Assembly: GCF_004340205.1 (NCBI RefSeq)
Contig: NZ_SLWB01000008.1
Coordinates: forward strand, 1 to 64,000
Direction of reading: 5' to 3'
DNA: 64,000 nucleotides
Origin: Acetobacteroides hydrogenigenes
GTDB lineage: Bacteria; Bacteroidota; Bacteroidia; Bacteroidales; ZOR0009
Below the pieces are notes generated by a model, which saw only the letters and a list, made by a program, of their open reading frames with translations, had not been told where the DNA came from and did no database searches. Positions 1 through 64,000 of this stretch are shown piece after piece; position 1 is the stretch's first letter; each line of letters begins with the position of its first letter. The position numbers and the translations under genes are program-made.

Positions 1-42
1 ATCCTCGTAGCTGAAGCTCGCTGCTTTTTCTTTCTCTTCCAT
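1..42 (-). CDS. 5' end of a CDS cut by the window edge
   Basis: An ATG at 42-40 on the minus strand opens a frame reading MEEKEKAASFSYED before the window ends. Only 14 codons are visible. A good -7 box (49-56) lies just upstream, so the start is credible. The charged start followed by FSYED resembles the N-terminus of the small subunit of exodeoxyribonuclease VII (XseB), but 14 residues cannot establish that; treat the product as unknown. Confidence 0.5.
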   Translation of the reverse strand, partial: MEEKEKAASFSYED

Positions 43-48
43 TGTCTG

Positions 49-56
49 CAAAGTTA
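49..56 (-). promoter_or_regulatory. Bacteroidota -7 box (TAACTTTG)
   Basis: The minus strand reads TAACTTTG, an exact match to TAnnTTTG, ending 7 bases before the ATG at 42. The transcript of the cut gene would be nearly leaderless. No clear -33 TTG was found. Confidence 0.5.
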
Positions 57-108
57 ACGTTATCATTTTGCAGACACAGTTGCATGAACAGTCTCGAATA
101 GCCCTGAG

Positions 109-138
109 GAGACGTTGACCCAACGTCTCTTTTTTTTT
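109..138 (+). terminator. Hairpin with T-run, no upstream plus-strand gene
   Basis: GAGACGTTG (109-117) pairs perfectly with CAACGTCTC (121-129) around a 3-base loop, followed by nine T. It has the form of a plus-strand intrinsic terminator, but the only upstream gene in view runs on the minus strand. The arms share the GAGACG core with the palindromes near 43.35 kb. It may shield the gene at 217 from read-through or end a short unannotated RNA. Confidence 0.6.
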
Positions 139-216
139 AAAAGGACAAAAAAAAGTCAACTTTTCTATAGGGGATTCTCCTAGTTGTACATCATAAGAGT
201 GTAAACAACAAACAAA

Positions 217-1509
217 ATGTCGAACGCTCTAAATATAGCAGCCATGAGAAACCTAGTAAAAAGAATGCTACAAATTGGCATGACAATCGTGTTAGTAGCT
301 AGTTTCGGAATTGCCTTCGCTCAAAACGGAAACTACACAACCGTGTATGGAATTGTTAAGGATGTAAATACTCGACAAGCCGTTGCATTTGCAAATATTA
401 GCATTCCAAACGGGAATATTGGAACCGTAACCAACTCCGAGGGGGAATTCATAATAAAGATACCCAAATCGCTCAACGCAACGGAGCTCGAAATCTCGCA
501 CGTTGGCTACAAGAATAGCAAACTAAAGATTGAAGAAAGCAACGGAAAACCAGGCGTATACTATGTTGAGGCACATACACTGTCGCTGCAAGAAATCATA
601 ATCCGTCCAGAATCGCCTGACATGCTCGTTCGAATGGCCATATCGGACGTTGCCCAAAACTACTCGACAGTCCCTGCTATGATGGAAGGATTTTACAGGG
701 AAATAATCAAACAAAAACGAGACTATCTCTCTATTTCGGAAGCCGTAGTAGATATTTACAAGGCATCGTACACCAGCTTCGAGAACGACAGAGTAAGAGT
801 TGAAAAAGGCCGCAAAGGAACCAATATCAAAAAAGCGGACACCCTTTTGGTTAAGCTCCAAGGCGGTCCTACGGTAGCCCTACTCCTTGATGTTGTTAAG
901 AACCCAGAATACCTGTTCTCGCTCGAAGCTCTTCGCGACTATAAGTACGAAATGAAAGGTGTTGTAAACATCAACAACAAGCTAAACTACATCATCAGCT
1001 TCAGCCCTGCATTCGAACAGCCATATCCTCTATTCTACGGCAAATTCTATATCAACCAAGAAACGCTAGCGCTCACTATGGCTGAATTCAGCATGGATAT
1101 CAGCGACAAAGCAAAAGCCGAATCGTTCTTCATCAAGAAGAAACCAATTGGCCTAAAAATGACGCCAACCTCAACCAGCTACTTGGTTTCGTACAAAACA
1201 GGCCCCGATGGCAAGTACTACGTAAACTATGTGCGCAACGAGATGAAGTTTAAAGCAGACTGGAAAAAGAGATGGTTTAACAGCTACTATACCGTAATGT
1301 CGGAAATGGCTGTCACCAATATCTCTAAGAAAAATGTTGCCAAAATTCCAAACGACGAAACGTTTAAAACATCGATGGTCCTTAACGATCGGTTACAAGA
1401 CCTACAAGATCAGAACTTCTGGGGAGAAAGCAACATTATAGAACCAGAGCAATCAATAGAAAATGCCATCAAAAAGATTGCAAAGTACATGGAAAAGACT
1501 AACAACTAG
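217..1509 (+). CDS. Exported carboxypeptidase-regulatory-like domain protein
   Basis: 430 residues. A hydrophobic stretch at about residues 16-35 ending AFAQ looks like a Sec signal peptide, with cleavage after Ala-Phe-Ala. Residues 43-125 form a carboxypeptidase-D-regulatory-like beta sandwich (YGIVKDVNTRQAVAFANI, then ISHVGYK, then LQEIII), the module that begins many Bacteroidota TonB receptors. There is no plug or barrel; instead there is a C-terminal domain of about 300 residues of unknown role. The same two-part architecture recurs in the protein at 3184-4770 (shared DTLL.KL.GG and FWG..N.I.PE motifs), so the two are paralogues flanking an ECF sigma/anti-sigma pair. Its own terminator follows at 1526. 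Periplasmic or outer-membrane location is inferred. Confidence 0.75.
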   Translation: MSNALNIAAMRNLVKRMLQIGMTIVLVASFGIAFAQNGNYTTVYGIVKDVNTRQAVAFANISIPNGNIGTVTNSEGEFIIKIPKSLNATELEISHVGYKNSKLKIEESNGKPGVYYVEAHTLSLQEIIIRPESPDMLVRMAISDVAQNYSTVPAMMEGFYREIIKQKRDYLSISEAVVDIYKASYTSFENDRVRVEKGRKGTNIKKADTLLVKLQGGPTVALLLDVVKNPEYLFSLEALRDYKYEMKGVVNINNKLNYIISFSPAFEQPYPLFYGKFYINQETLALTMAEFSMDISDKAKAESFFIKKKPIGLKMTPTSTSYLVSYKTGPDGKYYVNYVRNEMKFKADWKKRWFNSYYTVMSEMAVTNISKKNVAKIPNDETFKTSMVLNDRLQDLQDQNFWGESNIIEPEQSIENAIKKIAKYMEKTNN

Positions 1510-1525
1510 AAAATTTAAATATAAA

Positions 1526-1556
1526 GATAATCTCCCTGTATGGGAGATTATCTTTT
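1526..1556 (+). terminator. Intrinsic terminator
   Basis: GATAATCTCCC (1526-1536) pairs with GGGAGATTATC (1542-1552) around a 5-base loop, then TTTT. It ends the gene at 217-1509 and lies inside the upstream extension of the next reading frame, arguing that the sigma factor starts later. Confidence 0.85.
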
Positions 1557-1568
1557 AACCCGAAAATG

Positions 1569-1576
1569 TATCTTTA
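1569..1576 (+). promoter_or_regulatory. Probable -7 box for the ECF sigma operon (TATCTTTA)
   Basis: TATCTTTA differs from TAnnTTTG only at the last base. It lies between the terminator of the previous gene and the ATG at 1594, so it supports that start codon and an independent sigma/FecR/STN transcript. Confidence 0.45.
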
Positions 1577-1593
1577 TCCATAAAAACAGCAGC

Positions 1594-2151
1594 ATGGGAC
1601 TTGCCGAAATCTCCATACAACGAAAGATTCAGGAAGGTGACATCAAAGAGTTTGAGCAGCTCTTCAAAAAATACTACGAGCCGCTTTGCCTCTATGCCAA
1701 TGGAATAGTCAGAGACATGGATGTTGCAGAAGAAATCGTTCAAGATCTGTTTTATAGCTACTGGAAAAATAGAGCTTCGCTATCCATTCAGCTATCGCTA
1801 AACGCCTACCTCTACCGATCTATAAAAAACAACTCCCTCTCCTACCTACGGCAGCAATCGGTACGCCAACGGTACGCAGAAAGAAGTAAAAGCGAATTCG
1901 TTGAGGTAGAATCGACAACCGTAGAGGACGAAATGGTAGCCAAAGAACTAAACAAAGTTATTACCGATACGCTAAATCAGCTTCCAGAAAGGTGCTCAAA
2001 GGTATTTCAGATGAACCGATTTGAAGGTAAAAAGTATCAAGAAATTGCTGAAAAACTCGCCATTTCCATAAAAACGGTAGAAGCAGATATGGGGAAAGCC
2101 CTCCATCTTTTCAGAGAAAACCTCAAACGGTTTAACCGAGTAGCCATGTAA
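1594..2151 (+). CDS. ECF RNA polymerase sigma factor (FecI/Bacteroidota expansion type)
   Basis: About 185 residues with the two expected domains. Sigma region 2 is FEQLFKKYYEPLCLYANGIV...AEEIVQDLFYSYW, and region 4 with the helix-turn-helix is LNQLPERCSKVFQMNRFEGKKYQEIAEKLAISIKTVEADM. An earlier in-frame ATG at 1540 lies inside the preceding terminator hairpin, so 1594 is preferred. It is followed 20 bases later by a FecR anti-sigma gene, the usual pairing. Such factors redirect RNA polymerase to envelope or nutrient genes once the anti-sigma factor is relieved; the target genes here are probably local, but that is inferred. Confidence 0.9.
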   Translation: MGLAEISIQRKIQEGDIKEFEQLFKKYYEPLCLYANGIVRDMDVAEEIVQDLFYSYWKNRASLSIQLSLNAYLYRSIKNNSLSYLRQQSVRQRYAERSKSEFVEVESTTVEDEMVAKELNKVITDTLNQLPERCSKVFQMNRFEGKKYQEIAEKLAISIKTVEADMGKALHLFRENLKRFNRVAM

Positions 2152-2171
2152 CAACACTAACTTTTACAGCC

Positions 2172-3194
2172 ATGAAGCTAAGCGAAAACAACATAGAGCA
2201 TTTAGAATTAATAGCCAAATATTTGGCCAACGAGATGGAAGAAAACGAAAGGGCAAACTTTGAGATTGATATTGCCCTAGAGCCAAATAATGCTCTGCTT
2301 ATAAATGAAATAAAAAGGGAGTGGAAAATGTTAGATAGCCACAACAGCAATAAAAGAGTTAACACTAACGATGCATGGGATAAGCTAAACACCCGTTTAG
2401 AAGAGGAAAACCTAATCCCAAAAGCAAAATCGACCAAGCACAGCATAGTTCCACGAAAAATGTTACAATATGCTGCCGTAGTAGCAGGGATAGCTGTTTT
2501 AGGGGTAACAACTTTTTGGGCAACCACAAAGATAAATAAACAACAGATGGTTAGCGTGCTTAACCAACAAGATCAAAGCACTATCGTAAAAACCCTTGCT
2601 GATGGATCAATTGTATACATTGCCCAAAACACCAACTTCGAGTATCCCATCAAATTTTCGAAGAAAGAACGCAAAGTTGCTCTAAACGGACAGGCATACT
2701 TCGACATTGCAAGAAATCCCGATAAGCCTTTTGTCATTGAAACAGAAAATGCCTACATTCAAGTTCTAGGAACAGCCTTTAACGTAAAATCATACGAATC
2801 AAAAACGTTTGAACTGGTTGTTGAACGAGGCAAGGTTAAGGTTTCTCTTAAAAAAAACCCCAGCATTAGCCAAGTTGTGGTAGCAGGCGAAAAAATAGTA
2901 CTCGGCAAGAACAATCTTGAAAAAAGCGCATGGGACGACGATGGATCACTAGCTTGGAGGTTAGGCAAGATGCAGTTTAAAGATGAAACGCTGCAAAATA
3001 TTGTCAGAGTAATAAACAGAAACTATCAATCGAATATAGCAATTGCAGACGAGCAAACTGCTAATCGTCGACTTACGGTTACCTTTAACGAAAACTCATT
3101 AAGCACTATAACAGAATTAATATGCATTACATTAAACCTAGAGAGCACAAAAAAGGATAACCAAATAATTCTAAGCCCTACAAATGCAAAGTAG
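2172..3194 (+). CDS. FecR-family anti-sigma factor
   Basis: 340 residues. The N-terminal cytoplasmic part (about 1-95) should hold the sigma factor. One transmembrane segment lies at about 97-116 (MLQYAAVVAGIAVLGVTTFW). The periplasmic FecR domain follows (LADGSIVYIAQNTNFEYP..., GQAYFDIARNPDKPFVIET, VLGTAFNVKSY), then a DUF4974-type C-terminal lobe (LRFKDETL-like region, LQNIVRVINRNYQSNI). It lies 20 bases after its sigma factor, and its last codons overlap the start of the STN protein by 11 bases, so the three genes are almost certainly co-translated. It relays a periplasmic signal across the inner membrane. Confidence 0.92.
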   Translation: MKLSENNIEHLELIAKYLANEMEENERANFEIDIALEPNNALLINEIKREWKMLDSHNSNKRVNTNDAWDKLNTRLEEENLIPKAKSTKHSIVPRKMLQYAAVVAGIAVLGVTTFWATTKINKQQMVSVLNQQDQSTIVKTLADGSIVYIAQNTNFEYPIKFSKKERKVALNGQAYFDIARNPDKPFVIETENAYIQVLGTAFNVKSYESKTFELVVERGKVKVSLKKNPSISQVVVAGEKIVLGKNNLEKSAWDDDGSLAWRLGKMQFKDETLQNIVRVINRNYQSNIAIADEQTANRRLTVTFNENSLSTITELICITLNLESTKKDNQIILSPTNAK

Positions 3195-4770
3195 CCAACA
3201 AACTGCTATACGTTTCACCAATCACACATCAGCACAATTATTTAAAAGATTGTTGCTGATGTGCTCTCTTCTTACAATAGCCCTAATAGAGGCAAACGCA
3301 CAAAACAGCATACTAGAAAATCGATACTCGTTTGACACCAAAAAAGTATCTCTTTACGATGCGCTAAACATCGTAAGCCAAAAAACAGGATACTTTTTTA
3401 TATACGACAGCCGTATACTCGAAAACGAGAGAAGGGTTAAGCTTGAGGCAAGAGGCGAAAAACTGGAAAGCATTATAAAGGGGCTTCTTAACAATCCAAA
3501 ACTTGATTTACGGGTCCTATCCAAGCATATACTCATATATGAAAAGAAGGAAACTACAGCTACCCCAAAAAGCGAACAGAACAGGCACGATAGTACTATA
3601 ATAATTTCAATAAAAGGAACCGTTTACGACAACCAAACGCGCAAAGCACTTCAGTATGTATCAGTAGCCATAGAAGGCACTTCTAGCGGAACCATTACCA
3701 ATGGCGAAGGTTTTTTTATTCTAAAGCTACCTCAGAGCAACGAGCAGCTCAATATTCGAATTTCACATATTGGCTACAAACCCTACACTTTGCCAGTAAT
3801 GCTTGTTCGTGATCAAAAAATTGACATTTACCTTAAACCAGATATAGTTTCGCTACAAGAAGTTGTAATACGCAGAGTTGACCCAACTGAAATTATAACA
3901 AGCACAATCAAGAACCTCAAAACTAATTACTCTCCAATCCCTTTCTATCTCACAACATTCTACCGCGAAGGCGTTCTTAAAAACAGCACTTACCTTAGTT
4001 ACGCCGAAGCCATCCTAAAGATATACAAACCTACTATAAATCAATTTTTAGGAACAGAGCAAGTTAAAGAAATTAAATCGAGAAAAATAATAAACGCCGA
4101 TCAGACAGACACCCTTTTGATGAAGCTAAAAGGGGGCGTATCGGCCTGTCTTAGCCTAGACATTGCGAAAAACATACCCGACTTTTTAGAACTTTCAGAA
4201 GTTGATAAATACCGATACACCCTTTCCGATATAATCTCTTACGAATCGCATAACGCCTACGCCATAGGTTTCGTACAAAAAGAGTCTATAGAAGAGCCCC
4301 TATTTACAGGTACTATATACATAGACACAGATAGTCTAGCCATCCTTGGTGCCGATTTTGAGATTAACCCGTCATTCATATCTAAAGCATCCGACTACCT
4401 TATCTCTCAAAACAGGAGAACGCATATAGTAAAACCCGAACGCTTTGCATATAGCCTTACATACCGAAAAATTGGGAATCATTACTTTACCAATCATGCG
4501 AAGTGCGACATACAGCTCAAGGTCAGAAAGAAAGGACGCTTTTTCAGCAATAACTATACCGCTTTCCTAGAAATGGCAACCTGCGACGTAGATACTAAAA
4601 ACGTCATCAAGTTCGACAAACAAGAAACCATACGCCCTCAGGTTGTATTCCTTGATATACCTTACAATTACGATCCCGATTTTTGGGGAGACTTTAACTA
4701 CATTGTGCCAGAAGAAAAAATAAACGAAGCGTTAAAACGGATAAATTCAAAAATTGGGAAGGTTGAATAG
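3184..4770 (+). CDS. Exported STN + carboxypeptidase-regulatory-like protein without TonB barrel
   Basis: 528 residues. A signal peptide (about 20-39, ending ANAQ) precedes a secretin/TonB N-terminal (STN) domain at about 47-120. A carboxypeptidase-regulatory-like domain follows at about 146-230, then a roughly 290-residue C-terminal domain shared with the protein at 217. In canonical systems the STN domain is the periplasmic signalling arm of a TonB transducer and contacts FecR. Here it is attached to a protein with no plug or barrel. The overlap with the FecR gene and its place directly after sigma/anti-sigma make it the likely signal donor. The function of the C-terminal domain is unknown. 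Homology of the C-terminal regions was judged by eye. Confidence 0.8.
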   Translation: MQSSQQTAIRFTNHTSAQLFKRLLLMCSLLTIALIEANAQNSILENRYSFDTKKVSLYDALNIVSQKTGYFFIYDSRILENERRVKLEARGEKLESIIKGLLNNPKLDLRVLSKHILIYEKKETTATPKSEQNRHDSTIIISIKGTVYDNQTRKALQYVSVAIEGTSSGTITNGEGFFILKLPQSNEQLNIRISHIGYKPYTLPVMLVRDQKIDIYLKPDIVSLQEVVIRRVDPTEIITSTIKNLKTNYSPIPFYLTTFYREGVLKNSTYLSYAEAILKIYKPTINQFLGTEQVKEIKSRKIINADQTDTLLMKLKGGVSACLSLDIAKNIPDFLELSEVDKYRYTLSDIISYESHNAYAIGFVQKESIEEPLFTGTIYIDTDSLAILGADFEINPSFISKASDYLISQNRRTHIVKPERFAYSLTYRKIGNHYFTNHAKCDIQLKVRKKGRFFSNNYTAFLEMATCDVDTKNVIKFDKQETIRPQVVFLDIPYNYDPDFWGDFNYIVPEEKINEALKRINSKIGKVE

Positions 4771-5121
4771 CAACCTAGCTGATAATACACCAATCCCTCT
4801 AATAGAATTTTCAAACAGCAACTTGCAAAAGCAATTTTCCGCAAGTATTACCTTTACCTCGTAACTAAAAAATCAGCAGATTAACTACGGAGGAACTTTT
4901 AAACAATACTTAATTATCAACATATTAAAAATGTGTTAATATTTCTTTTTTTTAATTCAATCAGTCATTTTCGTGAAAAACATAATGTTTTTTTTAAAAA
5001 ATGGTAGTAATTTTACTTTGGTTTTAGTTCAAATATAAAACTGCCCTAATATGCAACAGTGAAGTGTATCAACACGGCCTGTATCATAAATTTTATAGTA
5101 AATTTTAATAACAGTACAATT
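4771..5121 (+). other. AT-rich intergenic/leader region
   Basis: 351 bases without a credible gene. The centre is very A+T rich with long T and A runs (about 4910-5010). TTACTTTG near 5014-5021 is a near-match to the -7 consensus and would give a leader of about 90 bases before the NYN-cold-shock gene. A GTG at 5059 extends the frame upstream, but the added residues look non-coding. Confidence 0.4.
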
Positions 5122-6057
5122 ATGAACAACGGATGTGCCTCTTCTCTAAAAAGAATCGGTGTTTTTTACGACGGTAACTATTTCCTTCAAGTAAGCAACT
5201 ACTACAATTACGTTCACCCACGCAAAAGACGCCTAAGCATCTCTGGTCTTCACTACTACATCCGCCACTTAGTAGCAAAAGAAGAAAACGTAGACATTAA
5301 GCTTTGTAAAATTGCCGATGCCCACTACTTTAGATGTAGGTATAGCGCACAAGATGCAAGCCAGCGCGGAAATCAACTCTACTACGATCGCGTATTTGAC
5401 GACATTCTAATGTCAGAAGGCGTAATTACGCACTATCTTCCATTCAAAAATAACTTTGGGAAGAAAGAGGAAAGGGGAATTGATGTATGGTTAGCACTTG
5501 AAGCTTTTGAACTAGCTATTTACAAGCAATTTGACATCGTAGTATTAATTGCTTCTAATGGCGATTACGTACCACTCGTACGCAAGCTCAACACTCTTGG
5601 AACCCGCGTAATGGTGCTTGGTTGGGAGTTTGAATACACCAACGACGAAGGACAAAAAGTAGTAACCAAAACCTCTCAGGACTTACTCGAGGAGGTTAGC
5701 TATCCTGTCCCAATGCACACAGAAATCGATGAAAACGAAGAAGATTCTGAGATCGTAGACAATCTTTTTGTTAGCAACGAGAGCACTCCAAAACCAGTAA
5801 TTGCAACAAACATTACTGCAGCTGCCCCAAAATCAAAGGTTTCTATCGCAAGCGAAGACTACCAAGAAGGAGAAATCCTAAGTTTAAAGAATGGTTATGG
5901 GTTTATTAAACATCCAAACAACAACCTATTCTTCCACTACCTAGACCTTCAGGACGTCGACTTTAACGATCTTATGCCTGGGGATCCTGTTGAGTTCACC
6001 ATTGAACAAAACATACATGGGCAAGATGTTGCCAAGAACGTACGTAAAATAGAGTAA
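5122..6057 (+). CDS. NYN-domain RNase (LabA/DUF88-like) fused to a cold-shock domain
   Basis: About 311 residues from the ATG at 5122. The N-terminal two thirds is a NYN/PIN-like nuclease domain: RIGVFYDGNYFLQ gives the first acidic residue, RGIDVWLALEAFELA the middle acidic cluster, and IASNGDYVPLVRKL the SNGD motif that completes the metal site. After an acidic, low-complexity linker the last 65 residues form an S1/cold-shock beta barrel (EGEILSLKNGYGFIKH, LFFHYLDLQD, DPVEFTI). The combination suggests an RNA-binding ribonuclease. It has its own terminator at 6078. The precise RNA target is unknown. Confidence 0.85.
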   Translation: MNNGCASSLKRIGVFYDGNYFLQVSNYYNYVHPRKRRLSISGLHYYIRHLVAKEENVDIKLCKIADAHYFRCRYSAQDASQRGNQLYYDRVFDDILMSEGVITHYLPFKNNFGKKEERGIDVWLALEAFELAIYKQFDIVVLIASNGDYVPLVRKLNTLGTRVMVLGWEFEYTNDEGQKVVTKTSQDLLEEVSYPVPMHTEIDENEEDSEIVDNLFVSNESTPKPVIATNITAAAPKSKVSIASEDYQEGEILSLKNGYGFIKHPNNNLFFHYLDLQDVDFNDLMPGDPVEFTIEQNIHGQDVAKNVRKIE

Positions 6058-6077
6058 GCAATACCTCCACCAAAAAA

Positions 6078-6105
6078 GGCCATCCGCTAGATGGTCTTTT
6101 TTTTT
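6078..6105 (+). terminator. Intrinsic terminator after the NYN gene
   Basis: GGCCATC (6078-6084) pairs with GATGGTC (6090-6096, one G-T pair) around CGCTA and is followed by nine T. Confidence 0.8.
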
Positions 6106-6136
6106 ACTAATAATGTTAATTATTCATTTGAATTAA

Positions 6137-6144
6137 TAAATTTG
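6137..6144 (+). promoter_or_regulatory. -7 box TAAATTTG
   Basis: Exact TAnnTTTG match 17 bases before the ATG of the exonuclease gene at 6162. No convincing -33 TTG at the usual distance. Confidence 0.5.
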
Positions 6145-6161
6145 GGCAATGCATTTTTCTT

Positions 6162-6749
6162 ATGGCTAATCTAGTTTTGGATTTGGAATTAAGCGGTATT
6201 GAACCAGGATGGCATGAGATCATCCAATTAGGAGCTGCTCTTTACGACAAAGAATGGAACCTTAAAAGCACCTATATTTCAAACGTATATCCAGAAAACA
6301 GAGAAAGTTTTTCGTTGTCGTCCCAAAAGATCCATCAGCTTAGCCTAGAAGAACTGGAGGATGCTCCTATGCTACATGAAGTTCTTGAAGATTTCGAAGA
6401 ATGGCTTACTAAATATCTTAAGCACAACTCGCTCCGAAGCTTAAACATCTGCGGACAAAGCGTAATGTACGACATCGTTTTTTTAAAAGCTGCTTACCGC
6501 CAAGAAAAAAAGGAATGGCCTTTCTCAAATATGCTGATCGATCTTCACAACATTGCCTTCTACCTTTTTGAAGTGCTGGCTAAAAACGGTATAAAAACAC
6601 CTCGATCACTAAGCCTAAACGCAATAGCCGATTTTTTCGATCTTAAAAGAGAAGGCCTAGAGCACAACGCTCTCGAAGATGCCCTCATAACAGGAGAATG
6701 CCTAAGAGAATGTATGAACTACACAAACATCCTAAAACTTAAAGCCTAG
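6162..6749 (+). CDS. DnaQ-like (DEDDh) 3'-5' exonuclease
   Basis: 195 residues, a free-standing exonuclease domain. Motif Exo I is LVLDLELSGIEPG with the D-x-E pair at about 6 and 8. Exo II is GQSVMYDIVFLKAA with the middle Asp. Exo III is EHNALEDALITGE with the His and Asp five residues apart, which marks the DEDDh subfamily. The protein may act in DNA proofreading, repair or RNA trimming; the sequence alone does not say which. It is followed after 4 bases by a small membrane protein gene and is probably co-transcribed with it. Confidence 0.85.
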   Translation: MANLVLDLELSGIEPGWHEIIQLGAALYDKEWNLKSTYISNVYPENRESFSLSSQKIHQLSLEELEDAPMLHEVLEDFEEWLTKYLKHNSLRSLNICGQSVMYDIVFLKAAYRQEKKEWPFSNMLIDLHNIAFYLFEVLAKNGIKTPRSLSLNAIADFFDLKREGLEHNALEDALITGECLRECMNYTNILKLKA

Positions 6750-6753
6750 TGCT

Positions 6754-7233
6754 ATGACATTTCAAAATGAACTAATCGACAAAACATCAGCTACTCTTTC
6801 TAGAATAAACTGGAGCTGTATTGGAGCAATGATTATACTTCTGCTAATTACATCTTTTGCTCAAAAAAACATCCCGATTGCGGTGACCGCAGAAACGGCA
6901 GCAAAGCTATACTTGACTGCAATTGTAATTGCTATTATTTTCATCCCTCTATCAAATTGGCTTTTCAACAAGAGAATTAAGCGAATAAGCAGTAACGAAC
7001 CCACCGAGTTAAGCCTTAGAATTTACAGGGTAGCCTTTTACTCAAGACTTGTACTTGTTTGTTCGGCATTTGTTGTAAACCTATTGCTATACTTCTTTTC
7101 GAGCAACACCCATCTTCTCATAATTGGAGCAATATTTATTGTCTACCAAATGATCGCTATTCCGAGCAAGGATAGCTTATTCGAAATTATAGGCATAGAA
7201 GCCAACGAAAAAGAAGCAGATCAAACTCTTTAA
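6754..7233 (+). CDS. Small integral membrane protein, unknown function
   Basis: 159 residues with four predicted transmembrane helices, at about 21-37 (IGAMIILLLITSFA), 50-68, 92-112 and 118-135. Basic residues between helices 2 and 3 (NKRIKRISS) suggest a cytoplasmic loop. No family was recognised. The gene starts 4 bases after the exonuclease gene, so co-expression is likely, but a functional link is not shown. Confidence 0.7.
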   Translation: MTFQNELIDKTSATLSRINWSCIGAMIILLLITSFAQKNIPIAVTAETAAKLYLTAIVIAIIFIPLSNWLFNKRIKRISSNEPTELSLRIYRVAFYSRLVLVCSAFVVNLLLYFFSSNTHLLIIGAIFIVYQMIAIPSKDSLFEIIGIEANEKEADQTL

Positions 7234-7279
7234 CAGAAGAAGTATGCCCTTATGAATCGTATATCGAATATGCGATTTG

Positions 7280-7287
7280 TATCTTTG
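7280..7287 (+). promoter_or_regulatory. -7 box TATCTTTG upstream of murB
   Basis: Exact TAnnTTTG match 20 bases upstream of the murB ATG, giving a very short leader. Confidence 0.5.
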
Positions 7288-7307
7288 CGCAACCAAACAA
7301 CAGCCCA

Positions 7308-8312
7308 ATGATCGTATACGAAAACTTCCCATTAAAGGAAATCACCACCTTTGGAATTGACGCGAAAGCAAAAAAGTTAGTCCAAACCGCTACTAATGAT
7401 GAACTAGTTACCTTTCTAAAATCGAATAAATCGGCACCAATTTTTGTGCTGGGAGGTGGAAGCAACATTATATTCACATCAGACTTTGAAGGAGTAATTC
7501 TTCAACCTTCAGATAAGAGCATACAAATAGTTGCCGAAGATGCCAATAGCACAACAATAAAGGTAGGTGCAGGCATGGAATGGGACGATCTAGTTAAGCT
7601 AACCGTTGAACAAGGTTGGGGAGGACTAGAAAATTTATCGCTTATACCAGGGCACGTAGGTGCTTGTCCTGTACAGAATATAGGTGCTTATGGTGTTGAA
7701 GTTAAAGATGTCATAACAGCAGTAGAGGGCTTTTACCTAGATAATGCTGAGCATTTTTGCTTCAACAACGATTTTTGCCAGTTTGGCTATCGTGATAGCA
7801 TATTCAAAAAAGATCTAAAGGGGAAAACGGCAATTACCCATGTCACGTTTACCCTTAGCAAAAAGCCTATGCTCAAAACTCACTACGGCAATATAGAGGA
7901 AGAGCTAAAGAATTACAGCGAAAGAAATATCCAAACTGTAAGAGATGCCGTTATCTCTATCCGCGAACGTAAGCTCCCATCGCCCAAGTTGATGGGTAAC
8001 TGTGGAAGCTTTTTCAAAAATCCTACAATCCCCAATGTAGAATTTGAATCTATAAGAGCAAAATATCCAAACGTACCAAACTACCCTGCCAACAACGGGC
8101 TTACAAAGATTCCTGCCGCCTGGCTCATTGAAACCTGTGGTTATAAGGGTATAAAAAGAGGGAATGTAGGCATCCACAGCCAGCAAGCACTTGTGCTAGT
8201 AAACCTAGGAAATGCCACCGGAAAGGAGGTTATCGAATTAGCCGACGAGATAATCGGAACCGTATCCAAAGAATTTGGAATTACCCTAGAGAAAGAGGTA
8301 AACATTCTATAA
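7308..8312 (+). CDS. murB: UDP-N-acetylenolpyruvoylglucosamine reductase
   Basis: 334 residues, normal for the long (E. coli-type) MurB. It reduces UDP-GlcNAc-enolpyruvate to UDP-N-acetylmuramate with NADPH in cytoplasmic peptidoglycan precursor synthesis. FAD-binding signatures are visible: FVLGGGSNIIFTSDFEGVIL (about 45-64), LSLIPGHVGACPVQNIGAYGVEV (about 108-131) and the catalytic-serine region MGNCGSFFKNP (about 227-238). The C-terminal domain with GNVGIHSQQALVLVN is intact. The gene ends at a shared bidirectional terminator opposite mltG, another peptidoglycan gene. Confidence 0.96.
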   Translation: MIVYENFPLKEITTFGIDAKAKKLVQTATNDELVTFLKSNKSAPIFVLGGGSNIIFTSDFEGVILQPSDKSIQIVAEDANSTTIKVGAGMEWDDLVKLTVEQGWGGLENLSLIPGHVGACPVQNIGAYGVEVKDVITAVEGFYLDNAEHFCFNNDFCQFGYRDSIFKKDLKGKTAITHVTFTLSKKPMLKTHYGNIEEELKNYSERNIQTVRDAVISIRERKLPSPKLMGNCGSFFKNPTIPNVEFESIRAKYPNVPNYPANNGLTKIPAAWLIETCGYKGIKRGNVGIHSQQALVLVNLGNATGKEVIELADEIIGTVSKEFGITLEKEVNIL

Positions 8313-8336
8313 TAGAATCCATATCTTACGAAAAAT

Positions 8337-8362
8337 AAAAAGCCGCTTTAGAGCGGCTTTTT
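8337..8362. terminator. Bidirectional terminator between murB and mltG
   Basis: AAAAAGCCGCT pairs with AGCGGCTTTTT around TTAG. A- and T-runs on both sides let it end transcripts from either direction. Confidence 0.9.
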
Positions 8363-8366
8363 ATTT

Positions 8367-9428
8367 TTACTTCTTTATGTTTCGCTTATTAAGTGCAGCC
8401 TGATAAAGCTTAGCATTTTTCTCGTGCTCCTCTTTTGTAACCGCAAAAGCATGCGCCCCCGAAAAATCGGCCTTTGCACAAAAGTAGAGGTAAGGTGTAT
8501 TTGCTCTGTTCAGCACCGCATCAATGGCCTCTATTGAAGGTAGAGCAATAGGGCCTGGGGGCAATCCCTGATACATGTAGGTGTTATACGGAGAATCGAA
8601 GGTTAGATGCTTATTAAGAATACGACGTATTGTAGGATCTCCAATTGCAAACTTTACGGTAGGATCGGCCTGCAGCAGCATTCCCTTCTTGAGGCGATTA
8701 AGGTAAACGCCTGCTATCGTATTCATCTCGGGAGTATAGTTTGTTTCCTCGTCGACAATTGAGGCAACAGTTATTACCTGCTCGCGAGTTAAGCCCAACG
8801 AATCGGCCTTTTGCTGACGCTGATTCTTGCTCCAAAAGCCATCGTACTCCTTCTTCATTCTCGAAAGAATTTCGCTTGGAGTAACATTCCAGTAGAACTC
8901 ATAGGTATTGGGGATGAAAAGGCTAATAATAGTTTCGGGAGTCATCCCTATAGACTGAGCAACGGAGTCGCTGTTTAGCATTGTTACAATAGCCAGCGAA
9001 TCGGGCTCCAGCTGCTTACCTAGTACCGAAGCCAGCTTCTCCTTTGTCCTAATATTGTTGATGTATACTCGAGCAGGATCCTGGCTTCCAGATATCAGCA
9101 TGTTAAGCATCCTACGGTTGCTCATTCCGCTTATCAGCTTATACCTACCCGGCTTAACCTTTTTATCATATCCCTTTTCTTCGGCATACTTTTGGAACCT
9201 TTCTAGGTTCTTTATGTATCCTTTTTCCTTAAGGATTGCAATAACATCATCGTAGCTGCTTCCTGTGGGGATCAGGATATGGGCATGCTTCTCCCCTTTC
9301 AGATCGACATTTGGCATAAACATGTTGGTGTATAGCCTTAGTCCAAAAAACATAGCAACGCCAAATAGTGCGACGGCTACGATTACAGCAATTTTCTTAA
9401 CAGATCTCTTTTGTTTTACAGAACCCAT
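8367..9428 (-). CDS. mltG: Endolytic murein transglycosylase (MltG/YceG)
   Basis: About 353 residues. The upstream TTG at 9434 is less likely than the ATG at 9428. A basic N-terminus and one transmembrane helix (about 15-33) anchor it in the inner membrane, followed by a LysM-like region (LIPTGSSYDDVIAILKEKGYI) and the YceG catalytic domain (ITVASIVDEETNYTPEM, GVYLNRLKKGMLLQADPTVKFAIG, YNTYMYQGLPPGPIALPS). MltG cuts nascent glycan strands. The catalytic region usually reads (I/V)E-x-E; here the first Glu is Asp, while the second acidic residue is kept. It converges on murB. Confidence 0.93.
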   Translation of the reverse strand: MGSVKQKRSVKKIAVIVAVALFGVAMFFGLRLYTNMFMPNVDLKGEKHAHILIPTGSSYDDVIAILKEKGYIKNLERFQKYAEEKGYDKKVKPGRYKLISGMSNRRMLNMLISGSQDPARVYINNIRTKEKLASVLGKQLEPDSLAIVTMLNSDSVAQSIGMTPETIISLFIPNTYEFYWNVTPSEILSRMKKEYDGFWSKNQRQQKADSLGLTREQVITVASIVDEETNYTPEMNTIAGVYLNRLKKGMLLQADPTVKFAIGDPTIRRILNKHLTFDSPYNTYMYQGLPPGPIALPSIEAIDAVLNRANTPYLYFCAKADFSGAHAFAVTKEEHEKNAKLYQAALNKRNIKK

Positions 9429-9519
9429 TATCAACTAATTTTTATGCAAAATAAACGTTTTAAGTATAAAGTTGACCTTGCCGCTTAGCTTTTAAGGTTT
9501 CAATCTCATATCTTTTAGG

Positions 9520-9527
9520 TAAATTTG
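9520..9527 (+). promoter_or_regulatory. -7 box TAAATTTG
   Basis: Exact TAnnTTTG match 19 bases before the ATG at 9547, in the divergent region shared with mltG. Confidence 0.45.
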
Positions 9528-9546
9528 ATAAATTTTTTTTCAGACT

Positions 9547-10056
9547 ATGATTGAGATAGTGTTTGCCGTATCAGTACTTTGTATTGCAGCAGTAGCAATT
9601 GTGGCGATTACGCTTACGTTGCGCCATCAGAAATCGTTTCAAAATATAGAAAAACAGATTGCGAGCAACAAGGTTACCCTCCCTCTCCGGCTTCAAGCCT
9701 ACGAAAGGTGCATCGTATTTCTGGAACGAATTAGCCCCGACTCGCTGGTGGTGAGGGTCAACAAAAGTGAGGATACGGTTGCAAGCCTACAAGCCAAGCT
9801 GCTTAGCGCAATCCGTTCCGAGTTTGAGCACAACATCTCGCAGCAGCTGTACGTTAGCCCGGAAACTTGGTCGTACGTGGTAAACGCCAAGAACAACATT
9901 ATTGGCTTAATCAACACGTGCAGCGGCAGGCTTCACCCCGAGATGAGGGCCATTGAGCTATCGAAGCTCATTATCGAAACCTACGCCAACATTGATATCG
10001 CGCCAACAGCAACGGCAAAGCAAAAAATAAAGCAAGAGGTAGCCCTACTCTACTAA
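9547..10056 (+). CDS. Membrane-anchored helical protein, unknown
   Basis: 169 residues. One N-terminal transmembrane helix (about 4-25, IVFAVSVLCIAAVAIVAITLTL) is followed by an alpha-helical, soluble domain containing LPLRLQAYERCIVFLERISP and SYVVNAKNNIIGLINTCSG. I recognise this as a conserved Bacteroidota hypothetical family but can assign no function. It is monocistronic, with its own -7 box at 9520 and terminator at 10101, divergent from mltG. Confidence 0.75.
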   Translation: MIEIVFAVSVLCIAAVAIVAITLTLRHQKSFQNIEKQIASNKVTLPLRLQAYERCIVFLERISPDSLVVRVNKSEDTVASLQAKLLSAIRSEFEHNISQQLYVSPETWSYVVNAKNNIIGLINTCSGRLHPEMRAIELSKLIIETYANIDIAPTATAKQKIKQEVALLY

Positions 10057-10100
10057 AGGGAAACTCCGCGACAAGCACCGTAAGCATAACGACTATAAGC

Positions 10101-10125
10101 AAAAAGGGCCCTTGGGGCCCTTTTT
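10101..10125. terminator. Intrinsic terminator, usable in both directions
   Basis: GGGCCC (10106-10111) pairs with GGGCCC (10115-10120) around TTG, flanked by AAAAA and TTTTT. It separates the plus gene ending at 10056 from the minus sigma-factor gene ending at 10162. Confidence 0.88.
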
Positions 10126-10161
10126 GACTTAACAAACAAACTGCTAAAAACACAAATGAGG

Positions 10162-10734
10162 TTAGAATCGCTCTAAAACATTTGCTCTCTTCTTTAAATT
10201 TATGATGGCGTATCTCATTCGTCCAAGTGCGGTATTTACGCTTACATCGGTAAAATCGGCGATTTCCTTAAAGCTTAAGCCTATATAATACCTCAGTATT
10301 ACTACCTCGCGCTGCTCCTTTGGAAGCTCATCAACCAACATCCTTAGGCACCTATCCTGCTGCTTCCGAATTATAGCCTTTTCTGGAGAATCGTCGGTAG
10401 ACATGCCGCGCAGCTTTACCTCTATTGCGCTATTCTCTTCAATGGAAATTGGAAGATCCTTACGGTAGTAGTCTATAACCATGTTACGGGCAATCCGCAT
10501 TAGCCAAGGGACAAACTTTCCGGAATCGTGGTAAGCCCCTTCTACAAGCGATCGGTAGGCCTTTACGAAAACATCTTGTGCTATATCTTCGGCCACATCC
10601 TGCCTCCTAATAAACATACAAATGTAGCCTAGAACTTTTTTTCGATACCGATTATGCAATATTGCAAACGAAGCATCGCTGCCCTTGGCAACTCGCTCTA
10701 CCAATTCGTTATCTGCAAGCAAAGGAGTTTTCAA
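10162..10734 (-). CDS. ECF sigma factor (RpoE-like)
   Basis: About 190 residues if translation starts at the TTG at 10734; another TTG at 10827 would add 31 residues. No ATG is available. Region 2 is FAILHNRYRKKVLGYICMF...AEDIAQDVFVKAYRSL, and region 4 is LPKEQREVVILRYYIGLSFKEIADFTDVSVNTALGRMRYAI, with a full helix-turn-helix. No anti-sigma gene lies next to it, unlike the factor at 1594, so control is likely at transcription or by a distant partner. Monocistronic. Confidence 0.9.
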   Translation of the reverse strand: MKTPLLADNELVERVAKGSDASFAILHNRYRKKVLGYICMFIRRQDVAEDIAQDVFVKAYRSLVEGAYHDSGKFVPWLMRIARNMVIDYYRKDLPISIEENSAIEVKLRGMSTDDSPEKAIIRKQQDRCLRMLVDELPKEQREVVILRYYIGLSFKEIADFTDVSVNTALGRMRYAIINLKKRANVLERF

Positions 10735-11000
10735 TGTTTGGATATTTTGATGGTTTTTACTGCGTTGTTCAATTACAGGTGCAAAATATCCATTATGCCG
10801 ATCTTGCTCACTTAAAATCCTCCACAAAACGGTTAAGGCTTTGTTAATTTTTTAAGCTAACGCCCCTACAAAAACATAGCTATATCAATATATATCAGCA
10901 TTATACAAAATAAACATTTTGTTAACTCGACGGCAAAACCGCCTTTGGCAAGGCTAAAAAAAGCCCCCAACTTGACCTCAATCGCCCTTGGTTTTACCAA

Positions 11001-11047
11001 AAAACAAGGGCAAACTCCACCTTTGGCGGAATGCTTGCCCTTTTGTT
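11001..11047 (-). terminator. Terminator of rlmB
   Basis: On the minus strand AACAAAAGGGCAA pairs with TTGCCCTTGTTTT. A smaller nested hairpin (TCCGCC/GGTGGA type) sits in the loop. It lies 30 bases after the rlmB stop codon. Confidence 0.75.
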
Positions 11048-11076
11048 CTATGATGCTATCCTAAAACGGAATCTGC

Positions 11077-11841
11077 CTAATCTTCGTACATGGCATCAAA
11101 AATACGCTGACGAACGGCCTCGAACATAACCAACGCTGCGGCAACGCCCACGTTAAGAGAGTCGATCTGACCGCTTAGGGGTACCTTCACCATCTCGTCA
11201 ACAAACTTGAGGTTGTCGGACGATATCCCCTTATCCTCCGATCCCATAATGATAGCCGTAGGTGGGGTCATATCTACCTTATACATCATATCCTTTGCCT
11301 TTTCGGACGAGGCAACAATCTTGATGCCGCTATCCCTTAGGTAGAAAATGGCCGATCGTAGGCTGGGAACCTTTACGATAGGTATAAAGTGAAGCGCTCC
11401 TGCCGAAGACTTAATGGCATCGGAGTTGATTTGGGCCGATCCCTTGGCCGGAATGATGATGGCATTAGCCCCGGCGCATTCGGCCGAGCGCGCTATGGCG
11501 CCAAAGTTTCTGACATCGGTAACCCCATCGAGAACGAGAAATAGCGGAACCTTTTTCTCGTCGGCAAGAGCAGCGGTTACCACCTCTTCGAGCTCGTAGT
11601 ACTCAACCTGAGCGGCAAATGCAATTACGCCTTGGTGGTTTTGGCTGGTTATTCCGTTAAGCTTTTCGGCAGGAACGTACTGGGCAAATATCCTTTTCCT
11701 ACGGAGTAGGTCCTTTAGCTCCTGAATCAGCTCGCCCTCAAGACCGTTTTTAATCATTACCTTATCCAGCTGCTTACCAGCATTTATAGCCTCTATCACA
11801 GGGCGAATTCCAAATATTGCATTTTGGTTGCTTGCGCTCAT
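11077..11841 (-). CDS. rlmB: 23S rRNA (guanosine-2'-O)-methyltransferase RlmB (SpoU/TrmH family)
   Basis: About 254 residues. An upstream ATG at 11880 is in frame, but a -7 box (TATCTTTG, 11866-11859) falls between the two, so 11841 is chosen. The N-terminal substrate-binding domain starts IFGIRPVIEAINAGKQLDKVMI. The SPOUT methyltransferase domain carries the knot motifs: VTDVRNFGAIARSAECAGA (motif 1, with NFGA), IIMGSEDKGISSDNLKFVDE (motif 2) and VPLSGQIDSLNVGVAAALVMFE (motif 3). It methylates G2251-type sites in the peptidyl-transferase P loop. Monocistronic. Confidence 0.95.
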   Translation of the reverse strand: MSASNQNAIFGIRPVIEAINAGKQLDKVMIKNGLEGELIQELKDLLRRKRIFAQYVPAEKLNGITSQNHQGVIAFAAQVEYYELEEVVTAALADEKKVPLFLVLDGVTDVRNFGAIARSAECAGANAIIIPAKGSAQINSDAIKSSAGALHFIPIVKVPSLRSAIFYLRDSGIKIVASSEKAKDMMYKVDMTPPTAIIMGSEDKGISSDNLKFVDEMVKVPLSGQIDSLNVGVAAALVMFEAVRQRIFDAMYED

Positions 11842-12208
11842 AGTTGTCGTATTTGGCGCAAAGATACAAAAACTCCCCATAGTACCCCGATAGGGTCGGC
11901 TCTACCACAGCGATTTCGCGGTTAAAAATACTGGCTCAGCATTTGGCCGAGGCTAGGAGCTTATAAAGAAAAGACGCTTCCCTTCTCTGTTCTTTTTTGC
12001 CTTTAAAAAAGAGCAGAACAGGTTACGCTTGCCGATGGTATGCCAACAAAAGCGCCCCCTCATGTCGCTCTGCGCTATCAATAAAGTACCCCCTAAGTAC
12101 AAGAGCTAATTTTTACAGCCAAAAAGCTTTAATTCATCAATAAAATTTTATACATTTCGTTCGTTCTGAGAAAATAAAGTTTAAACAACGCTTAATAATT
12201 TTAAAACC
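11842..12208. other. Intergenic region between divergent rlmB and the gene at 12209
   Basis: 367 bases. It holds the rlmB -7 box TATCTTTG (minus strand, 11866-11859). An imperfect hairpin at about 11978-12021 pairs CTGTTCT and T-runs with A-runs and AGAACAG. TACATTTC at 12151-12158, near the -7 consensus, may be the promoter for the gene at 12209. No gene was found. Confidence 0.4.
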
Positions 12209-12943
12209 ATGAGTAGTATTTCAGAAACAGGCCACGCCAAAAACGTGGACAACTTGGGCAACCTCATAGCAGGTATCGCCACCTACGGAGCCAAGTACAA
12301 TCCCGCCAACCCGCTAATTGTAGCCACAGCGCTTAAAGCAAAGGAGGCTTCGGCCCGTGCCTCCATCGACACCCTCAATACGGCCGCCATTCGGTACGCC
12401 AACGCCAGCAACAAGCGCGAAAGCACATTCATGCCGCTCAACTCGTTGGTAACCCGTGCGCTCAACGTTCTACGCTCGTCGGCATCGGCCGACAACACCG
12501 ATGCCACCGTAGCCTCCATTGCCCGAAAGATAACCAGCACACGGACGGCCGCCAAGAAAGAGGCTACCGCCACAGCTGCAGATGTTAAGGTGGCCACCAT
12601 ATCGACATCGCAGCGCAGCTTCGACAGCCTAGCCGATAACTTCGACCGCTTTGTGGAGGCGCTCGCCAACATCGCCGAGTACAAGCCCAACGAGGAGGAG
12701 CTTAAGGTGGAAGCGCTCAAGGCCTTTGCCGCCGAGCTGCGCAGCTGCAACAACGAGTGCAATGCGGCCAGCTTTGCCCTCGACAGCGCCCGCGATGCCC
12801 GCAACGCCGAGCTCTACACGCCCAACACCGGACTGGTTGATGTTGCCCTTAGCGCAAAGACCTACGTGAAGGCCCTCTTTGGCGTTAACAGCACCGAGTA
12901 CAAGCGCATTGCCTCGATAGAGTTCCGCAACAAAAAGCTTTAG
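12209..12943 (+). CDS. Ala/Ser/Thr-rich helical protein, unknown
   Basis: 244 residues, cytoplasmic by appearance: no signal peptide and no membrane segment. Composition is strongly helical (runs such as ALKAKEASARASIDTLNTAA and RKITSTRTAAKKEATATAAD), and the only two cysteines lie close together in RSCNNECNAAS. The C-terminus YVKALFGVNSTEYKRIASIEF resembles the end of other Bacteroidota hypotheticals where an FG.(N/S)S.EYK motif recurs. The gene is more G+C rich than its surroundings and has its own terminator at 12997. A long minus-strand frame opposite it is a compositional shadow. No function can be assigned. Confidence 0.75.
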   Translation: MSSISETGHAKNVDNLGNLIAGIATYGAKYNPANPLIVATALKAKEASARASIDTLNTAAIRYANASNKRESTFMPLNSLVTRALNVLRSSASADNTDATVASIARKITSTRTAAKKEATATAADVKVATISTSQRSFDSLADNFDRFVEALANIAEYKPNEEELKVEALKAFAAELRSCNNECNAASFALDSARDARNAELYTPNTGLVDVALSAKTYVKALFGVNSTEYKRIASIEFRNKKL

Positions 12944-12996
12944 CCCCTAAGCATAAGCTCCACCTCCAACCTAGCAAGGCTGAAGCATTCCATACC

Positions 12997-13031
12997 AACG
13001 GAGGTATCCATACAGGCTACCTCCGTTTTTT
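12997..13031 (+). terminator. Intrinsic terminator
   Basis: AACGGAGGTA (12997-13006) pairs with TACCTCCGTT (13018-13027) and is followed by a T-run. Confidence 0.88.
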
Positions 13032-13138
13032 CCTGCAACGGCTCCGCCATCGGCCGCCATCGAACGATGGACCAACAATTGCAGAACCACCCGCTACAAA
13101 GGATCACTACCGATCAGCACAGCATCCTGCTCCCGCTA

Positions 13139-13369
13139 CACAATGGGGCGGCGGTCGTGCACAATCGCTTGGTTGCTCAGCACAATGGCTTGGAGGTTTT
13201 ACACAATGGCTCGGAGGCTGAGCACAACGGCTCGGAGGTTTTACACAATGGCTTGGAGGCTGAGCACAATCACTTGGTAGTTTTACACAATGGCTTGGAG
13301 GCTGAGCACAACGGCTTGGTAGTTCTACACAATGGCTCGGAGGCTGAGCACAACGGCTTGGTTGCCGGC
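13139..13369. repeat. Tandem array of eleven 21-bp units (alternating, 42-bp super-period)
   Basis: Units begin CACAAtGGCTYGG and start at 13139, 13160, 13181, and so on every 21 bases to 13349. Two variants alternate, one ending GAGGTTTTA (or TAGTTTTA) and one ending GAGGCTGAG, giving a 42-base higher-order period. The array lies between the terminator of the gene at 12209 and the 3' end of the VWA gene at 13526. Because 21 is divisible by three it stays open in frame on both strands, giving heptad-repeat pseudo-proteins; I do not annotate those as genes. Confidence 0.9.
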
Positions 13370-13525
13370 ACAAATAGCGGCTACCGCCTACGCGCAACCA
13401 GCAGCCCATAGCCCATCCGCTCCCCACCAAGCGCATCCACAAAAAAGCCCCCGGCCGCTGCCCGCGCATGCGTACAGCCAAGGCCGAAGGCTCGCTCTAG
13501 AGCGCTGCTCCAGCAGCAGCAATAG

Positions 13526-15196
13526 CTACTTCCTTATAATAATGATGTCTTCGCCAACAATGTCGGTTCCATCCAGCAGCTTTCCGGTAACGGATAGCTT
13601 CACAACGTCTCCTACGGCATTACCGGCCAGCAACGAGGCGATGTCCTGAAGGTTAAACTTGAGCGTTAGATCGGCATAGCCATCGGGGCCAAGCGTGTTG
13701 CAGGATGTTGCGCTAAGCTTCTTGCCAACATAAGGCAAGTATGGGGTCGAAACATCTTCGATGCTCCACCTAACGGGAACAGCAACCCCGTTGATCAGGA
13801 TGGATGCAGGATCGATCTGGGTTACATCAAGCCCAGCCGAGCCGAGAATGGCCGCAGGCATAACCCCGTTGCCCGTTCGGTTGATTGGGTTTGGACATGA
13901 GGTTGGGTGAACGTCGAAGCCCACCTCTACGGCATTCTTAACGGTTATCTTAACGTGCTGCTTGCCGTAAACAACGCCATCGCCAACTAGGCAAACGTCA
14001 AACTCGTAAACGCCATCGGGAGTTCCGGCAGGTACGGTAATCGCGATGTCGAAGTCGTAGGTTAAAGGATCTTCACCAAGTACGATATCGGTATACGAGG
14101 CAGGGGTTACGCTGGTTAACCAGCCGGCATAACCGGGCGTGCAAACCTCTAAGGTCAGCTTATCAATCTTAGACACCTCGCTCTGAATGATACCGGCGAT
14201 AAACGTTGCGATATCAGATCCACCGGGGATGGTACCATCGCTGTTTATTTGGAATGCATCGCCTCCTGTTTTGGCAGCGTATGCCTTCCACAAGTCGAGG
14301 TTACCGCCGCTATGCAGTACAATTAGGGTGATGTTTTGGGCGGCCATCTGGTCGAGCACAGGAAGAATGGCCAAATCGTCGGGAGTACCAGCAACGCCAT
14401 CTCTACCCGGATCGGGACCGGTAGATCCGCTTCCGCCTAGAATACCAAATACGTTACAATCGTGAGGGATAGCATCGAGCCAGGCAACCACAATTTTCTT
14501 TGCCCCGCTTCGCCATCCTATTGATGCATCAGCAGTAGTCTCGTAAAGAACGCGGGTATAATCTTCTGGACCATCGTCGCCATATCCCAAGTTAAGGCCG
14601 CTGATAGCACCAGCAACAACCGTATTAGATGAAGTCAAGCTTTGATTAAGCGCGTAGGGGTAGTCGGGACCGCTTCCGTAAGATGCACTGTAGCCGCACC
14701 CCGAGAAGTAGCCCTTGTAGTCCATGTGCGAGATAACGCCAAACTTGGAGTCGGCAATTATCATCCGAATTTGGTTCATGATGTTAACGGAGTTAACCTT
14801 AACATTTTCGAGTTCGCCCCCCATACTTCCGGTTAAGTCGATGGTAAACATAACATCGCCAATTGGAGGAGCACCGGTTAGATGGGCTGTTTTCTTTTCG
14901 GTAACGCTTTGTCCGGTCTTAAGCGTTTTTTCTAGCGATGCAGGCTCAAGCCACGAAGAGCCCGAAGTTGCAGCTTTTAGCCTAGACTGAGGAGGGAATG
15001 ATAGCAGCTGTACGGTAGCAGCGGGGATCTTGCCAAGCTGATCAGGAGAGGGATTGGAAGGCAGGTTAAGCAAACGAGCCTGGGTTGTCTGGTCAATTGG
15101 AGTTTCTTCATCGTACGCCTGGTTACATCCAGTAATCAGGAATAGAGCCATCGCCGTCATGGCTACGGCACCTAGTAGTAAACGGTTCCTTTTCAT
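13526..15196 (-). CDS. VWA-domain lipoprotein
   Basis: 556 residues. The signal peptide ends in the lipobox LITGC, so Cys24 should be lipidated. A von Willebrand factor A domain starts near residue 111 (DVMFTIDLTGSMGGELENV) and extends to about 330; D-L-T-G-S is a variant of the DxSxS metal-ion adhesion site. The last 140 residues contain the motif PNPINRTGNGVMPAAILGS...DVTQIDPASI, which recurs at the ends of many secreted bacterial proteins. A periplasmic or surface adhesion/assembly role is inferred. No obvious partner lies beside it; it faces the 21-bp repeat array at its 3' end. Confidence 0.85.
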   Translation of the reverse strand: MKRNRLLLGAVAMTAMALFLITGCNQAYDEETPIDQTTQARLLNLPSNPSPDQLGKIPAATVQLLSFPPQSRLKAATSGSSWLEPASLEKTLKTGQSVTEKKTAHLTGAPPIGDVMFTIDLTGSMGGELENVKVNSVNIMNQIRMIIADSKFGVISHMDYKGYFSGCGYSASYGSGPDYPYALNQSLTSSNTVVAGAISGLNLGYGDDGPEDYTRVLYETTADASIGWRSGAKKIVVAWLDAIPHDCNVFGILGGSGSTGPDPGRDGVAGTPDDLAILPVLDQMAAQNITLIVLHSGGNLDLWKAYAAKTGGDAFQINSDGTIPGGSDIATFIAGIIQSEVSKIDKLTLEVCTPGYAGWLTSVTPASYTDIVLGEDPLTYDFDIAITVPAGTPDGVYEFDVCLVGDGVVYGKQHVKITVKNAVEVGFDVHPTSCPNPINRTGNGVMPAAILGSAGLDVTQIDPASILINGVAVPVRWSIEDVSTPYLPYVGKKLSATSCNTLGPDGYADLTLKFNLQDIASLLAGNAVGDVVKLSVTGKLLDGTDIVGEDIIIIRK

Positions 15197-15693
15197 AGTA
15201 CTTTAAGATTTGAGCTTGACACATAAAATGAAGTTGAATTACATGGACAATTCGAACCTAACCGAGAGAGGTCGGCGTGTCCACTTCGCCGCTCGCCCGT
15301 TTCCATTTAATTCGCAAAGCCAACAGAAACTTTTCCAAACAGTCAAAGAGCTCACTTCATTTACAACAAGGCTCAAGCATCATACCGAAGGCCGTTTTAC
15401 CCTTAGTGGCACACCCTTTAAGTACGACGATAGCAGCTAAATGTTATTCAAGCAGTACGAAAGAAACCTTACAAGGCACAAAGAAGGCTAAAGCAAGCTT
15501 ATGCCCCCCACCCCGCTGCTGCTGCCACGCACAAAAGCAACCGCAAAAAGACAGAAACCAAGCATAACGTAAAGCGCTAAAAGTAGCACCATGTGCTATC
15601 GCACGAATACGCCAACATCCAAGTTGGGTTAGCCCAAAGGAGGAATTGCAAACCCGCCTCAAAGCGCTACCTTTGCAGCATAATTATGTCTTT
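15197..15693. other. Divergent intergenic region with a promoter for the gene at 15694
   Basis: 497 bases between two divergent genes. The clearest element is a promoter at the right end: TTG (15646-15648), 19 bases, TACCTTTG (15668-15675). This is a complete match to the Bacteroidota -33/-7 pattern and predicts a transcript starting about 15682, just before the ATG. Short frames elsewhere in the gap do not look like genes. No -7 box for the VWA gene was recognised. Confidence 0.6.
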
Positions 15694-16227
15694 ATGATGA
15701 AACACACCGAACTGGTTGATAAGTACGATGCCCAGGTTGATGCACTAGAGGTGCAATTTCGCGACAGAGGCTTAACCGAAGAGCAAACCGAGCCCTTCTT
15801 CTTCCAGCTGCGCACGCAAACCTTCTTCTTTGCCCGCCTCGACGACCTATCAATTGATGCAGCCGTTCAGGACGAGCTGTACGATCACTACAACCAGCGC
15901 CAAACCACCATCGAACGATGGATAGAGGACATGACCTACGCGCTCAAGTACGGCTACATACTCGAAGAGGCCGGATTGGAAGCGACAGAGGCCCCTCACG
16001 AAATAGCCTACCTAAAGGTAACGATGAACGATGACGACATTGCAGCAATCTACAACAACCTCACAGAAGCATTAGAAATGCTAATGCAAAGCACCGACAA
16101 CGAAGTGCTTGCTGGTAAGCTCGAGCGCTTTAGGGAGCGAATGCTCTCCACCAACGACACCACCCGTGAGGCCATTATGCCCGTTCTTAAAAGGGTAGAG
16201 AAATTGATCGAAAAAGAGGACGAATAA
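15694..16227 (+). CDS. Hypothetical helical cytoplasmic protein
   Basis: About 177 residues. Start at one of two adjacent ATGs (15694 or 15697); the TTG at 15646 is excluded because the -7 box lies downstream of it. The sequence is acidic and helical, with aromatic stretches (EPFFFQLRTQTFFFARLDDL, YNQRQTTIERWIEDMTYALKYGY) and no signal or membrane segment. The second half (DDDIAAIYNNLTEALEMLMQ to the charged end) looks like a long helical hairpin. No family was recognised. Monocistronic, ending at the terminator shared with the acyl-CoA synthetase gene. Confidence 0.75.
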   Translation: MMKHTELVDKYDAQVDALEVQFRDRGLTEEQTEPFFFQLRTQTFFFARLDDLSIDAAVQDELYDHYNQRQTTIERWIEDMTYALKYGYILEEAGLEATEAPHEIAYLKVTMNDDDIAAIYNNLTEALEMLMQSTDNEVLAGKLERFRERMLSTNDTTREAIMPVLKRVEKLIEKEDE

Positions 16228-16232
16228 CCCAT

Positions 16233-16270
16233 AAAAACAAGAGCCGCGTTTGAAACGCGGCTCTTGTTTT
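16233..16270. terminator. Strong bidirectional terminator
   Basis: AACAAGAGCCGCGTT pairs with AACGCGGCTCTTGTT around TGA, flanked by an A-run and seven T. It separates the convergent genes ending at 16227 and 16323. Confidence 0.92.
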
Positions 16271-16322
16271 TTTATAGCCAAATAGAGATGAGCTTAAAAC
16301 GCAGCTCTACGACACTACGATT

Positions 16323-18233
16323 TTACGATAACGATTTTATGTTATAATCGCCATAGATGTGCTTGCCGTTATTCTTGTACAGATTCTCGATGACATCCTT
16401 GTAGGCAGCCTCCACCTTTCCACGAACAATCTTCATGGTGCTATTCATCATTCCATTTTGCTCGGTAAACCCTTCGGGAAGAATGGCAAACGTAGCAGGC
16501 AACCAGCGTTCGGGAAACATTCCGGCAAGGTGTCCACCCTTACGGAACTGAGCAATCTCCTTATTTAGCTCCTCAATAGCATGCTTCTTACCCTCTACGG
16601 TATCCCACCCCTGATGATGGTGCTGATGAGCATTGGCATAACGCTTCATAGCCTCCTTATTTGGAACAATCAGCGCAATAGTGTAGGCATTTTGAGAGTT
16701 GTATAGGATTACCTGATCGATCATCTTACAGTGGGCTACAAGCGCCTCCTCTATTCCTTCAGGACTATACTTTTCGCCATCCGAACCTATCAGCAAGCTC
16801 TTAAAACGCCCCATAACGTATAGAAATCCATCCTTATCCATGTAGCCCATATCGCCAGTATGCAGCCACCCGTCAATAACGGTTTCGGCAGTAGCCTTTT
16901 CGTTACGCCAGTAGCCATGCATCACATTTCCTCCTTTAATAACAATCTCGCCCTTCTCCCCTACGGGCAAAGCGTTACCGCTATCGTCCATAATCTTTAG
17001 TTCCATTGGCCTTACAAGGAAACCTGAAGAGCCCAGCTTATGCTTTTTTGCAGCATTAGAAGATATAATAGGAGTTGCCTCCGATAAGCCGTACCCCTGA
17101 TACATAGGGATACCAATAGCGTAGTAGAATCGTTGAAGTTCGATATCGAGCAGCGCTCCTCCTCCAATAAAGAAGTCGAGTTCACCGCCAAAAACATCGC
17201 GGAGCTTCGTAAAGATAATCCTATCGAAAAGCGACACCAATGGCTTAAGCATGAAGCTTAGCCCTGTACCCTTGTTAAAACCTTCCTTATTGTAGGCGTA
17301 GGCAACCTTTAATCCTGCATTAAACAGCATCTCGGTTACTTTTCCCTTTGCCCTTATACCGTTTTCAATATTCTTCTTGAAGTTTTTAGCCAAAGCAGGT
17401 ACGCTCAGCAGCAAGTTTGGCTTAAACTCCTTAATATTTATAGGGATATTCTTGAGCGTCTCCATTGGCGTACGCCCCACCTGAACCGTTCCTATGCTAG
17501 CTCCACAAGCCATAAAGCTGTACATCCCGGCCACATGTGCAAAGCAATGATCAAGAGGAAGAATAAGCAGCGTTTTGTAGCCAACAGGAATATCCATGAG
17601 CGAAAGAGCCTGCTCTACGTTAGAAGAGTAGTTACTGTGCGTAAGAACAATACCTTTAGGATCGGCAGTAGTCCCCGATGTATAGGTTATATTGGCAAAG
17701 CTCGTTGGTTTAACCGAAGCGATACGTTCGTTGAGCAGCTCGCAATTAGCAGCATCTGACAAGAATTCATCGCCCAACCTTTTAACATCATCCCACAGAA
17801 TTTCATTTTCGGCAAGATCGTTAATAGTACCAGCAACAATCACCTTCTGTACGTTGGGTAGATTTCCAACAATCTTTCTGATTTTGGGCAGCTGATTTCC
17901 AGAAACAACAATAAATCTAGACTCCGAATGCACCAACCGGAACATAAGATCGCTAGCTTCCTCCAGCTTTATCGAAAGAGGAACATCTACAGCTGCGGCA
18001 TAAAAAATCCCAAGTTCCGATATCATCCAGGCATTGCACCCCTCTGCAAGGATCGCAACCTTATCCTCTTTTTCAACTCCAATAGCAATAAGTCCAGCAG
18101 CAAAACTTCTAACCAGTTCCTTAGTTTGCGAGTACGAAGTAGGCTTAAAGGCCCCGTTTGTTTTTTCCCAGAGATATGGAAGGTCAGGATATTTCCGTAC
18201 GCTTTCTTCAAAAAGATCAATAATTGTCTTCAT
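16323..18233 (-). CDS. Long-chain acyl-CoA synthetase (AMP-binding)
   Basis: 636 residues, usual length for long-chain fatty acid-CoA ligases. Adenylate-forming motifs are intact: ITYTSGTTADPKGIVLTHSN (A3, about 178-197), YQGYGLSEATPIISSN (A5), and LHTGDMGYMDKDGFLYVMGRFKSLLIGSDGEKYSPE (A7-A8, with the catalytic hinge). It activates fatty acids with ATP and CoA for lipid synthesis or degradation. A -7 box reading TACTTTTG on the minus strand lies at 18298-18291. No other lipid gene is adjacent, so whether it serves uptake or recycling is not shown. Confidence 0.94.
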   Translation of the reverse strand: MKTIIDLFEESVRKYPDLPYLWEKTNGAFKPTSYSQTKELVRSFAAGLIAIGVEKEDKVAILAEGCNAWMISELGIFYAAAVDVPLSIKLEEASDLMFRLVHSESRFIVVSGNQLPKIRKIVGNLPNVQKVIVAGTINDLAENEILWDDVKRLGDEFLSDAANCELLNERIASVKPTSFANITYTSGTTADPKGIVLTHSNYSSNVEQALSLMDIPVGYKTLLILPLDHCFAHVAGMYSFMACGASIGTVQVGRTPMETLKNIPINIKEFKPNLLLSVPALAKNFKKNIENGIRAKGKVTEMLFNAGLKVAYAYNKEGFNKGTGLSFMLKPLVSLFDRIIFTKLRDVFGGELDFFIGGGALLDIELQRFYYAIGIPMYQGYGLSEATPIISSNAAKKHKLGSSGFLVRPMELKIMDDSGNALPVGEKGEIVIKGGNVMHGYWRNEKATAETVIDGWLHTGDMGYMDKDGFLYVMGRFKSLLIGSDGEKYSPEGIEEALVAHCKMIDQVILYNSQNAYTIALIVPNKEAMKRYANAHQHHHQGWDTVEGKKHAIEELNKEIAQFRKGGHLAGMFPERWLPATFAILPEGFTEQNGMMNSTMKIVRGKVEAAYKDVIENLYKNNGKHIYGDYNIKSLS

Positions 18234-18389
18234 ATGCAGTTACATGCGATGTTAATTGTGCTAATTGCAAGCATTCCATTAATGCGACGCCAAAAGTAAT
18301 TGGTAAAAATAATTTTAATTTGCATTTTTAGCTATCCTTAGAAATAAAAAGAAGCGTATCAAACCGCATCTTTAAACTACTGATCAACA

Positions 18390-18935
18390 ATGCGACTAAA
18401 ACCTTTACTATATATAACAGTAGGCTTCCTAGTGCTTGCCATTTGCGGAGCTATCTTAAAATACACACTTTTTCTCCCTATAGGGAGCACCATCTTTAAC
18501 TTTGGCATGTCCTGCACTCAAGTGCTCGGACTGATACTTATAGTTATTAATGGCACGCTCGTAACCAACAGTAAAATGGTTCGGCAAATGGGGCTCCTTG
18601 CCCTGCTTCCTCTAGCGGGCTACTTTATACAATGGTATAGCAACTCGATTGGGACATCGTTGCAGCTGCTAGGCCTTCTACTCATCCTTGCAGTCTATGC
18701 CAAAACGTTCCTCTCGAAACCAACAAAAGAGGTACTCGACTACCTAAAATTGATATGGATTTCATCAAAAGTTACTACATCATTTCTCATGGTAACCCTA
18801 TTTAGCGCAGCTGCCATTGTTGGCCAAATAGCCAACATCCTATTCTACACCATGCTTATCTACTTTATTTGGATTTCTTTATCCGAAAAAACTTCAGAGG
18901 ATACTCCAAACAACGAGCAAGAGGCAATAAGCTAA
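18390..18935 (+). CDS. Multi-pass membrane protein, unknown
   Basis: 181 residues with five or six hydrophobic helices: about 5-25, 33-55, 66-83, 88-105, 121-143 and 146-163. The C-terminus is charged and cytoplasmic-looking. No family was recognised. It is divergent from the acyl-CoA synthetase gene across 156 bases, and 148 bases upstream of thrS. Confidence 0.65.
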   Translation: MRLKPLLYITVGFLVLAICGAILKYTLFLPIGSTIFNFGMSCTQVLGLILIVINGTLVTNSKMVRQMGLLALLPLAGYFIQWYSNSIGTSLQLLGLLLILAVYAKTFLSKPTKEVLDYLKLIWISSKVTTSFLMVTLFSAAAIVGQIANILFYTMLIYFIWISLSEKTSEDTPNNEQEAIS

Positions 18936-19046
18936 CACCCGCGCGCACTCCCTTGTGGCAATTTCTTTTAAGGCAAATTATGAAGGTATTGCATGGCAAC
19001 ACCTCAATTAAATGGGCATTCCCCTTTCTACAAGGTAAAAATCAAA

Positions 19047-19054
19047 TATATTTG
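19047..19054 (+). promoter_or_regulatory. -7 box TATATTTG upstream of thrS
   Basis: Exact TAnnTTTG match 29 bases before the thrS ATG. It is the likely promoter of the thrS-infC-rpmI-rplT operon. Confidence 0.5.
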
Positions 19055-19083
19055 TAGGTTCAAAGTGTAAATGTTAAAAGAGT

Positions 19084-21021
19084 ATGATAAAAATTACCTT
19101 TCCTGACAACACTGTCAAGGAATATCCTGTTGGAAGTACCAGCTTGGATATAGCAAAATCGATCAGCCCACGCTTGGCTCAAGATGTACTAGCGGCAACC
19201 GTTAATGGACAAGTTTGGGATCTGACGCGCCCAATAACGACCGACTCTACATTGAAGCTTCACAAGTGGGATGATGCTGAAGGTAAACATGCCTTTTGGC
19301 ATTCATCGGCACACCTTATGGCCGAAGCACTCGAGGCCATTTACCCAGGCATCAAACTAGCCATTGGACCTAGCATCGAGAACGGCTTCTACTACGATGT
19401 TGACCTTGAAGGACATCAAATCATTGAGGCTGAACTAGCGAAGATCGAAGAGAAAATGCTCGAGTTGGCCAGAACCAAATCGCCATTCGTGCGCACCGAA
19501 GTTTCGAAAGACGAAGCACTAAAAACATATACCGAAAAGGGCGACCCTTACAAGGTTGAACTTATTCAGGATCTTACCGATGGAACGATCACGTTCTACA
19601 CTCAAGGTAATTTTACCGACCTTTGCCGTGGACCACACCTTCCCGACACAAGCTCAATTAAGGCCGTAAAGCTTACCAATATTGCAGGAGCCTACTGGCG
19701 CGGAAACGAGAAGAACAAGATGCTTACCCGCATCTACGGCATCACCTTCCCTCAAAAGAAGCTGCTTGACGAGTATCTAGTAATGCTCGAAGAGGCTAAG
19801 AAGCGCGACCACCGTAAGCTTGGTAAAGAGTTAGAACTATTTACCTTCTCGCAACGCGTGGGCCAAGGGTTACCTCTATGGCTTCCAAAGGGTGCAGAGC
19901 TACGCTCTCGTCTTGAGGACTTCCTTAAAAAAATACAGAAAAAGTATGGTTACCAGCAGGTAATCACCCCACATATCGGACAAAAGGATCTTTACGTAAC
20001 CTCAGGACACTACGCTAAGTATGGCAAGGACTCGTTCCAGCCTATTCACACTCCCGATGAGACTGAAGAATTCCTACTTAAGCCAATGAACTGTCCTCAC
20101 CACTGTGAAATTTACAAGGCTAAACCACGTTCGTACAAGGATCTTCCTCTACGCTTGGCTGAGTTTGGAACCGTTTACCGCTACGAGCAAAGCGGCGAAC
20201 TTCATGGATTGACAAGGGTAAGAGGCTTTACCCAAGACGACGCTCACCTTTTCTGCCGTCCCGACCAGCTGAAGGATGAGTTTATGAAGGTTATCGACAT
20301 CGTACTTTACATCTTCAAAACCCTTGACTTTAAAGATTACACTGCTCAAATTTCGCTTCGCGACAAGGTAAACCGCGAGAAGTATATCGGAACGGAAGAG
20401 AACTGGGAAAAGGCAGAACAAGCCATTATTGAAGCAGCCGCAGAAAAAGGGCTTAATACTGTAGTAGAATATGGTGAGGCTGCTTTCTACGGCCCAAAAC
20501 TCGACTTCATGGTTAAGGATGCTATTGGCCGCAAGTGGCAGCTAGGAACCATTCAGGTAGACTACAACCTTCCTGAGCGTTTCGACCTCGAGTATATTGG
20601 AAGCGATGATAAGCGCCACCGCCCAATCATGATTCATCGTGCACCATTTGGTTCGATGGAACGTTTTGTGGCAGTATTACTTGAACATACTAGCGGAAAA
20701 TTCCCTCTTTGGCTTACCCCAGAGCAGGTGGTAATACTTCCAATCAGCGAAAAGTATAACGAATACGCGGAAAATGTTTTAAATTTGCTGAATAATTCCG
20801 ATATTCGTGCCGTTTTAGACGACCGTAACGAAAAGATTGGCAAGAAGATTCGCGACAACGAGTTGAAAAGAATCCCATACCTTTTGGTCGTGGGAGAAAA
20901 AGAAGCAGAAACCCAAACCGTTGCAGTACGCAAGCAAGGCGAAGGCGACAAGGGTTCTATGACAATCGAACAATTCGCATCGCTTATTAAAGCGGAAGTT
21001 GAGAATCAAATTGCCGGTTAA
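19084..21021 (+). CDS. thrS: Threonyl-tRNA synthetase
   Basis: 645 residues, full length. N-terminal TGS domain (about 1-62, starting [15 protein letters not shown]), then the second-additional editing domain with [11 protein letters not shown] and the zinc-type editing motif [12 protein letters not shown]. The class II core has motif 1 in the [13 protein letters not shown] region and zinc-binding [10 protein letters not shown]. Motif 2 is [32 protein letters not shown], and motif 3 is [17 protein letters not shown]. The anticodon-binding domain is complete. It charges tRNA-Thr and leads an operon with infC, rpmI and rplT, a widely conserved arrangement. Confidence 0.97.
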
Positions 21022-21049
21022 TTAAGAACCAATAATAGGAGATTAAACT

Positions 21050-21625
21050 ATTAGCGCACTACAAAGACCAGGAAAAGTCCCCTTCAAGTCACAAGGCAAA
21101 GATAAAGAAGAGGGCCACAAGATCAACGAAGCGATTACTGCAAGGCAGGTTCGTCTCGTTGGCGACAACATTGAAAATCCAGGGGTCTTCTCTATAGCCG
21201 ACGCTCGCAAATTGGCTAACGAGTTAGATCTTGATTTGGTTGAGATTTCGCCTAACGCAGATCCACCGGTGTGTCGCATTATCGACTACCAAAAGTTTTT
21301 GTACCAACAAAAGAAAAAACAGAAGGAGATCAAGGCAAAAGCAGCCAAGGTTGTTGTTAAAGAAATCCGATTCGGTCCAAACACCGATGACCACGACTTT
21401 AACTTTAAACTTAAGCATGCCGAAAACTTCCTAAAGGAAGGCTCGAAGGTTAAAGCTTTTGTATTCTTCAAAGGACGCTCTATCCTGTTCAAGGAACAGG
21501 GTGAAATTTTACTCCTTCGTTTTGCGCAAGAATTGGAAGAGGTTGGCAAAGTTGAGCAAATGCCAAAGCTCGAAGGTAAGCGTATGATTATGTTTATCGC
21601 TCCTAAGGTTGCCAAGAAAAAGTAA
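21050..21625 (+). CDS. infC: Translation initiation factor IF-3, ATT start codon
   Basis: 191 residues when started at ATT 21050. The upstream in-frame codons are ACT and then the stop TAA at 21044, so no ATG, GTG or TTG can begin the full-length protein; the first ATG is at 21212 and would remove the conserved N-domain. AGGAG at 21037-21041 gives an 8-base spacing to the ATT. The N-domain shows [24 protein letters not shown] and [21 protein letters not shown]. The C-domain shows [26 protein letters not shown] and [14 protein letters not shown]. The rare codon is known from E. coli infC, where IF-3 discriminates against it and so limits its own synthesis. Confidence 0.95.
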
Positions 21626-21655
21626 TTAGTTTTAACCCTTAAATAGTTAGTTCTC

Positions 21656-21850
21656 ATGCCAAAGATGAAAACAAACGCTGGTGCTAAGAAGAGATTTCAA
21701 CTCACCGGCACCGGAAAAATCAAAAGAAAGCACGCTTTCAAACGTCACATCCTTACCAAGAAGGACACTAAGCGTAAGCGCAATCTTACACACATCGGTT
21801 TGGTTCACCCAGCTGATATGAACAACATCAAGCTTCTGCTTGTACTTTAA
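21656..21850 (+). CDS. rpmI: Ribosomal protein bL35
   Basis: 64 residues, typical. It opens [14 protein letters not shown], followed by [16 protein letters not shown], highly basic. It is a large-subunit protein encoded 30 bases after infC and before rplT, the standard infC-rpmI-rplT order. Confidence 0.97.
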
Positions 21851-21938
21851 TTGTAAGATTTTTTATTAACAAACCGAATGAATTAGCACCTAAAGTGTCG
21901 TTGAATCGGCCGCTATCAATTCGTAAACATTTACTACT

Positions 21939-22283
21939 ATGCCAAGATCAGTCAATTCAGTAGCTTCAAGAGCTAGAAGAAAGAAAATCTTAAAGCGTAC
22001 CAAAGGTCAATTTGGTGCAAGAAAAAATGTTTGGACAGTTGCGAAAAACTCGTGGGAAAAGGGTCAAACCTATGCATACCGCGACCGTAAGGCTAAAAAA
22101 CGCAGCTTCCGCGCACTTTGGATCGTGAGAATTAACGCAGCAGCTCGTATGCACGGATTCAGCTACTCTGAGTTCATGGGCAAAATTAAGAAGAGCGGTG
22201 TTGCTCTAAACCGTAAGGTTTTAGCAGACCTAGCTCTAAATCACCCAACTGCTTTCGATGCTATCGTTGCAACATTGAAGTAG
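21939..22283 (+). CDS. rplT: Ribosomal protein bL20
   Basis: 114 residues. It begins [20 protein letters not shown] with the basic extended tail that reaches into the 23S rRNA, followed by the globular part ([43 protein letters not shown]). It is last in the operon and is followed by a terminator at 22301. L20 represses this operon in other bacteria; no repressor-binding mimic was identified here by eye. Confidence 0.97.
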
Positions 22284-22300
22284 AGTTAAAACTAAGATAG

Positions 22301-22334
22301 GAGAAGGAGGCTTAATAGCCTCCTTTCTCTTTTT
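22301..22334 (+). terminator. Terminator of the thrS-infC-rpmI-rplT operon
   Basis: GAGAAGGAGGC pairs with GCCTCCTTTCTC (one bulged T), then TTTTT. Confidence 0.85.
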
Positions 22335-22404
22335 AGGCCTTGTAAATTATCGTAATAATAAAGATGGATTTAGCTATTGTATCCAAAACTAAGCGCCAGT
22401 TTAG

Positions 22405-22412
22405 TATATTTG
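22405..22412 (+). promoter_or_regulatory. -7 box TATATTTG upstream of dapB
   Basis: Exact TAnnTTTG match 50 bases before the dapB ATG. Confidence 0.45.
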
Positions 22413-22462
22413 AGCAATAATAATATTCGCATTGCGTTAACAGTTATATCAACAAAGAAACC

Positions 22463-23179
22463 ATGAGAATCGCTCTTGTCGGATACGGAAAGATGGGCAA
22501 GGAAATCGAGAAAATTGCCAAAGAAAGAGGTCATTGTATTTCTATTATCATAGATCAGGACAATTCGGAGGATATGAACTCCACCTCTTTTAAACAGGCC
22601 GATGTTGCAATCGAATTTACCAATCCATACTCCGCGCTCAACAATATTAATTGCTGTATCAACTCAGGGGTTCCTGTCGTTTGTGGATCCACAGGGTGGC
22701 TAGATCATCTCCCCGAAATATCGGAATACGTAAAAGCCCAAAACGGAGCGCTTTTCTATGCTTCAAACTTTAGCCTAGGCGTGAACATTTTTTTCAAAGT
22801 AAACCAACATCTAGCCTCAATAATGTCGAAGTTTAACGACTACTCCGTAGAAGTTGAAGAGTGGCATCACAACCAAAAGTTGGACTCACCTAGCGGAACT
22901 GCAATTACAGCCGCCGAAGGTATACTAGAAAGCTACACTAACAAAAACGGCTGGATAAACCAATCGGTAAACGACAGCAACAAGCTAGGCATTATTTCGA
23001 TCCGAAAAGGAGAAATACCAGGTACGCACACGGTGACCTACGATTCTCCTGTTGATAAAATAGTACTAACCCACGAAGCAAAGAGTCGTGAAGGTTTTGC
23101 CCTAGGAGCAGTTCTTGCCGCAGAATTCTTAGCTGGCAAAACTGGTGTATATACTATGAGCGATCTACTTGCCTTATAA
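22463..23179 (+). CDS. dapB: 4-hydroxy-tetrahydrodipicolinate reductase
   Basis: 238 residues. The N-terminal Rossmann loop is ALVGYGKMGKEIEKIA. The family signature VEVEEWHHNQKLDSPSGTAI carries the catalytic His and Lys and the substrate-binding GT. The enzyme makes tetrahydrodipicolinate for lysine and meso-diaminopimelate, the latter needed for peptidoglycan. It is followed 26 bases later by lepB and probably shares its transcript. The protein is shorter than the enterobacterial form in the early region, as is usual in this phylum. Confidence 0.95.
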   Translation: MRIALVGYGKMGKEIEKIAKERGHCISIIIDQDNSEDMNSTSFKQADVAIEFTNPYSALNNINCCINSGVPVVCGSTGWLDHLPEISEYVKAQNGALFYASNFSLGVNIFFKVNQHLASIMSKFNDYSVEVEEWHHNQKLDSPSGTAITAAEGILESYTNKNGWINQSVNDSNKLGIISIRKGEIPGTHTVTYDSPVDKIVLTHEAKSREGFALGAVLAAEFLAGKTGVYTMSDLLAL

Positions 23180-23205
23180 GAGAAACAACACAAATCACCC
23201 ATTAT

Positions 23206-24558
23206 ATGAAGAAAATAAAAGAATTTTTCTCGAACAAATGGTTTAAATTTGGATACATCACCACAGCCTATCTCCTTTTTACTATTTGGCTAAAAAACCC
23301 TTGGCTCATACTAGGCGTTATTGTTATCTACGATATGTATATTTCTAAAAAGGTTAACTGGACCTTTTGGAAGCCTAGAAATTACAAGCAAAGTGGGAAA
23401 AGAAATGCCCTAATAGAATGGATTGATGCTATTGTTTTTGCAGTAATTGCAGCCTCAATAATTCGCATCTTTTTTATCGAGGCATACGTCATTCCATCTC
23501 CATCTATGGAAAAAACATTGCTTGTAGGCGATTACCTTTTCGTGAGCAAGACAGCCTATGGGCCTAGAGTCCCAAATACACCCTTGTCTTTTCCATTTGT
23601 CCACCACTCGCTCCCATTTTCAAACAACCAGACGAAGTCTTTCTTAACATGGATACAGTGGCCCTACAAACGTCTAGCCGGCTTCGGAGATGTTAAACGA
23701 AACGATGTCGTTGTTTTCAACTTTCCAGAAGGAGACACCGTCATTCTTCAGAATCAAGAGAACAGCTACTACAGGATAGTCAGAGAACAAGGTCGTGATT
23801 TTGTGTGGAACAACAACGATATAACCGTTCGCCCCATAGACAAAAAAGAAAACTACATAAAAAGATGTGTTGCTATTGGTGGTGACTACCTTCAGGTAAA
23901 AAGTGGCCAACTTTTCATAAATGGAAAACCATCTGAACTGTTTAAGGGACAGCAAAGCTCGTTTATAGTTCAAACAAACGGGAGCCCTATAAATCCATCT
24001 GTTTTCGAAAATTTAGGCATAGGATCAGAAGACTACCAATACATTCCTGAACAAACGGCCTACTACATTAGAACAACTCTCGAAAACATCAATAAAATTA
24101 AAGCAGTAGAAAATATCGTTTTTGTAACAGAGACAATTAATACAGATTACAATCAGTCTCAAATAGACATATTCCCCCACCACAAGTCATTTAAGTGGAC
24201 AGAAGACAACTTCGGTCCGCTTTGGGTGCCTAAGAAAGGCGCAACCATAAAACTTTCTATTGAAAACATCCCATTGTACCAGCGCGTTATTGCTGTTTAC
24301 GAGAATAACAAGCTAGAAGTAAAAAGCGATTCAATCATATATATAAACGGAAAGTTAAGTAAAACCTACACCTTCAAAATGAACTACTACTTCATGATGG
24401 GGGATAACAGGCACAACTCTGCAGACTCACGTTACTGGGGCTTTGTTCCAGAAGATCATATTGTAGGAAAAGCATCGTTTATATGGTTCTCCGTTGATGG
24501 ACAGAAAGGAATACTTAGCGGTATCAGATGGAGTCGTCTATTTAGAGGAATTCACTGA
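23206..24558 (+). CDS. lepB: Signal peptidase I
   Basis: 450 residues. After N-terminal hydrophobic segments comes AYVIPSPSMEKTLLVGDYLFVSK, with the catalytic Ser in PSPSM. NYIKRCVAIGGDYLQVKSGQLFING contains the general-base Lys. The last conserved box is MMGDNRHNSADSRYWGFVPEDHIVGKA. About 145 residues separate the Lys box from the last box, an enlarged insert common in Bacteroidota. The enzyme removes signal peptides on the outer face of the inner membrane, which would serve the many exported proteins in this window. Confidence 0.95.
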   Translation: MKKIKEFFSNKWFKFGYITTAYLLFTIWLKNPWLILGVIVIYDMYISKKVNWTFWKPRNYKQSGKRNALIEWIDAIVFAVIAASIIRIFFIEAYVIPSPSMEKTLLVGDYLFVSKTAYGPRVPNTPLSFPFVHHSLPFSNNQTKSFLTWIQWPYKRLAGFGDVKRNDVVVFNFPEGDTVILQNQENSYYRIVREQGRDFVWNNNDITVRPIDKKENYIKRCVAIGGDYLQVKSGQLFINGKPSELFKGQQSSFIVQTNGSPINPSVFENLGIGSEDYQYIPEQTAYYIRTTLENINKIKAVENIVFVTETINTDYNQSQIDIFPHHKSFKWTEDNFGPLWVPKKGATIKLSIENIPLYQRVIAVYENNKLEVKSDSIIYINGKLSKTYTFKMNYYFMMGDNRHNSADSRYWGFVPEDHIVGKASFIWFSVDGQKGILSGIRWSRLFRGIH

Positions 24559-24576
24559 CATTAAAAGAGAAATAAA

Positions 24577-24612
24577 AAAAGAAAGGCTGTTAACATTAAC
24601 AGCCTTTCTTTT
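24577..24612. terminator. Bidirectional terminator
   Basis: GAAAGGCTGTTA (24581-24592) pairs with TAACAGCCTTTC (24597-24608), with A- and T-runs outside. It separates the convergent lepB and the minus operon ending at 24635. Confidence 0.9.
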
Positions 24613-24634
24613 TTCTTACAGGACGATATTGTAA

Positions 24635-25060
24635 TTACGCCTTATCATCTGCTGCCTCTTCGGTCTCTTCAGGATCAAACTCTAGCATGTCATTCTTTTG
24701 AAGAATATTGTACCAAGAGAAGAGTTTTTTCATATCAGAAGCATAAACACGATCTCGATCATAGTTTGGAAGAACCTCTTCCATTGCCTTTTTAAGCTGA
24801 TCGTTAGTAGCCTTTTTAGCATCAAGGGTGGGACCGCCACTCATCTTCTCCTTAATATTAAGAAGAACCTGACGAAGTGCAACCTCTTCATCATCTGTAT
24901 AAATAGCAATTTCGCCCAAAGCGCTCACCTTTGCTGAAGCAGGAATGTTTGCACGTTTCTTATCTTCAAGCGACTCTACGATAATTCCATTTCTACCTTG
25001 AGCGACATACTGATAAAGTCCTGGATATCCGGCTATTGCCAAAATCTTCCTTAAATCCAT
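24635..25060 (-). CDS. Conserved Bacteroidota protein (probably DUF5606)
   Basis: 141 residues, soluble and acidic. The start MDLRKILAIAGYPGLYQYVAQGRNG, the centre GEIAIYTDDEEVALRQVLLNI and the end with a highly acidic tail match what I remember of the DUF5606 family, whose role is unknown. The family call is from memory and not certain. It is last in the minus-strand operon after the TerB/DnaJ gene (43-base gap) and ends at a bidirectional terminator. Confidence 0.75.
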   Translation of the reverse strand: MDLRKILAIAGYPGLYQYVAQGRNGIIVESLEDKKRANIPASAKVSALGEIAIYTDDEEVALRQVLLNIKEKMSGGPTLDAKKATNDQLKKAMEEVLPNYDRDRVYASDMKKLFSWYNILQKNDMLEFDPEETEEAADDKA

Positions 25061-25103
25061 ATTGCTTATTGTTTGTTATCTGAACTCGTGCAAATATAAG
25101 AAA

Positions 25104-25817
25104 TTATGCCATACCTCTGACTTTCTTTATCTTGTCATACGACTCATTAACCTGCTTTATCCGTTCGGTTGCAGACTTCTGCACATCAGCACCTAAGTGG
25201 GCTACCTTATCAGGATGGTACTTTATAGCAGCCGCCCTATAAGCGCGCTTAACCTCCTCGTCTGACACCGTTGGTAAAACTTCAAGCACAGCGTAGGCAG
25301 AGTTGATATCTTCGTAGTACATTCCCTTGGTCGAAGCCATATCTACACCAGAAATCCCCATTGCATATGCAATCTGCTCTATTACTACAAGTTCTTTCTC
25401 ATCCAAAACACCATCGGCCTTCCCTATTCCATAAAGGAAATGCAGAAGCTGTAAGCGCGTATTATAGTCTAGATTATCACCTATTTGACGTCCAACCTCA
25501 TTTAGCGGTATTTCCTTTTGCAGAATATCCCTTAAGAGCAGCATGGCATCCTTGGTCGCTTCAACACCAAAATTTTTTACAAAAAAATCTTTCACATAAT
25601 CAAGTTCTGATTTTTTCACTGTTCCATCAGCCTTCATAACTGCACCTACTAGCACAATTAGGGCAACCCTAAATCCCTCCTGTGGATTTTGAGTTCGAGA
25701 CGGAGATATTACATCTCCCTTTTCAATTAAAGTACCAACGGCATAGCCTATTATTGCGCCAATTGGGCCTCCCAGCCAAAAACCTAAGCCTCCGGCAATC
25801 CATCTTCCGTAACGCAT
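25104..25817 (-). CDS. TerB- and DnaJ-domain protein (DjlA-like)
   Basis: 237 residues. A glycine-rich, possibly membrane-inserting N-terminus (GGLGFWLGGPIGAIIGYAVG) is followed by a TerB-like helical domain (about 50-160, ALIVLVGAVMKADGTVKKSE and LHFLYGIGKADGVLDEKE). A J-domain closes the protein (AYAVLEVLPTVSDEEVKRAY, then YHPDK with the HPD motif). The order matches DjlA, a membrane-anchored co-chaperone that stimulates DnaK. It sits 9 bases after coaE. Confidence 0.88.
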   Translation of the reverse strand: MRYGRWIAGGLGFWLGGPIGAIIGYAVGTLIEKGDVISPSRTQNPQEGFRVALIVLVGAVMKADGTVKKSELDYVKDFFVKNFGVEATKDAMLLLRDILQKEIPLNEVGRQIGDNLDYNTRLQLLHFLYGIGKADGVLDEKELVVIEQIAYAMGISGVDMASTKGMYYEDINSAYAVLEVLPTVSDEEVKRAYRAAAIKYHPDKVAHLGADVQKSATERIKQVNESYDKIKKVRGMA

Positions 25818-25826
25818 ATAAACCTC

Positions 25827-26408
25827 CTAAATATTCATCAACTTATTATTAAGCATAATAATCTGAGGGATAATAGCACAATTCCCGTCGTTACAAATCG
25901 TCCAATTCGCAAGATTGGAACGTTCATCATCGCTCATTTGATTATTAACTCTGCTTAGAACATCCATTTTATTAATACCATCTCGAGCAACAACGCGCTG
26001 AATACGAATATCCAAAGGTGCATTAACATTTATGGAAAAATCAACCTGCTCGTAAAGGCCACTTTCAAAAAGTATGGCCGACTCGTTAATCACGTAGTGA
26101 TAGTTTATTTTTTGCTTTTTCCAGTTCTCGAATCGGGAACGAATTGCAGGGTGAACTATCTCATTTAACTTCACAAGTTCATCTGGTTTTTCAAAAACAA
26201 TAGCAGCAAGTCTTTTTCTATCAATCTTACCATCTGCTATAATGCTATTTCCAAACGTGTTGACAACCTTTTCAACAACATCTGGTTCTTCTAACAACAA
26301 ACGACCTTCCTTATCCGATTCAAAAACAGGCACGCCTAGCACCTCAAATATTTTAGAAGCGGTTGATTTCCCTGATCCTATACCACCTGTTAGTCCAACG
26401 ATAATCAT
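25827..26408 (-). CDS. coaE: Dephospho-CoA kinase
   Basis: 193 residues. The P-loop is IVGLTGGIGSGKSTASKIF; the substrate region PVFESDKEGR and the lid VVARDGINKMD are in place. It adds the 3'-phosphate in the last step of CoA synthesis. Its ATG overlaps the stop of the upstream YbbR-like gene (ATGA, 26405-26408), indicating translational coupling. CoA precursor supply is also represented by panB at 40.5 kb. Confidence 0.95.
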   Translation of the reverse strand: MIIVGLTGGIGSGKSTASKIFEVLGVPVFESDKEGRLLLEEPDVVEKVVNTFGNSIIADGKIDRKRLAAIVFEKPDELVKLNEIVHPAIRSRFENWKKQKINYHYVINESAILFESGLYEQVDFSINVNAPLDIRIQRVVARDGINKMDVLSRVNNQMSDDERSNLANWTICNDGNCAIIPQIIMLNNKLMNI

Positions 26409-27400
26409 TGCTTTTGCCTATATATTTCGATATACTCAGGTTCAATTCTGACATGACTCACAAACGAAGGAAATGAATCTAACTTCACTTTTACATGATT
26501 CGAAAATGAAGATCTTTCGTCAAAACGAGTACTAAGCTTAAAAAGAGATGGCTGAATTTTTCCATAATCCCTTAAAGCGACTCTAAATGACACTTCAGCA
26601 TGAGAAGGGATTAGAAGAATAGAGGTAGAATCTTCATTGTTAATGGTAATAGGAAGTTTTAGCGTACGCTCCGTAAACTTTGCTACATCAACAGTGTAAA
26701 TTACCTCTCTTTGATCTGTTACAACATTTTTTTCTTCTAACAATGCCACAACACCTCTTGTTGACTCATTTAATGCATCTCCAACAATTGTAGCAGTACG
26801 CACATATTTTTTATTTCTAATAACACTCTCAGGACCACTTACAAGCACGCTATCTGGTGTCAATTTTATTCCACCAATCTGCATATACTGCTCTTCAAAA
26901 GTAAACTTAGAACTTGCAACTACGGGAACTCTTTTGGTATAAGGTGTAGAAAAATGAAAGAATAGAGTATCTGGAATAATATTCTCTATCTTCATATTAG
27001 TAGGCAGTTGTGTTGAAAGGTTTGATTTAAGGGAGTTTGTAAGAATGAAGTAATTTCCTTTGGATCCATAGTAACGATGCAAACGATACGACGAAATATC
27101 AACTGTAAAAGGAGAAAACGTTGACCCCAACTTATATCGTAGAATAGTATACCCCTTAGTCTTAACCTGAATCTTAAGAACAGGAGTTCCTTCGTCAACC
27201 AGCATCTTATCCGTTTCGTTATATACTACTTTTGCAGGCATTTTAAGATCAATAAGGTAATCCCCCCCAAGCTTATTAAAGTACCAAATAATGCTAGAGA
27301 ACAAGAGAAAGAAGCAGAAAAGAACGACTTTCCCATTAATACGAATTCTTCGCTTCCATCCAACTATATCAGAAAAACCTTCAAAAAAATGAGTTTTCAT
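26405..27400 (-). CDS. YbbR/CdaR-like domain protein
   Basis: About 331 residues from the ATG at 27400 (an earlier in-frame start at 27439 is less likely). One N-terminal transmembrane helix (about 19-37, KVVLFCFFLLFSSIIWYF) is followed by extracytoplasmic beta-rich YbbR-like repeats (for example KRVPVVASSKFTFEEQY, VSGPESVI). In Firmicutes CdaR regulates the c-di-AMP cyclase CdaA; no cyclase gene lies here, so only the domain call is firm. First gene of the ybbR-coaE-djlA-type operon, after the yajC terminator. Confidence 0.82.
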   Translation of the reverse strand: MKTHFFEGFSDIVGWKRRIRINGKVVLFCFFLLFSSIIWYFNKLGGDYLIDLKMPAKVVYNETDKMLVDEGTPVLKIQVKTKGYTILRYKLGSTFSPFTVDISSYRLHRYYGSKGNYFILTNSLKSNLSTQLPTNMKIENIIPDTLFFHFSTPYTKRVPVVASSKFTFEEQYMQIGGIKLTPDSVLVSGPESVIRNKKYVRTATIVGDALNESTRGVVALLEEKNVVTDQREVIYTVDVAKFTERTLKLPITINNEDSTSILLIPSHAEVSFRVALRDYGKIQPSLFKLSTRFDERSSFSNHVKVKLDSFPSFVSHVRIEPEYIEIYRQKQ

Positions 27401-27495
27401 CAAAACAAGAATGCTTAATTGGCAAAACGTTACCGTCAAACAACCTTAACACCTGCACTCATCGGCGAATTGTAGATATCATACACCTATAAGCA

Positions 27496-27539
27496 AAAAG
27501 GCTTTCTTTTTCATCGGGAATGAAATTCGAAAGCCTTTT
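27496..27539 (-). terminator. Terminator after yajC
   Basis: AAAAGGCTTTC pairs with GAAAGCCTTTT across a 22-base loop; on the minus strand a T-run follows. It separates nusB-DUF1573-yajC from the downstream ybbR operon. Confidence 0.75.
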
Positions 27540-27554
27540 AATTTAAGCTAATAA

Positions 27555-27872
27555 CTAGCGTGTTTGAGCGTCGCTCATATCCTTAAGGATAGCCGATTTA
27601 TCCATTTTAATGCGAACATCGCCACCTACATCAACAGTAACATACTGTTCAGTAATGTCTACTATTTTTCCGTAAATACCTCCAATTGTAACAATTTTAT
27701 CACCCTTTTGGAGATTGCTGCGAAACTTAGCGAGCTCCTTTTGCTTTTTTTGCTGAGGGCGAATCATAAAAAAGTACATCACAACAATGATGAGAACCAT
27801 CATTATAAGCATGCTCAAACCGCCACCTTGAGGCTGAGCCGCTTGTAAAAGAACAGTTGAAAAGTTTGTCAT
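27555..27872 (-). CDS. yajC: Preprotein translocase subunit YajC
   Basis: 105 residues. The single transmembrane helix (LIMMVLIIVVMYFFMI, about 20-36) is followed by the signature RPQQKKQKELAKFRSNLQKGDKIVTIGGIYGKI. YajC associates with SecDF in the Sec export machinery. It lies 13 bases after the DUF1573 lipoprotein gene and ends at its own terminator. Confidence 0.95.
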   Translation of the reverse strand: MTNFSTVLLQAAQPQGGGLSMLIMMVLIIVVMYFFMIRPQQKKQKELAKFRSNLQKGDKIVTIGGIYGKIVDITEQYVTVDVGGDVRIKMDKSAILKDMSDAQTR

Positions 27873-27885
27873 TCCTGGGTTTTAT

Positions 27886-28305
27886 TTATTTAAAATTATC
27901 CACAATTCCAGTAAGCGTAACCGTTACATAATCGGGTACTCCATTTGTTTTAAACGTAATCGATTTTTGCTGGGTTCCATTCCATCCCTCAGAATCAAAG
28001 GTAACCTCAACAGTTCGTTTCTCTCCAGGTTTCACCGGCGTATTATCATACTTTGGCGTTGCACATCCGCACGATGGCAGTGCTTCGTAAATAACCAAAT
28101 CGGCACTTCCTGCATTTTCAAAGGTATAAAAAAGCACGACTTTTTCGCCTTGTTTTACCACCCCAAAATCTACCGATTCTTCAGCAAAACGCATAACTGG
28201 CTGTTTTTTAACACCAGACATTTGTCGCCCATCTTTGCTTTTATCAGCAGCACCACAACCGCACAAAACAAATAATCCCAAAATAATTGGTAACAAACGC
28301 TTCAT
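27886..28305 (-). CDS. DUF1573 lipoprotein
   Basis: 139 residues. The signal peptide ends in a lipobox (LFVLCGCG), so it should be lipid-anchored. One DUF1573 beta-sandwich (RFAEESVDFGVVKQGEKVVLFYTFENAG) contains the conserved SCGC motif (LPSCGCATPKYDNTPVKPGE). DUF1573 proteins are abundant and unexplained in this phylum; the Cys pair suggests a redox or metal site, but that is inference. It lies 5 bases after nusB and 13 before yajC. A two-domain relative is at 57781. Confidence 0.85.
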   Translation of the reverse strand: MKRLLPIILGLFVLCGCGAADKSKDGRQMSGVKKQPVMRFAEESVDFGVVKQGEKVVLFYTFENAGSADLVIYEALPSCGCATPKYDNTPVKPGEKRTVEVTFDSEGWNGTQQKSITFKTNGVPDYVTVTLTGIVDNFK

Positions 28306-28310
28306 TCGAT

Positions 28311-29279
28311 CTATTCTTCCGGAATAATACTTAGAGGATCAATTAGCCCTAGACCTTTCTTCTCAATAACCTTCTTCTCTGTAAGGTCTTTCACTATTTT
28401 ATCAAGAACCCCATTTATAAAAACACTACTATTAGGGGTACTGTAGTACTTTGCGATATCAATATACTCGTTCAAGGTTATATTAACTGGAATGTCTTTA
28501 AAATCAATCAATTCAGCAATAGCCTCAACAAGTATTAGAATGTCCATGTAAGCAATTCGATCAACGTCCCAGTTTTTGGTATACTCGTCAACAATTTCGC
28601 GATATTGAACATGATTAACAGTAGCCTTTCTAAACAAACGTTTGGCAAATTCAACATCCGACTCATCTTTATACAAAGGAAGCAATCCTTTATACGAAGG
28701 CTGATCTTCTCTAAACTTAGCAATAGTTCTCACAATCATACCAAGCACAAACTCCACCTCATCGATCCAATAGATGCTCTGATCTTCAACAATTTGATAC
28801 AAATCATCAAAATCCTCGATCTCATTGGTGAAAAAGTTGATAGCCAAAGACTGATCCTGCTCAAAAGATCGACCAGCATCATTCATATAGTCAATATAAT
28901 ACTGGCTTGACACTAACCGAGTATACAACTTCTTTACCAGTTCAGGGTAGCACTCCCAAGAAAGCTTATTTTGATAAAGTCGCTTAGCAAGCTGTTCGTT
29001 TTTTCGTAAAATATCAACGACTTTATTGTCAACAAACTTTGTATTGGGCTTTTTTTCTTCAGGAGTCGGCCTAAATTTTTGTTTTCCAATTTCAATTCGA
29101 TTCTGGGCAAAATCTGCTACTTCTACAAAAAGCTGCATCAAAAAGTGGTAAAGATCATAGGTTTTCTCAATACTCAGGAAAAGTTCCTTTTCCGATCCAC
29201 TAATTGTTTTGTCTCCACCCTTAAAATGACCATAAAGAGCTTTTAAAACCTTAATTCGAAGTAGTCTTCTGCTTACCAT
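28311..29279 (-). CDS. nusB: Transcription antitermination factor NusB (long Bacteroidota form)
   Basis: About 322 residues from the ATG at 29279; the frame extends to 29342, but a -7-like TACCTTTA at 29319-29312 falls inside that extension. It begins MVSRRLLRIKVLKALYGHFK. The NusB fold lies in the C-terminal half (DRIAYMDILILVEAIAELIDFKDIPVNITLNEYIDIAKYYS, then FINGVLDKIVKDL). The N-terminal half is an extension not found in the 140-residue enterobacterial protein but typical for this phylum. It acts with NusE on rRNA operon antitermination. Confidence 0.93.
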   Translation of the reverse strand: MVSRRLLRIKVLKALYGHFKGGDKTISGSEKELFLSIEKTYDLYHFLMQLFVEVADFAQNRIEIGKQKFRPTPEEKKPNTKFVDNKVVDILRKNEQLAKRLYQNKLSWECYPELVKKLYTRLVSSQYYIDYMNDAGRSFEQDQSLAINFFTNEIEDFDDLYQIVEDQSIYWIDEVEFVLGMIVRTIAKFREDQPSYKGLLPLYKDESDVEFAKRLFRKATVNHVQYREIVDEYTKNWDVDRIAYMDILILVEAIAELIDFKDIPVNITLNEYIDIAKYYSTPNSSVFINGVLDKIVKDLTEKKVIEKKGLGLIDPLSIIPEE

Positions 29280-29454
29280 AATAATAAAGAACGTTGTATT
29301 TGAATTTGGCGTAAAGGTATGGTTTTGATAACGGTTTAACAAACCTCTTTAAAAAAAATAAGGGAACAAGATTCTAAGCAACACAATAGAGGAATAAAGA
29401 CCAAAAATAACACGAATCTCAGCATTAACCTGTTTTAACATACATTATTTTTGC

Positions 29455-29462
29455 TAAATTTG
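29455..29462 (+). promoter_or_regulatory. -7 box TAAATTTG for the PUR-domain gene
   Basis: Exact TAnnTTTG match. It lies downstream of the first possible start codon (29451), so that start is excluded, and it precedes the ATG pair at 29493/29496. Confidence 0.55.
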
Positions 29463-29492
29463 TCTTGTGTTGAATTAAAAAATGAGGGAATC

Positions 29493-29873
29493 ATGATGGA
29501 GTACGATTTGCAAGAGAAAGAACACCCTATAGGTAAAGCAGAAGAGATTTATTCAGACTCGTTTAGAGCTGGCAAGCGCACCTACTTCTTTGATGTTAAA
29601 GCCACGAAGTATTCAGAATACTATATAACAATAACCGAAAGTAAAAGAAAACTCCAAAAAAACGGGAAATCCCTATACGAGAAACACCAAATTTATCTTT
29701 TCAAAGAAGATTTTGAAAAATTCACACACGCATTAAATTGTGCATTAAGCCATATCAAGCAAAACCAACCTGAAATAAGTACATTAAGACCATCAACACA
29801 TAAAGAAGAATACAATGATGGAATTAACGAGTTATTAGTCCCTGTTTTAGACTTTGAAGACTTGGATAAATAA
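29493..29873 (+). CDS. PUR-alpha-like nucleic-acid-binding protein (DUF3276)
   Basis: About 126 residues. The single PUR repeat is AGKRTYFFDVKATKYSEYYITITESKRK, followed by KHQIYLFKEDFEKFTHALNCAL, the typical whirly-like beta-beta-beta-beta-alpha arrangement. Small single-PUR proteins bind DNA and RNA; the spirochaete homologue represses translation. A start at 29451 is ruled out by the promoter. Monocistronic with a terminator at 29917. Confidence 0.85.
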   Translation: MMEYDLQEKEHPIGKAEEIYSDSFRAGKRTYFFDVKATKYSEYYITITESKRKLQKNGKSLYEKHQIYLFKEDFEKFTHALNCALSHIKQNQPEISTLRPSTHKEEYNDGINELLVPVLDFEDLDK

Positions 29874-29916
29874 AAAGAATTACACAGGCTGCTTTTACCA
29901 TTTCTCAAATTAAAAT

Positions 29917-29956
29917 ACAAAAGCAATGGCGATTAGATTAATCGCCATTGCTTTTT
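29917..29956. terminator. Bidirectional terminator
   Basis: AAGCAATGGCGATTA pairs with TAATCGCCATTGCTT around a short loop with A- and T-runs outside. It separates the PUR gene and the convergent SusD-like gene. Confidence 0.92.
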
Positions 29957-30025
29957 ATCAACAACTAGAGAGGCCGACCTCACGGCCTGCCCCTCTTTAA
30001 ACAAACTGCTATACGAAACTAAACA

Positions 30026-31606
30026 TTACTGCTTGCCACCTCCGGCCCACCAAACTTTTACGGATAGTGCATCACCACCCATAGATGTTGCCGCAGCTTT
30101 CACATTTTCTTTATTTAAAGTATATTCAGAAATAGCGTATGAAAAACGAGCGACAATATCATTACCCGACTCAAAACCAGGAATAGGTTCAAAAGTTATG
30201 TCTCCATAGGTTTTTTCACCAGGCTTTACAAGAGATTTAGGATACCCAGTTCTACGATATTCAGCCCATGCTTCATAAGCCTGAGAGTACAAGTGAATAT
30301 ACTTAGACGTAATAAGCATTTCTTTTTTCTTATCGGCTGCTGCTGCATTCCACTTTGCTGTTATTGCCGCTACATATGCATTCTTATCAGTAGCATTAAC
30401 TTTCCACATATCTAACGAAGCATCTACCCCTTTAAGGAATGACACTGCATCATTATCTTTTACTTCACTAATCATAAAGCAAACGGTTGGATAATCAAGC
30501 AATACAGAACCAAATTCAGGCTGCAAATTAACAGGAGATAGCAAAGGTTTCTTCCCATCTGGTTTTAAATTAATAACATTTGCATTTGCAGAAACAAACG
30601 CTGCTGTTTCTGTATCATCCATGCCATATGGAACTCCGATGGTATTATTATCCATTGTTGGCCCTCTATAAATAGCCAATCGAGGATCTATAATCCCGTT
30701 AAATGGATTTACAAAACCCTTATCGCTATCATCCATTCCTTTAAGTAAGTTTACAAACTGCTTTGTTAGCGTAAAGTCATTTCTATTATCGGTAAAGAAA
30801 CCAAAATAGATTGGAGCTTCATTTGGAGATCCAGAGCCAATAAAACTAAATACTGCATTGTCATCATTAGATTCAAAAACGCCATCTTCTATTGCGTTTT
30901 TAGCTTCTGCTAAATAGGCATTATCAACTTTTGAAGCACGAAGAGCAACACGTAGACGAAGTGAATTAGCAAACTTAATCCACTTATCAATATCACCTCC
31001 ATAGATAATATCACCTGAAGTCCATCCGTTAGAGCAAGTCTTAAGATCTGCCGCAGCTTGCTTTAATTTAGCAACCATTCCTTTATATATATCAGATTGC
31101 TTGTCATACTTTGGTTTTGGATATTTCACAGGATCAAAAGCCTGACTATAAGGAATATCTCCAAATGAATCAGTAAGTAGTTGAAAAATCCATGTTTCCA
31201 TGATATCGCATGTTGCGATCTGCATTTTATTATCTCCATAAGCAGACATACTACCCTTAGTCGCAGGATCGGTATTCAACTCCTTTATTTTTTCAAAGTT
31301 TAACATCCAAATGTATGAATTACGGAAAAATCCATTCATAACATTATCTCTAAACTGATACCGATCCTCTGAAGTATAGTTTATTTGGCACCATTGTTGA
31401 CATGCAACTGCAGACTGTCGTCCAGTGTACCAAACATCGTAAAAGTTATATGCAAACTGACGAGTAGCATAGGTAAAGATGTATGGAGTTGGCGATGCAT
31501 CAGACCTATTGGGGTTTGTGTTTATCTCTTCAAAGTTTGTATCGCAACCACCTATGAGAAGCGCACCCAAACTTAAAATCAGACTATATTTTAGTAACTT
31601 TTTCAT
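30026..31606 (-). CDS. SusD/RagB-like outer-membrane lipoprotein (SusD-like group 2)
   Basis: 526 residues. Signal peptide with lipobox (LLIGGCDTNFEEINTNPNRS), the classic SusD start. Helical SusD core features include YIFTYATRQFAYNFYDVWYT, YIWMLNFEKIKELN and the TPR-like region IYKGMVAKLKQAAADL. The sequence looks like the Pfam SusD-like 2 group. It forms the lid over the SusC channel, binding the nutrient at the surface. It starts 16 bases after the SusC gene. No glycosidase or peptidase gene is nearby, so the substrate cannot be inferred. Confidence 0.93.
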   Translation of the reverse strand: MKKLLKYSLILSLGALLIGGCDTNFEEINTNPNRSDASPTPYIFTYATRQFAYNFYDVWYTGRQSAVACQQWCQINYTSEDRYQFRDNVMNGFFRNSYIWMLNFEKIKELNTDPATKGSMSAYGDNKMQIATCDIMETWIFQLLTDSFGDIPYSQAFDPVKYPKPKYDKQSDIYKGMVAKLKQAAADLKTCSNGWTSGDIIYGGDIDKWIKFANSLRLRVALRASKVDNAYLAEAKNAIEDGVFESNDDNAVFSFIGSGSPNEAPIYFGFFTDNRNDFTLTKQFVNLLKGMDDSDKGFVNPFNGIIDPRLAIYRGPTMDNNTIGVPYGMDDTETAAFVSANANVINLKPDGKKPLLSPVNLQPEFGSVLLDYPTVCFMISEVKDNDAVSFLKGVDASLDMWKVNATDKNAYVAAITAKWNAAAADKKKEMLITSKYIHLYSQAYEAWAEYRRTGYPKSLVKPGEKTYGDITFEPIPGFESGNDIVARFSYAISEYTLNKENVKAAATSMGGDALSVKVWWAGGGKQ

Positions 31607-31622
31607 ATTCTCTCAATTTTAA

Positions 31623-34600
31623 TTAAAAGTTAAAGTTTACTCCAACACCATACGTTGCAACAGATGGAAGGTAACCACCTTCTACTCCTTGTGCATTTGA
31701 TCCAGCCATTTGCAGGTATTCTGGATCAAAGTGTTGTTGATCAGCAAACCAAGTTTTCAGATTTCTTCCAAAGAAAGAAACTCTCAAACCTGAGACTGGA
31801 CCAGTCCACTTCTTTGGGATTGTTACACCAAAACGAACTTCACGAAGTTTCAAATAATCCGTTTTAAATATATTCTGAGTATCAGGACCAGAGTAGTGAT
31901 CTCGGCTATAACGAGAACCTGCAATTGCTTTTGTGTTTTTTACAGCAACCTGAGAAGTAGTACCATCTGCATTTAGGTAAGTAATTGAACCGTCTAGTGC
32001 GTTATACTTTCCATAAACACCATCGAGAACAAGACCTCCTCCTATACTTTTTGCCCCATCTTTCCAAGTCGTCCCCTCTGTTCCATCACTATATTTATAT
32101 TTAATTGCGTCACGAATATTAAACCCGTTCTCATTTATAGATGCAGACTCTGCCAGAATACCAGAATACATACCCCACATATAAGACGTATAATACATGT
32201 GACCTCCCTTCTGCATATCAAGAAGAATATTTGCATCAATTTGAATTCCATTATTAAACTTGTAGTTGAAAGAGTTGGTAACTCCTCCTGTAAAATCAGG
32301 ATTAACATTTGCCAAAGGCTTAACAGCAGAAGGTAGATATCTTCCAGTTGCACTCAACACTTTTTTACCATCCTTGTCATAAACAAAATCAGTACCATAT
32401 ATTACAGGATAAGCCATTCCTTTGTAAGCCCCAACTTGAACTTTAAAAGGAGCATTACCAAGATTTAGATAGTCAAGTCCCTCTGCTATATCAACAACCT
32501 TATTGTCAAGTGTTGAAAGATTTACAGTAACATCCCAAGAGAAATTCTTAGTCTTTAAAGGTGTTCCACTAACCTGAAACTCCCAACCACTATTCTCCAT
32601 TTTACCTGCGTTAATCCATAAACTAGCCCAACCAGTTGCTCCCGAAACCTGAATAGGAACAATCTGATTTTTTGTATCTTTCGTAAAATAAGAAACATCT
32701 ACTCCAAATCTGCTCTTAAACAACTTCGCCTCAAAGCCTACTTCCCAAGACTTTGTCTCTTCAGGCTTTAGTTTTGCATTTGCGAGTTGAGTAGGTAAAG
32801 AATATCGAGGATCTGAACCAAATGGAGTTTCTGCGGCAAAGTAATTTGACAAATTGTAAGCATCAGTATCGTTTCCAACCTGAGCATATCCACCACGTAA
32901 CTTTGCATAATCAATAAAACCAAAGGACTTAAAAACTTCCAATTCGCTAAGTACAAGACTTAGGTTTACAGACGGATAAAAATAACTATTGCTTCCACTT
33001 GGAAGAGTTGAAGACCAGTCATTTCTAGCTGTTAAATCAAGGTAGACAAAACGATTATAATCTAGCGTTATGTTTCCATACAAACTATTTATCCTTTTAT
33101 GGTTTTTAGTGTCCCTAGAAGTTGCCTTAGATACAGAATTGGTTAAGTTATAAACTTCAGGTATAACTAAACCACCAACAGTTGTACCACCTGTAATATC
33201 ATACTTACGATCATTTACAGAGGCTCCCAAAATTGAACTTAAACCTATTTTATCCTCAAGAAAACGCTTATTAATGCTAAAGAATGCTTCGCCATTTACA
33301 TCATAGTTAGAACGAACATAAAGATCATAAGAAGATAAAGATTGTGAGCCTATTGCTGTACGCTCTTCTTGTTTAAGCGTATAAAAATCAACACCTAGGC
33401 GACCTGTTAGTTTTAACCATGGAGTAAAAGTAAGTGTCAAGCCCGTATTTCCGAATAGACGATCTCTACGGTCATTCTGATAGTTCATATACCTCGACCA
33501 ATATGGGTTATCAGTATACTCTGGACCTGGATTATCCCAAGAACTTCTATTCCAAGAGCGTTGAGTTCCATCAGGATTTCTCCAGTTGCTCAACTCTTTA
33601 TAATCCACAGAAGTATGAATCCACTGCCACATCTTTTGAACAGGATTTCGATCTCCATAACCTGTTTCTGGACGACCTGTTGCAGTATTTACAACATATG
33701 TAGCAGTTGCCCAACCTTCCAAATATTTAGAAAAATTATAACTGCCATTAAAATTAATTGTATTGCGCTTTAATTCACTATTAGGATAAATACCAGCAAC
33801 GTTCATATTGGTGTATGAAATTCTAGTTGATCCCTTATCTGTAGCACCAGTAAGTTGAACGTTGTTCGTATAAGTCACTCCTGTCCTAAAGAAATATTTG
33901 TAGTCATTCTTTGGATAAACCCAAGGCTTTTCTACAAGATAGTTTTTAGTATCCCACTTATCAAAAGCATTCCAGTTAAGAACCTTAACACTTGGATCAT
34001 ATTTTGGCCCCCAACTCTCATCTGTAGAGTATTGAACAACCTTGTACTCTTTCCCCTCTATCTCTTCTGTTAGGAATCCGTTCTTACCCCCTTGTGCATC
34101 AGAAAAGGTAGAACCACCACCATACAACTTTTGATAAACTGGAATAATACTTGCTTTATCCCAAGTTATACTCGAATTAACAGCACCCCCCCAGTTTTGA
34201 GCGCCAGCTTTTGCCTTTTTAGTAGTAACCATAACGACACCATTAGCAGCTCGTGAACCATAAAGAGCAGTTGCAGAAGCACCCTTTAAAATAGAAATAG
34301 ACTCTATGTCGTCAGAATTTAGATCTGACCCCATATTACCGTAATCGTAGCCCCCACCACCAGTAGCACCGTACGAAAAGTCTGAGTTATCGAGAGGAAT
34401 ACCATCAACAACAAACAAAGGTTGATTGTTTTGTGTAAGAGATGTCACTCCGCGAACTTGAATCCGTGATCCTCCACCCATTTGACCAGAAGCACCAGTA
34501 ATCTGCACACCTGAAACACGCCCTGATAGTGAACTCACCACATTCTGGCTTCTTGCTTTAGCAAGTTCGTCCCCTTTTACATCAGAAACAGCATAACCTA

Positions 34601-34961
34601 ATGCTTGCTTCGATCGAGTAATACCTAATGCAGTTACCACAACTTCGTCAATTCGCTTAGTTTCTGCAACTAACACGACATTTATAGACGTTTTACCTTC
34701 AAGCAAAACCTCTTGTGTTTTAAAGCCCACGTAACTAAACACAAGAACCTTACCAGAGGTAGGAACACTAAGAGTGTACTTCCCTTCAATATTAGTGGAA
34801 GTGCCTACACCTGATAAACCTTTAACGATTATAGTCACACCAGGAATTGGTTGACCATCTTCAGAACTTGTTACTAGACCTGAAACTTTTGTTTGCGCTA
34901 GGGCATTGGATATACCAAAGCAAACAAAAGCTGACAGCAGTAGCAGCTTTATTCGTTTCAT
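31623..34961 (-). CDS. SusC/RagA-family TonB-linked outer-membrane transporter
   Basis: 1112 residues. Signal peptide (ending ALAQ), carboxypeptidase-regulatory-like domain (about 26-112, VSGLVTSSEDGQPIPGVTI), then the TonB box/plug with VVVTALGITRSKQALGYAVS and the SusC signature GVVMVTTKKAK, followed by a barrel to the terminal GVGVNFNF with aromatic end. It lacks an STN domain, so it is not itself wired to a FecR anti-sigma factor. With the downstream SusD-like protein it imports an unidentified oligomeric substrate powered by TonB. The gene pair looks more A+T-rich than the hut operon beside it, judged by eye. Confidence 0.95.
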   Translation of the reverse strand: MKRIKLLLLSAFVCFGISNALAQTKVSGLVTSSEDGQPIPGVTIIVKGLSGVGTSTNIEGKYTLSVPTSGKVLVFSYVGFKTQEVLLEGKTSINVVLVAETKRIDEVVVTALGITRSKQALGYAVSDVKGDELAKARSQNVVSSLSGRVSGVQITGASGQMGGGSRIQVRGVTSLTQNNQPLFVVDGIPLDNSDFSYGATGGGGYDYGNMGSDLNSDDIESISILKGASATALYGSRAANGVVMVTTKKAKAGAQNWGGAVNSSITWDKASIIPVYQKLYGGGSTFSDAQGGKNGFLTEEIEGKEYKVVQYSTDESWGPKYDPSVKVLNWNAFDKWDTKNYLVEKPWVYPKNDYKYFFRTGVTYTNNVQLTGATDKGSTRISYTNMNVAGIYPNSELKRNTINFNGSYNFSKYLEGWATATYVVNTATGRPETGYGDRNPVQKMWQWIHTSVDYKELSNWRNPDGTQRSWNRSSWDNPGPEYTDNPYWSRYMNYQNDRRDRLFGNTGLTLTFTPWLKLTGRLGVDFYTLKQEERTAIGSQSLSSYDLYVRSNYDVNGEAFFSINKRFLEDKIGLSSILGASVNDRKYDITGGTTVGGLVIPEVYNLTNSVSKATSRDTKNHKRINSLYGNITLDYNRFVYLDLTARNDWSSTLPSGSNSYFYPSVNLSLVLSELEVFKSFGFIDYAKLRGGYAQVGNDTDAYNLSNYFAAETPFGSDPRYSLPTQLANAKLKPEETKSWEVGFEAKLFKSRFGVDVSYFTKDTKNQIVPIQVSGATGWASLWINAGKMENSGWEFQVSGTPLKTKNFSWDVTVNLSTLDNKVVDIAEGLDYLNLGNAPFKVQVGAYKGMAYPVIYGTDFVYDKDGKKVLSATGRYLPSAVKPLANVNPDFTGGVTNSFNYKFNNGIQIDANILLDMQKGGHMYYTSYMWGMYSGILAESASINENGFNIRDAIKYKYSDGTEGTTWKDGAKSIGGGLVLDGVYGKYNALDGSITYLNADGTTSQVAVKNTKAIAGSRYSRDHYSGPDTQNIFKTDYLKLREVRFGVTIPKKWTGPVSGLRVSFFGRNLKTWFADQQHFDPEYLQMAGSNAQGVEGGYLPSVATYGVGVNFNF

Positions 34962-35110
34962 ATATTAGAATATTGGTTATACAGACGCAATATAAACATT
35001 TAATTATATTTTTATAACAAATCAAAAAAATATTTTCAGTCCACGACTCACTTTTTTTTACCAGTTACATGATTCTTGTCTTTAAATCAAAAAAATAACT
35101 ACTACAACAA

Positions 35111-35142
35111 AAAAAAGAGACATCCTTTATCTGGATGCCTCT
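35111..35142 (-). terminator. Terminator of the hut operon
   Basis: On the minus strand AGAGGCATCC pairs with GGATGTCTCT around a 7-base loop, then a run of T. It lies 30 bases past the ftcD stop. Confidence 0.88.
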
Positions 35143-35172
35143 ATTATATTGGGGGTAGTTGTGAAAAACCGG

Positions 35173-36861
35173 CTATTTGCTAATAACAGCCATTACCCTA
35201 TTAAGAATTTCAGATTCTAACTCTAAAGCTTTTCTTAATAAAACGTTAGCTCTATTTTCTAAATCCTTCGCAAATTCGAGATCTTCAATACCTTTTGCGT
35301 TTATACAAACATTGAGGTAAGCTCCGTATACCCCCCCACGAGCAGCAATAGCGCCAACACCTGCGTCAGATACTGAATTTGGGTTACCCTTTTCTGCCAT
35401 TTCGAGCATAACCTCCATCGAATTGTAGCACAACTCCATTGTTTTTAAAGGTACTTCAGCAGCATACTTGGTTGCATCCTGTATAGCCTTCTTACGCGCA
35501 GCCTTATCCTCATCTGTCTTTTTAGGAAGAGACAGTGCGTCCATAATGCGATTAAAGGCATTGGTGTCTTCATCAACCATTTTTAACAGCTGATCCATAT
35601 ACGCTTTACCCTTTTCTGCCACATCAGAAAACTCTTTCCATCTGTCGTCCCAACCTGGTTTATGGGCAGATAGGTTTGCAACCATTGTACCAAGGGCAGC
35701 ACCCAAAGCACCCATATAAGCAGCAATAGATCCTCCACCAGGAGCCGGTGACTCTGACGCAGTTTCGTTGGCAAAGCCGGTAACGGTCATATCAACAAGC
35801 TGCTTCTTTTGATCCTTTACCATAAGCTCGATGATTTTCTTTTGCGGATCAAAAGGATAAAGCTCATCGAGCCCCATTGACTTAACGGCAATCTTGATAA
35901 TTTCTTCGTCTGCGATACCGGCAGAACGCTGCTGCTTAGCAAGGAAGTACTTACCAGCATCCATGATTACGCTTGCTGGCACTAGGCCTACGATTTCGGT
36001 TCCTGTCACACGCAAGCCTCGCTCGTCGGCCCTTTTCTTTACCTCTTCGAAAGCAAGGTGAAGCGGAGTTTGGTTGATGTCAGTAATGTTCATCGATACC
36101 TGAGCAATTCCATACTCGTCGATAAACCAACCGATGGCCTTGGTACCCTTTAGGGTGCCCGGAGTCCATATTTCCTTACCGTTTTCGTCTAACTTCTTTT
36201 TCCCTGTAATAGGATTGCCCTCACGGACTGGGCGCCCTTTTTCGCGAACGTCAAACGCAATGGCATTAGCACGACGTGTAGAGGTTGTATTCAGATTAAA
36301 GTTAACGGCGATTAGGAAGTTACGTGCTCCAACTGCAGTTGCTCCTGTTTGAGGAACAAACGTTGCTGGCCCAAAATCAGGCTTCCACTCCGGTTTCGTC
36401 ATCTTTTCAGGAAGAGCCTCGTACTCGCCGCTGCGACAAAAAGCCAGGTTTTGGCGTTTTGGCTCGAATGCAGCACTTTCGTAGCAGTAAATGGGGTATT
36501 GCAGCTCATCGCCCATGCGCTTGGCCAGCTTACGGGCATACTCTACAACTTCTTCCATAGTTATGTTGGCCACAGGAATAAGCGGAAGCACGTCGGTTGC
36601 ACCAAAACGTGGGTGAGCGCCCTGATGCTTGCTCATATCAATAAGCTCCTTTGCCCTTTTTGCAGCCCTAAATGCGGCTTCGCAAACCTCATCGGGTGTT
36701 CCTACAAAGGTTACTACCGTACGGTTGGTGGCCTTCCCAGGGTCAACGTCAAGCAGCTTAACGCCTTCTACAGATTCAATTTCGTCGGTGATCTGCTTAA
36801 TTATGCCCATATCGTTCCCCTCGGAGAAGTTGGGAACGCACTCAATCAGCTTTAGGTTCAT
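35173..36861 (-). CDS. ftcD: Bifunctional glutamate formimidoyltransferase / formimidoyl-THF cyclodeaminase
   Basis: 562 residues, a fusion. Residues 1 to about 340 form the transferase (KLIECVPNFSEGND, HQGAHPRFGATDVLPLIPV, VGARNFLIAVNFNL). Residues 355-562 form the cyclodeaminase (NETASESPAPGGGSIAAYMG). Together they move the formimino group of formiminoglutamate to tetrahydrofolate and release ammonia, giving glutamate and methenyl-THF, the end of histidine degradation. The same operon encodes imidazolonepropionase upstream; hutH and hutU are not in the window. Confidence 0.95.
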   Translation of the reverse strand: MNLKLIECVPNFSEGNDMGIIKQITDEIESVEGVKLLDVDPGKATNRTVVTFVGTPDEVCEAAFRAAKRAKELIDMSKHQGAHPRFGATDVLPLIPVANITMEEVVEYARKLAKRMGDELQYPIYCYESAAFEPKRQNLAFCRSGEYEALPEKMTKPEWKPDFGPATFVPQTGATAVGARNFLIAVNFNLNTTSTRRANAIAFDVREKGRPVREGNPITGKKKLDENGKEIWTPGTLKGTKAIGWFIDEYGIAQVSMNITDINQTPLHLAFEEVKKRADERGLRVTGTEIVGLVPASVIMDAGKYFLAKQQRSAGIADEEIIKIAVKSMGLDELYPFDPQKKIIELMVKDQKKQLVDMTVTGFANETASESPAPGGGSIAAYMGALGAALGTMVANLSAHKPGWDDRWKEFSDVAEKGKAYMDQLLKMVDEDTNAFNRIMDALSLPKKTDEDKAARKKAIQDATKYAAEVPLKTMELCYNSMEVMLEMAEKGNPNSVSDAGVGAIAARGGVYGAYLNVCINAKGIEDLEFAKDLENRANVLLRKALELESEILNRVMAVISK

Positions 36862-36881
36862 ATTCTAATCCTTTAATAGGT

Positions 36882-37754
36882 TTATTTAGTAGTTCCAAAA
36901 ATCTTTTTCACCAAATCGGAGCCATACTTAGCAGGCTCTTGACGGATTTTGCCCTCCTCTTTTTCGACCAAGATAAAGAGCCCATCGACAGCCTTGTTGG
37001 TTACGTACTGTTCAAGATCAGCATTAACCTGCTCCTTTGCCAAAAATGGCGCCACCTTGTTGTACTTGTCGACAAGCGGCTTCCAGTACTTTGTGATGGC
37101 AACCTGCGATAGGGCATCGGCTACTACTGGCTTAAACTGGTTGGCCAGCTCAGCCCCAGCGGTGTTGCGCAGGTAAAGGGTTGCGGCATTCTTATCGCCT
37201 GTAACAATCTTTGCCGCATCGGCAAACGACATGTTGACTATTGCAGCCAAGAAAATTGGAGCAGCCTTTTTGGCCGCTTCTTCGGCAGCACGATTAAGCT
37301 TTTCCTCGAAAATATCGACCTGGTACTGCAGCCCCAATTTTACGGCATATTCTTTTACAGCAATGGCCTCCTTGGGGAAGGGAATGCGAATATCGAGATT
37401 CTTATTGAAGCCGTCGAGCATTGATGCCGACTCGGCAGATTTTGAGGCGGCAATTTTCAGCGCATCCTTAAGTCCATTCGAGTAATCGGAATTCGACAAG
37501 GAAAGTATTGACGACAATCCCGTAGCCAGCGTACTTTTGGATGTAGCGGTGGTTGATGTTGACGCCGATGTAGGCGCAGTGGTTCCGGTAGCAGCACCTG
37601 CGGGTGCAGCTGTTGATGTGCTGCTTTTGGTGGTTGTTGTAGCCTTCGTGGTTTTTACCACCTTCCGTGTTTTCTTTTTCGATGTTTGTGCATCAACATC
37701 TTGTGCCGACACAAGCAGTGCAGCCACAGCAATAATCGTCAGTGCTCTCTTCAT
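36882..37754 (-). CDS. Exported DUF4197 protein
   Basis: 290 residues. Signal peptide to about 22 (VSAQDVDAQ), then a Thr/Ser/Ala-rich low-complexity linker to about 78, then a DUF4197 domain (NGLKDALKIAASKSAESASM, LDIRIPFPKEAI, MSFADAAKIVTGDKNAATLYL, DGLFILVEKEEGKIRQEPA). DUF4197 proteins are periplasmic with unknown function. Odd here is its position, 3 bases after hutI and 20 before ftcD, between two cytoplasmic enzymes of histidine breakdown. It may simply be co-transcribed. Confidence 0.88.
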   Translation of the reverse strand: MKRALTIIAVAALLVSAQDVDAQTSKKKTRKVVKTTKATTTTKSSTSTAAPAGAATGTTAPTSASTSTTATSKSTLATGLSSILSLSNSDYSNGLKDALKIAASKSAESASMLDGFNKNLDIRIPFPKEAIAVKEYAVKLGLQYQVDIFEEKLNRAAEEAAKKAAPIFLAAIVNMSFADAAKIVTGDKNAATLYLRNTAGAELANQFKPVVADALSQVAITKYWKPLVDKYNKVAPFLAKEQVNADLEQYVTNKAVDGLFILVEKEEGKIRQEPAKYGSDLVKKIFGTTK

Positions 37755-37756
37755 GG

Positions 37757-38992
37757 TTATATCCTTTTACCGTTTAAAAATACCCTATCGACCAGCTTCT
37801 GGGTATACGCATAGGGCATATACTCGTACGATGGGATTGGTTTTGTGATAAAGAAGTTGGCAATCTTTCCTCTAGAGATCGATCCATGCGTACCGCTTAG
37901 CCCCATTGCGTAGGCCGAGTTGATGGTGGCTGCGTTGATCGCCTCTTCGGGAACCATCCGCATCTTTACACATGCCAAACTTAAGATAAATTTCATATCT
38001 CCCGAAGGCGATGAACCAGGATTGTAGTCGGAAGCAAGAGCTACGGGCAGCCCTGCATCTATCATCTTACGGGCAGGTGGATAGTCCATCCCCAAGAAGA
38101 AGGCGGCACCCGGTAGTAGTGTAGCCATAGTTGTTGAATCGAGCAGCGAGGCAATCTCCTCCTCACCGGTAAACTCGAGGTGATCAACCGAGAGGGCCGA
38201 ATGCTTTACGCCCAGCTGTATGCCGCCCGAAAGCGCCAGCTCGTTGGCGTGTATTTTAGGTCGAAGGCCGTACTTTGCGGCAGCCTCGAGCATGCGCTCG
38301 GTTTCTTCGACAGTAAAGAAGCCCTTATCGCAGAATACATCGATGTAGTCGGCCAGGTTCTCGGCGGCAACCTGCGGAATCATCTCCTTAACGATCAGAT
38401 CGACGTACTCCGACTGGCGACCACGGTACTCCATTGGCACCGCATGGGCGCCTAGGAAGGTTGACTTAACCGTAATGGGAGATTCGGAACGTATACGGCG
38501 GATTACGCGAAGCATCTTTAGCTCCGATTCGGTTGAGAGGCCGTAGCCGCTCTTCACCTCTACCGCTCCGGTACCCAACGAAACGATTTCGTTGATGCGC
38601 TCCATGGCCGATTCAAAAAGCTCATCCTCCGATGCGGCACGAAGGCGCTCGGCAGAGTTCAGGATACCGCCTCCCCGCTTGGCGATCTCCTCGTACGAGA
38701 GCCCGCGAATCTTATCGACGTACTCTATCTCGCGGCTTCCGGCGTACACCAGGTGGGTGTGCGAGTCGCAGAACGAAGGGAACACCATGCAGCCCGTGGC
38801 ATCGACCACCTCGGCATCGGGATGATCGGGACAGCTGCTCATCGGCCCGAAATCGGCAAAAAGGCCATCGTATATATATAGGTATGCATCATCTATAGAG
38901 GGAAGCTCCTTCATATCGCTTCCGGCCACCCAAGTTTTGGGCATATCCTCTATCTGAACCAGCTTTTTTATGTTCTTTACTAACAGTTTCAT
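37757..38992 (-). CDS. hutI: Imidazolonepropionase
   Basis: 411 residues. The amidohydrolase-superfamily metal site is VFPSFCDSHTHLVYAGSRE, supported by STFLGAHAVPMEYRG, KIHANELALSGG and the late Asp in LASDYNPGSSPSGD. The enzyme hydrolyses imidazolone-5-propionate to formiminoglutamate, which ftcD two genes downstream then uses. First gene of the operon; the 41-bp repeat array lies about 240 bases upstream. Confidence 0.95.
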   Translation of the reverse strand: MKLLVKNIKKLVQIEDMPKTWVAGSDMKELPSIDDAYLYIYDGLFADFGPMSSCPDHPDAEVVDATGCMVFPSFCDSHTHLVYAGSREIEYVDKIRGLSYEEIAKRGGGILNSAERLRAASEDELFESAMERINEIVSLGTGAVEVKSGYGLSTESELKMLRVIRRIRSESPITVKSTFLGAHAVPMEYRGRQSEYVDLIVKEMIPQVAAENLADYIDVFCDKGFFTVEETERMLEAAAKYGLRPKIHANELALSGGIQLGVKHSALSVDHLEFTGEEEIASLLDSTTMATLLPGAAFFLGMDYPPARKMIDAGLPVALASDYNPGSSPSGDMKFILSLACVKMRMVPEEAINAATINSAYAMGLSGTHGSISRGKIANFFITKPIPSYEYMPYAYTQKLVDRVFLNGKRI

Positions 38993-39229
38993 AGCATTTA
39001 TTATTTACAAAGCTTCAAACAGAAACTTTACCAGGGTAAAATTATAAAAAAACAGAACCTAGCGAGCGTTTATTGGATATTTAAAGAAAAGGCTGCAACG
39101 AAGACGATAAACCTTTCGAGCCGTGAGGACGAAAGGAAATCTCCGTATAAAAAACGTGCACCTCCACCCCCATCTGGCAACATCCTATCGGAAAATCGGG
39201 CTCCTCCACACCGTTGCAACAATTGCCGA

Positions 39230-39680
39230 GAGGAAATTTGCATTCGCCTCTTTGGAATGAAAAATGCGTAGAAGAAAATCGCGCTTGGCGCTCCCAAATG
39301 AAAAAAGCGTGGAAGAAATTTGCACTTGACGCTCCCGAATGAAAAACTCGTGGAAGAAATTTGCACTTGGCGCTCCCGAATGAAAAAAGCGTGGAAGAAA
39401 TTTGCACTTGGCGCTCCCGAATGAAAAATGCGTAGAAGAAATTTGCACTTGGCGCTCCCAAATGAAAAACTCGTGGAAGAAATTTGCACTTGGCGCTCCC
39501 GAATGAAAAAAGCGTGGAAGAAATTTGCACTTGGCGCTCCCGAATGAAAAAAGCGTAGAAGAAATTTGCACTTGGCGCTCCCAGATGAAAAACTCGTGGA
39601 AGAAATTTCCATTTGGCGCTCCCAAATGAAAAACTCGTGGAAGAAATTTGCACTTGGCGCTCCCAGATGAAAAACGCGCA
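39230..39680. repeat. Tandem array of eleven 41-bp units
   Basis: Plus-strand units start at 39230, 39271, 39312, then every 41 bases to 39640. The consensus reads GAAGAAATTTGCACTTGGCG then CTCCCGAATGAAAAAaGCGTG; only a few positions vary. The first unit is the most diverged, and a degenerate twelfth follows 39680. Because 41 is not divisible by three, each reading frame returns only after 123 bases, yet all three minus-strand frames are open across the array. The array fills most of the 773-base gap between hutI and the RluA gene (38993-39765), which holds no gene or other feature that I could identify. Confidence 0.95.
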
Positions 39681-39765
39681 GAGGAAGCGGTATCTCAGCC
39701 GCATGCCCCCTCCTCTTCAAAAAGGAAATCCCGGCAACAGGTTGCTCTTGCCGGGACTTATAGGG

Positions 39766-40467
39766 TTAAACGCCTTTTTCTACTGCTTTTGCGAAGAACT
39801 GCCACAGCGCATCGTCGGGGACGGGGGCAACGATGGTGATCTTCTCCTTCTTTACTGGATGGAGGAACTCCACCTTACGGGCATGCAGGCAGATACCGCC
39901 ATCGGGGTTCGAGCGGGGAAAGCCGTACTTCAGATCGCCCTTGATGGGCGAGCCGATGCTGGAGAGCTGAGCGCGAATCTGGTGGTGACGCCCCGTTAGG
40001 AGCTCCACCTCAACCAACGAGTAGTTGTCGCTCTTGCAGATAACCTTGTACCGCAGCTTGGCCTCCTTGGTGGTAGACTTGGGCGCGTCGAAAACGTAGC
40101 TCTTGTTCTGCTTCTCGTTGCGCGAGAGGTGGTGCACCAGCATATTCTCATCCTTTTCGGGAGCCTTCTTAACGATAGCCCAGTAGGTTTTATCGACGCC
40201 GCCATCGCGGAACAGCGCATTCATACGCTCTAGCGCTTTGCTGGTTTTGGCAAAGATTACCACCCCGGTGGTTGGCCTGTCGATGCGGTGCGTTACGCCA
40301 AGAAATACGTTGCCGGGCTTGGCATCGCGCTCCTTAATGTAGGCCTTTACAACCTCGGAGAGCGGCATGTCGCCCGTTTTATCGCCCTGTACGATATCGC
40401 CCACCTGCTTGTTGTACACCAGCAGGTGGTTATCCTCGTAAATAATATTTTCGGGTTTAACCGCCAT
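39766..40467 (-). CDS. RluA-family pseudouridine synthase
   Basis: 233 residues, catalytic domain without an S4 domain. The motif LGVTHRIDRPTTGVVIFAKT contains the catalytic Asp (HRID), with the later TGRHHQIRAQLSSIGSPIKGD typical of the family. It isomerises uridine in rRNA or tRNA; length alone cannot tell RluA, RluC or TruC type. It starts 3 bases after panB and is probably co-transcribed with it. Confidence 0.92.
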   Translation of the reverse strand: MAVKPENIIYEDNHLLVYNKQVGDIVQGDKTGDMPLSEVVKAYIKERDAKPGNVFLGVTHRIDRPTTGVVIFAKTSKALERMNALFRDGGVDKTYWAIVKKAPEKDENMLVHHLSRNEKQNKSYVFDAPKSTTKEAKLRYKVICKSDNYSLVEVELLTGRHHQIRAQLSSIGSPIKGDLKYGFPRSNPDGGICLHARKVEFLHPVKKEKITIVAPVPDDALWQFFAKAVEKGV

Positions 40468-40470
40468 CTG

Positions 40471-41286
40471 CTAGTACTGCTCGTTTTCGTTAGGAAAATC
40501 GCGGCTCTTTACGTCCTTGATGTAGGCCTCGGTGGCCTCCTTCATCTCCTCGAAAAGGTTCAGGTAGCGGCGAAGGAATCGGGGCGAGAACTCGTGGGTG
40601 ATGCCCATCATATCGTGCGACACCAGCACCTGCCCATCGACGCCGTTACCGGCTCCAATGCCGATGATCGGAATCTTCAGCTCGCTGGCAACCTGGGTGG
40701 CAAGAGCCGCAGGAATCTTTTCCAGCACAACCGAGAAGCATCCGGCAACCTCCAACAGGTGGGCATCCTGGATTAGCTTATCGGCCTCTTCCTTCTCCCT
40801 GGCACGAACGGTGTAGGTGCCAAACTTATGGATGGACTGAGGGGTAAGGCCAAGGTGCCCCATTACGGGGATTCCGGCCGAAAGGATACGCTGAACCGAT
40901 TCTATAACCTCGGCGCCACCCTCCATCTTAACGGCATCGGCCTCGCTCTCCTTCATAATGCGAATGGCAGAGGCCAGCGCCTCCTTCGAGTTACCCTGGT
41001 AGGTTCCGAAAGGGAGGTCAACCACTACAAGGGCACGCTTTACGGCACGAACAACCGACTGCGCATGGTATATCATTTGATCGAGCGTAATGGGTACGGT
41101 GGATTTGTGACCAGCCATTACGTTCGATGCCGAATCTCCAACGAGAAGAACATCGATGCCGGCAGCATCAAGGATTCGGGCCATAGAGTAGTCGTAGGCG
41201 GTAAGCATTGCGATCTTCTCTCCCTTTGCCTTCATCTCCATAAGACGATGGGTGGTTACCACCCTTACGTTGCTTTCTACTGACAT
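40471..41286 (-). CDS. panB: 3-methyl-2-oxobutanoate hydroxymethyltransferase
   Basis: About 271 residues from the ATG at 41286; a frame extension to 41316 is possible but would be almost leaderless from the -7 box at 41337-41330. Signatures: [56 protein letters not shown] and [23 protein letters not shown]. It forms ketopantoate from 2-oxoisovalerate and methylene-THF, the first committed step to pantothenate and CoA. Confidence 0.96.
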
Positions 41287-41329
41287 GGTTTTGGTTTTTA
41301 GGTAAACCGAATACATTAGATTTATTCGG

Positions 41330-41337
41330 CAAATCTA
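41330..41337 (-). promoter_or_regulatory. -7 box TAGATTTG for panB
   Basis: Exact TAnnTTTG match on the minus strand, 44 bases upstream of the chosen panB start. Confidence 0.5.
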
Positions 41338-41387
41338 CTAAGTTCAATTCAGATTATGGGGTTTTGTGGCTATTAATAACACTTAGC

Positions 41388-41405
41388 AACATTCGAACGA
41401 ATGTT
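41388..41405. promoter_or_regulatory. Palindrome AACATTCG-AA-CGAATGTT, candidate operator
   Basis: Eight-base arms separated by two bases form a near-perfect dyad about 50 bases upstream of the panB -7 box, in the divergent region shared with the membrane-protein gene at 41567. No T-run follows, so it is not a terminator. Binding protein unknown. Confidence 0.5.
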
Positions 41406-41566
41406 TTCGCCAGCTAATAATGCAGCCGTCATAGCAATAGGCACGGCTTGACAAAAAATGAATTGTTAAAATTGCAGCGCCAACATGGGGTCTTCGCATT
41501 ATTTTCTACATTTACGGGCGTTGGATTATGGGAATGTTTTAGTTTAAATCAACAAACACGTGCAAA

Positions 41567-42028
41567 ATGCTTATTTACAACTTTGACAGCCTAACGGGGC
41601 GCGAGGTTCAGGTTCTCCGTGGGTACATTAAAGGTTTGACTAAGCGATATTGGATTTATGCTGGCTCTACTGCACTACTCATTATCGCTCTTTCGTTCGT
41701 AGGACTTGGGGTTGGGGGAATCGTAATTGGGTTACCGCTTAACTTTATTGGCTGGGGAGTCCTTTTCACCTACAAGTTTGTAGCAATCCTTAGAGACATT
41801 AAGGAACGAATAAAGGTTGTTGGAACAGGGATTATTAAGGAAAAAATTTCGTTTAGAAAGAAGAGAAACCTCGTAATGGAGATTAACGGAACCAAAGTAT
41901 TCAACAACATGTGCTTCCGACTTCTAAACGAGGAATCGTGGAACCACTTCAATCCAGGCGATCAGGTTTACGTAGAGTACGCTCGCCACTCGAAGCTGAT
42001 TCTAAACTACAACAAGCACTCGGCTTAG
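41567..42028 (+). CDS. Membrane protein with soluble C-terminal domain, unknown
   Basis: 153 residues. Two hydrophobic helices (about 29-52 and 54-72, IYAGSTALLIIALSFVGLGV and GIVIGLPLNFIGWGVLF) are followed by a basic region and a beta-rich domain (VVGTGIIKEKISF, FRLLNEESWNHFNPGDQVYVEYARHSKLILN) reminiscent of small membrane-bound OB-like folds. No family was recognised. Monocistronic, with a terminator at 42051. Confidence 0.7.
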   Translation: MLIYNFDSLTGREVQVLRGYIKGLTKRYWIYAGSTALLIIALSFVGLGVGGIVIGLPLNFIGWGVLFTYKFVAILRDIKERIKVVGTGIIKEKISFRKKRNLVMEINGTKVFNNMCFRLLNEESWNHFNPGDQVYVEYARHSKLILNYNKHSA

Positions 42029-42050
42029 GCTACAACACCAAAAGACATTA

Positions 42051-42078
42051 AAAAGGGAGCATCAATCGGCTCCCTTTT
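42051..42078. terminator. Bidirectional terminator
   Basis: AAAAGGGAGC pairs with GCTCCCTTTT around ATCAATCG. It separates the plus gene from the convergent thiamine operon. Confidence 0.88.
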
Positions 42079-42098
42079 GTATTTTGATATACTAAGCA

Positions 42099-42737
42099 TC
42101 AAACCTTCTGCATGTACGCCTGATACACCAGCACCCTTCCTCCTTCGAAAATTACGGTGAAGCTATCGCCTAACGCCTCGTTAAGCGTCCCCTCCCACCA
42201 CGAGAGCAGCGGCCGCTCCGTGATATCCCACTTTAGCCCCTTATAGCTTATAGGAGTATTGGGGGTTAGCGAAAACAGCGACACCTGTTGCCCTTTATGG
42301 CTGGGAATGGTTGTCGTTTCATATATCGCCATAAAGCGGCCGTAGTCGGTGTACATGAGCACGTCGGCATTTTCGGCATACCGCGAAAGCAGCGAGATAT
42401 TCCCTAGGGTATGGTCCTCGCGAAGCCCTGTTGCACCTAGGATAACGATCTTCTCAGAATTCATCGACAGTGCAAGTTCAAAGGCCTTGGTCAAATCGTT
42501 CGATTCCTGCGATTCTATTCTTACAACCTTATCGCCCAGCCTATCGAGCAGCTCCATATTAAGCGAGTCGAGATCGCCAACGACATAGTCGGGCATTCGA
42601 ATGCCGCTTCCTATGAGCTTTTGGGCTGCACCATCGCAGCAGATAACCATCCGCGCTCTACGAAGAATCGCCAAAGGTATAGGATGGGCAGGAAATTGAC
42701 CATCGGCAAGGATTACGGTTACATCAGATTCTATCAT
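42099..42737 (-). CDS. thiN: Thiamine pyrophosphokinase
   Basis: 212 residues. Family motifs: RMVICCDGAAQKL, DYVVGDLDSLN, ESNDLTKAFELA and GATGLREDHTLGNISLL, covering the ATP, metal and thiamine sites. It converts imported thiamine directly to thiamine pyrophosphate. Its ATG lies within the end of the transporter gene (14-base overlap), and the operon begins with a TPP riboswitch, so the pathway assignment is firm. Confidence 0.93.
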   Translation of the reverse strand: MIESDVTVILADGQFPAHPIPLAILRRARMVICCDGAAQKLIGSGIRMPDYVVGDLDSLNMELLDRLGDKVVRIESQESNDLTKAFELALSMNSEKIVILGATGLREDHTLGNISLLSRYAENADVLMYTDYGRFMAIYETTTIPSHKGQQVSLFSLTPNTPISYKGLKWDITERPLLSWWEGTLNEALGDSFTVIFEGGRVLVYQAYMQKV

Positions 42738-43329
42738 ATGCTACTTGTTGCTCGGCAAGCCTTTTCCTCCACGAGTAGTAGCCAACAACTGACATCACGG
42801 TGTAGAAGAAAAACAGGACCACCGATGGGTAAAGCCCCTTCCAGTAGTAGAGGCATAGCGATACAAAGTTAGCAATTACCCAAATCCACCACATATCGAT
42901 GATCTTTTTTGCCAGCATCCAGGTAGCTACTATGCCCAACGAGGTGGTAAACGAATCCCAGTAAGGCACGGGAGAGTCGGTATAACGCTTAAGGATTTCG
43001 GCGATGCCAAAAAAGAGCAGCGTAGCTATCAGAGATAGCGCAACCGCCAAACGACCGTTAAGCCGAACTATAGGTAAATTGTCCGGCTCGCCCTCGCCCG
43101 ATCCTCGCCACCACCTGTACCATCCATAAATGCTAATAAGCACATAGTACAGCTGCAAGCCCATATCGGCATAGAACTTTGCAGAGAAAAATATCGCCAC
43201 ATAGAACGCCGACGAGAGCAACCCTACGGGCCATAGCCATACGTTTTCCTTAATCTCGAGGTAAAGAAATAATAGGCCTAAAGTGGCTCCTATCAGCTCT
43301 ACATAGTTGGCGATTATCCAAGCGAGCAT
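42724..43329 (-). CDS. pnuT: PnuC-family transporter, probably thiamine-specific (PnuT)
   Basis: About 201 residues from the ATG at 43329; an upstream frame to 43380 runs through a palindromic repeat and is rejected. Seven hydrophobic helices are expected; the core motifs KENVWLWPVGLLSSAFYVAIFF, YYVLISIYGWYRW and WWIWVIANFVSLCLYYWKG belong to the PnuC fold. PnuC proteins carry vitamins by facilitated diffusion with trapping by phosphorylation. Location between a thiamine-regulated TonB receptor and thiamine pyrophosphokinase points to thiamine rather than nicotinamide riboside. Confidence 0.9.
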   Translation of the reverse strand: MLAWIIANYVELIGATLGLLFLYLEIKENVWLWPVGLLSSAFYVAIFFSAKFYADMGLQLYYVLISIYGWYRWWRGSGEGEPDNLPIVRLNGRLAVALSLIATLLFFGIAEILKRYTDSPVPYWDSFTTSLGIVATWMLAKKIIDMWWIWVIANFVSLCLYYWKGLYPSVVLFFFYTVMSVVGYYSWRKRLAEQQVAYDRI

Positions 43330-43348
43330 ATCATCATATTTTATGTAG

Positions 43349-43406
43349 AGACGCACTGTAGTGCGTCTTTTTACCAACATAGAGACGCCCTAATAGGGCG
43401 TCTCTA
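43349..43406. repeat. Two adjacent GAGACG-type palindromes
   Basis: First palindrome 43349-43368: arms AGACGCACT/AGTGCGTCT, followed by TTTTT on the plus strand. Second palindrome 43380-43406: arms TAGAGACGCCCTA/TAGGGCGTCTCTA around a single base. They lie in the gap between the TonB receptor gene and pnuT. They share the GAGACG core with the hairpin at 109-129 and resemble GTAGGGGCG at 46204. They may form transcript hairpins inside the thiamine operon. Confidence 0.7.
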
Positions 43407-43425
43407 CAAATATTATTAAACAAAT

Positions 43426-45867
43426 TTAGAACCTCAACGCCAAACGGCACCAGTAGTTACGGGTTGCCTGAGGGAACAGACCATCCTCGATATACTCTGA
43501 GTTGTCCTGAAACTCGGCCCTGTAAATCCAAGCATTGGCGATATACTTCTCGTTGAAGAGGTTGTTTACGCCTACCTGCAAGATAATATTCTTAAGTCCA
43601 ACGATCGAAAAATCGTATCCTGCACGTAAACTGTTTACAAGGTAAGCGTTCAACTTTCTTTTCTCGCTCTGCGAGTTGTCGTAGTACTGCTCGCCTACGT
43701 ACTTGGTGGTTAAATCAACCCGAAAGCCCTTTAGCGGCTCGAAGGTAAACATGCTCGATCCAATTACATTTGGAGAGAACGAGATGCTGGTTGTTCCTAG
43801 GTTGTACTCATTCATCTTTACGAAATTCCAATCGTTTTGGTTGTCGTACAGCTCCACCGAGTAGGTAAAGTTCTTAATCTTGTTCTGGCTCAGCGTTAGG
43901 TTTCCCTCCCACTTTAGGTTATCAAGAATCTTAACTGCAGCCATAAGTTCCACACCCGTACGGTAGCTCTTTGGAGCATTCTCGCGAATTGGGTAGCCTA
44001 CATTGTTAAGCTTTCCGGTAAGCACAAGCTGATCCTTATACTGCATGTAGTAGAGGTTTGCTCCGAGGCTTAGCCCACTACCTGCATACTTATAGCCCAG
44101 CTCATAGTCGATCAAACGCTCGGGGGTTAAACCCTTATCCGACTTAATACCATCGGTATAGTCGCTGCGGGTAGGCTCGCGATGGGCAACCGACACCGAT
44201 GCAAAAAGGCTATTCTGATCGTTGAGGGTGTAGTATGCACCAAACTTAGGATTCCAGAAGTCGAAGCGGTGATTCTGCGAAATATTGGTCATGTCATCGT
44301 CTAAGCCCTTCATTCTATAGTTCACGTAGCGGTACTGAACATCGCCAAAGAAGCTGAGCTGGCTTGTAGCCTGCCAGGTTGCCTTCAGGTAGGTGTTGGC
44401 ATCATCCTTAGTAGACTTGCTACGGTACCACTCGTAGTCGGCAGGAATACCATGGTTGAACTCCGCCCACTTAATCTTCCCAAAGTGATCGTTGGTAAAG
44501 CGGCTTACCGAGCCACCAAGCGTAAAGCATAGCGATTCTACCGGAGCATATACAAACGAGTAGGTCGATCCGACGTTGTCGTTGTCCAGCCACTTCTGCA
44601 CGATGAAGTCGCTCTTCTTGCGGAGCACGTTATCTACCGTAATGGTTGGCAAACCGTACTTCGAGAACTTGGCATCATCCTTATAGTTGTCGTAGTACCC
44701 CTCGCCGTGGGTAAAGAAGAAGCCAAGGTTGAGCGTCATCTTTTCGGTTAGCTTGTTGGTATAGTTTACCAAATAGTGCGTCTGCTTGTAGTTATCGGTT
44801 TGGTTATCGTATATGCGGCGAACGCCCTTGCTATCGTAGTAGATACCCTCGGGGTTGTAGGTACGGTTGGTGTCGATAACGCTGCTGGGCACGCCAGTCC
44901 AGCTGATACCGGTATGCTCCTCACCATAAATCACGCTTGCCTTCAGGGTACTTCTATCGCCATAGTAGGTACCCGAAACCTGTGCCGACTTGTGATCGGA
45001 GGTAGCCCTATCCATGTAGCCATCGCTCTTGGCGCGCGAGATGCGCGCATCGAAGCTGAAACGGTTGTTGATGATGCCTGTTCCAAGCAGGGCATTGCTT
45101 CGCCACGAGCTATACGATCCCAAATAGTTGTTAAGCTCAGCATAAGGCTCGCTGCTTAGCGCCCCGGTTTGGAAGTTAACCGTTGCACCAAAGGCTCCCG
45201 ATCCATTGGTAGATGTTCCCACGCCGCGCTGTATCTGCACGCTGCTGGCCGACGAGGTAATGTCGGGCATGTTTACGAAGAAGACCTGCTGCGACTCGGG
45301 GTCGTTAATAGGGAAACCATCTACGGTGATGTTGATGCGCGAAGCATCGGTACCGCGGATGCTGAAGGCGGTGTTGCCAATGCCGATACCGCTCTCGGTG
45401 GTGGCCACGAACGATGGCGTTAGCTCGAAGATCTGCGCCACATCGCCCCCAGTGTTCTGCTTCTTGATTTCGTATGCCTTAAGATCGGTAAAGGCCATTG
45501 GGGTACGCTTCGATGCGCGGATGGCCGATACCACCACCTCGCTGCCCAGCACGCTTTGGGCTTCGAGCGTAATGTTTAGCGTTACGTTATCCTTAACATC
45601 AACCTTTACCTCCTTGGTCTTATAGCCGATATAGCTTGCCCTTAAGGTGTACGCCCCGTCGCGGATACCCGTTAACCTGTAAAAACCCTTTTCGTTGGTG
45701 GTAGTTCCCCTACCCGACCCAACAAGGGTGATGGTTGAACCTACAAGCGGAGCCCCATCGACTCCCTGAACGGTTCCAGAAATAGTTTTTCCTCCTCCGC
45801 CGTTAGCCCACGAGAATAGGGCGCTAACCACAAAGAGCACTACTAAAAACACGCTTAGCTTGCGCAT
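43426..45867 (-). CDS. TonB-dependent receptor, likely thiamine uptake
   Basis: 813 residues. Signal peptide to about 21, carboxypeptidase-regulatory-like domain (about 27-113, ISGTVQGVDGAPLVGSTITL), plug (VVVSAIRASKRTPMAFTDL, IRGTDASRINITVDGFPIND, IQRGVGTSTNGSGAFGATVNF) and a full barrel ending WCRLALRF. The gene is preceded by a TPP riboswitch with its own promoter and followed by pnuT and thiN. Substrate assignment to thiamine rests on this context, not on binding residues. Confidence 0.92.
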   Translation of the reverse strand: MRKLSVFLVVLFVVSALFSWANGGGGKTISGTVQGVDGAPLVGSTITLVGSGRGTTTNEKGFYRLTGIRDGAYTLRASYIGYKTKEVKVDVKDNVTLNITLEAQSVLGSEVVVSAIRASKRTPMAFTDLKAYEIKKQNTGGDVAQIFELTPSFVATTESGIGIGNTAFSIRGTDASRINITVDGFPINDPESQQVFFVNMPDITSSASSVQIQRGVGTSTNGSGAFGATVNFQTGALSSEPYAELNNYLGSYSSWRSNALLGTGIINNRFSFDARISRAKSDGYMDRATSDHKSAQVSGTYYGDRSTLKASVIYGEEHTGISWTGVPSSVIDTNRTYNPEGIYYDSKGVRRIYDNQTDNYKQTHYLVNYTNKLTEKMTLNLGFFFTHGEGYYDNYKDDAKFSKYGLPTITVDNVLRKKSDFIVQKWLDNDNVGSTYSFVYAPVESLCFTLGGSVSRFTNDHFGKIKWAEFNHGIPADYEWYRSKSTKDDANTYLKATWQATSQLSFFGDVQYRYVNYRMKGLDDDMTNISQNHRFDFWNPKFGAYYTLNDQNSLFASVSVAHREPTRSDYTDGIKSDKGLTPERLIDYELGYKYAGSGLSLGANLYYMQYKDQLVLTGKLNNVGYPIRENAPKSYRTGVELMAAVKILDNLKWEGNLTLSQNKIKNFTYSVELYDNQNDWNFVKMNEYNLGTTSISFSPNVIGSSMFTFEPLKGFRVDLTTKYVGEQYYDNSQSEKRKLNAYLVNSLRAGYDFSIVGLKNIILQVGVNNLFNEKYIANAWIYRAEFQDNSEYIEDGLFPQATRNYWCRLALRF

Positions 45868-45961
45868 GACTGAATCTTTTAATAATTAAACATTGGGCGC
45901 TAGTGAGACGCCAATACCAAAAATTAAAAGGGGGAAATGTTTTAACAAGAAATCGCTTTAC

Positions 45962-46031
45962 TCCCTACGCCAGCACTACCTGGATCAGGTTAAAGGGTAT
46001 AATCTCAGCCCGTACTATTAGGGCACCCCCG
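45962..46031 (-). ncRNA. TPP (THI-box) riboswitch
   Basis: On the minus strand the conserved elements appear in order: GGGGTGCCC (P2 side, about 46029-46020), CTGAGA (46008-46003), ACCC (45998-45995), CCTGATCC (45989-45982) and GGCGTAGGGA (45971-45962). It lies 95 bases upstream of the TonB receptor ATG and just downstream of a -7 box at 46049-46042. It should switch off the thiamine uptake operon when thiamine pyrophosphate is abundant. The expression platform was not resolved by eye. Confidence 0.95.
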
Positions 46032-46041
46032 TTAGACGTGG

Positions 46042-46049
46042 CAAAGATA
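46042..46049 (-). promoter_or_regulatory. -7 box TATCTTTG of the thiamine operon
   Basis: Exact TAnnTTTG match on the minus strand. It places the transcription start just before the riboswitch aptamer, so the whole aptamer is transcribed. Confidence 0.65.
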
Positions 46050-46203
46050 AAGCAAAAAAAATGGGAAATTGGGGCTTTTTTGAAAAATTCTTCGTCATCC
46101 AACGCGGAGGCGCTAAGGTACAGAGCCCACTGAATTCTCTTTTTCCTATAAATGATGATAGTTTAACCTATCAACGACGATAGTCAACCTATCGGGAATA
46201 GCA

Positions 46204-46231
46204 GTAGGGGCGCAGCATTTTGCGCCCCTAC
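46204..46231. repeat. GTAGGGGCGCA palindrome
   Basis: GTAGGGGCGCA (46204-46214) pairs with TGCGCCCCTAC (46221-46231) around a 6-base loop, in the gap between the riboswitch promoter and the 3' end of the GT39 gene. It could end the minus-strand GT39 transcript only weakly, since no T-run follows. The remaining sequence of this 389-base gap (45868-46256), apart from the riboswitch, shows no gene. Confidence 0.6.
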
Positions 46232-46256
46232 CTAACCTATTATTCGAATAGCTGAT

Positions 46257-47807
46257 CTAAAATATATCAAACGTCTTGATACGCCTATCCGCCATTGCGT
46301 AAAACGCCTGCGTAAACTGGGCATTGGCGCCAGTCAGCAGGTAGATGCCGGTTCCCTTCTCGCGCGCAAACCTACTATCAACCTCTCCAACACACTTCAC
46401 CTCCCGAAACATCGCGGCCACCTCCGCACTTGGCTGATTCCCCACCAAAACAATGTTTTTTATGGTATCAAGGCGTGGCAGCCAGAAGATGTAGTCGGCA
46501 TTAAAGGCGTAGGCCTCTGCCATCGCACCCCTATTGTAGTAGTTTAGCGCACCAGTTTGCCCGTAGTTGTCGCAAAAGACAAGGGTATTCCGCCTCTCCC
46601 CTTCGGGAATCATCCGGTAGGCCTTTAGCGACTTATCGGCCATCTCGCGCCAACCAACCATATCGGCAAAATCTTGGGGCAGCTCATGGTTCTTGCCATC
46701 CTCCCAGCGGAGCATGCCCATCTTTTCGAAGGCTGTCGGATTTTGGGATATCGCCAATGGTGTTGATATAGGATAGATAAGTTCAGCGGTCAAAATAAAA
46801 ACAGCAAGATTGCAGCCAGCCAGCAATGGGATAACAATCCGATTCCATTTTAGCGATAGGATACGCTCCAGATAAACGCTGCCGAAAGCCAGCAGCACCG
46901 GATACAATCCAACGGCGTAGTACCCTTTTGCTTTTAGGATGGCATAGAGCGAGAGAATCACAACAATGCTAATCCCAACAAACCGATACGGCTTAAATGG
47001 CTTAAAGCAGGCAAACGCAACCAACCCAGCAACCGCCAAAGCCAACGAGCCAGACAGGTACATCAGCTGCTCCTTTAAAAAACTCAAGGACGAGTTATTG
47101 TCGAGTTGGGTAGATTTCAGCGCCTTCATATGCTCGACGGCGGGGAAATGATGGGCAACCTGCCAAAGAATGTTGGGCAGCAAAAGAACCACCAGGAGCC
47201 CAATAGCCTTCCATACCGAAGCGCCTACCAACAACCTTCGCTGTTCGGTTAGCAGAATGGCAACAGCTAGCCCAAAAAGCAGGAATACGAGGGTGTACTT
47301 ATTGTAAATCCCCAGTGCAATAACGGCTGATAGGCCGTAAATCCACTTCGACTTATCGGTTTTAACGTACTTAATAAGAAAATAGAAGGCCATTGTCCAT
47401 GCCAAAATATCGAAAGCATTAGGCTGGAACAGGATATTCAGCCGTACCAAAACCGAGAAGAGTATGGCGCATCCCGCAAGAATCCGCGACAATAGGCTTC
47501 CGCCTATCGCCTCAACAATAAGCCAGGTAAAGACGATGGTTAGCGCACCAAAGAGCGATGGAACGAAGCGCACCCAAAACAGGCCTCCGCCAAACAAGTA
47601 AATAATGGAAGAAAACAACGACGTAAGCGGGGGAACGCAGATAAACCCAAAATCGAGGTGCTTGGCTTGATCGAGGTACAAGAACTCATCGCGATGTAGC
47701 TCGTAAACCTGATTAACCAGCGTAAATTGCAGAACAAACTTTATCGAAACCAGCAGCAGCAATATCCAGTATTGACTAGTAAAGTTCTTGATCTTTGATG
47801 AAATCAT
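46257..47807 (-). CDS. GT39/ArnT-like membrane glycosyltransferase
   Basis: 516 residues with about ten transmembrane helices and the early extracytoplasmic motif YELHRDEFLYLDQAKHLDFG, where the acidic residues of the PMT/ArnT family sit, followed by VPPLTSLFSSI. The C-terminal third is soluble and periplasmic (LVFCDNYGQTGALNYYNRG). Family members transfer a sugar from a polyprenyl-phosphate carrier to protein or lipid A. The acceptor is unknown, and no arn genes are nearby. Monocistronic. Confidence 0.88.
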   Translation of the reverse strand: MISSKIKNFTSQYWILLLLVSIKFVLQFTLVNQVYELHRDEFLYLDQAKHLDFGFICVPPLTSLFSSIIYLFGGGLFWVRFVPSLFGALTIVFTWLIVEAIGGSLLSRILAGCAILFSVLVRLNILFQPNAFDILAWTMAFYFLIKYVKTDKSKWIYGLSAVIALGIYNKYTLVFLLFGLAVAILLTEQRRLLVGASVWKAIGLLVVLLLPNILWQVAHHFPAVEHMKALKSTQLDNNSSLSFLKEQLMYLSGSLALAVAGLVAFACFKPFKPYRFVGISIVVILSLYAILKAKGYYAVGLYPVLLAFGSVYLERILSLKWNRIVIPLLAGCNLAVFILTAELIYPISTPLAISQNPTAFEKMGMLRWEDGKNHELPQDFADMVGWREMADKSLKAYRMIPEGERRNTLVFCDNYGQTGALNYYNRGAMAEAYAFNADYIFWLPRLDTIKNIVLVGNQPSAEVAAMFREVKCVGEVDSRFAREKGTGIYLLTGANAQFTQAFYAMADRRIKTFDIF

Positions 47808-47871
47808 TTTAGTACATATTTTTTGCGCTATGACGATCTAATAGTGCAATAAGTTACAGCCTATAAAAATA

Positions 47872-47911
47872 AAAAGAAGGGATAAACTGTAGTCTATTCC
47901 TTCTTTATAAA
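47872..47911 (-). terminator. Probable terminator of the thioredoxin gene
   Basis: On the minus strand AAAGAAGG..ATA pairs with TAT.CCTTCTTT with an internal mismatch, followed by T-rich sequence. Confidence 0.6.
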
Positions 47912-47928
47912 ATGCAATACAAGACCTA

Positions 47929-48282
47929 TCACACCCCTAGGACCTCTTTAAAGGCATCAATAAAGGCATGCTTGGGTAGCGCTCCTGCTGCCATTTGAGG
48001 TTCTCCATCGGCAGGAATAAAGAGAAGGCTCGGCACGCTACGAATACCGAAAGCCGCTGAGAGCTCCATTTCGGCATCAGTATCCACCTTATAGAAGTCG
48101 ATCTTGCCCTGATAATCCTTCGATAGTTCTTCGAGCACGGGTGCAACCGCCTTGCATGGACCGCACCAGGTAGCGTAAAAGTCGATAATGGCAGGCTTTG
48201 TGCCCTTGTATTTCCAGTTCTTTTCGGTTGCGTAGTCAAAAATCTTTTCCTTGAAAGATTGCGTTGTTAAAACTTCTACCAT
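47929..48282 (-). CDS. trxA: Thioredoxin
   Basis: 117 residues. The active site is [21 protein letters not shown] with the canonical CGPC, followed by [26 protein letters not shown] with the cis-proline. No signal peptide, so a cytoplasmic disulphide reductase. Divergent from the CCA-adding enzyme gene. Confidence 0.95.
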
Positions 48283-48380
48283 AATAAACGTTTTAGAATA
48301 GTACCTTTGCAGCCCCGATGGGGCTTTTCTCCATCAAACATATACGCCATTGTTTTGTTCGATACTAGCTGTAATTGGCG

Positions 48381-48388
48381 TATTTTTG
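48381..48388 (+). promoter_or_regulatory. -7 box TATTTTTG for cca
   Basis: Exact TAnnTTTG match 26 bases upstream of the ATG at 48415. It excludes the earlier in-frame start at 48307. Another match, TACCTTTG, lies at 48302-48309. Confidence 0.5.
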
Positions 48389-48414
48389 CAACGACAAATA
48401 GGATTATCAGACTA

Positions 48415-49848
48415 ATGCGCAAATATTTCAAACACCCCATTTTTAAGCTTATTGCAGAAGTAGTAGAAGAGCTACAGGTGGAAGCCTATGTAATTGGCGG
48501 CTTTGTACGCGATCGGCTACTGCACCGCGAGTCGAAGGATATCGATATTGTGGTGGTAGGTAGCGGCATCGAGCTGGCCGAACGGGTAGCCCTACGCCTA
48601 GGCCATCGGGCAAAGGTGAGCGTCTTCAAGAACTTTGGGACGGCCATGGTAAAGTATAAAAATCTAGAACTCGAGTTTGTTGGGGCCCGCAAGGAAAGCT
48701 ACCGCAGCGATTCGCGCAAGCCTATTGTCGAAAACGGTACACTTGAGGATGATCAAAAGCGCCGCGACTTTACCATCAACGCCCTAGCGATGGGACTTAA
48801 CCAACATAACTACGGTGAGCTGGTAGATCCGTTCAACGGCGTAGAGGACCTAGAGAACTACATCATCCGCACACCACTTGATCCCGACACCACTTTCTCG
48901 GACGATCCGCTGCGCATGATCCGCGCCATCCGCTTTGCCACGCAGCTGGGCTTTACCATCGAGCCTGAAACACTCGAATCGATTGCACGGAACCGCGAAC
49001 GCATCGCCATTGTATCGAAGGAGCGCATCAATGACGAGCTGAATAAGATCTTGCTCTCCCCCATTCCATCCATAGGCTTTCTGCTGTTCGACGAAACGGG
49101 ACTGCTGGAGTTCATCTTCCCGCAGCTGCACAAGCTGAAGGGGGTGGAACAGGTTGGCAACCGGGCCCACAAGGACAACTTCTACCATACGCTAAAGGTG
49201 CTCGACAACATCGCCCGCAACACCGACAACCTTTGGCTGCGCTGGGCGGCGCTCCTGCACGATATTGCCAAGCCTGCCACCAAGGCGTACAACCCGCAGC
49301 AGGGTTGGACCTTCCACGGACACGAGTTTCTTGGAGCAAAAATGGTCCCCAACATCTTTAAGGCAATGAAGATGCCACTCAACGAGAAGATGAAGTACGT
49401 GCAGAAGTTGGTGCTGCTGCACCTCCGCCCCATCGTCCTCTCGCAGGAGATTGTTACCGATTCGGCCGTACGCCGCCTCCTATTCGATGCCGGCGACGAT
49501 ATCGACGATTTGATGACCCTCTGCGAGGCCGACATCACCTCAGCCAACGACAAGATCGTGGAAAAGCACCTGAAAAACTTTCAGATGGTTCGCCAGAAGC
49601 TGAAGGAGATCGAGGAGAAGGATGCAGTCCGCAACTTCCAACCGCCGGTTACAGGCGAGATGATAATGGAGACCTTCGGGCTGACCCCCTGCAAGGCCGT
49701 TGGCGACCTAAAGACCATCCTCAAGGACGCCATTCTCGACGGCATAATCCACAATAGCTACGAGGAGGCCTACGCCCTGATGCTCGAAAAGGGCAAGGAG
49801 ATGGGGCTGACACCTGTGAGTGAACAGGGAGTAGGGAATAGGGAGTAG
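48415..49848 (+). CDS. cca: CCA tRNA nucleotidyltransferase with HD domain
   Basis: About 477 residues. The nucleotidyltransferase core begins [26 protein letters not shown] (GGxVRD and DxD) and continues with [13 protein letters not shown] and [20 protein letters not shown]. The HD domain is present ([25 protein letters not shown]). It adds or repairs the 3' CCA of tRNAs. The last residues, including GVGNRE and the TAG stop, are encoded by a GGGAGTAG-type repeat (49826-49848), so the original C-terminus has been replaced or extended by the repeat. Confidence 0.95.
49826..49848 (+). repeat. GGGAGTAG repeat overlapping the cca stop codon
   Basis: Three G3 tracts in AGGGAGTAGGGAATAGGGAG then TAG. 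The same phrase occurs at 52513-52628 and, inverted, at 53069-53097 around the four-helix-bundle gene. The cca stop codon is part of the repeat. Confidence 0.75.
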
Positions 49849-49897
49849 CGTGCGTGCAGTTTGTCTTGATACGTAATACGCATATCGTGATACTAAA

Positions 49898-49931
49898 AGA
49901 GGGAGCAACCCAAAAGTTGCTCCCTCTCTTT
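49898..49931. terminator. Bidirectional terminator between cca and the DUF4382 gene
   Basis: AGAGGGAGCAAC pairs with GTTGCTCCCTCT around a 6-base loop, flanked by an A-run and a T-run. Confidence 0.9.
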
Positions 49932-49950
49932 TTCGCAAATCCTTGATGGG

Positions 49951-50745
49951 TTACTGGAAAGCAACCACGCCAAGATCAAAGATATTTCCAATTGTTACGT
50001 TAGCATTCAAATCCTTTGGCTGAAACTTGTAGGTTGGAGCAACCCTTACGGTATACCCACCCTCGGCAACGCCACCAATTAGGAAGCTACCTGCCTTTGC
50101 AATTGTGGTGGCAACTGTATCGTTCTTTTGGGTAACCGAGTTCAGCTTAAGCAGGTATACGGTTGTCGAAAGCGTATCAGGAGTAACTTTTCCGGCAATT
50201 GCACCACTTGCAGCAGTACGGTAGGCTCTTAGAACTGGCTTCAACGAGTACTTGCCGTTTCCATGTTCCACTATCGACTTTGCTGCATCAAAATCAACTG
50301 TCAATACGTAGGCAAGACCAGCCTCCAGCTCGGCATGAAGGTTTAGCTTAAGACCAGACTCTGCTCCACTTGGCACCTTTAGGCTAATGGTTTCTCCATT
50401 CTTAAGTACGATGCTATTATTATGACCTAGCTTTAGCCTAATCTGGCTAATCTTTCCGGCAGCAATTTCCTCGCCTGCAAGAATGGTATCAACCCCATTA
50501 CGGAAATTCAACAGGTTGTAAACGCCTGTTCTTTTCAAAGGAAGCGACTTCCAACCGCCATCGGTTCCATTCACATTATACTCTACTCCCTGAATATCTA
50601 CCAATACCTTTGCATAGTCGGCTGGCGCATCGGTTAAGCGCACCTCAAAGCGGCTGGTTGTTGTTACGTCCTTATCGGTGCATGATGCTAAACCTCCAAA
50701 TCCAACAAGCCCTGCTATCAAACCAAAAATTATATTCTTTCTCAT
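49951..50745 (-). CDS. DUF4382 lipoprotein
   Basis: 264 residues. The lipobox GLASC places the lipidated Cys at about 22. The DUF4382 domain follows (SRFEVRLTDAPADYAKVLVDIQGVEY, then LLNFRNGVDTILAGEEIAAGKISQIRLKLG) to about residue 170. A second beta-sandwich resembling a carboxypeptidase-regulatory or DUF4397-like module follows (GAIAGKVTPDTLSTTVYLL to the end). Surface or periplasmic; function unknown. Monocistronic, with the 42-bp repeat array upstream. Confidence 0.85.
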   Translation of the reverse strand: MRKNIIFGLIAGLVGFGGLASCTDKDVTTTSRFEVRLTDAPADYAKVLVDIQGVEYNVNGTDGGWKSLPLKRTGVYNLLNFRNGVDTILAGEEIAAGKISQIRLKLGHNNSIVLKNGETISLKVPSGAESGLKLNLHAELEAGLAYVLTVDFDAAKSIVEHGNGKYSLKPVLRAYRTAASGAIAGKVTPDTLSTTVYLLKLNSVTQKNDTVATTIAKAGSFLIGGVAEGGYTVRVAPTYKFQPKDLNANVTIGNIFDLGVVAFQ

Positions 50746-50825
50746 ACGCTATCCTTTTTGTGATTTAAAAACACATATAGTACAACAAAGAGCTGCATTA
50801 CCCTACCCTTGCCTTCAAAAATCTC

Positions 50826-51161
50826 GGGAACGAGCTTTCATGTTTGCGAGAAGGTTCCCGACCCCTCGGGAATGAACTTTCACATCTGCGAGAAGGTTCC
50901 CGGAACCTCGGGAATGAACTTTCACATCTGCGAGAAGGTTCCCGACCCCTCAGGAATGAGCTTTCACGTCTGCGAGGAGGTTCACGGAGCCTCGGGAATG
51001 AGCTTTCACGGTTGCGAGAGGGTTCACGGGGCCTCGGGAACGAGCTTTCACATCTGCGAGAAGGTTCCCGACCCCTCAGGAATGAGTTTTCACGTCTGCG
51101 AGGAGGTTCACGGAGCCTCGGGAATGAGCTTTCACGGTTGCGAGAAGGTTCACGGGGTGTC
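50826..51161. repeat. Tandem array of eight 42-bp units
   Basis: Units start with (G/A)GGAA(T/C)GAgCTTTCAC at 50826, 50868, 50910, 50952, 50994, 51036, 51078 and 51120. They contain GCGAGAAGGTTC and end CCCGACCCCTC or ACGGgGCCTC, two variants that partly alternate. Period 42 keeps two plus-strand frames open, giving a 14-residue pseudo-repeat; these are not annotated as genes. It fills the 484-base gap (50746-51229) between the start of the DUF4382 gene and the end of wbpA. No other feature was seen in the gap. Confidence 0.95.
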
Positions 51162-51229
51162 CTTCAATATGCATCAACTAAAAAACCAACGCTTTAGGGC
51201 GCTGGCTTTCAGTATCGGGTAGTCTCTAG

Positions 51230-52504
51230 CTACAAGCTCCAGTAGGTAAAGGTCTCCCTCATCTCGCGGAAGATGCCCTTTACGTCAACAAAGACGCAGC
51301 CCTCGTTGGCTATTGAGCGGAAGTAGTCGCGGTGCGATACGGCCACGATGATGGCGTCGTACCTATCGGTGATCTTACTATCGGCAAGGTGGAAGCCGTA
51401 CTCGTGGTGCACCTCGTCCGACGAGGCGTAGGGGTCAACCACATCAATCTGATGGATGCCGTACGACTTGAGCTCGTTGTAGATGTCCACCACCTTCGAG
51501 TTGCGGATGTCGGCCACATCCTCCTTAAAGGTAACGCCCATGATCAGGATCTTGGCCTTCTTCACCTCCTTGTCGGCGGCAATCACCTTCTTCACCACCT
51601 GCTTGGCGATGTACCCGCCCATCGAGTCGTTGATGAAGCGGCCCGAGTTGATGATCTGCGCGTGGTAGCCCAGCGCCTTGGCCTTGTACGATAGGTAGTA
51701 GGGGTCTACGCCGATGCAGTGACCGCCCACTAGCCCAGGGAAGAACTTCAGGAAGTTCCACTTCGTACCGGCCGCCTCCAGCACCTCGTAGGTGTTGATG
51801 CCCATACGGCTAAAGATGATGGAAAGCTCGTTCATGAAGGCGATGTTGATGTCGCGCTGGGTATTCTCGATGATCTTGGCGGCCTCGGCCACCTTGATGC
51901 ACGATGCACGGTGTACGCCCGGCTTGATGACGATCTCGTAGGTCTTGGCAATCTCCTCGGCCGATTCGGCATCGCCACCCGAGGTAATCTTTACCACGCT
52001 GGTAAGCGTATGCACCTTGTCGCCGGGGTTGATGCGCTCGGGCGAGAAGCCCACCTTAAAGTCTTGGTTAAACTTTAGGCCCGACAGCTTTTCGAGCAGC
52101 GGGATGCAGTCCTCCTCGGTGCAGCCAGGGTATACGGTCGACTCGTACACCACGTAGTCGCCCTTCTTCAGCACCTGCCCAATGGTGCGAGTTGCGCCCA
52201 AGAGCGGCTTCAGGTCAGGGAGATTATGGTCGTCGATGGGAGTTGGCACAGCCACAATATAGAAGTTGACCTTTCTTAGCTCCTCGATATCCGAGGTGAA
52301 AAGAATATCAACACCCTCAAAGGCCTCGTGCTCGAGCTCCTTGCTAGGGTCAATGCCCTGGCGCATCAGCTCCACACGTGCCTCGTTGATGTCGAAACCA
52401 ACCACCTTAAGCTTGCGGGCAAACTCTAGCGCAATAGGCAACCCCACGTAACCCAATCCGATTACGCCTAGCGTTGCCTTCTTATTTATTAGTTCTTCGT
52501 ACAT
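51230..52504 (-). CDS. wbpA: UDP-N-acetyl-D-glucosamine 6-dehydrogenase
   Basis: 424 residues of the UDP-glucose/GDP-mannose dehydrogenase family. NAD loop GVIGLGYVGLPIALEFA; VVYESTVYPGCTEEDC; the catalytic Cys in FFPGLVGGHCIGVDPYYLSYKA; C-terminal domain ILIMGVTFKEDVADIRNSKV. It oxidises UDP-GlcNAc to UDP-GlcNAcA, step one of UDP-2,3-diacetamido-glucuronate synthesis. The other enzymes (wbpE, wbpD, wbpB) lie upstream on the same strand, which supports this substrate over UDP-ManNAc. Confidence 0.9.
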   Translation of the reverse strand: MYEELINKKATLGVIGLGYVGLPIALEFARKLKVVGFDINEARVELMRQGIDPSKELEHEAFEGVDILFTSDIEELRKVNFYIVAVPTPIDDHNLPDLKPLLGATRTIGQVLKKGDYVVYESTVYPGCTEEDCIPLLEKLSGLKFNQDFKVGFSPERINPGDKVHTLTSVVKITSGGDAESAEEIAKTYEIVIKPGVHRASCIKVAEAAKIIENTQRDINIAFMNELSIIFSRMGINTYEVLEAAGTKWNFLKFFPGLVGGHCIGVDPYYLSYKAKALGYHAQIINSGRFINDSMGGYIAKQVVKKVIAADKEVKKAKILIMGVTFKEDVADIRNSKVVDIYNELKSYGIHQIDVVDPYASSDEVHHEYGFHLADSKITDRYDAIIVAVSHRDYFRSIANEGCVFVDVKGIFREMRETFTYWSL

Positions 52505-52512
52505 ATTTTAGT

Positions 52513-52628
52513 GAGTAGGGAGAAGGGAGTAGGGAGTAGTGGGCTTTCGCACGCACTTACAACCAGCATCCGAGCTCCTATTTGTATTCTTTAGGGAGAA
52601 GGGAGTAGAGAGTAGTGGGCTTTCGCAC
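52513..52628 (+). repeat. G-rich repeat pair, left inverted repeat of the four-helix-bundle unit
   Basis: A 36-base phrase beginning AGGGAGAAGGGAGTAGGGAG and ending GGGCTTTCGCAC occurs at 52517-52552 and, with one change, at 52593-52628. The first copy contains GGG-N4-GGG-N4-GGG-N6-GGG (52518-52543), a canonical G-quadruplex pattern on the plus strand. The 29 bases at 52513-52541 match the reverse complement of 53069-53097 at 27 positions. Confidence 0.85.
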
Positions 52629-52648
52629 AACCAATCTCCATCCAAACT

Positions 52649-53014
52649 CTATGTTAGCTTACTATGTAACGATTTAATGAGCGAAACAAGCATCTTCTTT
52701 ACCTGAAGAAGATGGTCTTCAATATCCGGTTCTGCTTTCGCATAACCCAACCTCTTGGCAATTTCGAGCTGCGTATCTATTTCAGAAACGGAGCCCATTG
52801 CAACATATAGGAACTGAATGTACTCCTTTGTGTTCTTTCGAGTAGCACCTTCGGCAATGTTCGAAGGAATAGAGACCGCAGCGCGTCTGATTTGAGATGT
52901 TAAGCCGAACTGCTCCGTTTTGGGGAAGTTCTCCGTCATCCGATACAGCTCCACGACCAGTTCGACAGCCATCTGCCAAACCTTCAAGTCGCGATGAGTG
53001 GTTATGATATCCAT
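52649..53014 (-). CDS. Four-helix-bundle protein (S23/bAvd-like)
   Basis: 121 residues. Family hallmarks: HRDLKVWQMAVELVVELYRMT, FGLTSQIRRAAVSIPSNIAEG, KEYIQFLYVAMGSVSEIDTQLEIA. This family occurs as an open frame in intervening sequences of 23S rRNA genes, as accessory proteins of diversity-generating retroelements, and as scattered single genes of unknown role. Here it interrupts the wbp operon, between wbpB and wbpA, and is enclosed by 29-base inverted repeats. Basic, probably nucleic-acid-binding. No reverse transcriptase or rRNA is nearby. Confidence 0.92.
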   Translation of the reverse strand: MDIITTHRDLKVWQMAVELVVELYRMTENFPKTEQFGLTSQIRRAAVSIPSNIAEGATRKNTKEYIQFLYVAMGSVSEIDTQLEIAKRLGYAKAEPDIEDHLLQVKKMLVSLIKSLHSKLT

Positions 53015-53068
53015 TTATAAACAAGATTGAGTTTAAACATCAAGCTACAAATCATCAACAGACCCTCA

Positions 53069-53108
53069 CACTATTCCCTACTCCCTTCTCACTACTCCCT
53101 ATTCGCTA
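53069..53108 (-). repeat. Right inverted repeat of the four-helix-bundle unit
   Basis: The minus strand at 53097-53069 reads GAGTAGTGAGAAGGGAGTAG and continues to AATAGTG, matching 27 of 29 bases of the plus-strand copy at 52513-52541. It begins directly after the wbpB stop codon (TAG at 53108-53106). Confidence 0.8.
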
Positions 53109-54041
53109 TTTCACAAAAGGATGGTAGTCGCCTACCTTACCAATGGGTTTTGAGTTACGAATGTCGTACACCGTTTGGATAGATTGACGGGCACACTCCA
53201 ACCCGAAGCCCTTACCCTCTAGGATATGGCGGTAGCTGGCGGTATGCAAATCGGTAAAACCATCGCTAAACTCAATCTCGCGCCCCTCTACGGTAATCGA
53301 ACGGAAGGTACGTGCCCCACGCTCGCGAACATCCTGTGGTATGTCGTTATAGTCGATGCTTAGGAACCAGCGTACGCGGGCGTTCTTCAGCTGCAAGAAA
53401 CCGGCAGCCTTGTTAGCCTCCAACACGTGAACGGTATTCTGCTGCACCTCGCCAAAAATCCAGGTAAGCATATCGTAGAAGTGTACGCCAATATTGGTAG
53501 CAATGCCACCCGACTTATTCACATCGCCCTTCCACGAGGTGTAGTACCAGTTGCCGCGGCTGGTGATGTAGGTAAGGTCGATATCGTAAATTTTGTCCTT
53601 CGGCCCATTCTCAATCTCCTCCTTTAGCGCAATAATGGTAGGATGAAGGCGCAGCTGAAGGATGTTGTTAATCTTATGTCCTGTCTCCTTTTCGATAACG
53701 CCAAGCGCATCGATATTCCAAGGATTAAGCACAAGCGGTTTCTCGCAAATGGCATCGGCCCCCTGGCGAAGCGCAAAGCGGATATGCGAATCGTGAAGGT
53801 AGTTGGGCGTACAGATACTTACGTAGTCAATCTTCTGTCCTTGGCGCTTAAGCTTATCAAAATGGCGGTCGAAGCGCTCGAACTCCACAAAAAAGTCGGC
53901 ATTGGGAAAGTAACTATCCATGATGCCAACGCTATCAAACTTATCCAGCGCAGCCAAAAGATTGTTGCCAGTCTCCTTAATTGCTCTTAGGTGGCGAACC
54001 GCAATAAAACCGGCAGCACCTATCAATCCGAAATTTTTCAT
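53106..54041 (-). CDS. wbpB: UDP-GlcNAcA 3-dehydrogenase (Gfo/Idh/MocA family)
   Basis: 311 residues. N-terminal Rossmann domain FGLIGAAGFIAVRHLRAIK, then the family signature CEKPLVLNPWNIDALG with the catalytic Lys, and NKSGGIATNIGVHFYDMLTWIFG in the C-terminal domain. It oxidises the 3-hydroxyl of UDP-GlcNAcA, giving the 3-keto sugar that WbpE aminates. It lies 68 bases after wbpD. Confidence 0.9.
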   Translation of the reverse strand: MKNFGLIGAAGFIAVRHLRAIKETGNNLLAALDKFDSVGIMDSYFPNADFFVEFERFDRHFDKLKRQGQKIDYVSICTPNYLHDSHIRFALRQGADAICEKPLVLNPWNIDALGVIEKETGHKINNILQLRLHPTIIALKEEIENGPKDKIYDIDLTYITSRGNWYYTSWKGDVNKSGGIATNIGVHFYDMLTWIFGEVQQNTVHVLEANKAAGFLQLKNARVRWFLSIDYNDIPQDVRERGARTFRSITVEGREIEFSDGFTDLHTASYRHILEGKGFGLECARQSIQTVYDIRNSKPIGKVGDYHPFVK

Positions 54042-54109
54042 CCTTGAAATATTTTTTGCTCTACTAGTATCACGTATTTCGACACAAGTATCACGAATTC
54101 TTCACTTCC

Positions 54110-54685
54110 TTATGCAATCTTTCTTACTTCACCATTCTCTAGCAGGTAACGCTCTCCGCTTTCTGAGCAAACGGCTATTCCCTCGCTATTAAACTTCAGT
54201 TGATGACCGTACTCGCTCATCCAACCCATCTGACGGGCAGGATTGCCTACCACCAAGGCGTAAGGCTTCACGGTTTTTGTTACCACAGCACCAGCACCAA
54301 TAAAGGCGTATGCACCAATATCGTGACCACAAACGATTGTGGCATTAGCACCAATGGTTGCCCCCTTACCTACAACCGTCTTGCGGTATTCGCTCTTGCG
54401 GTTAACGGCGCTTCGTGGATTGGTTACGTTGGTAAACACCATCGATGGCCCCAGAAAAACATCATCCTCGCAAATTACGCCGGTATATATCGAGACATTA
54501 TTCTGAACCTTGCAACCATTCCCTAACACAACATCGGGCGAAATCACAACATTCTGACCGATGTTGCATCCTTCACCAATAGTACATCCGCTCATGATGT
54601 GCGAGAAGTGCCATATTTTAGTTCCGGCGCCTATTTGGCAACCTTCATCAACAACTGCCGTTTCGTGGGCAAAGTAGTTTGCCAT
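54110..54685 (-). CDS. wbpD: UDP-3-amino-GlcNAcA N-acetyltransferase (left-handed beta helix)
   Basis: 191 residues. Hexapeptide repeats fill most of the protein ([36 protein letters not shown], then [40 protein letters not shown]), closing with [16 protein letters not shown]. It acetylates the 3-amino group from acetyl-CoA to give UDP-GlcNAc(3NAc)A. It sits between wbpE and wbpB. Confidence 0.9.
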
Positions 54686-54750
54686 TTATGTTAGATTTTA
54701 GACGTTAGTAACAAGTAGTAATATTTTAACGAAGAGATAGCCCCTATTCA

Positions 54751-55887
54751 CTACCTGTTGGCCAAAAACTCAACTACCGAGTTGGAGATATAGCCCAGTT
54801 GCTCCTCGGTTAACTCGGTATGCATAGGCAGCGAAAGCACCCTGTTACAAAGCATTTCTGTAACCGGAAAGTCTACATCGTTTCCTCGAGCATCGCCCAG
54901 CGCCTCCTGACGGTGGAGCGGAATCGGATAGTATATCATCGAAGGAATTCCCTTTTGCTGAAGGTAGTTCATCAACGCAGATCGGTCTACATCCTCGTCG
55001 AGAACCACGGTATACTGATGGAATATGTGAGAAGAATTATCGGCTCTAAACGGGATCATTAAGCCCGGAACACCTTCGAATGCAGAATCGTAGTACTCGG
55101 CTGCCGATTGACGTGCCCTATTATAGTTATCTAGATACTTTAGCTTAACGTCCAACACAGCTGCCTGAAGCGTGTCTAAGCGCGAGTTAACGCCAATCAT
55201 CTCGTGATGGTATCTTACACGCATCCCGTGGTTGGCAACCATTCGTATCTTGTCGGCAATGGCATCATCATTGGTAAAAAGCGCTCCTCCATCACCATAG
55301 CAGCCTAAGTTTTTTGAAGGAAAGAAGGATGTTGTCCCAATGTGCCCCATCGTTCCTGCATGCTTTACCGTACCATCTGCAAAGGTATAGGTGGCACCCG
55401 TTGCCTGGGCGGAATCTTCAATAACAAAAAGGTGATGCTTTTGCGCAAGAAGCAGAATAGGCTCCATATCGGCACATTGCCCAAAAAGGTGAACTGGAAT
55501 TATTGCCTTTGTACGGCGCGTAATTGCCTTTTCCAACTTTTCGATGTCAATGGTATAGGTGTCCGGATCAACATCCACCAATACCGGCTTTAGGCCAAGC
55601 AGCGCAATAACCTCAACGGTGGCAATAAAGGTAAAATCGGCAGTAATAACCTCGTCGCCGGGCTTAAGGCCAAGCGCCATAAGCGCAATCTGAAGCGCAT
55701 CGGTACCATTACCGCATCCAATAACATGATTGACGCCTAAATAACGCGAAAGATGATCCTCGAACAGCTTTACCTGCGGTCCCTTTATAAATGCCGCCGT
55801 ACCGACCACCTCCTGCATCCTACCATCAATTTCGTCTTTTATACGATTATACTGACCTTTAAGGTCAACCATGCTAATACCTGTCAT
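54751..55887 (-). CDS. wbpE: UDP-3-keto-GlcNAcA 3-aminotransferase (DegT family)
   Basis: About 378 residues; adjacent ATGs at 55890 and 55887 follow AGGAG, and 55887 has the better spacing. PLP-dependent sugar aminotransferase motifs: CGNGTDALQIALMALG, DEVITADFTFIATVEVI, VIEDSAQATGATY and SFFPSKNLGCYGDGGAL with the Schiff-base Lys. It aminates C3 using glutamate. First gene of the wbpE-D-B-(4HB)-A cluster. No glycosyltransferase or flippase gene is in view, so the final polysaccharide is unknown. Confidence 0.9.
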   Translation of the reverse strand: MTGISMVDLKGQYNRIKDEIDGRMQEVVGTAAFIKGPQVKLFEDHLSRYLGVNHVIGCGNGTDALQIALMALGLKPGDEVITADFTFIATVEVIALLGLKPVLVDVDPDTYTIDIEKLEKAITRRTKAIIPVHLFGQCADMEPILLLAQKHHLFVIEDSAQATGATYTFADGTVKHAGTMGHIGTTSFFPSKNLGCYGDGGALFTNDDAIADKIRMVANHGMRVRYHHEMIGVNSRLDTLQAAVLDVKLKYLDNYNRARQSAAEYYDSAFEGVPGLMIPFRADNSSHIFHQYTVVLDEDVDRSALMNYLQQKGIPSMIYYPIPLHRQEALGDARGNDVDFPVTEMLCNRVLSLPMHTELTEEQLGYISNSVVEFLANR

Positions 55888-56149
55888 CATTATTCTCCTA
55901 TTTATACACAAGCCTACAAATGTACTATTTCTAGCAGAACGAGGAAAAACTACAGCCTTTAAAGAAGCCTAACGGCTGCTTTTTGCATTATTTAAGCACC
56001 ATCAAGCAAGGCATCCCATTTTCCTAAAGAACGGCGCAGCAGGTTGCCTCGCCCCTACCGACATACTAAGCGTGCCACCCGACTTCGTCATTTCGATTCC
56101 ACTATTCAAAACACTCTACCGAATTTTGATGATTTTATTCCGATATATG

Positions 56150-56395
56150 AATAATTCCAATGTTGTTTGACACTCAAATCCGCTGTGCAAAAAACTACAA
56201 CGTAGGCTGATAATTATTCTCGCTGTATGAAAAACCACATCGTTGATTCGTACTTTTATTCCATTTTATAGAAAACCACGCTGTAGAATAACACTTATTT
56301 ATCGTTTTACGAAAAACTACAGCGTCGTTTGGCACTTTTGTACGATAAATAGAAAACTTCCCCGCCGTTGGACATTTTATTTCCGCCACGCATCC
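56150..56395. repeat. Degenerate 41-bp tandem repeats (about six units)
   Basis: The phrase (G)AAAACYaCa.CGTxG recurs at 56191, 56231, 56272, 56313 and 56354, a spacing of 40-41 bases, with a weaker copy at about 56150 and an isolated GAAAAACTACAGC at 55944. Each is followed by a (G)CACTTTTATT-like stretch. The framework GAAAAAC...CGT...TTTGgCACTT is shared with the 39.2-kb array. It occupies the 590-base gap (55888-56477) between wbpE and meaB, which contains no gene that I can support. Confidence 0.7.
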
Positions 56396-56410
56396 CTTTG
56401 GGACTAAACG

Positions 56411-56456
56411 AGGAAAGGACGCGAATAAGCTTGCTTAGCTCATCGCGTCCTTTCCT
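56411..56456 (-). terminator. Long hairpin after meaB
   Basis: AGGAAAGGACGCGA (56411-56424) pairs perfectly with TCGCGTCCTTTCCT (56443-56456), with TAAGC/GCTTA pairing inside the loop. Only a short T-stretch follows, so it may be a terminator or a 3'-protecting stem. Confidence 0.65.
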
Positions 56457-56477
56457 GATATCCTATGGTACGAAGCG

Positions 56478-57572
56478 CTAGTGCTTCTCCGAATTGTAGT
56501 AAATCGACAGCAGCTTGCTTGCTGCAGCAAACGAGCTGATCTTATCGTCAAGCACCTGCTGCTCCAGCAGTTCGAGGTTGGCCTTCACCTCTCTGCTGTT
56601 GTAGAAGTTGCGCATCAATCGGCTGTTGATAGCCTCGATCATCCAGTAGCGGGCCTGATCCTTACGTCGGTTGTGGAAGTATCCGTTCTCCTGGGTTAGG
56701 GCCACGTAGCTCTCTATGTTCTCCCAGATATTCATAATGCCAGCGTTATCCAACGAGGAGCAGGTCTCCACCTTGGGGCTCCAGCCAGACTCGGTGGCGG
56801 GGAAAAGCATCAGCGCACTTTGGTATTCTATCTTTGCCGACTTTGCCTTAGTAGCGTTTACGCCATCAGCCTTGGTAATGGCTATAAGATCTGCCATCTC
56901 CATGATACCACGCTTGATACCCTGCAACTCGTCGCCAGCACCGGCAAGCATCAGCAGCAGGAAGAAATCGACCATCGAATGAACGGCGGTTTCCGACTGT
57001 CCCACACCAACTGTTTCGATGAATATCACATCAAAACCAGCGGCTTCGCAAAGTATAATGGTTTCGCGGGTCTTACGGGCAACGCCACCCAGCGAGCCCG
57101 ACGATGGGCTAGGGCGAATAAACGCTTTTGGATCGGCGCAAAGCGTTTCCATGCGGGTTTTATCGCCAAGGATGCTGCCCTTCGAGCGCTCGGAGCTGGG
57201 GTCGATGGCAAGAACAGCCAGTTGATGCCCTAAAGCCGTAATCTGACCTCCAATTGCCTCAATAAACGTGCTCTTTCCTACTCCAGGAACGCCGGTAATG
57301 CCCAGCCTTACCGACTTACCGCTATACGGCAAGCACTTCTCTATAATTTGTTGAGCAAGTTCGCTATGTTCGGGCAACGAGCTCTCAAGTAGGGTTATTG
57401 CTTGGCTAAGTATAGTTCTATTCCCCGCCAATATTCCCTCAACATAGTCGTCGAGAGTTAAAGGCTTACGCTTTTTCCTTTTGATTTGAGCCAAGGCATT
57501 TGGGTTAACAATAGGAGGTTGTTCCACCCCGCTGTTAACGCTTAATGCGCTTTTGCTTTCGTTATCTTCCAT
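56478..57572 (-). CDS. meaB: Methylmalonyl-CoA mutase-associated GTPase MeaB
   Basis: 364 residues. Walker A is RLGITGVPGVGKSTFIEAI, followed by AVLAIDPSSERSKGSILGDKTRM and VIFIETVGVGQSE (switch regions), then LIAITKADGVN as the guanine-specificity motif in its MeaB form. It protects and reloads the B12-dependent mutase that interconverts succinyl- and methylmalonyl-CoA. The mutase genes are not in the window. A -7 box lies at 57614-57607. Confidence 0.95.
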   Translation of the reverse strand: MEDNESKSALSVNSGVEQPPIVNPNALAQIKRKKRKPLTLDDYVEGILAGNRTILSQAITLLESSLPEHSELAQQIIEKCLPYSGKSVRLGITGVPGVGKSTFIEAIGGQITALGHQLAVLAIDPSSERSKGSILGDKTRMETLCADPKAFIRPSPSSGSLGGVARKTRETIILCEAAGFDVIFIETVGVGQSETAVHSMVDFFLLLMLAGAGDELQGIKRGIMEMADLIAITKADGVNATKAKSAKIEYQSALMLFPATESGWSPKVETCSSLDNAGIMNIWENIESYVALTQENGYFHNRRKDQARYWMIEAINSRLMRNFYNSREVKANLELLEQQVLDDKISSFAAASKLLSIYYNSEKH

Positions 57573-57606
57573 AAATGTTATCTTTGGGATACTTCATGTT
57601 TGCACG

Positions 57607-57614
57607 CAAAATTA
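57607..57614 (-). promoter_or_regulatory. -7 box TAATTTTG for meaB
   Basis: Exact TAnnTTTG match on the minus strand, 35 bases upstream of the meaB ATG. Confidence 0.5.
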
Positions 57615-57720
57615 TAACAATATAAATTAGAAACCAGAATAAAACATTCTTATAAATTCGCCACAAACAACCTCTCGTAAAAGCTCCGTACTTAATCGTC
57701 ACAACATCTGACTTTAGCAC

Positions 57721-57751
57721 AAAAAAGGCCCGTCAAGCTAGCTGACGGGCC
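57721..57751 (-). terminator. Terminator of the DUF1573 tandem gene
   Basis: GGCCCGTCA (57727-57735) pairs with TGACGGGCC (57743-57751) around AGCTAGC; the minus strand then has six T. Confidence 0.9.
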
Positions 57752-57780
57752 ACTTATAAGATTGCGTTTGATTCTACATT

Positions 57781-58869
57781 CTACTTCGACTTAACATTTC
57801 CAGTCAAGCGAAGAATGATCGAAGGATTTTTCGGATCGTTAGTCACCACTGTTATCGTTTTCCCTTGACGGTTGCTATAACCTGAAGTACCAAAGCTTAC
57901 CTTAATGCTCCCCGATTCTCCAGGTTTGATTACAGTTCCGCTAGGCGTACCTGTAGTACAGCCGCAGCTAGTACCAATCTTACGAATAATCAAATCCTTC
58001 TTCCCTAGATTACTAAAGGTATACTCGTACACAACCGTTTTTCCTTCAGAGACCTCACCAAAATCGTAGGTTGTTCTATCAAACTTAACTGTCGGCATAG
58101 CGGCCATTTCGGCAGGCGTCATTTTAGAGTAGTCCTCCTCAATAGTAGCACTAACCGTAAATCGGCAGTCATCGTAAGCCTTATCATCTACGAGAACAGA
58201 CATATTGTCAACAACAAAGCCCCAGTCATTCTTTTTCTTAGCATCATAGGTAACCATGATGGCTCCTTTCTCGTTGGGCTTCAAAGTCGATGGTTTTACC
58301 TCAACCTTTAGATGCGCAGGAATACCCGAAAGCCTTACGCTTATAGGATTGGAACTTGTATTAACGACTCCTACCTTATTAGTAACAACAGCATCAGGAT
58401 CTATGCGCGTAAAAGCAAGATGCGAGGTTTGCATGCGCAACTCTCCAATTTTACGCGGGTATAAATCGGAAACATCCTTAACCTTTTCCTTTACGAAACC
58501 ACCAAGGGTTAGAACAACCAGCGGCTTCGTTGCATTCGACGATACCGTAATGCTTTTATCTATAGGCCCTGGACGATTTATAGGGTCAAAAGTAACCTTT
58601 ATCACCCCTTTTTTCCCAGGAAGAATGGGGGCCTTAGGCCACTCCGGCGTGGTGCAGCCACACGAAGAAACCACATTGGTAAGAATTAAAGGGACTCTCC
58701 CAGTATTCGTAAAGGTAAAAGAATGCGATACAGGGCCTCCCTTTTCCTCTATTTGTCCAAAATCATGTGTGGTTTTTGGGAAGTTAATAACAGGCTTTAC
58801 CGCCTGTCCCAAGGCTACGCCTACTAATACAGGAAGCAATCCCAATAACGATAAGATCTTTTTTTTCAT
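57781..58869 (-). CDS. Exported tandem DUF1573 protein
   Basis: 362 residues. Signal peptide to about 21 (ALGQ), with no lipobox. Two DUF1573 domains: residues 28-125 (FPKTTHDFGQIEEKGGPVSH, SSCGCTTPEWPKAPILPGKKG) and 262-359 (FDRTTYDFGEVSEGKTVVYEYTF, TSCGCTTGTPSGTVIKPGESG). Between them lies a third beta-sandwich that lacks the Cys pair. Each complete domain keeps the S-C-G-C-(T/A)-T motif seen in the lipoprotein at 27886. Periplasmic; function unknown. Monocistronic. Confidence 0.88.
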   Translation of the reverse strand: MKKKILSLLGLLPVLVGVALGQAVKPVINFPKTTHDFGQIEEKGGPVSHSFTFTNTGRVPLILTNVVSSCGCTTPEWPKAPILPGKKGVIKVTFDPINRPGPIDKSITVSSNATKPLVVLTLGGFVKEKVKDVSDLYPRKIGELRMQTSHLAFTRIDPDAVVTNKVGVVNTSSNPISVRLSGIPAHLKVEVKPSTLKPNEKGAIMVTYDAKKKNDWGFVVDNMSVLVDDKAYDDCRFTVSATIEEDYSKMTPAEMAAMPTVKFDRTTYDFGEVSEGKTVVYEYTFSNLGKKDLIIRKIGTSCGCTTGTPSGTVIKPGESGSIKVSFGTSGYSNRQGKTITVVTNDPKNPSIILRLTGNVKSK

Positions 58870-59002
58870 CCTTTGCTATTTTAGTCTCTAACAATTAACT
58901 GTCGTTTATGGCAAACGTTCTACTGCAAAAATCTATTGTACAGTATTTGTTTAATGATTGACTTTTTGTCTTACAAAAATTATTCCCCAACTTTAAAAGT
59001 TG

Positions 59003-59010
59003 GTAGATTT
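59003..59010 (+). promoter_or_regulatory. -7 box TAGATTTG for the M20 gene
   Basis: Exact TAnnTTTG match 42 bases upstream of the ATG at 59053. Confidence 0.5.
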
Positions 59011-59052
59011 GCTTCAAATTTAGCAGCAAAATAAAACTTTCAAAGGCTTACA

Positions 59053-60246
59053 ATGATAAATCTTGACCAAATAAAGCAGCAGATAGCAGAAAACTACAGT
59101 TGGGGAACCACAGTATTTAGGCACCTGCACCAACATCCTGAGCTTTCGTTCGAAGAATACGAGACCTCTAAATACATTTCCAACAAGCTACAAGAAATCG
59201 GCATTACCGACATAACGAGCATCGCGGATACTGGCATACTGGCTACTATTAAAGGTGCTAAAAGGGGAAAATCAATCGGTCTCAGAGCAGACATCGACGC
59301 TCTTCCCATTGAAGAAGAAACAAACCTACCCTACACATCAGCCAACAGAGGCATAATGCATGCCTGTGGTCACGACATGCACTCGGCAGCCCTTCTTTGC
59401 GCAGCAAAAGTACTTTGGAAAAATCGACAGAGTATAAAAGGAACCATCTATTTACTATTCCAACCCGGCGAAGAAATGTTCCCAGGTGGCGCCAAAAAAG
59501 TGCTTGAATCAGGAATACTCGACGACAAAGATATCGAGGCATTCGTGGCTCTTCACGTATCCCCCGAAATAGAAACAGGCAAAATAGGTATTCGCCCTGG
59601 AATGTACATGGCCTCTGGCGATGAAATACACATAGAGGTAAAAGGGAAAGGAGGCCATGCTGCCCTTCCGCATACGCTGGACGATACCGTTCTGGCTGCT
59701 TCGAGCATTGTTGTCAGCCTACAGCAGGTAGCCAGCAGAATTGGAGATGCTCGCATCCCAACCGTATTATCCATTGGCAAGTTTACCGCCAATGGAGCTA
59801 CTAACATCATCCCTTCGTCAGTAAAGTTAGAAGGCACGTTTCGAACTATGAACGAAGAGTGGAGAGCAATAGCGCATGAGCGTATCAAAGAAATTGCAGA
59901 GAGTACCGCAAAAGCCCACCACACAGAAGCGGTCGTTGATATAAAAAAGGGTTACCCGTGCCTAACCAACAATCCTCAAATAACAGATAAAGCAAGAACA
60001 GCATTTATCGAAAACTTCGGCTCTGGAAATGTCATTGATTTAGACATACGAATGACAACGGAAGATTTTGGATTCATCAGCAATCGTTACCCTTCTGTTT
60101 TCTTCCGACTGGGCGTGGGTGGCATCGAAGGTTCTTCGGGAATGCTTCACAACGGAAGATTTATTGCTAATGAGAACGCTCTAAAAACTGGAACCTTTGC
60201 ACTTACAATCCTAGTCAAGACCTTGCTAGAGCAACAAGGAACCTAA
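59053..60246 (+). CDS. M20-family amidohydrolase (N-acyl amino acid / hippurate hydrolase type)
   Basis: 397 residues. Metal and catalytic motifs: HLHQHPELSFEEYETS, GLRADIDALPIEEE, MHACGHDMHSAALLCAA (the metal-binding Cys and His), FQPGEEMFPGGAK, VALHVSPE, and a late MTTEDFGFIS with SGMLHNGRFIANE. The dimerisation domain is in the middle (GKGGHAALPHTLDDTVLAAS). It removes acyl groups from amino acids or peptides in the cytoplasm. Substrate not inferable. Monocistronic. Confidence 0.92.
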   Translation: MINLDQIKQQIAENYSWGTTVFRHLHQHPELSFEEYETSKYISNKLQEIGITDITSIADTGILATIKGAKRGKSIGLRADIDALPIEEETNLPYTSANRGIMHACGHDMHSAALLCAAKVLWKNRQSIKGTIYLLFQPGEEMFPGGAKKVLESGILDDKDIEAFVALHVSPEIETGKIGIRPGMYMASGDEIHIEVKGKGGHAALPHTLDDTVLAASSIVVSLQQVASRIGDARIPTVLSIGKFTANGATNIIPSSVKLEGTFRTMNEEWRAIAHERIKEIAESTAKAHHTEAVVDIKKGYPCLTNNPQITDKARTAFIENFGSGNVIDLDIRMTTEDFGFISNRYPSVFFRLGVGGIEGSSGMLHNGRFIANENALKTGTFALTILVKTLLEQQGT

Positions 60247-60394
60247 CACAAGAGTTCCATAAAGAGAAATAGCAAAAGACAGAACAATGCTTATAACGAA
60301 CTCTAGCAAAAGGTAGAAGGCTCTAGCATCACCAAAAAAACAACACATCGCCATTTTTTTGCCGAATAAACTTTCTCTTTATAATAATTCGGCT

Positions 60395-60402
60395 TAAATT
60401 TG
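60395..60402 (+). promoter_or_regulatory. -7 box TAAATTTG for the ferredoxin gene
   Basis: Exact TAnnTTTG match 44 bases upstream of the ferredoxin ATG. Confidence 0.55.
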
Positions 60403-60446
60403 TCGAAAGCAAACCTTTTACAAGTTTAACCAAATACTAATAAGTA

Positions 60447-60614
60447 ATGGCTTACAAAATTAGTGACGATTGCACCGCTTGCGGTACATGTATTGACGAA
60501 TGCCCAGTTGAGGCAATTTCTGCTGGCGATATTTACAAAATCGATCCAGAAGTATGCACCGATTGTGGAACTTGCGCCGATGTTTGCCCAGTAGAAGCAA
60601 TTCATCCTGCTTAG
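60447..60614 (+). CDS. 2[4Fe-4S] clostridial-type ferredoxin
   Basis: 55 residues, MAYKISDDCTACGTCIDECP... with two C-x2-C-x2-C-x3-C-P motifs (Cys 9, 12, 15, 19 and 37, 40, 43, 47) and a pseudo-twofold repeat (CPVEAI in both halves). It is a low-potential electron carrier for hydrogenases and 2-oxoacid oxidoreductases. It has its own promoter and a TTCG-loop terminator at 60637, so it is monocistronic, although it stands next to the redox-sensing operon. Confidence 0.96.
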   Translation: MAYKISDDCTACGTCIDECPVEAISAGDIYKIDPEVCTDCGTCADVCPVEAIHPA

Positions 60615-60636
60615 TCAAACCACTTCAAGAGAATAA

Positions 60637-60660
60637 AATAGGCTTCGGCCTATTTTTTTT
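60637..60660 (+). terminator. Intrinsic terminator of the ferredoxin gene
   Basis: AATAGGC pairs with GCCTATT around a TTCG tetraloop, followed by a T-run. It separates the ferredoxin from the rex-like operon. Confidence 0.92.
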
Positions 60661-60743
60661 ATCAAGCATTGTCCTATTTTAAATCAATGATTTATTTTAT
60701 TACACTTTTATTTAACCAAACCGTCCTATAAAACAACAATTAG

Positions 60744-60761
60744 ATGTTACTGTTATAACAA
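60744..60761. promoter_or_regulatory. Probable Rex operator
   Basis: ATGTTA-CTGTTA-TAACAA matches the Rex consensus TTGTTA-N6-TAACAA at every fixed position except the first. It lies 83 bases upstream of the Rex-like gene, fitting autoregulation. Confidence 0.65.
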
Positions 60762-60812
60762 TATCAAAGACAAACATATCGTTAAATACTGTATTACTGA
60801 TTATTATATTTT

Positions 60813-60831
60813 ATGGCACACATATTGCCAT
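60813..60831. promoter_or_regulatory. Inverted repeat ATGGCA-N7-TGCCAT
   Basis: A six-base dyad 13 bases before the ATG of the Rex-like gene. As RNA it could form a small hairpin close to the ribosome-binding region; as DNA it could be a second operator. Confidence 0.4.
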
Positions 60832-60843
60832 CCACGTAAGCAG

Positions 60844-61491
60844 ATGAATGAAAAAGGATACATACTAACCGAAGAGTTCAGGAAACGAGCATTGCGCTAC
60901 CTTACCTATTTGAAGTTTCAAAAGGTAAAAGGTCGTAATATTTTCGATATTAACGAAATATCTTCAGAATTAGGATACAACAAAGCATCAGTATCTAACG
61001 ACCTTCATCTGTTGGGCATCTACCATTTAAACAATTCAATTCCAATAGGCATTGGCATTGATGCCTTTGAGTCATTTTTGGTTGTCAATCGCCTAAGCGA
61101 GGCATTTTTGATATGTAACAGTAAACAAGCAAAGAAGATAATCCATGCTAAGGAATTAGCCCAGCAAGGTATAAAAGTAGTTGCAGCGTTCGATCCTTCT
61201 CCCAATCTTGAGCCTTACGAGATTGATGCCATAAAGGTTCTAAGTGCCGATAGGATAGACAGCCTTTCTGACCGAATGCATATTCAGTTTATGATTATTG
61301 CTACGGAGAAAGAACAGGCACAGCACGCAGCAAATATTGCAGCAAATGCTGGCGCAAAAGCCATAATAAACATGTCAGGAGTTGAGCTTGTCTTTCCTGA
61401 TGGTATTGCCGGCATCAATACAAATGGGATCGAAAAGCTAGAGGAAGACATCGCTAAAATACAAGCCTTAATGGCATCAAATACGCGTTGA
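60844..61491 (+). CDS. Rex-like redox repressor with degenerate NAD(H)-binding loop
   Basis: 215 residues. The winged-helix domain (1-85) aligns with Rex: RALRYLTYLKFQKVKGRNIF, EISSELGYNKASVSNDLHLLG, IGIGIDAFESFL. The C-terminal Rossmann half keeps GIKVVAAFDPSPN (the Asp that holds the adenosine ribose in Rex), a GAKAIINMSGVEL segment and PDGIAGINTN. Where Rex has the glycine-rich GxGxxG loop, this protein reads FLICNSKQAKKII with no glycine. NADH sensing is therefore doubtful, although the fold and DNA-binding parts look intact. First gene of the operon; the next starts 4 bases after its stop. Confidence 0.85.
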   Translation: MNEKGYILTEEFRKRALRYLTYLKFQKVKGRNIFDINEISSELGYNKASVSNDLHLLGIYHLNNSIPIGIGIDAFESFLVVNRLSEAFLICNSKQAKKIIHAKELAQQGIKVVAAFDPSPNLEPYEIDAIKVLSADRIDSLSDRMHIQFMIIATEKEQAQHAANIAANAGAKAIINMSGVELVFPDGIAGINTNGIEKLEEDIAKIQALMASNTR

Positions 61492-61495
61492 GGAT

Positions 61496-61750
61496 ATGCA
61501 GAAAAAAGTTGAAGTTTTAATTTGCCTTGGCAGCTCTTGCTTTTCCAGAGGAAACAGAGAAATGCTAGAAGCCATAAAAAAGCACCTCAAAGAAAACGAT
61601 CTTGAAGAGAAGGTAAACTTTAAGGGGAAACTCTGCTCAAACATATGCAGTAGCGGACCTACAATTACCATAGATGGAGTTGTATACAAAGAAGTGCGCT
61701 TCAACACTGCAATAACACATATCGAAAACGCCCTTAAACAGCAGCAATGA
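61496..61750 (+). CDS. Thioredoxin-like [2Fe-2S] ferredoxin
   Basis: 84 residues. Cysteines at 10, 15, 47 and 51 (C-x4-C ... C-x3-C, ICLGSSC and LCSNICSSGP), the ligand set of the NuoE/HydC thioredoxin-like [2Fe-2S] fold. It lacks the N-terminal helical part of NuoE and is therefore a stand-alone cluster domain. Likely an electron partner of the sensory hydrogenase encoded next; the genes overlap by 4 bases (ATGA). Confidence 0.93.
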   Translation: MQKKVEVLICLGSSCFSRGNREMLEAIKKHLKENDLEEKVNFKGKLCSNICSSGPTITIDGVVYKEVRFNTAITHIENALKQQQ

Positions 61751-63480
61751 ACTTAGCGAATCCCATATACACCGAGATAAACAACTGCCAGGATTGCTAC
61801 AAGTGCATCCGTCACTGTCCTGTTAAGGGGATAAACGTAGGCCAAGGTAGCGCATCGATTGATGGGGAACGCTGTATATTTTGCGGCAACTGCGTTACCA
61901 TTTGCCCTGCAAACGCAAAGAAAATTCGCAACGACATCAAGGTCGCTCGCAATGTCATAAACAACTCTAGCGTAGTGGTAGCCTCTATCGCTCCATCTTA
62001 CACTACCGAGTTTCCAAACGTTTCCATCTCTAAAATAACGCGTGCGCTTAAAATGCTCGGATTTAGCGCAGTTTCGGAAACGGCACTTGGAGCAGAGGTA
62101 GTATCGAAAGAGACGGCCCATTACATATCGGAGCACGATAAGGGTATTTTTATCTCATCGGCATGTCCTTCGGTAGTTGAGCTAATTTGCAAGTACTACC
62201 CATCTATCAGCGACTCGATAGTGCCAATACATTCGCCGATGGTTACGCACGGTTTGATGATTAAGGAATGGTTTGGCAAGGATGCAAAAACCATCTTCTT
62301 TGGACCATGTATCTCAAAAAAACGCGAAGCCGACAACTTCAAAAATATTATTGACGTAGCACTTACATTCAACGATCTGCGAGAGTGGATGAACGATGAA
62401 GGCATAGACTTTGACCTAATTCCTGAAAACGAGGATACGTTTGAGCCATACACCTCGAATATGGGTTCTATTTACCCTCTTGATGGAGGAATGGTGGCTG
62501 GAGTATCGGCGGATTTGGAGAAGAACAGCACCATATATATGAACTTCTCGGGAACCGACGCTATACGGCAAACGCTTAACAGCATCGACAACTGGGACTC
62601 GAGCCAAAAGCTATTTTTAGAACTGCTTTCGTGTACCGGAGGCTGCATTCATGGTCCAGGGACAGTAACTAAAAATTCAACTGCAGTAAAACGATATAAG
62701 ATACAATCGGAACTTTTCCGAAAAAACAAAAGTGACGCCAAAGCTGCTGCCTACGCTCCAAGTATAAGCATTAGTCGTAGTTTCAGTAACATTTATCCAG
62801 TCCAAAAAAGGCAGCATGCTGAGGCCGATCTTTTCGGATCGTTGAGCGCTATCGGAAAGCTATCTGAAAAAGATGAAATAAACTGCGGAGGCTGCGGATA
62901 CGACAGCTGTCGAGACTTTGCCGCAGCGCTAATCGACGGACAAGCAGAGCGCAACATGTGCGTATCGTACATGCGCAAGGTTGCCAACGATAAAGCAACA
63001 GTACTACTTCAGAAGATGCCCTCGGGAGTCTTGCTCGTAGACGAGGACATGAAGGTTATAGAATCGAACAAGAGCTTTGCCAAGATGATGGGGCCCGAGA
63101 TCGAGATGATCAACGAAACAAACCCAGGACTTGCCGGGGCTAACGTTGCAAAGCTAGTTTCGTTTCATAAGCTTTTCTCGTCGGTGCTTAGCACGGGCAA
63201 AGACATCATGGAGCGCGATGTAAGGTTCAACGATAAGCTTTTTAAGGTATCAATATTTACCGTACTTAAGCATAAGATTGTTTGCGCCATAATGCGCGAT
63301 CTCATTGTTCCTGAAGTTCGCAACGATGAGATTGTAAAGAGAACACAAAAGGTTATCCAAGAAAACCTGGAAACCGTACAAAAAATAGCCTACCTACTTG
63401 GTGAGAATGCATCACGTACCGAAACTATGCTCAACACCATTCTGGAGGCATACCAAATTGACGAAAGCAGTGAAAGATAA
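61747..63480 (+). CDS. Sensory [FeFe]-hydrogenase-like protein with PAS domain
   Basis: 577 residues. Two [4Fe-4S] sites (Cys 14, 17, 20, 24 and 43, 46, 49, 53) precede the H-cluster domain. Its three motifs are L1 ISSACPSVV (Cys140), L2 FFGPCISKKREAD (Cys188) and L3 FLELLSCTGGCIHGPG (Cys296, Cys300), so all four cluster ligands are present. The Cys that relays protons in catalytic enzymes (first C of TSCCPGW) is Ala139, as I recall for putative sensory hydrogenases such as HydS. A further [4Fe-4S] motif follows (Cys 380, 383, 388, 405; NCGGCGYDSC), then a PAS domain at about 415-520 and a helical end. It probably senses H2 or redox state and signals to the phosphatase gene that overlaps its end. 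Confidence 0.92.
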   Translation: MNLANPIYTEINNCQDCYKCIRHCPVKGINVGQGSASIDGERCIFCGNCVTICPANAKKIRNDIKVARNVINNSSVVVASIAPSYTTEFPNVSISKITRALKMLGFSAVSETALGAEVVSKETAHYISEHDKGIFISSACPSVVELICKYYPSISDSIVPIHSPMVTHGLMIKEWFGKDAKTIFFGPCISKKREADNFKNIIDVALTFNDLREWMNDEGIDFDLIPENEDTFEPYTSNMGSIYPLDGGMVAGVSADLEKNSTIYMNFSGTDAIRQTLNSIDNWDSSQKLFLELLSCTGGCIHGPGTVTKNSTAVKRYKIQSELFRKNKSDAKAAAYAPSISISRSFSNIYPVQKRQHAEADLFGSLSAIGKLSEKDEINCGGCGYDSCRDFAAALIDGQAERNMCVSYMRKVANDKATVLLQKMPSGVLLVDEDMKVIESNKSFAKMMGPEIEMINETNPGLAGANVAKLVSFHKLFSSVLSTGKDIMERDVRFNDKLFKVSIFTVLKHKIVCAIMRDLIVPEVRNDEIVKRTQKVIQENLETVQKIAYLLGENASRTETMLNTILEAYQIDESSER

Positions 63481-64000
63481 CCCATTTTTCATAGAAGTTG
63501 ACATGTGGCAGCAAAACTGCAAGGGCCGACCAGTATGCGGCGATGTCTTCCTCTCGAAAAAGATAAAGGAGGAGAATCGCCTAGTTATGGTGCTCTCCGA
63601 CGGTTTGGGTAGCGGCATCAAAGCCAACGTACTGGCATCTCTTACTGCATCAATGGCGGTAAACTATACGCTTTTGAAAGAGCCTATCGACCGAATAGCC
63701 CATACCGTAATGAAAACGCTGCCGGTTGATAGCGAACGAAAAATTAGCTATGCCACCTTCACCATTGTAGATATTGAGTCGGACGGAGAAACAAACGTGG
63801 TGGAGTACGACAACCCATCGTTCGTACTTATCCGCAACGGCAAGGTAATTACGCCCGAAAAGGAAAGCATTACGCTTGAGGAGAGCAGCATCCGCAAAAA
63901 GGTAATGTACCGCTCACACTTCATAGCTCAAAAGGAAGACCGCATGATACTCTTCTCCGATGGGGTTACCCAATCGGGAATGGGCACGCTGCAGATGCCT
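63470..64000 (+). CDS. SpoIIE/PP2C-type serine phosphatase, cut by window end
   Basis: Partial, 177 codons visible and open to the window end. A GTG at 63470 overlaps the hydrogenase gene by 11 bases; an in-frame ATG at 63503 is the alternative. PP2C-like motifs: GRPVCGDVFLSKK (first metal Asp), VMVLSDGLGSGIKAN (the SDGxGxG motif), ISYATFTIVDIE and MILFSDGVTQSG. SpoIIE-type phosphatases act on anti-anti-sigma or similar phosphoproteins. Its fusion-like overlap with a sensory hydrogenase suggests the output of H2/redox sensing is dephosphorylation. Confidence 0.92.
   Translation, partial: MKDNPFFIEVDMWQQNCKGRPVCGDVFLSKKIKEENRLVMVLSDGLGSGIKANVLASLTASMAVNYTLLKEPIDRIAHTVMKTLPVDSERKISYATFTIVDIESDGETNVVEYDNPSFVLIRNGKVITPEKESITLEESSIRKKVMYRSHFIAQKEDRMILFSDGVTQSGMGTLQMP

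Follow-up and report, generated by a model that had tools for sequence, protein, structure and literature searches.

In Acetobacteroides hydrogenigenes, whose genome comprises 3.86 Mb in 32 contigs, the stretch from the start of contig C8 to position 64000 (hereafter the window) ends within an operon that we read, with a probability of roughly 0.7, as the Bacteroidota form of the hfs-type operons of group C sensory hydrogenases, including the complete model from sensing to Rex that is set out below. The HydS-phosphatase-hydrogenase core is of a known kind, since it matches the published hfsBCD/group C arrangement of hydrogenase plus phosphatase. What is new here is the divergent branch of Rex that is linked to HydS, together with the Bacteroidales form of the operon; the remainder is mostly known.

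The window holds four genes of the operon, all on the forward strand, and both the gene set and the spacing given in an earlier note on this DNA (+4, -4 and -11 bases) were recovered. They encode a Rex-like protein of 215 aa (60844 to 61491; CoA_binding 4e-5, Rex N-domain sub-threshold in Pfam), a NuoE-like [2Fe-2S] protein of 84 aa with a thioredoxin fold and a putative role as electron carrier (61496 to 61750, after a gap of 4; 2Fe-2S_thioredx, PF01257, 3.6e-8), a HydS-type [FeFe]-hydrogenase of 577 aa (61747 to 63480, overlap 4; Fe_hyd_lg_C 1.5e-47, with FeS PF04060 and Fer4) and a SpoIIE/PP2C-type serine phosphatase of 395 aa (63470 to 64000 in the window and on to 64657 in C8, overlap 11; SpoIIE 4e-11). 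The GTG start of the phosphatase at 63470 is backed by a matching start in genome G001. The window end at 64000 cuts the operon. When the contig was read further, it proved to extend to 66425 and to encode another [2Fe-2S] protein (C8:64744-64995) and a hydrogenase of 476 aa (C8:64995-66425). The latter scores above the curated NCBIfam cut-off for monomeric group B1 enzymes (515 versus 450 bits) and is the kind of catalytic partner that the note had proposed to look for beyond 64000. The note had placed the start of the locus at 60744; that base in fact opens a palindrome resembling a Rex operator, which lies some 83 bases 5' of the first gene.

The hydrogenase and its phosphatase

In HydS the eight Cys residues of the N-terminal clusters (2x[4Fe-4S]) are retained, as are all four H-cluster ligands that had been read from the sequence before, Cys140, 188, 296 and 300, which are invariant across 79 homologues. 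Three positions near the H-cluster differ between the catalytic CpI and the sensory TmHydS (PMC10055695), and we scored these altered positions for group C as C299/M353/M497. The residues of HydS, Ala139, Gly186 and Ser295, equal Ala131, Gly177 and Ser267 of TmHydS. All 79 homologues have Gly at position 186; at position 139, 43 have Ala and 35 have Cys. The observation that the proton-relay Cys is replaced by Ala139 is thus correct, but its absence is not diagnostic, and as proof of a sensor it was rejected because so many close homologues have the Cys. In the C-terminal part a CxxCx4C FeS motif (PF04060, 4.6e-11) is directly followed by a PAS-like region, an order that is also found in known HydS proteins. 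The PAS domain reported earlier holds only in the form of this PAS-like region, the match being weak (PAS_8, 17.0 bits against a Pfam cut-off of 21.8, E 0.005).

HydS passes neither the group A nor the group B1 curated cut-off of NCBIfam. In a tree of the H-domain, in which the groups were anchored by the same A and B1 models, it falls in a clade of its own (SH-aLRT 99) beside that of HydS2, with groups A and B each separate; the placement within group A that had been named as a possible refutation was not found. For a short hydrogenase paralogue on contig C7, a placement in group D is tentative, being drawn only from a single long branch and the gene context. Among named organisms, the closest HydS relatives are from Bacteroidales, at an identity of at most 54%, and the genome encodes HydE and HydG. 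Taken together, residues and phylogeny make the enzyme of the window a probable group C (HydS-type) sensory hydrogenase. In HydDB, phosphatase-linked sensory hydrogenases form subgroup C3, and the SpoIIE/PP2C phosphatase with its catalytic Asp residues next to HydS agrees with that subgroup.

The four catalytic Asp residues of the phosphatase (27, 46, 224 and 225, in L011 numbering) do not vary among 38 homologues. For a close homologue, the predicted fold agrees with the PP2C fold of SpoIIE, RsbX and RsbU-type phosphatases. Its C-terminal domain of about 160 aa is strongly conserved (GGTT, VGTKIN-AHQDP-LPVELEIRR); it has no Pfam family, and the PDB fold matches listed are PP2C-type. Neither a serine kinase nor a STAS protein, for which the note had suggested reading on, was found in or beside the operon. 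The four HATPase_c_2 and two STAS matches of a genome-wide search for RsbW-like kinases and STAS partners all lie elsewhere, and a partner-switch reading was rejected.

The adjacency of the two genes is well conserved. In 78 loci collected by HydS similarity, from Bacteroidales and Alphaproteobacteria, SpoIIE directly follows HydS in 73, and in 50 the order HydS-SpoIIE-[2Fe-2S]-B1 is complete, most of the others being cut by contig ends or without the last two genes. A [2Fe-2S] gene lies 5' of hydS in most related loci. The full order of six genes (Rex-like, [2Fe-2S], HydS, SpoIIE, [2Fe-2S], B1 hydrogenase) is intact in all three members of the genus, and the order HydS-SpoIIE-[2Fe-2S]-B1 also occurs in loci of gut Alphaproteobacteria. 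In the tree, the only alphaproteobacterial HydS included groups within the Bacteroidales sequences, a position suggestive of transfer. As the gene order recurs with its tight spacing in G001, in G002 and in dozens of further genomes, the comparison supports co-transcription of the operon genes, though it does not prove it; the lack of co-transcription that the earlier note had named as a refutation did not appear. Another such pair, HydS2-SpoIIE2, is encoded on C7 of this genome, divergent from a canonical rex and adjoining hydG and hydE.

It is unlikely that HydS serves mainly as a catalytic hydrogenase of low turnover, or as a partner of the B1 enzyme in electron transfer, instead of as a sensor, with the phosphatase merely co-inherited. 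The invariant H-cluster ligands, the proton-relay Cys kept in nearly half of the homologues and the measurable turnover of TmHydS (PMC10055695) are in line with such a role. Against it stands the adjacency of SpoIIE in 73 of the 78 loci and again in the second copy within this genome. In addition, deletion of hfsB in Thermoanaerobacterium alters the product pattern whereas deletion of the whole operon does not do so likewise, a difference that the authors of that study ascribe to regulation (PMC5707799). The reading of the pair as a sensory hydrogenase with its phosphatase, already given in the note, is backed by residues, phylogeny, gene order and published precedent alike.

A Rex-like protein and a canonical Rex

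The protein encoded at the head of the operon has kept the Rex fold, a winged helix plus a Rossmann domain: its model has a mean pLDDT of 87 and the first 39 fold matches are all Rex. It nevertheless scores below the curated NCBIfam cut-off for Rex (77 versus 130 bits); its paralogue Rex2 on C7 scores above (174.5 versus 126 bits). We mapped its residues onto the complex of T. maritima Rex with DNA and NAD+, in which Arg48 and Lys49 are the key base readers (PMC8836258). In the recognition helix this pair is replaced by Ser-Asn, in the wing Gly and Tyr are replaced by Ser and Ile, the NAD(H) P-loop GxGxxG has become CNSKQA, and Tyr100, which stacks on the nicotinamide, is Ala. With the canonical T. 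maritima protein it has in common the fold and the equivalents of Arg12 and Asp115, and the NAD-binding Asp is kept, but the base-reading Arg/Lys, the wing and the P-loop are all three missing. The protein no longer has the DNA-reading and NAD(H)-binding residues of Rex. In the other members of the genus the Rex-like protein shows a similar degeneration, although in G001 one Lys of the recognition helix is kept.

The same trend was seen in a set of 65 Rex proteins, 20 of them linked to HydS and 45 not. The second residue of the recognition helix is basic in 44 of the 45 unlinked proteins versus 1 of the 20 linked ones, and GxGxxG is intact in 42 of 44 versus 10 of 20, counts that in neither case are independent. 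In the tree the HydS-linked proteins lie outside the main Rex clade, and L092, the sole unlinked protein that lacks the basic second residue, groups with the Rex-like protein of the window; therefore the loss of DNA reading may have been one old event. The P-loop was lost in at least three separated places. In the open-licence literature we found no description of a HydS-linked, non-canonical Rex branch, which by itself is weak evidence.

The earlier note had assigned transcriptional control to this Rex-like protein. It is indeed the first gene of the operon, the fold and the NAD-binding Asp are there, and an operator-like palindrome lies upstream. Given the replaced base readers, wing and P-loop residues, the loss of Tyr100 and the near absence of the second basic residue throughout the HydS-linked group, we consider it quite improbable that the protein is a working NADH-sensing repressor that regulates its own operon; the canonical Rex is the likelier input. 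Very improbable is the other extreme, a gene that is decaying and without function. Two functional sites are gone and the protein has changed at roughly three times the rate of HydS or SpoIIE (dN 0.147 versus 0.050 and 0.040), but the frame is open in three species, the position at the head of the operon is constant within the genus, the fold is predicted with the mean pLDDT of 87 given above, and omega between G000 and G002 is about 0.07, a value that is only indicative at a saturated dS of 2.06. The gene appears to be under purifying selection. More tentatively, and with the odds rather against it, the branch of Rex that travels with the Bacteroidales HydS-phosphatase operons might have been rebuilt: it would no longer read the Rex operator, in several lineages would no longer bind NAD(H), and would instead, through contacts between proteins, couple the H2 or phosphorylation state with the true Rex or with the hydrogenase operon. 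If so, the sensing of hydrogen and of NADH would meet on one Rex scaffold. In any case the comparison cautions against taking a 'Rex' in a HydS operon for an NADH-sensing repressor.

The published Rex consensus is TTGTGAANNNNTTCACAA, with TGTKA-N6-TMACA as its core (PMC6391272). The core pattern occurs once in the window, at 60745, against an expectation of 0.19 for the window; among 100 shuffled sequences, 18 contain one or more. The palindrome to which it belongs, ATGTTACTGTTATAACAA (TGTTA-N6-TAACA; 60744 to 60761), is the best PWM match upstream of the operon, equalled in 7 of 500 shuffles, and deviates from the 18-base consensus at one end. A comparison of upstream footprints showed that it is not conserved at that place in G001 or G002: G001 has a site close to the start codon and G002 has no comparable one. 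Genome-wide the core pattern is not in excess over its reversed control (15 versus 17 sites), and only the placement is unusual, 12 of the 15 sites being intergenic versus 4 of the 17 (p 0.004). The sites precede genes of fermentation and redox metabolism, namely pta, PEP carboxykinase (pckA), nuo (two sites), hydABC, hydS2/rex2 and the operon of the window; further neighbours are pyruvate carboxylase B/oxaloacetate decarboxylase-like, mmdA and NhaD genes. Across the HydS loci there are 34 operator sites versus 4 for the control pattern, and in 12 of 77 loci versus 1 for the control a site lies in the operon promoter region. Because of this placement and these promoter counts, the canonical Rex2 on C7 is the likely repressor, with a regulon that includes the operon of the window. 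For the 60744 promoter taken alone the evidence is moderate, as the single site is not conserved in G002. An argument from TM0201, which supplies the operator seen in the structure of T. maritima Rex, was dropped, since this gene is listed as another hydrogenase and not as HydS (PMC3561251).

A proposed signal path and its relation to known systems

In the mechanism that we propose, HydS, with an H-cluster adapted to sensing, would there bind H2 or come into equilibrium with the ferredoxin pool. Its redox state would reach the C-terminal FeS cluster and the PAS-like region, perhaps via the co-encoded [2Fe-2S] proteins, and would switch the adjoining phosphatase, so that a putative substrate is dephosphorylated at serine or threonine. 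The conversion of H2 into dephosphorylation, as put forward in the note, is a plausible reading of the operon. The output of the phosphatase would tune the evolution of H2 by the co-encoded B1 hydrogenase relative to other electron sinks. Transcription, as the positions of the operators support, would be set by the canonical Rex beside HydS2-SpoIIE2, together with that of hydABC, nuo, pta and pckA. The Rex-like protein, having the fold but not the DNA-reading or NAD(H) chemistry, would act otherwise, for instance by partnering or antagonising the true Rex, or by taking part, at the protein level, in the relay between HydS and the phosphatase. Against the model count the absence of a kinase or STAS gene from the operon, the weakness of the PAS match, the deviation of the 60744 operator from the consensus and its lack of conservation in G002, and a genomic number of Rex sites no higher than that of the control.

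The model bears on how, and to what, group C hydrogenases pass on their signal, and on the choice of gut and rumen fermenters between hydrogen and other electron sinks. A study from 2025 found the main H2 producer of the gut to be a group B [FeFe]-hydrogenase (PMC12578642). The sensor, the phosphatase, the group B enzyme, the Rex-operator-like site and the non-canonical Rex form a small, testable set of parts in one Bacteroidales genome.

The closest known system is hfsABCD of Thermoanaerobacterium, where the PAS-bearing [FeFe]-hydrogenase HfsB is followed by the serine phosphatase HfsC and a second hydrogenase HfsD (PMC5707799, PMC11837493), the last of group B (PMC8924675). Compared by gene order, hfsB-hfsC-hfsD is matched by HydS-SpoIIE-[2Fe-2S]-B1 hydrogenase; the operon of the window adds two [2Fe-2S] genes and the divergent Rex-like gene, resides in a Bacteroidota host, and contains no recognised equivalent of HfsA. 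Deletion of hfsB raises the ethanol yield and the NADH-linked alcohol dehydrogenase activity (PMC5707799). HydS of T. maritima likewise has these three altered residues and a C-terminal FeS cluster, followed by a PAS domain where the protein of the window has its PAS-like region (PMC10055695); it was studied biochemically, whereas the HydS described here is known from its sequence. In Ruminococcus albus a group C hydrogenase with PAS is clustered with a putative Ser/Thr phosphatase, through which H2 sensing has already been proposed to act; the cluster also includes a ferredoxin-only hydrogenase, besides an alcohol/aldehyde dehydrogenase (PMC6776011). The catalytic partner is named there as group A1, whereas it is B1 here. 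The operon of the window does not include the alcohol dehydrogenase; several related loci of Bacteroidales and Alphaproteobacteria have it upstream. The upstream neighbours, which were named by reading the sequences without a family search, vary by locus: in some an iron alcohol dehydrogenase is accompanied by a diaphorase-like protein and a Rex-like gene, and in others there are NfnAB-like genes, an activator of the sigma54 type, or AdhE.

Upstream flank and phosphatase domain of the window-end operon

Directly upstream of the operon lies a gene for a ferredoxin with two [4Fe-4S] clusters (60448-60615), which is closed by a terminator-like hairpin followed by a T run (~60638-60661), and this hairpin is kept across the genus. 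Within the operon, the C-terminal domain of the SpoIIE phosphatase (~64175-64657 of the same contig) is conserved, spans around 160 residues, matches no Pfam family and is possibly a signal-input or partner-binding domain.

Other hydrogenase loci of Acetobacteroides hydrogenigenes

A second SpoIIE-HydS pair, HydS being the sensory-type [FeFe]-hydrogenase, is found on contig C7 (L009, 29116-33028). It is adjoined by hydG/hydE, and a Rex palindrome separates it from a canonical rex that is transcribed divergently; in this HydS2 the spacing in the last H-cluster motif is shorter by one residue. On the same contig, the block immediately 5' of the bifurcating hydABC operon (L008, 6137-14786) encodes DRTGG, HATPase_c_2, a short [FeFe]-hydrogenase-like protein of a third type, DRTGG, PHP and HATPase, and a Rex-operator-like site is present at 10211. 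A group A6-type HydA on contig C2 (L010:5724-7520) has the motif TSCSPGW, and from its sequence Ser appears to occupy the H-cluster ligand position matching C300 of the catalytic hydrogenase CpI.

Related loci in other genomes

The order fd-HydS-SpoIIE-fd-B1 (fd, [2Fe-2S] protein; B1, hydrogenase) recurs in gut alphaproteobacterial genomes (L065-L069, L071-L073, L075-L077, L079, L085 and L087), in some loci preceded by AdhE, and these copies possibly reflect horizontal transfer. Perfect 18-bp Rex palindromes closely precede the [2Fe-2S]-HydS genes of L015, L019, L020, L021 and L084, each with a second Rex-like site ~2.3 kb farther upstream that, in those loci where the neighbourhood was read, is close to a sigma54-type activator gene.
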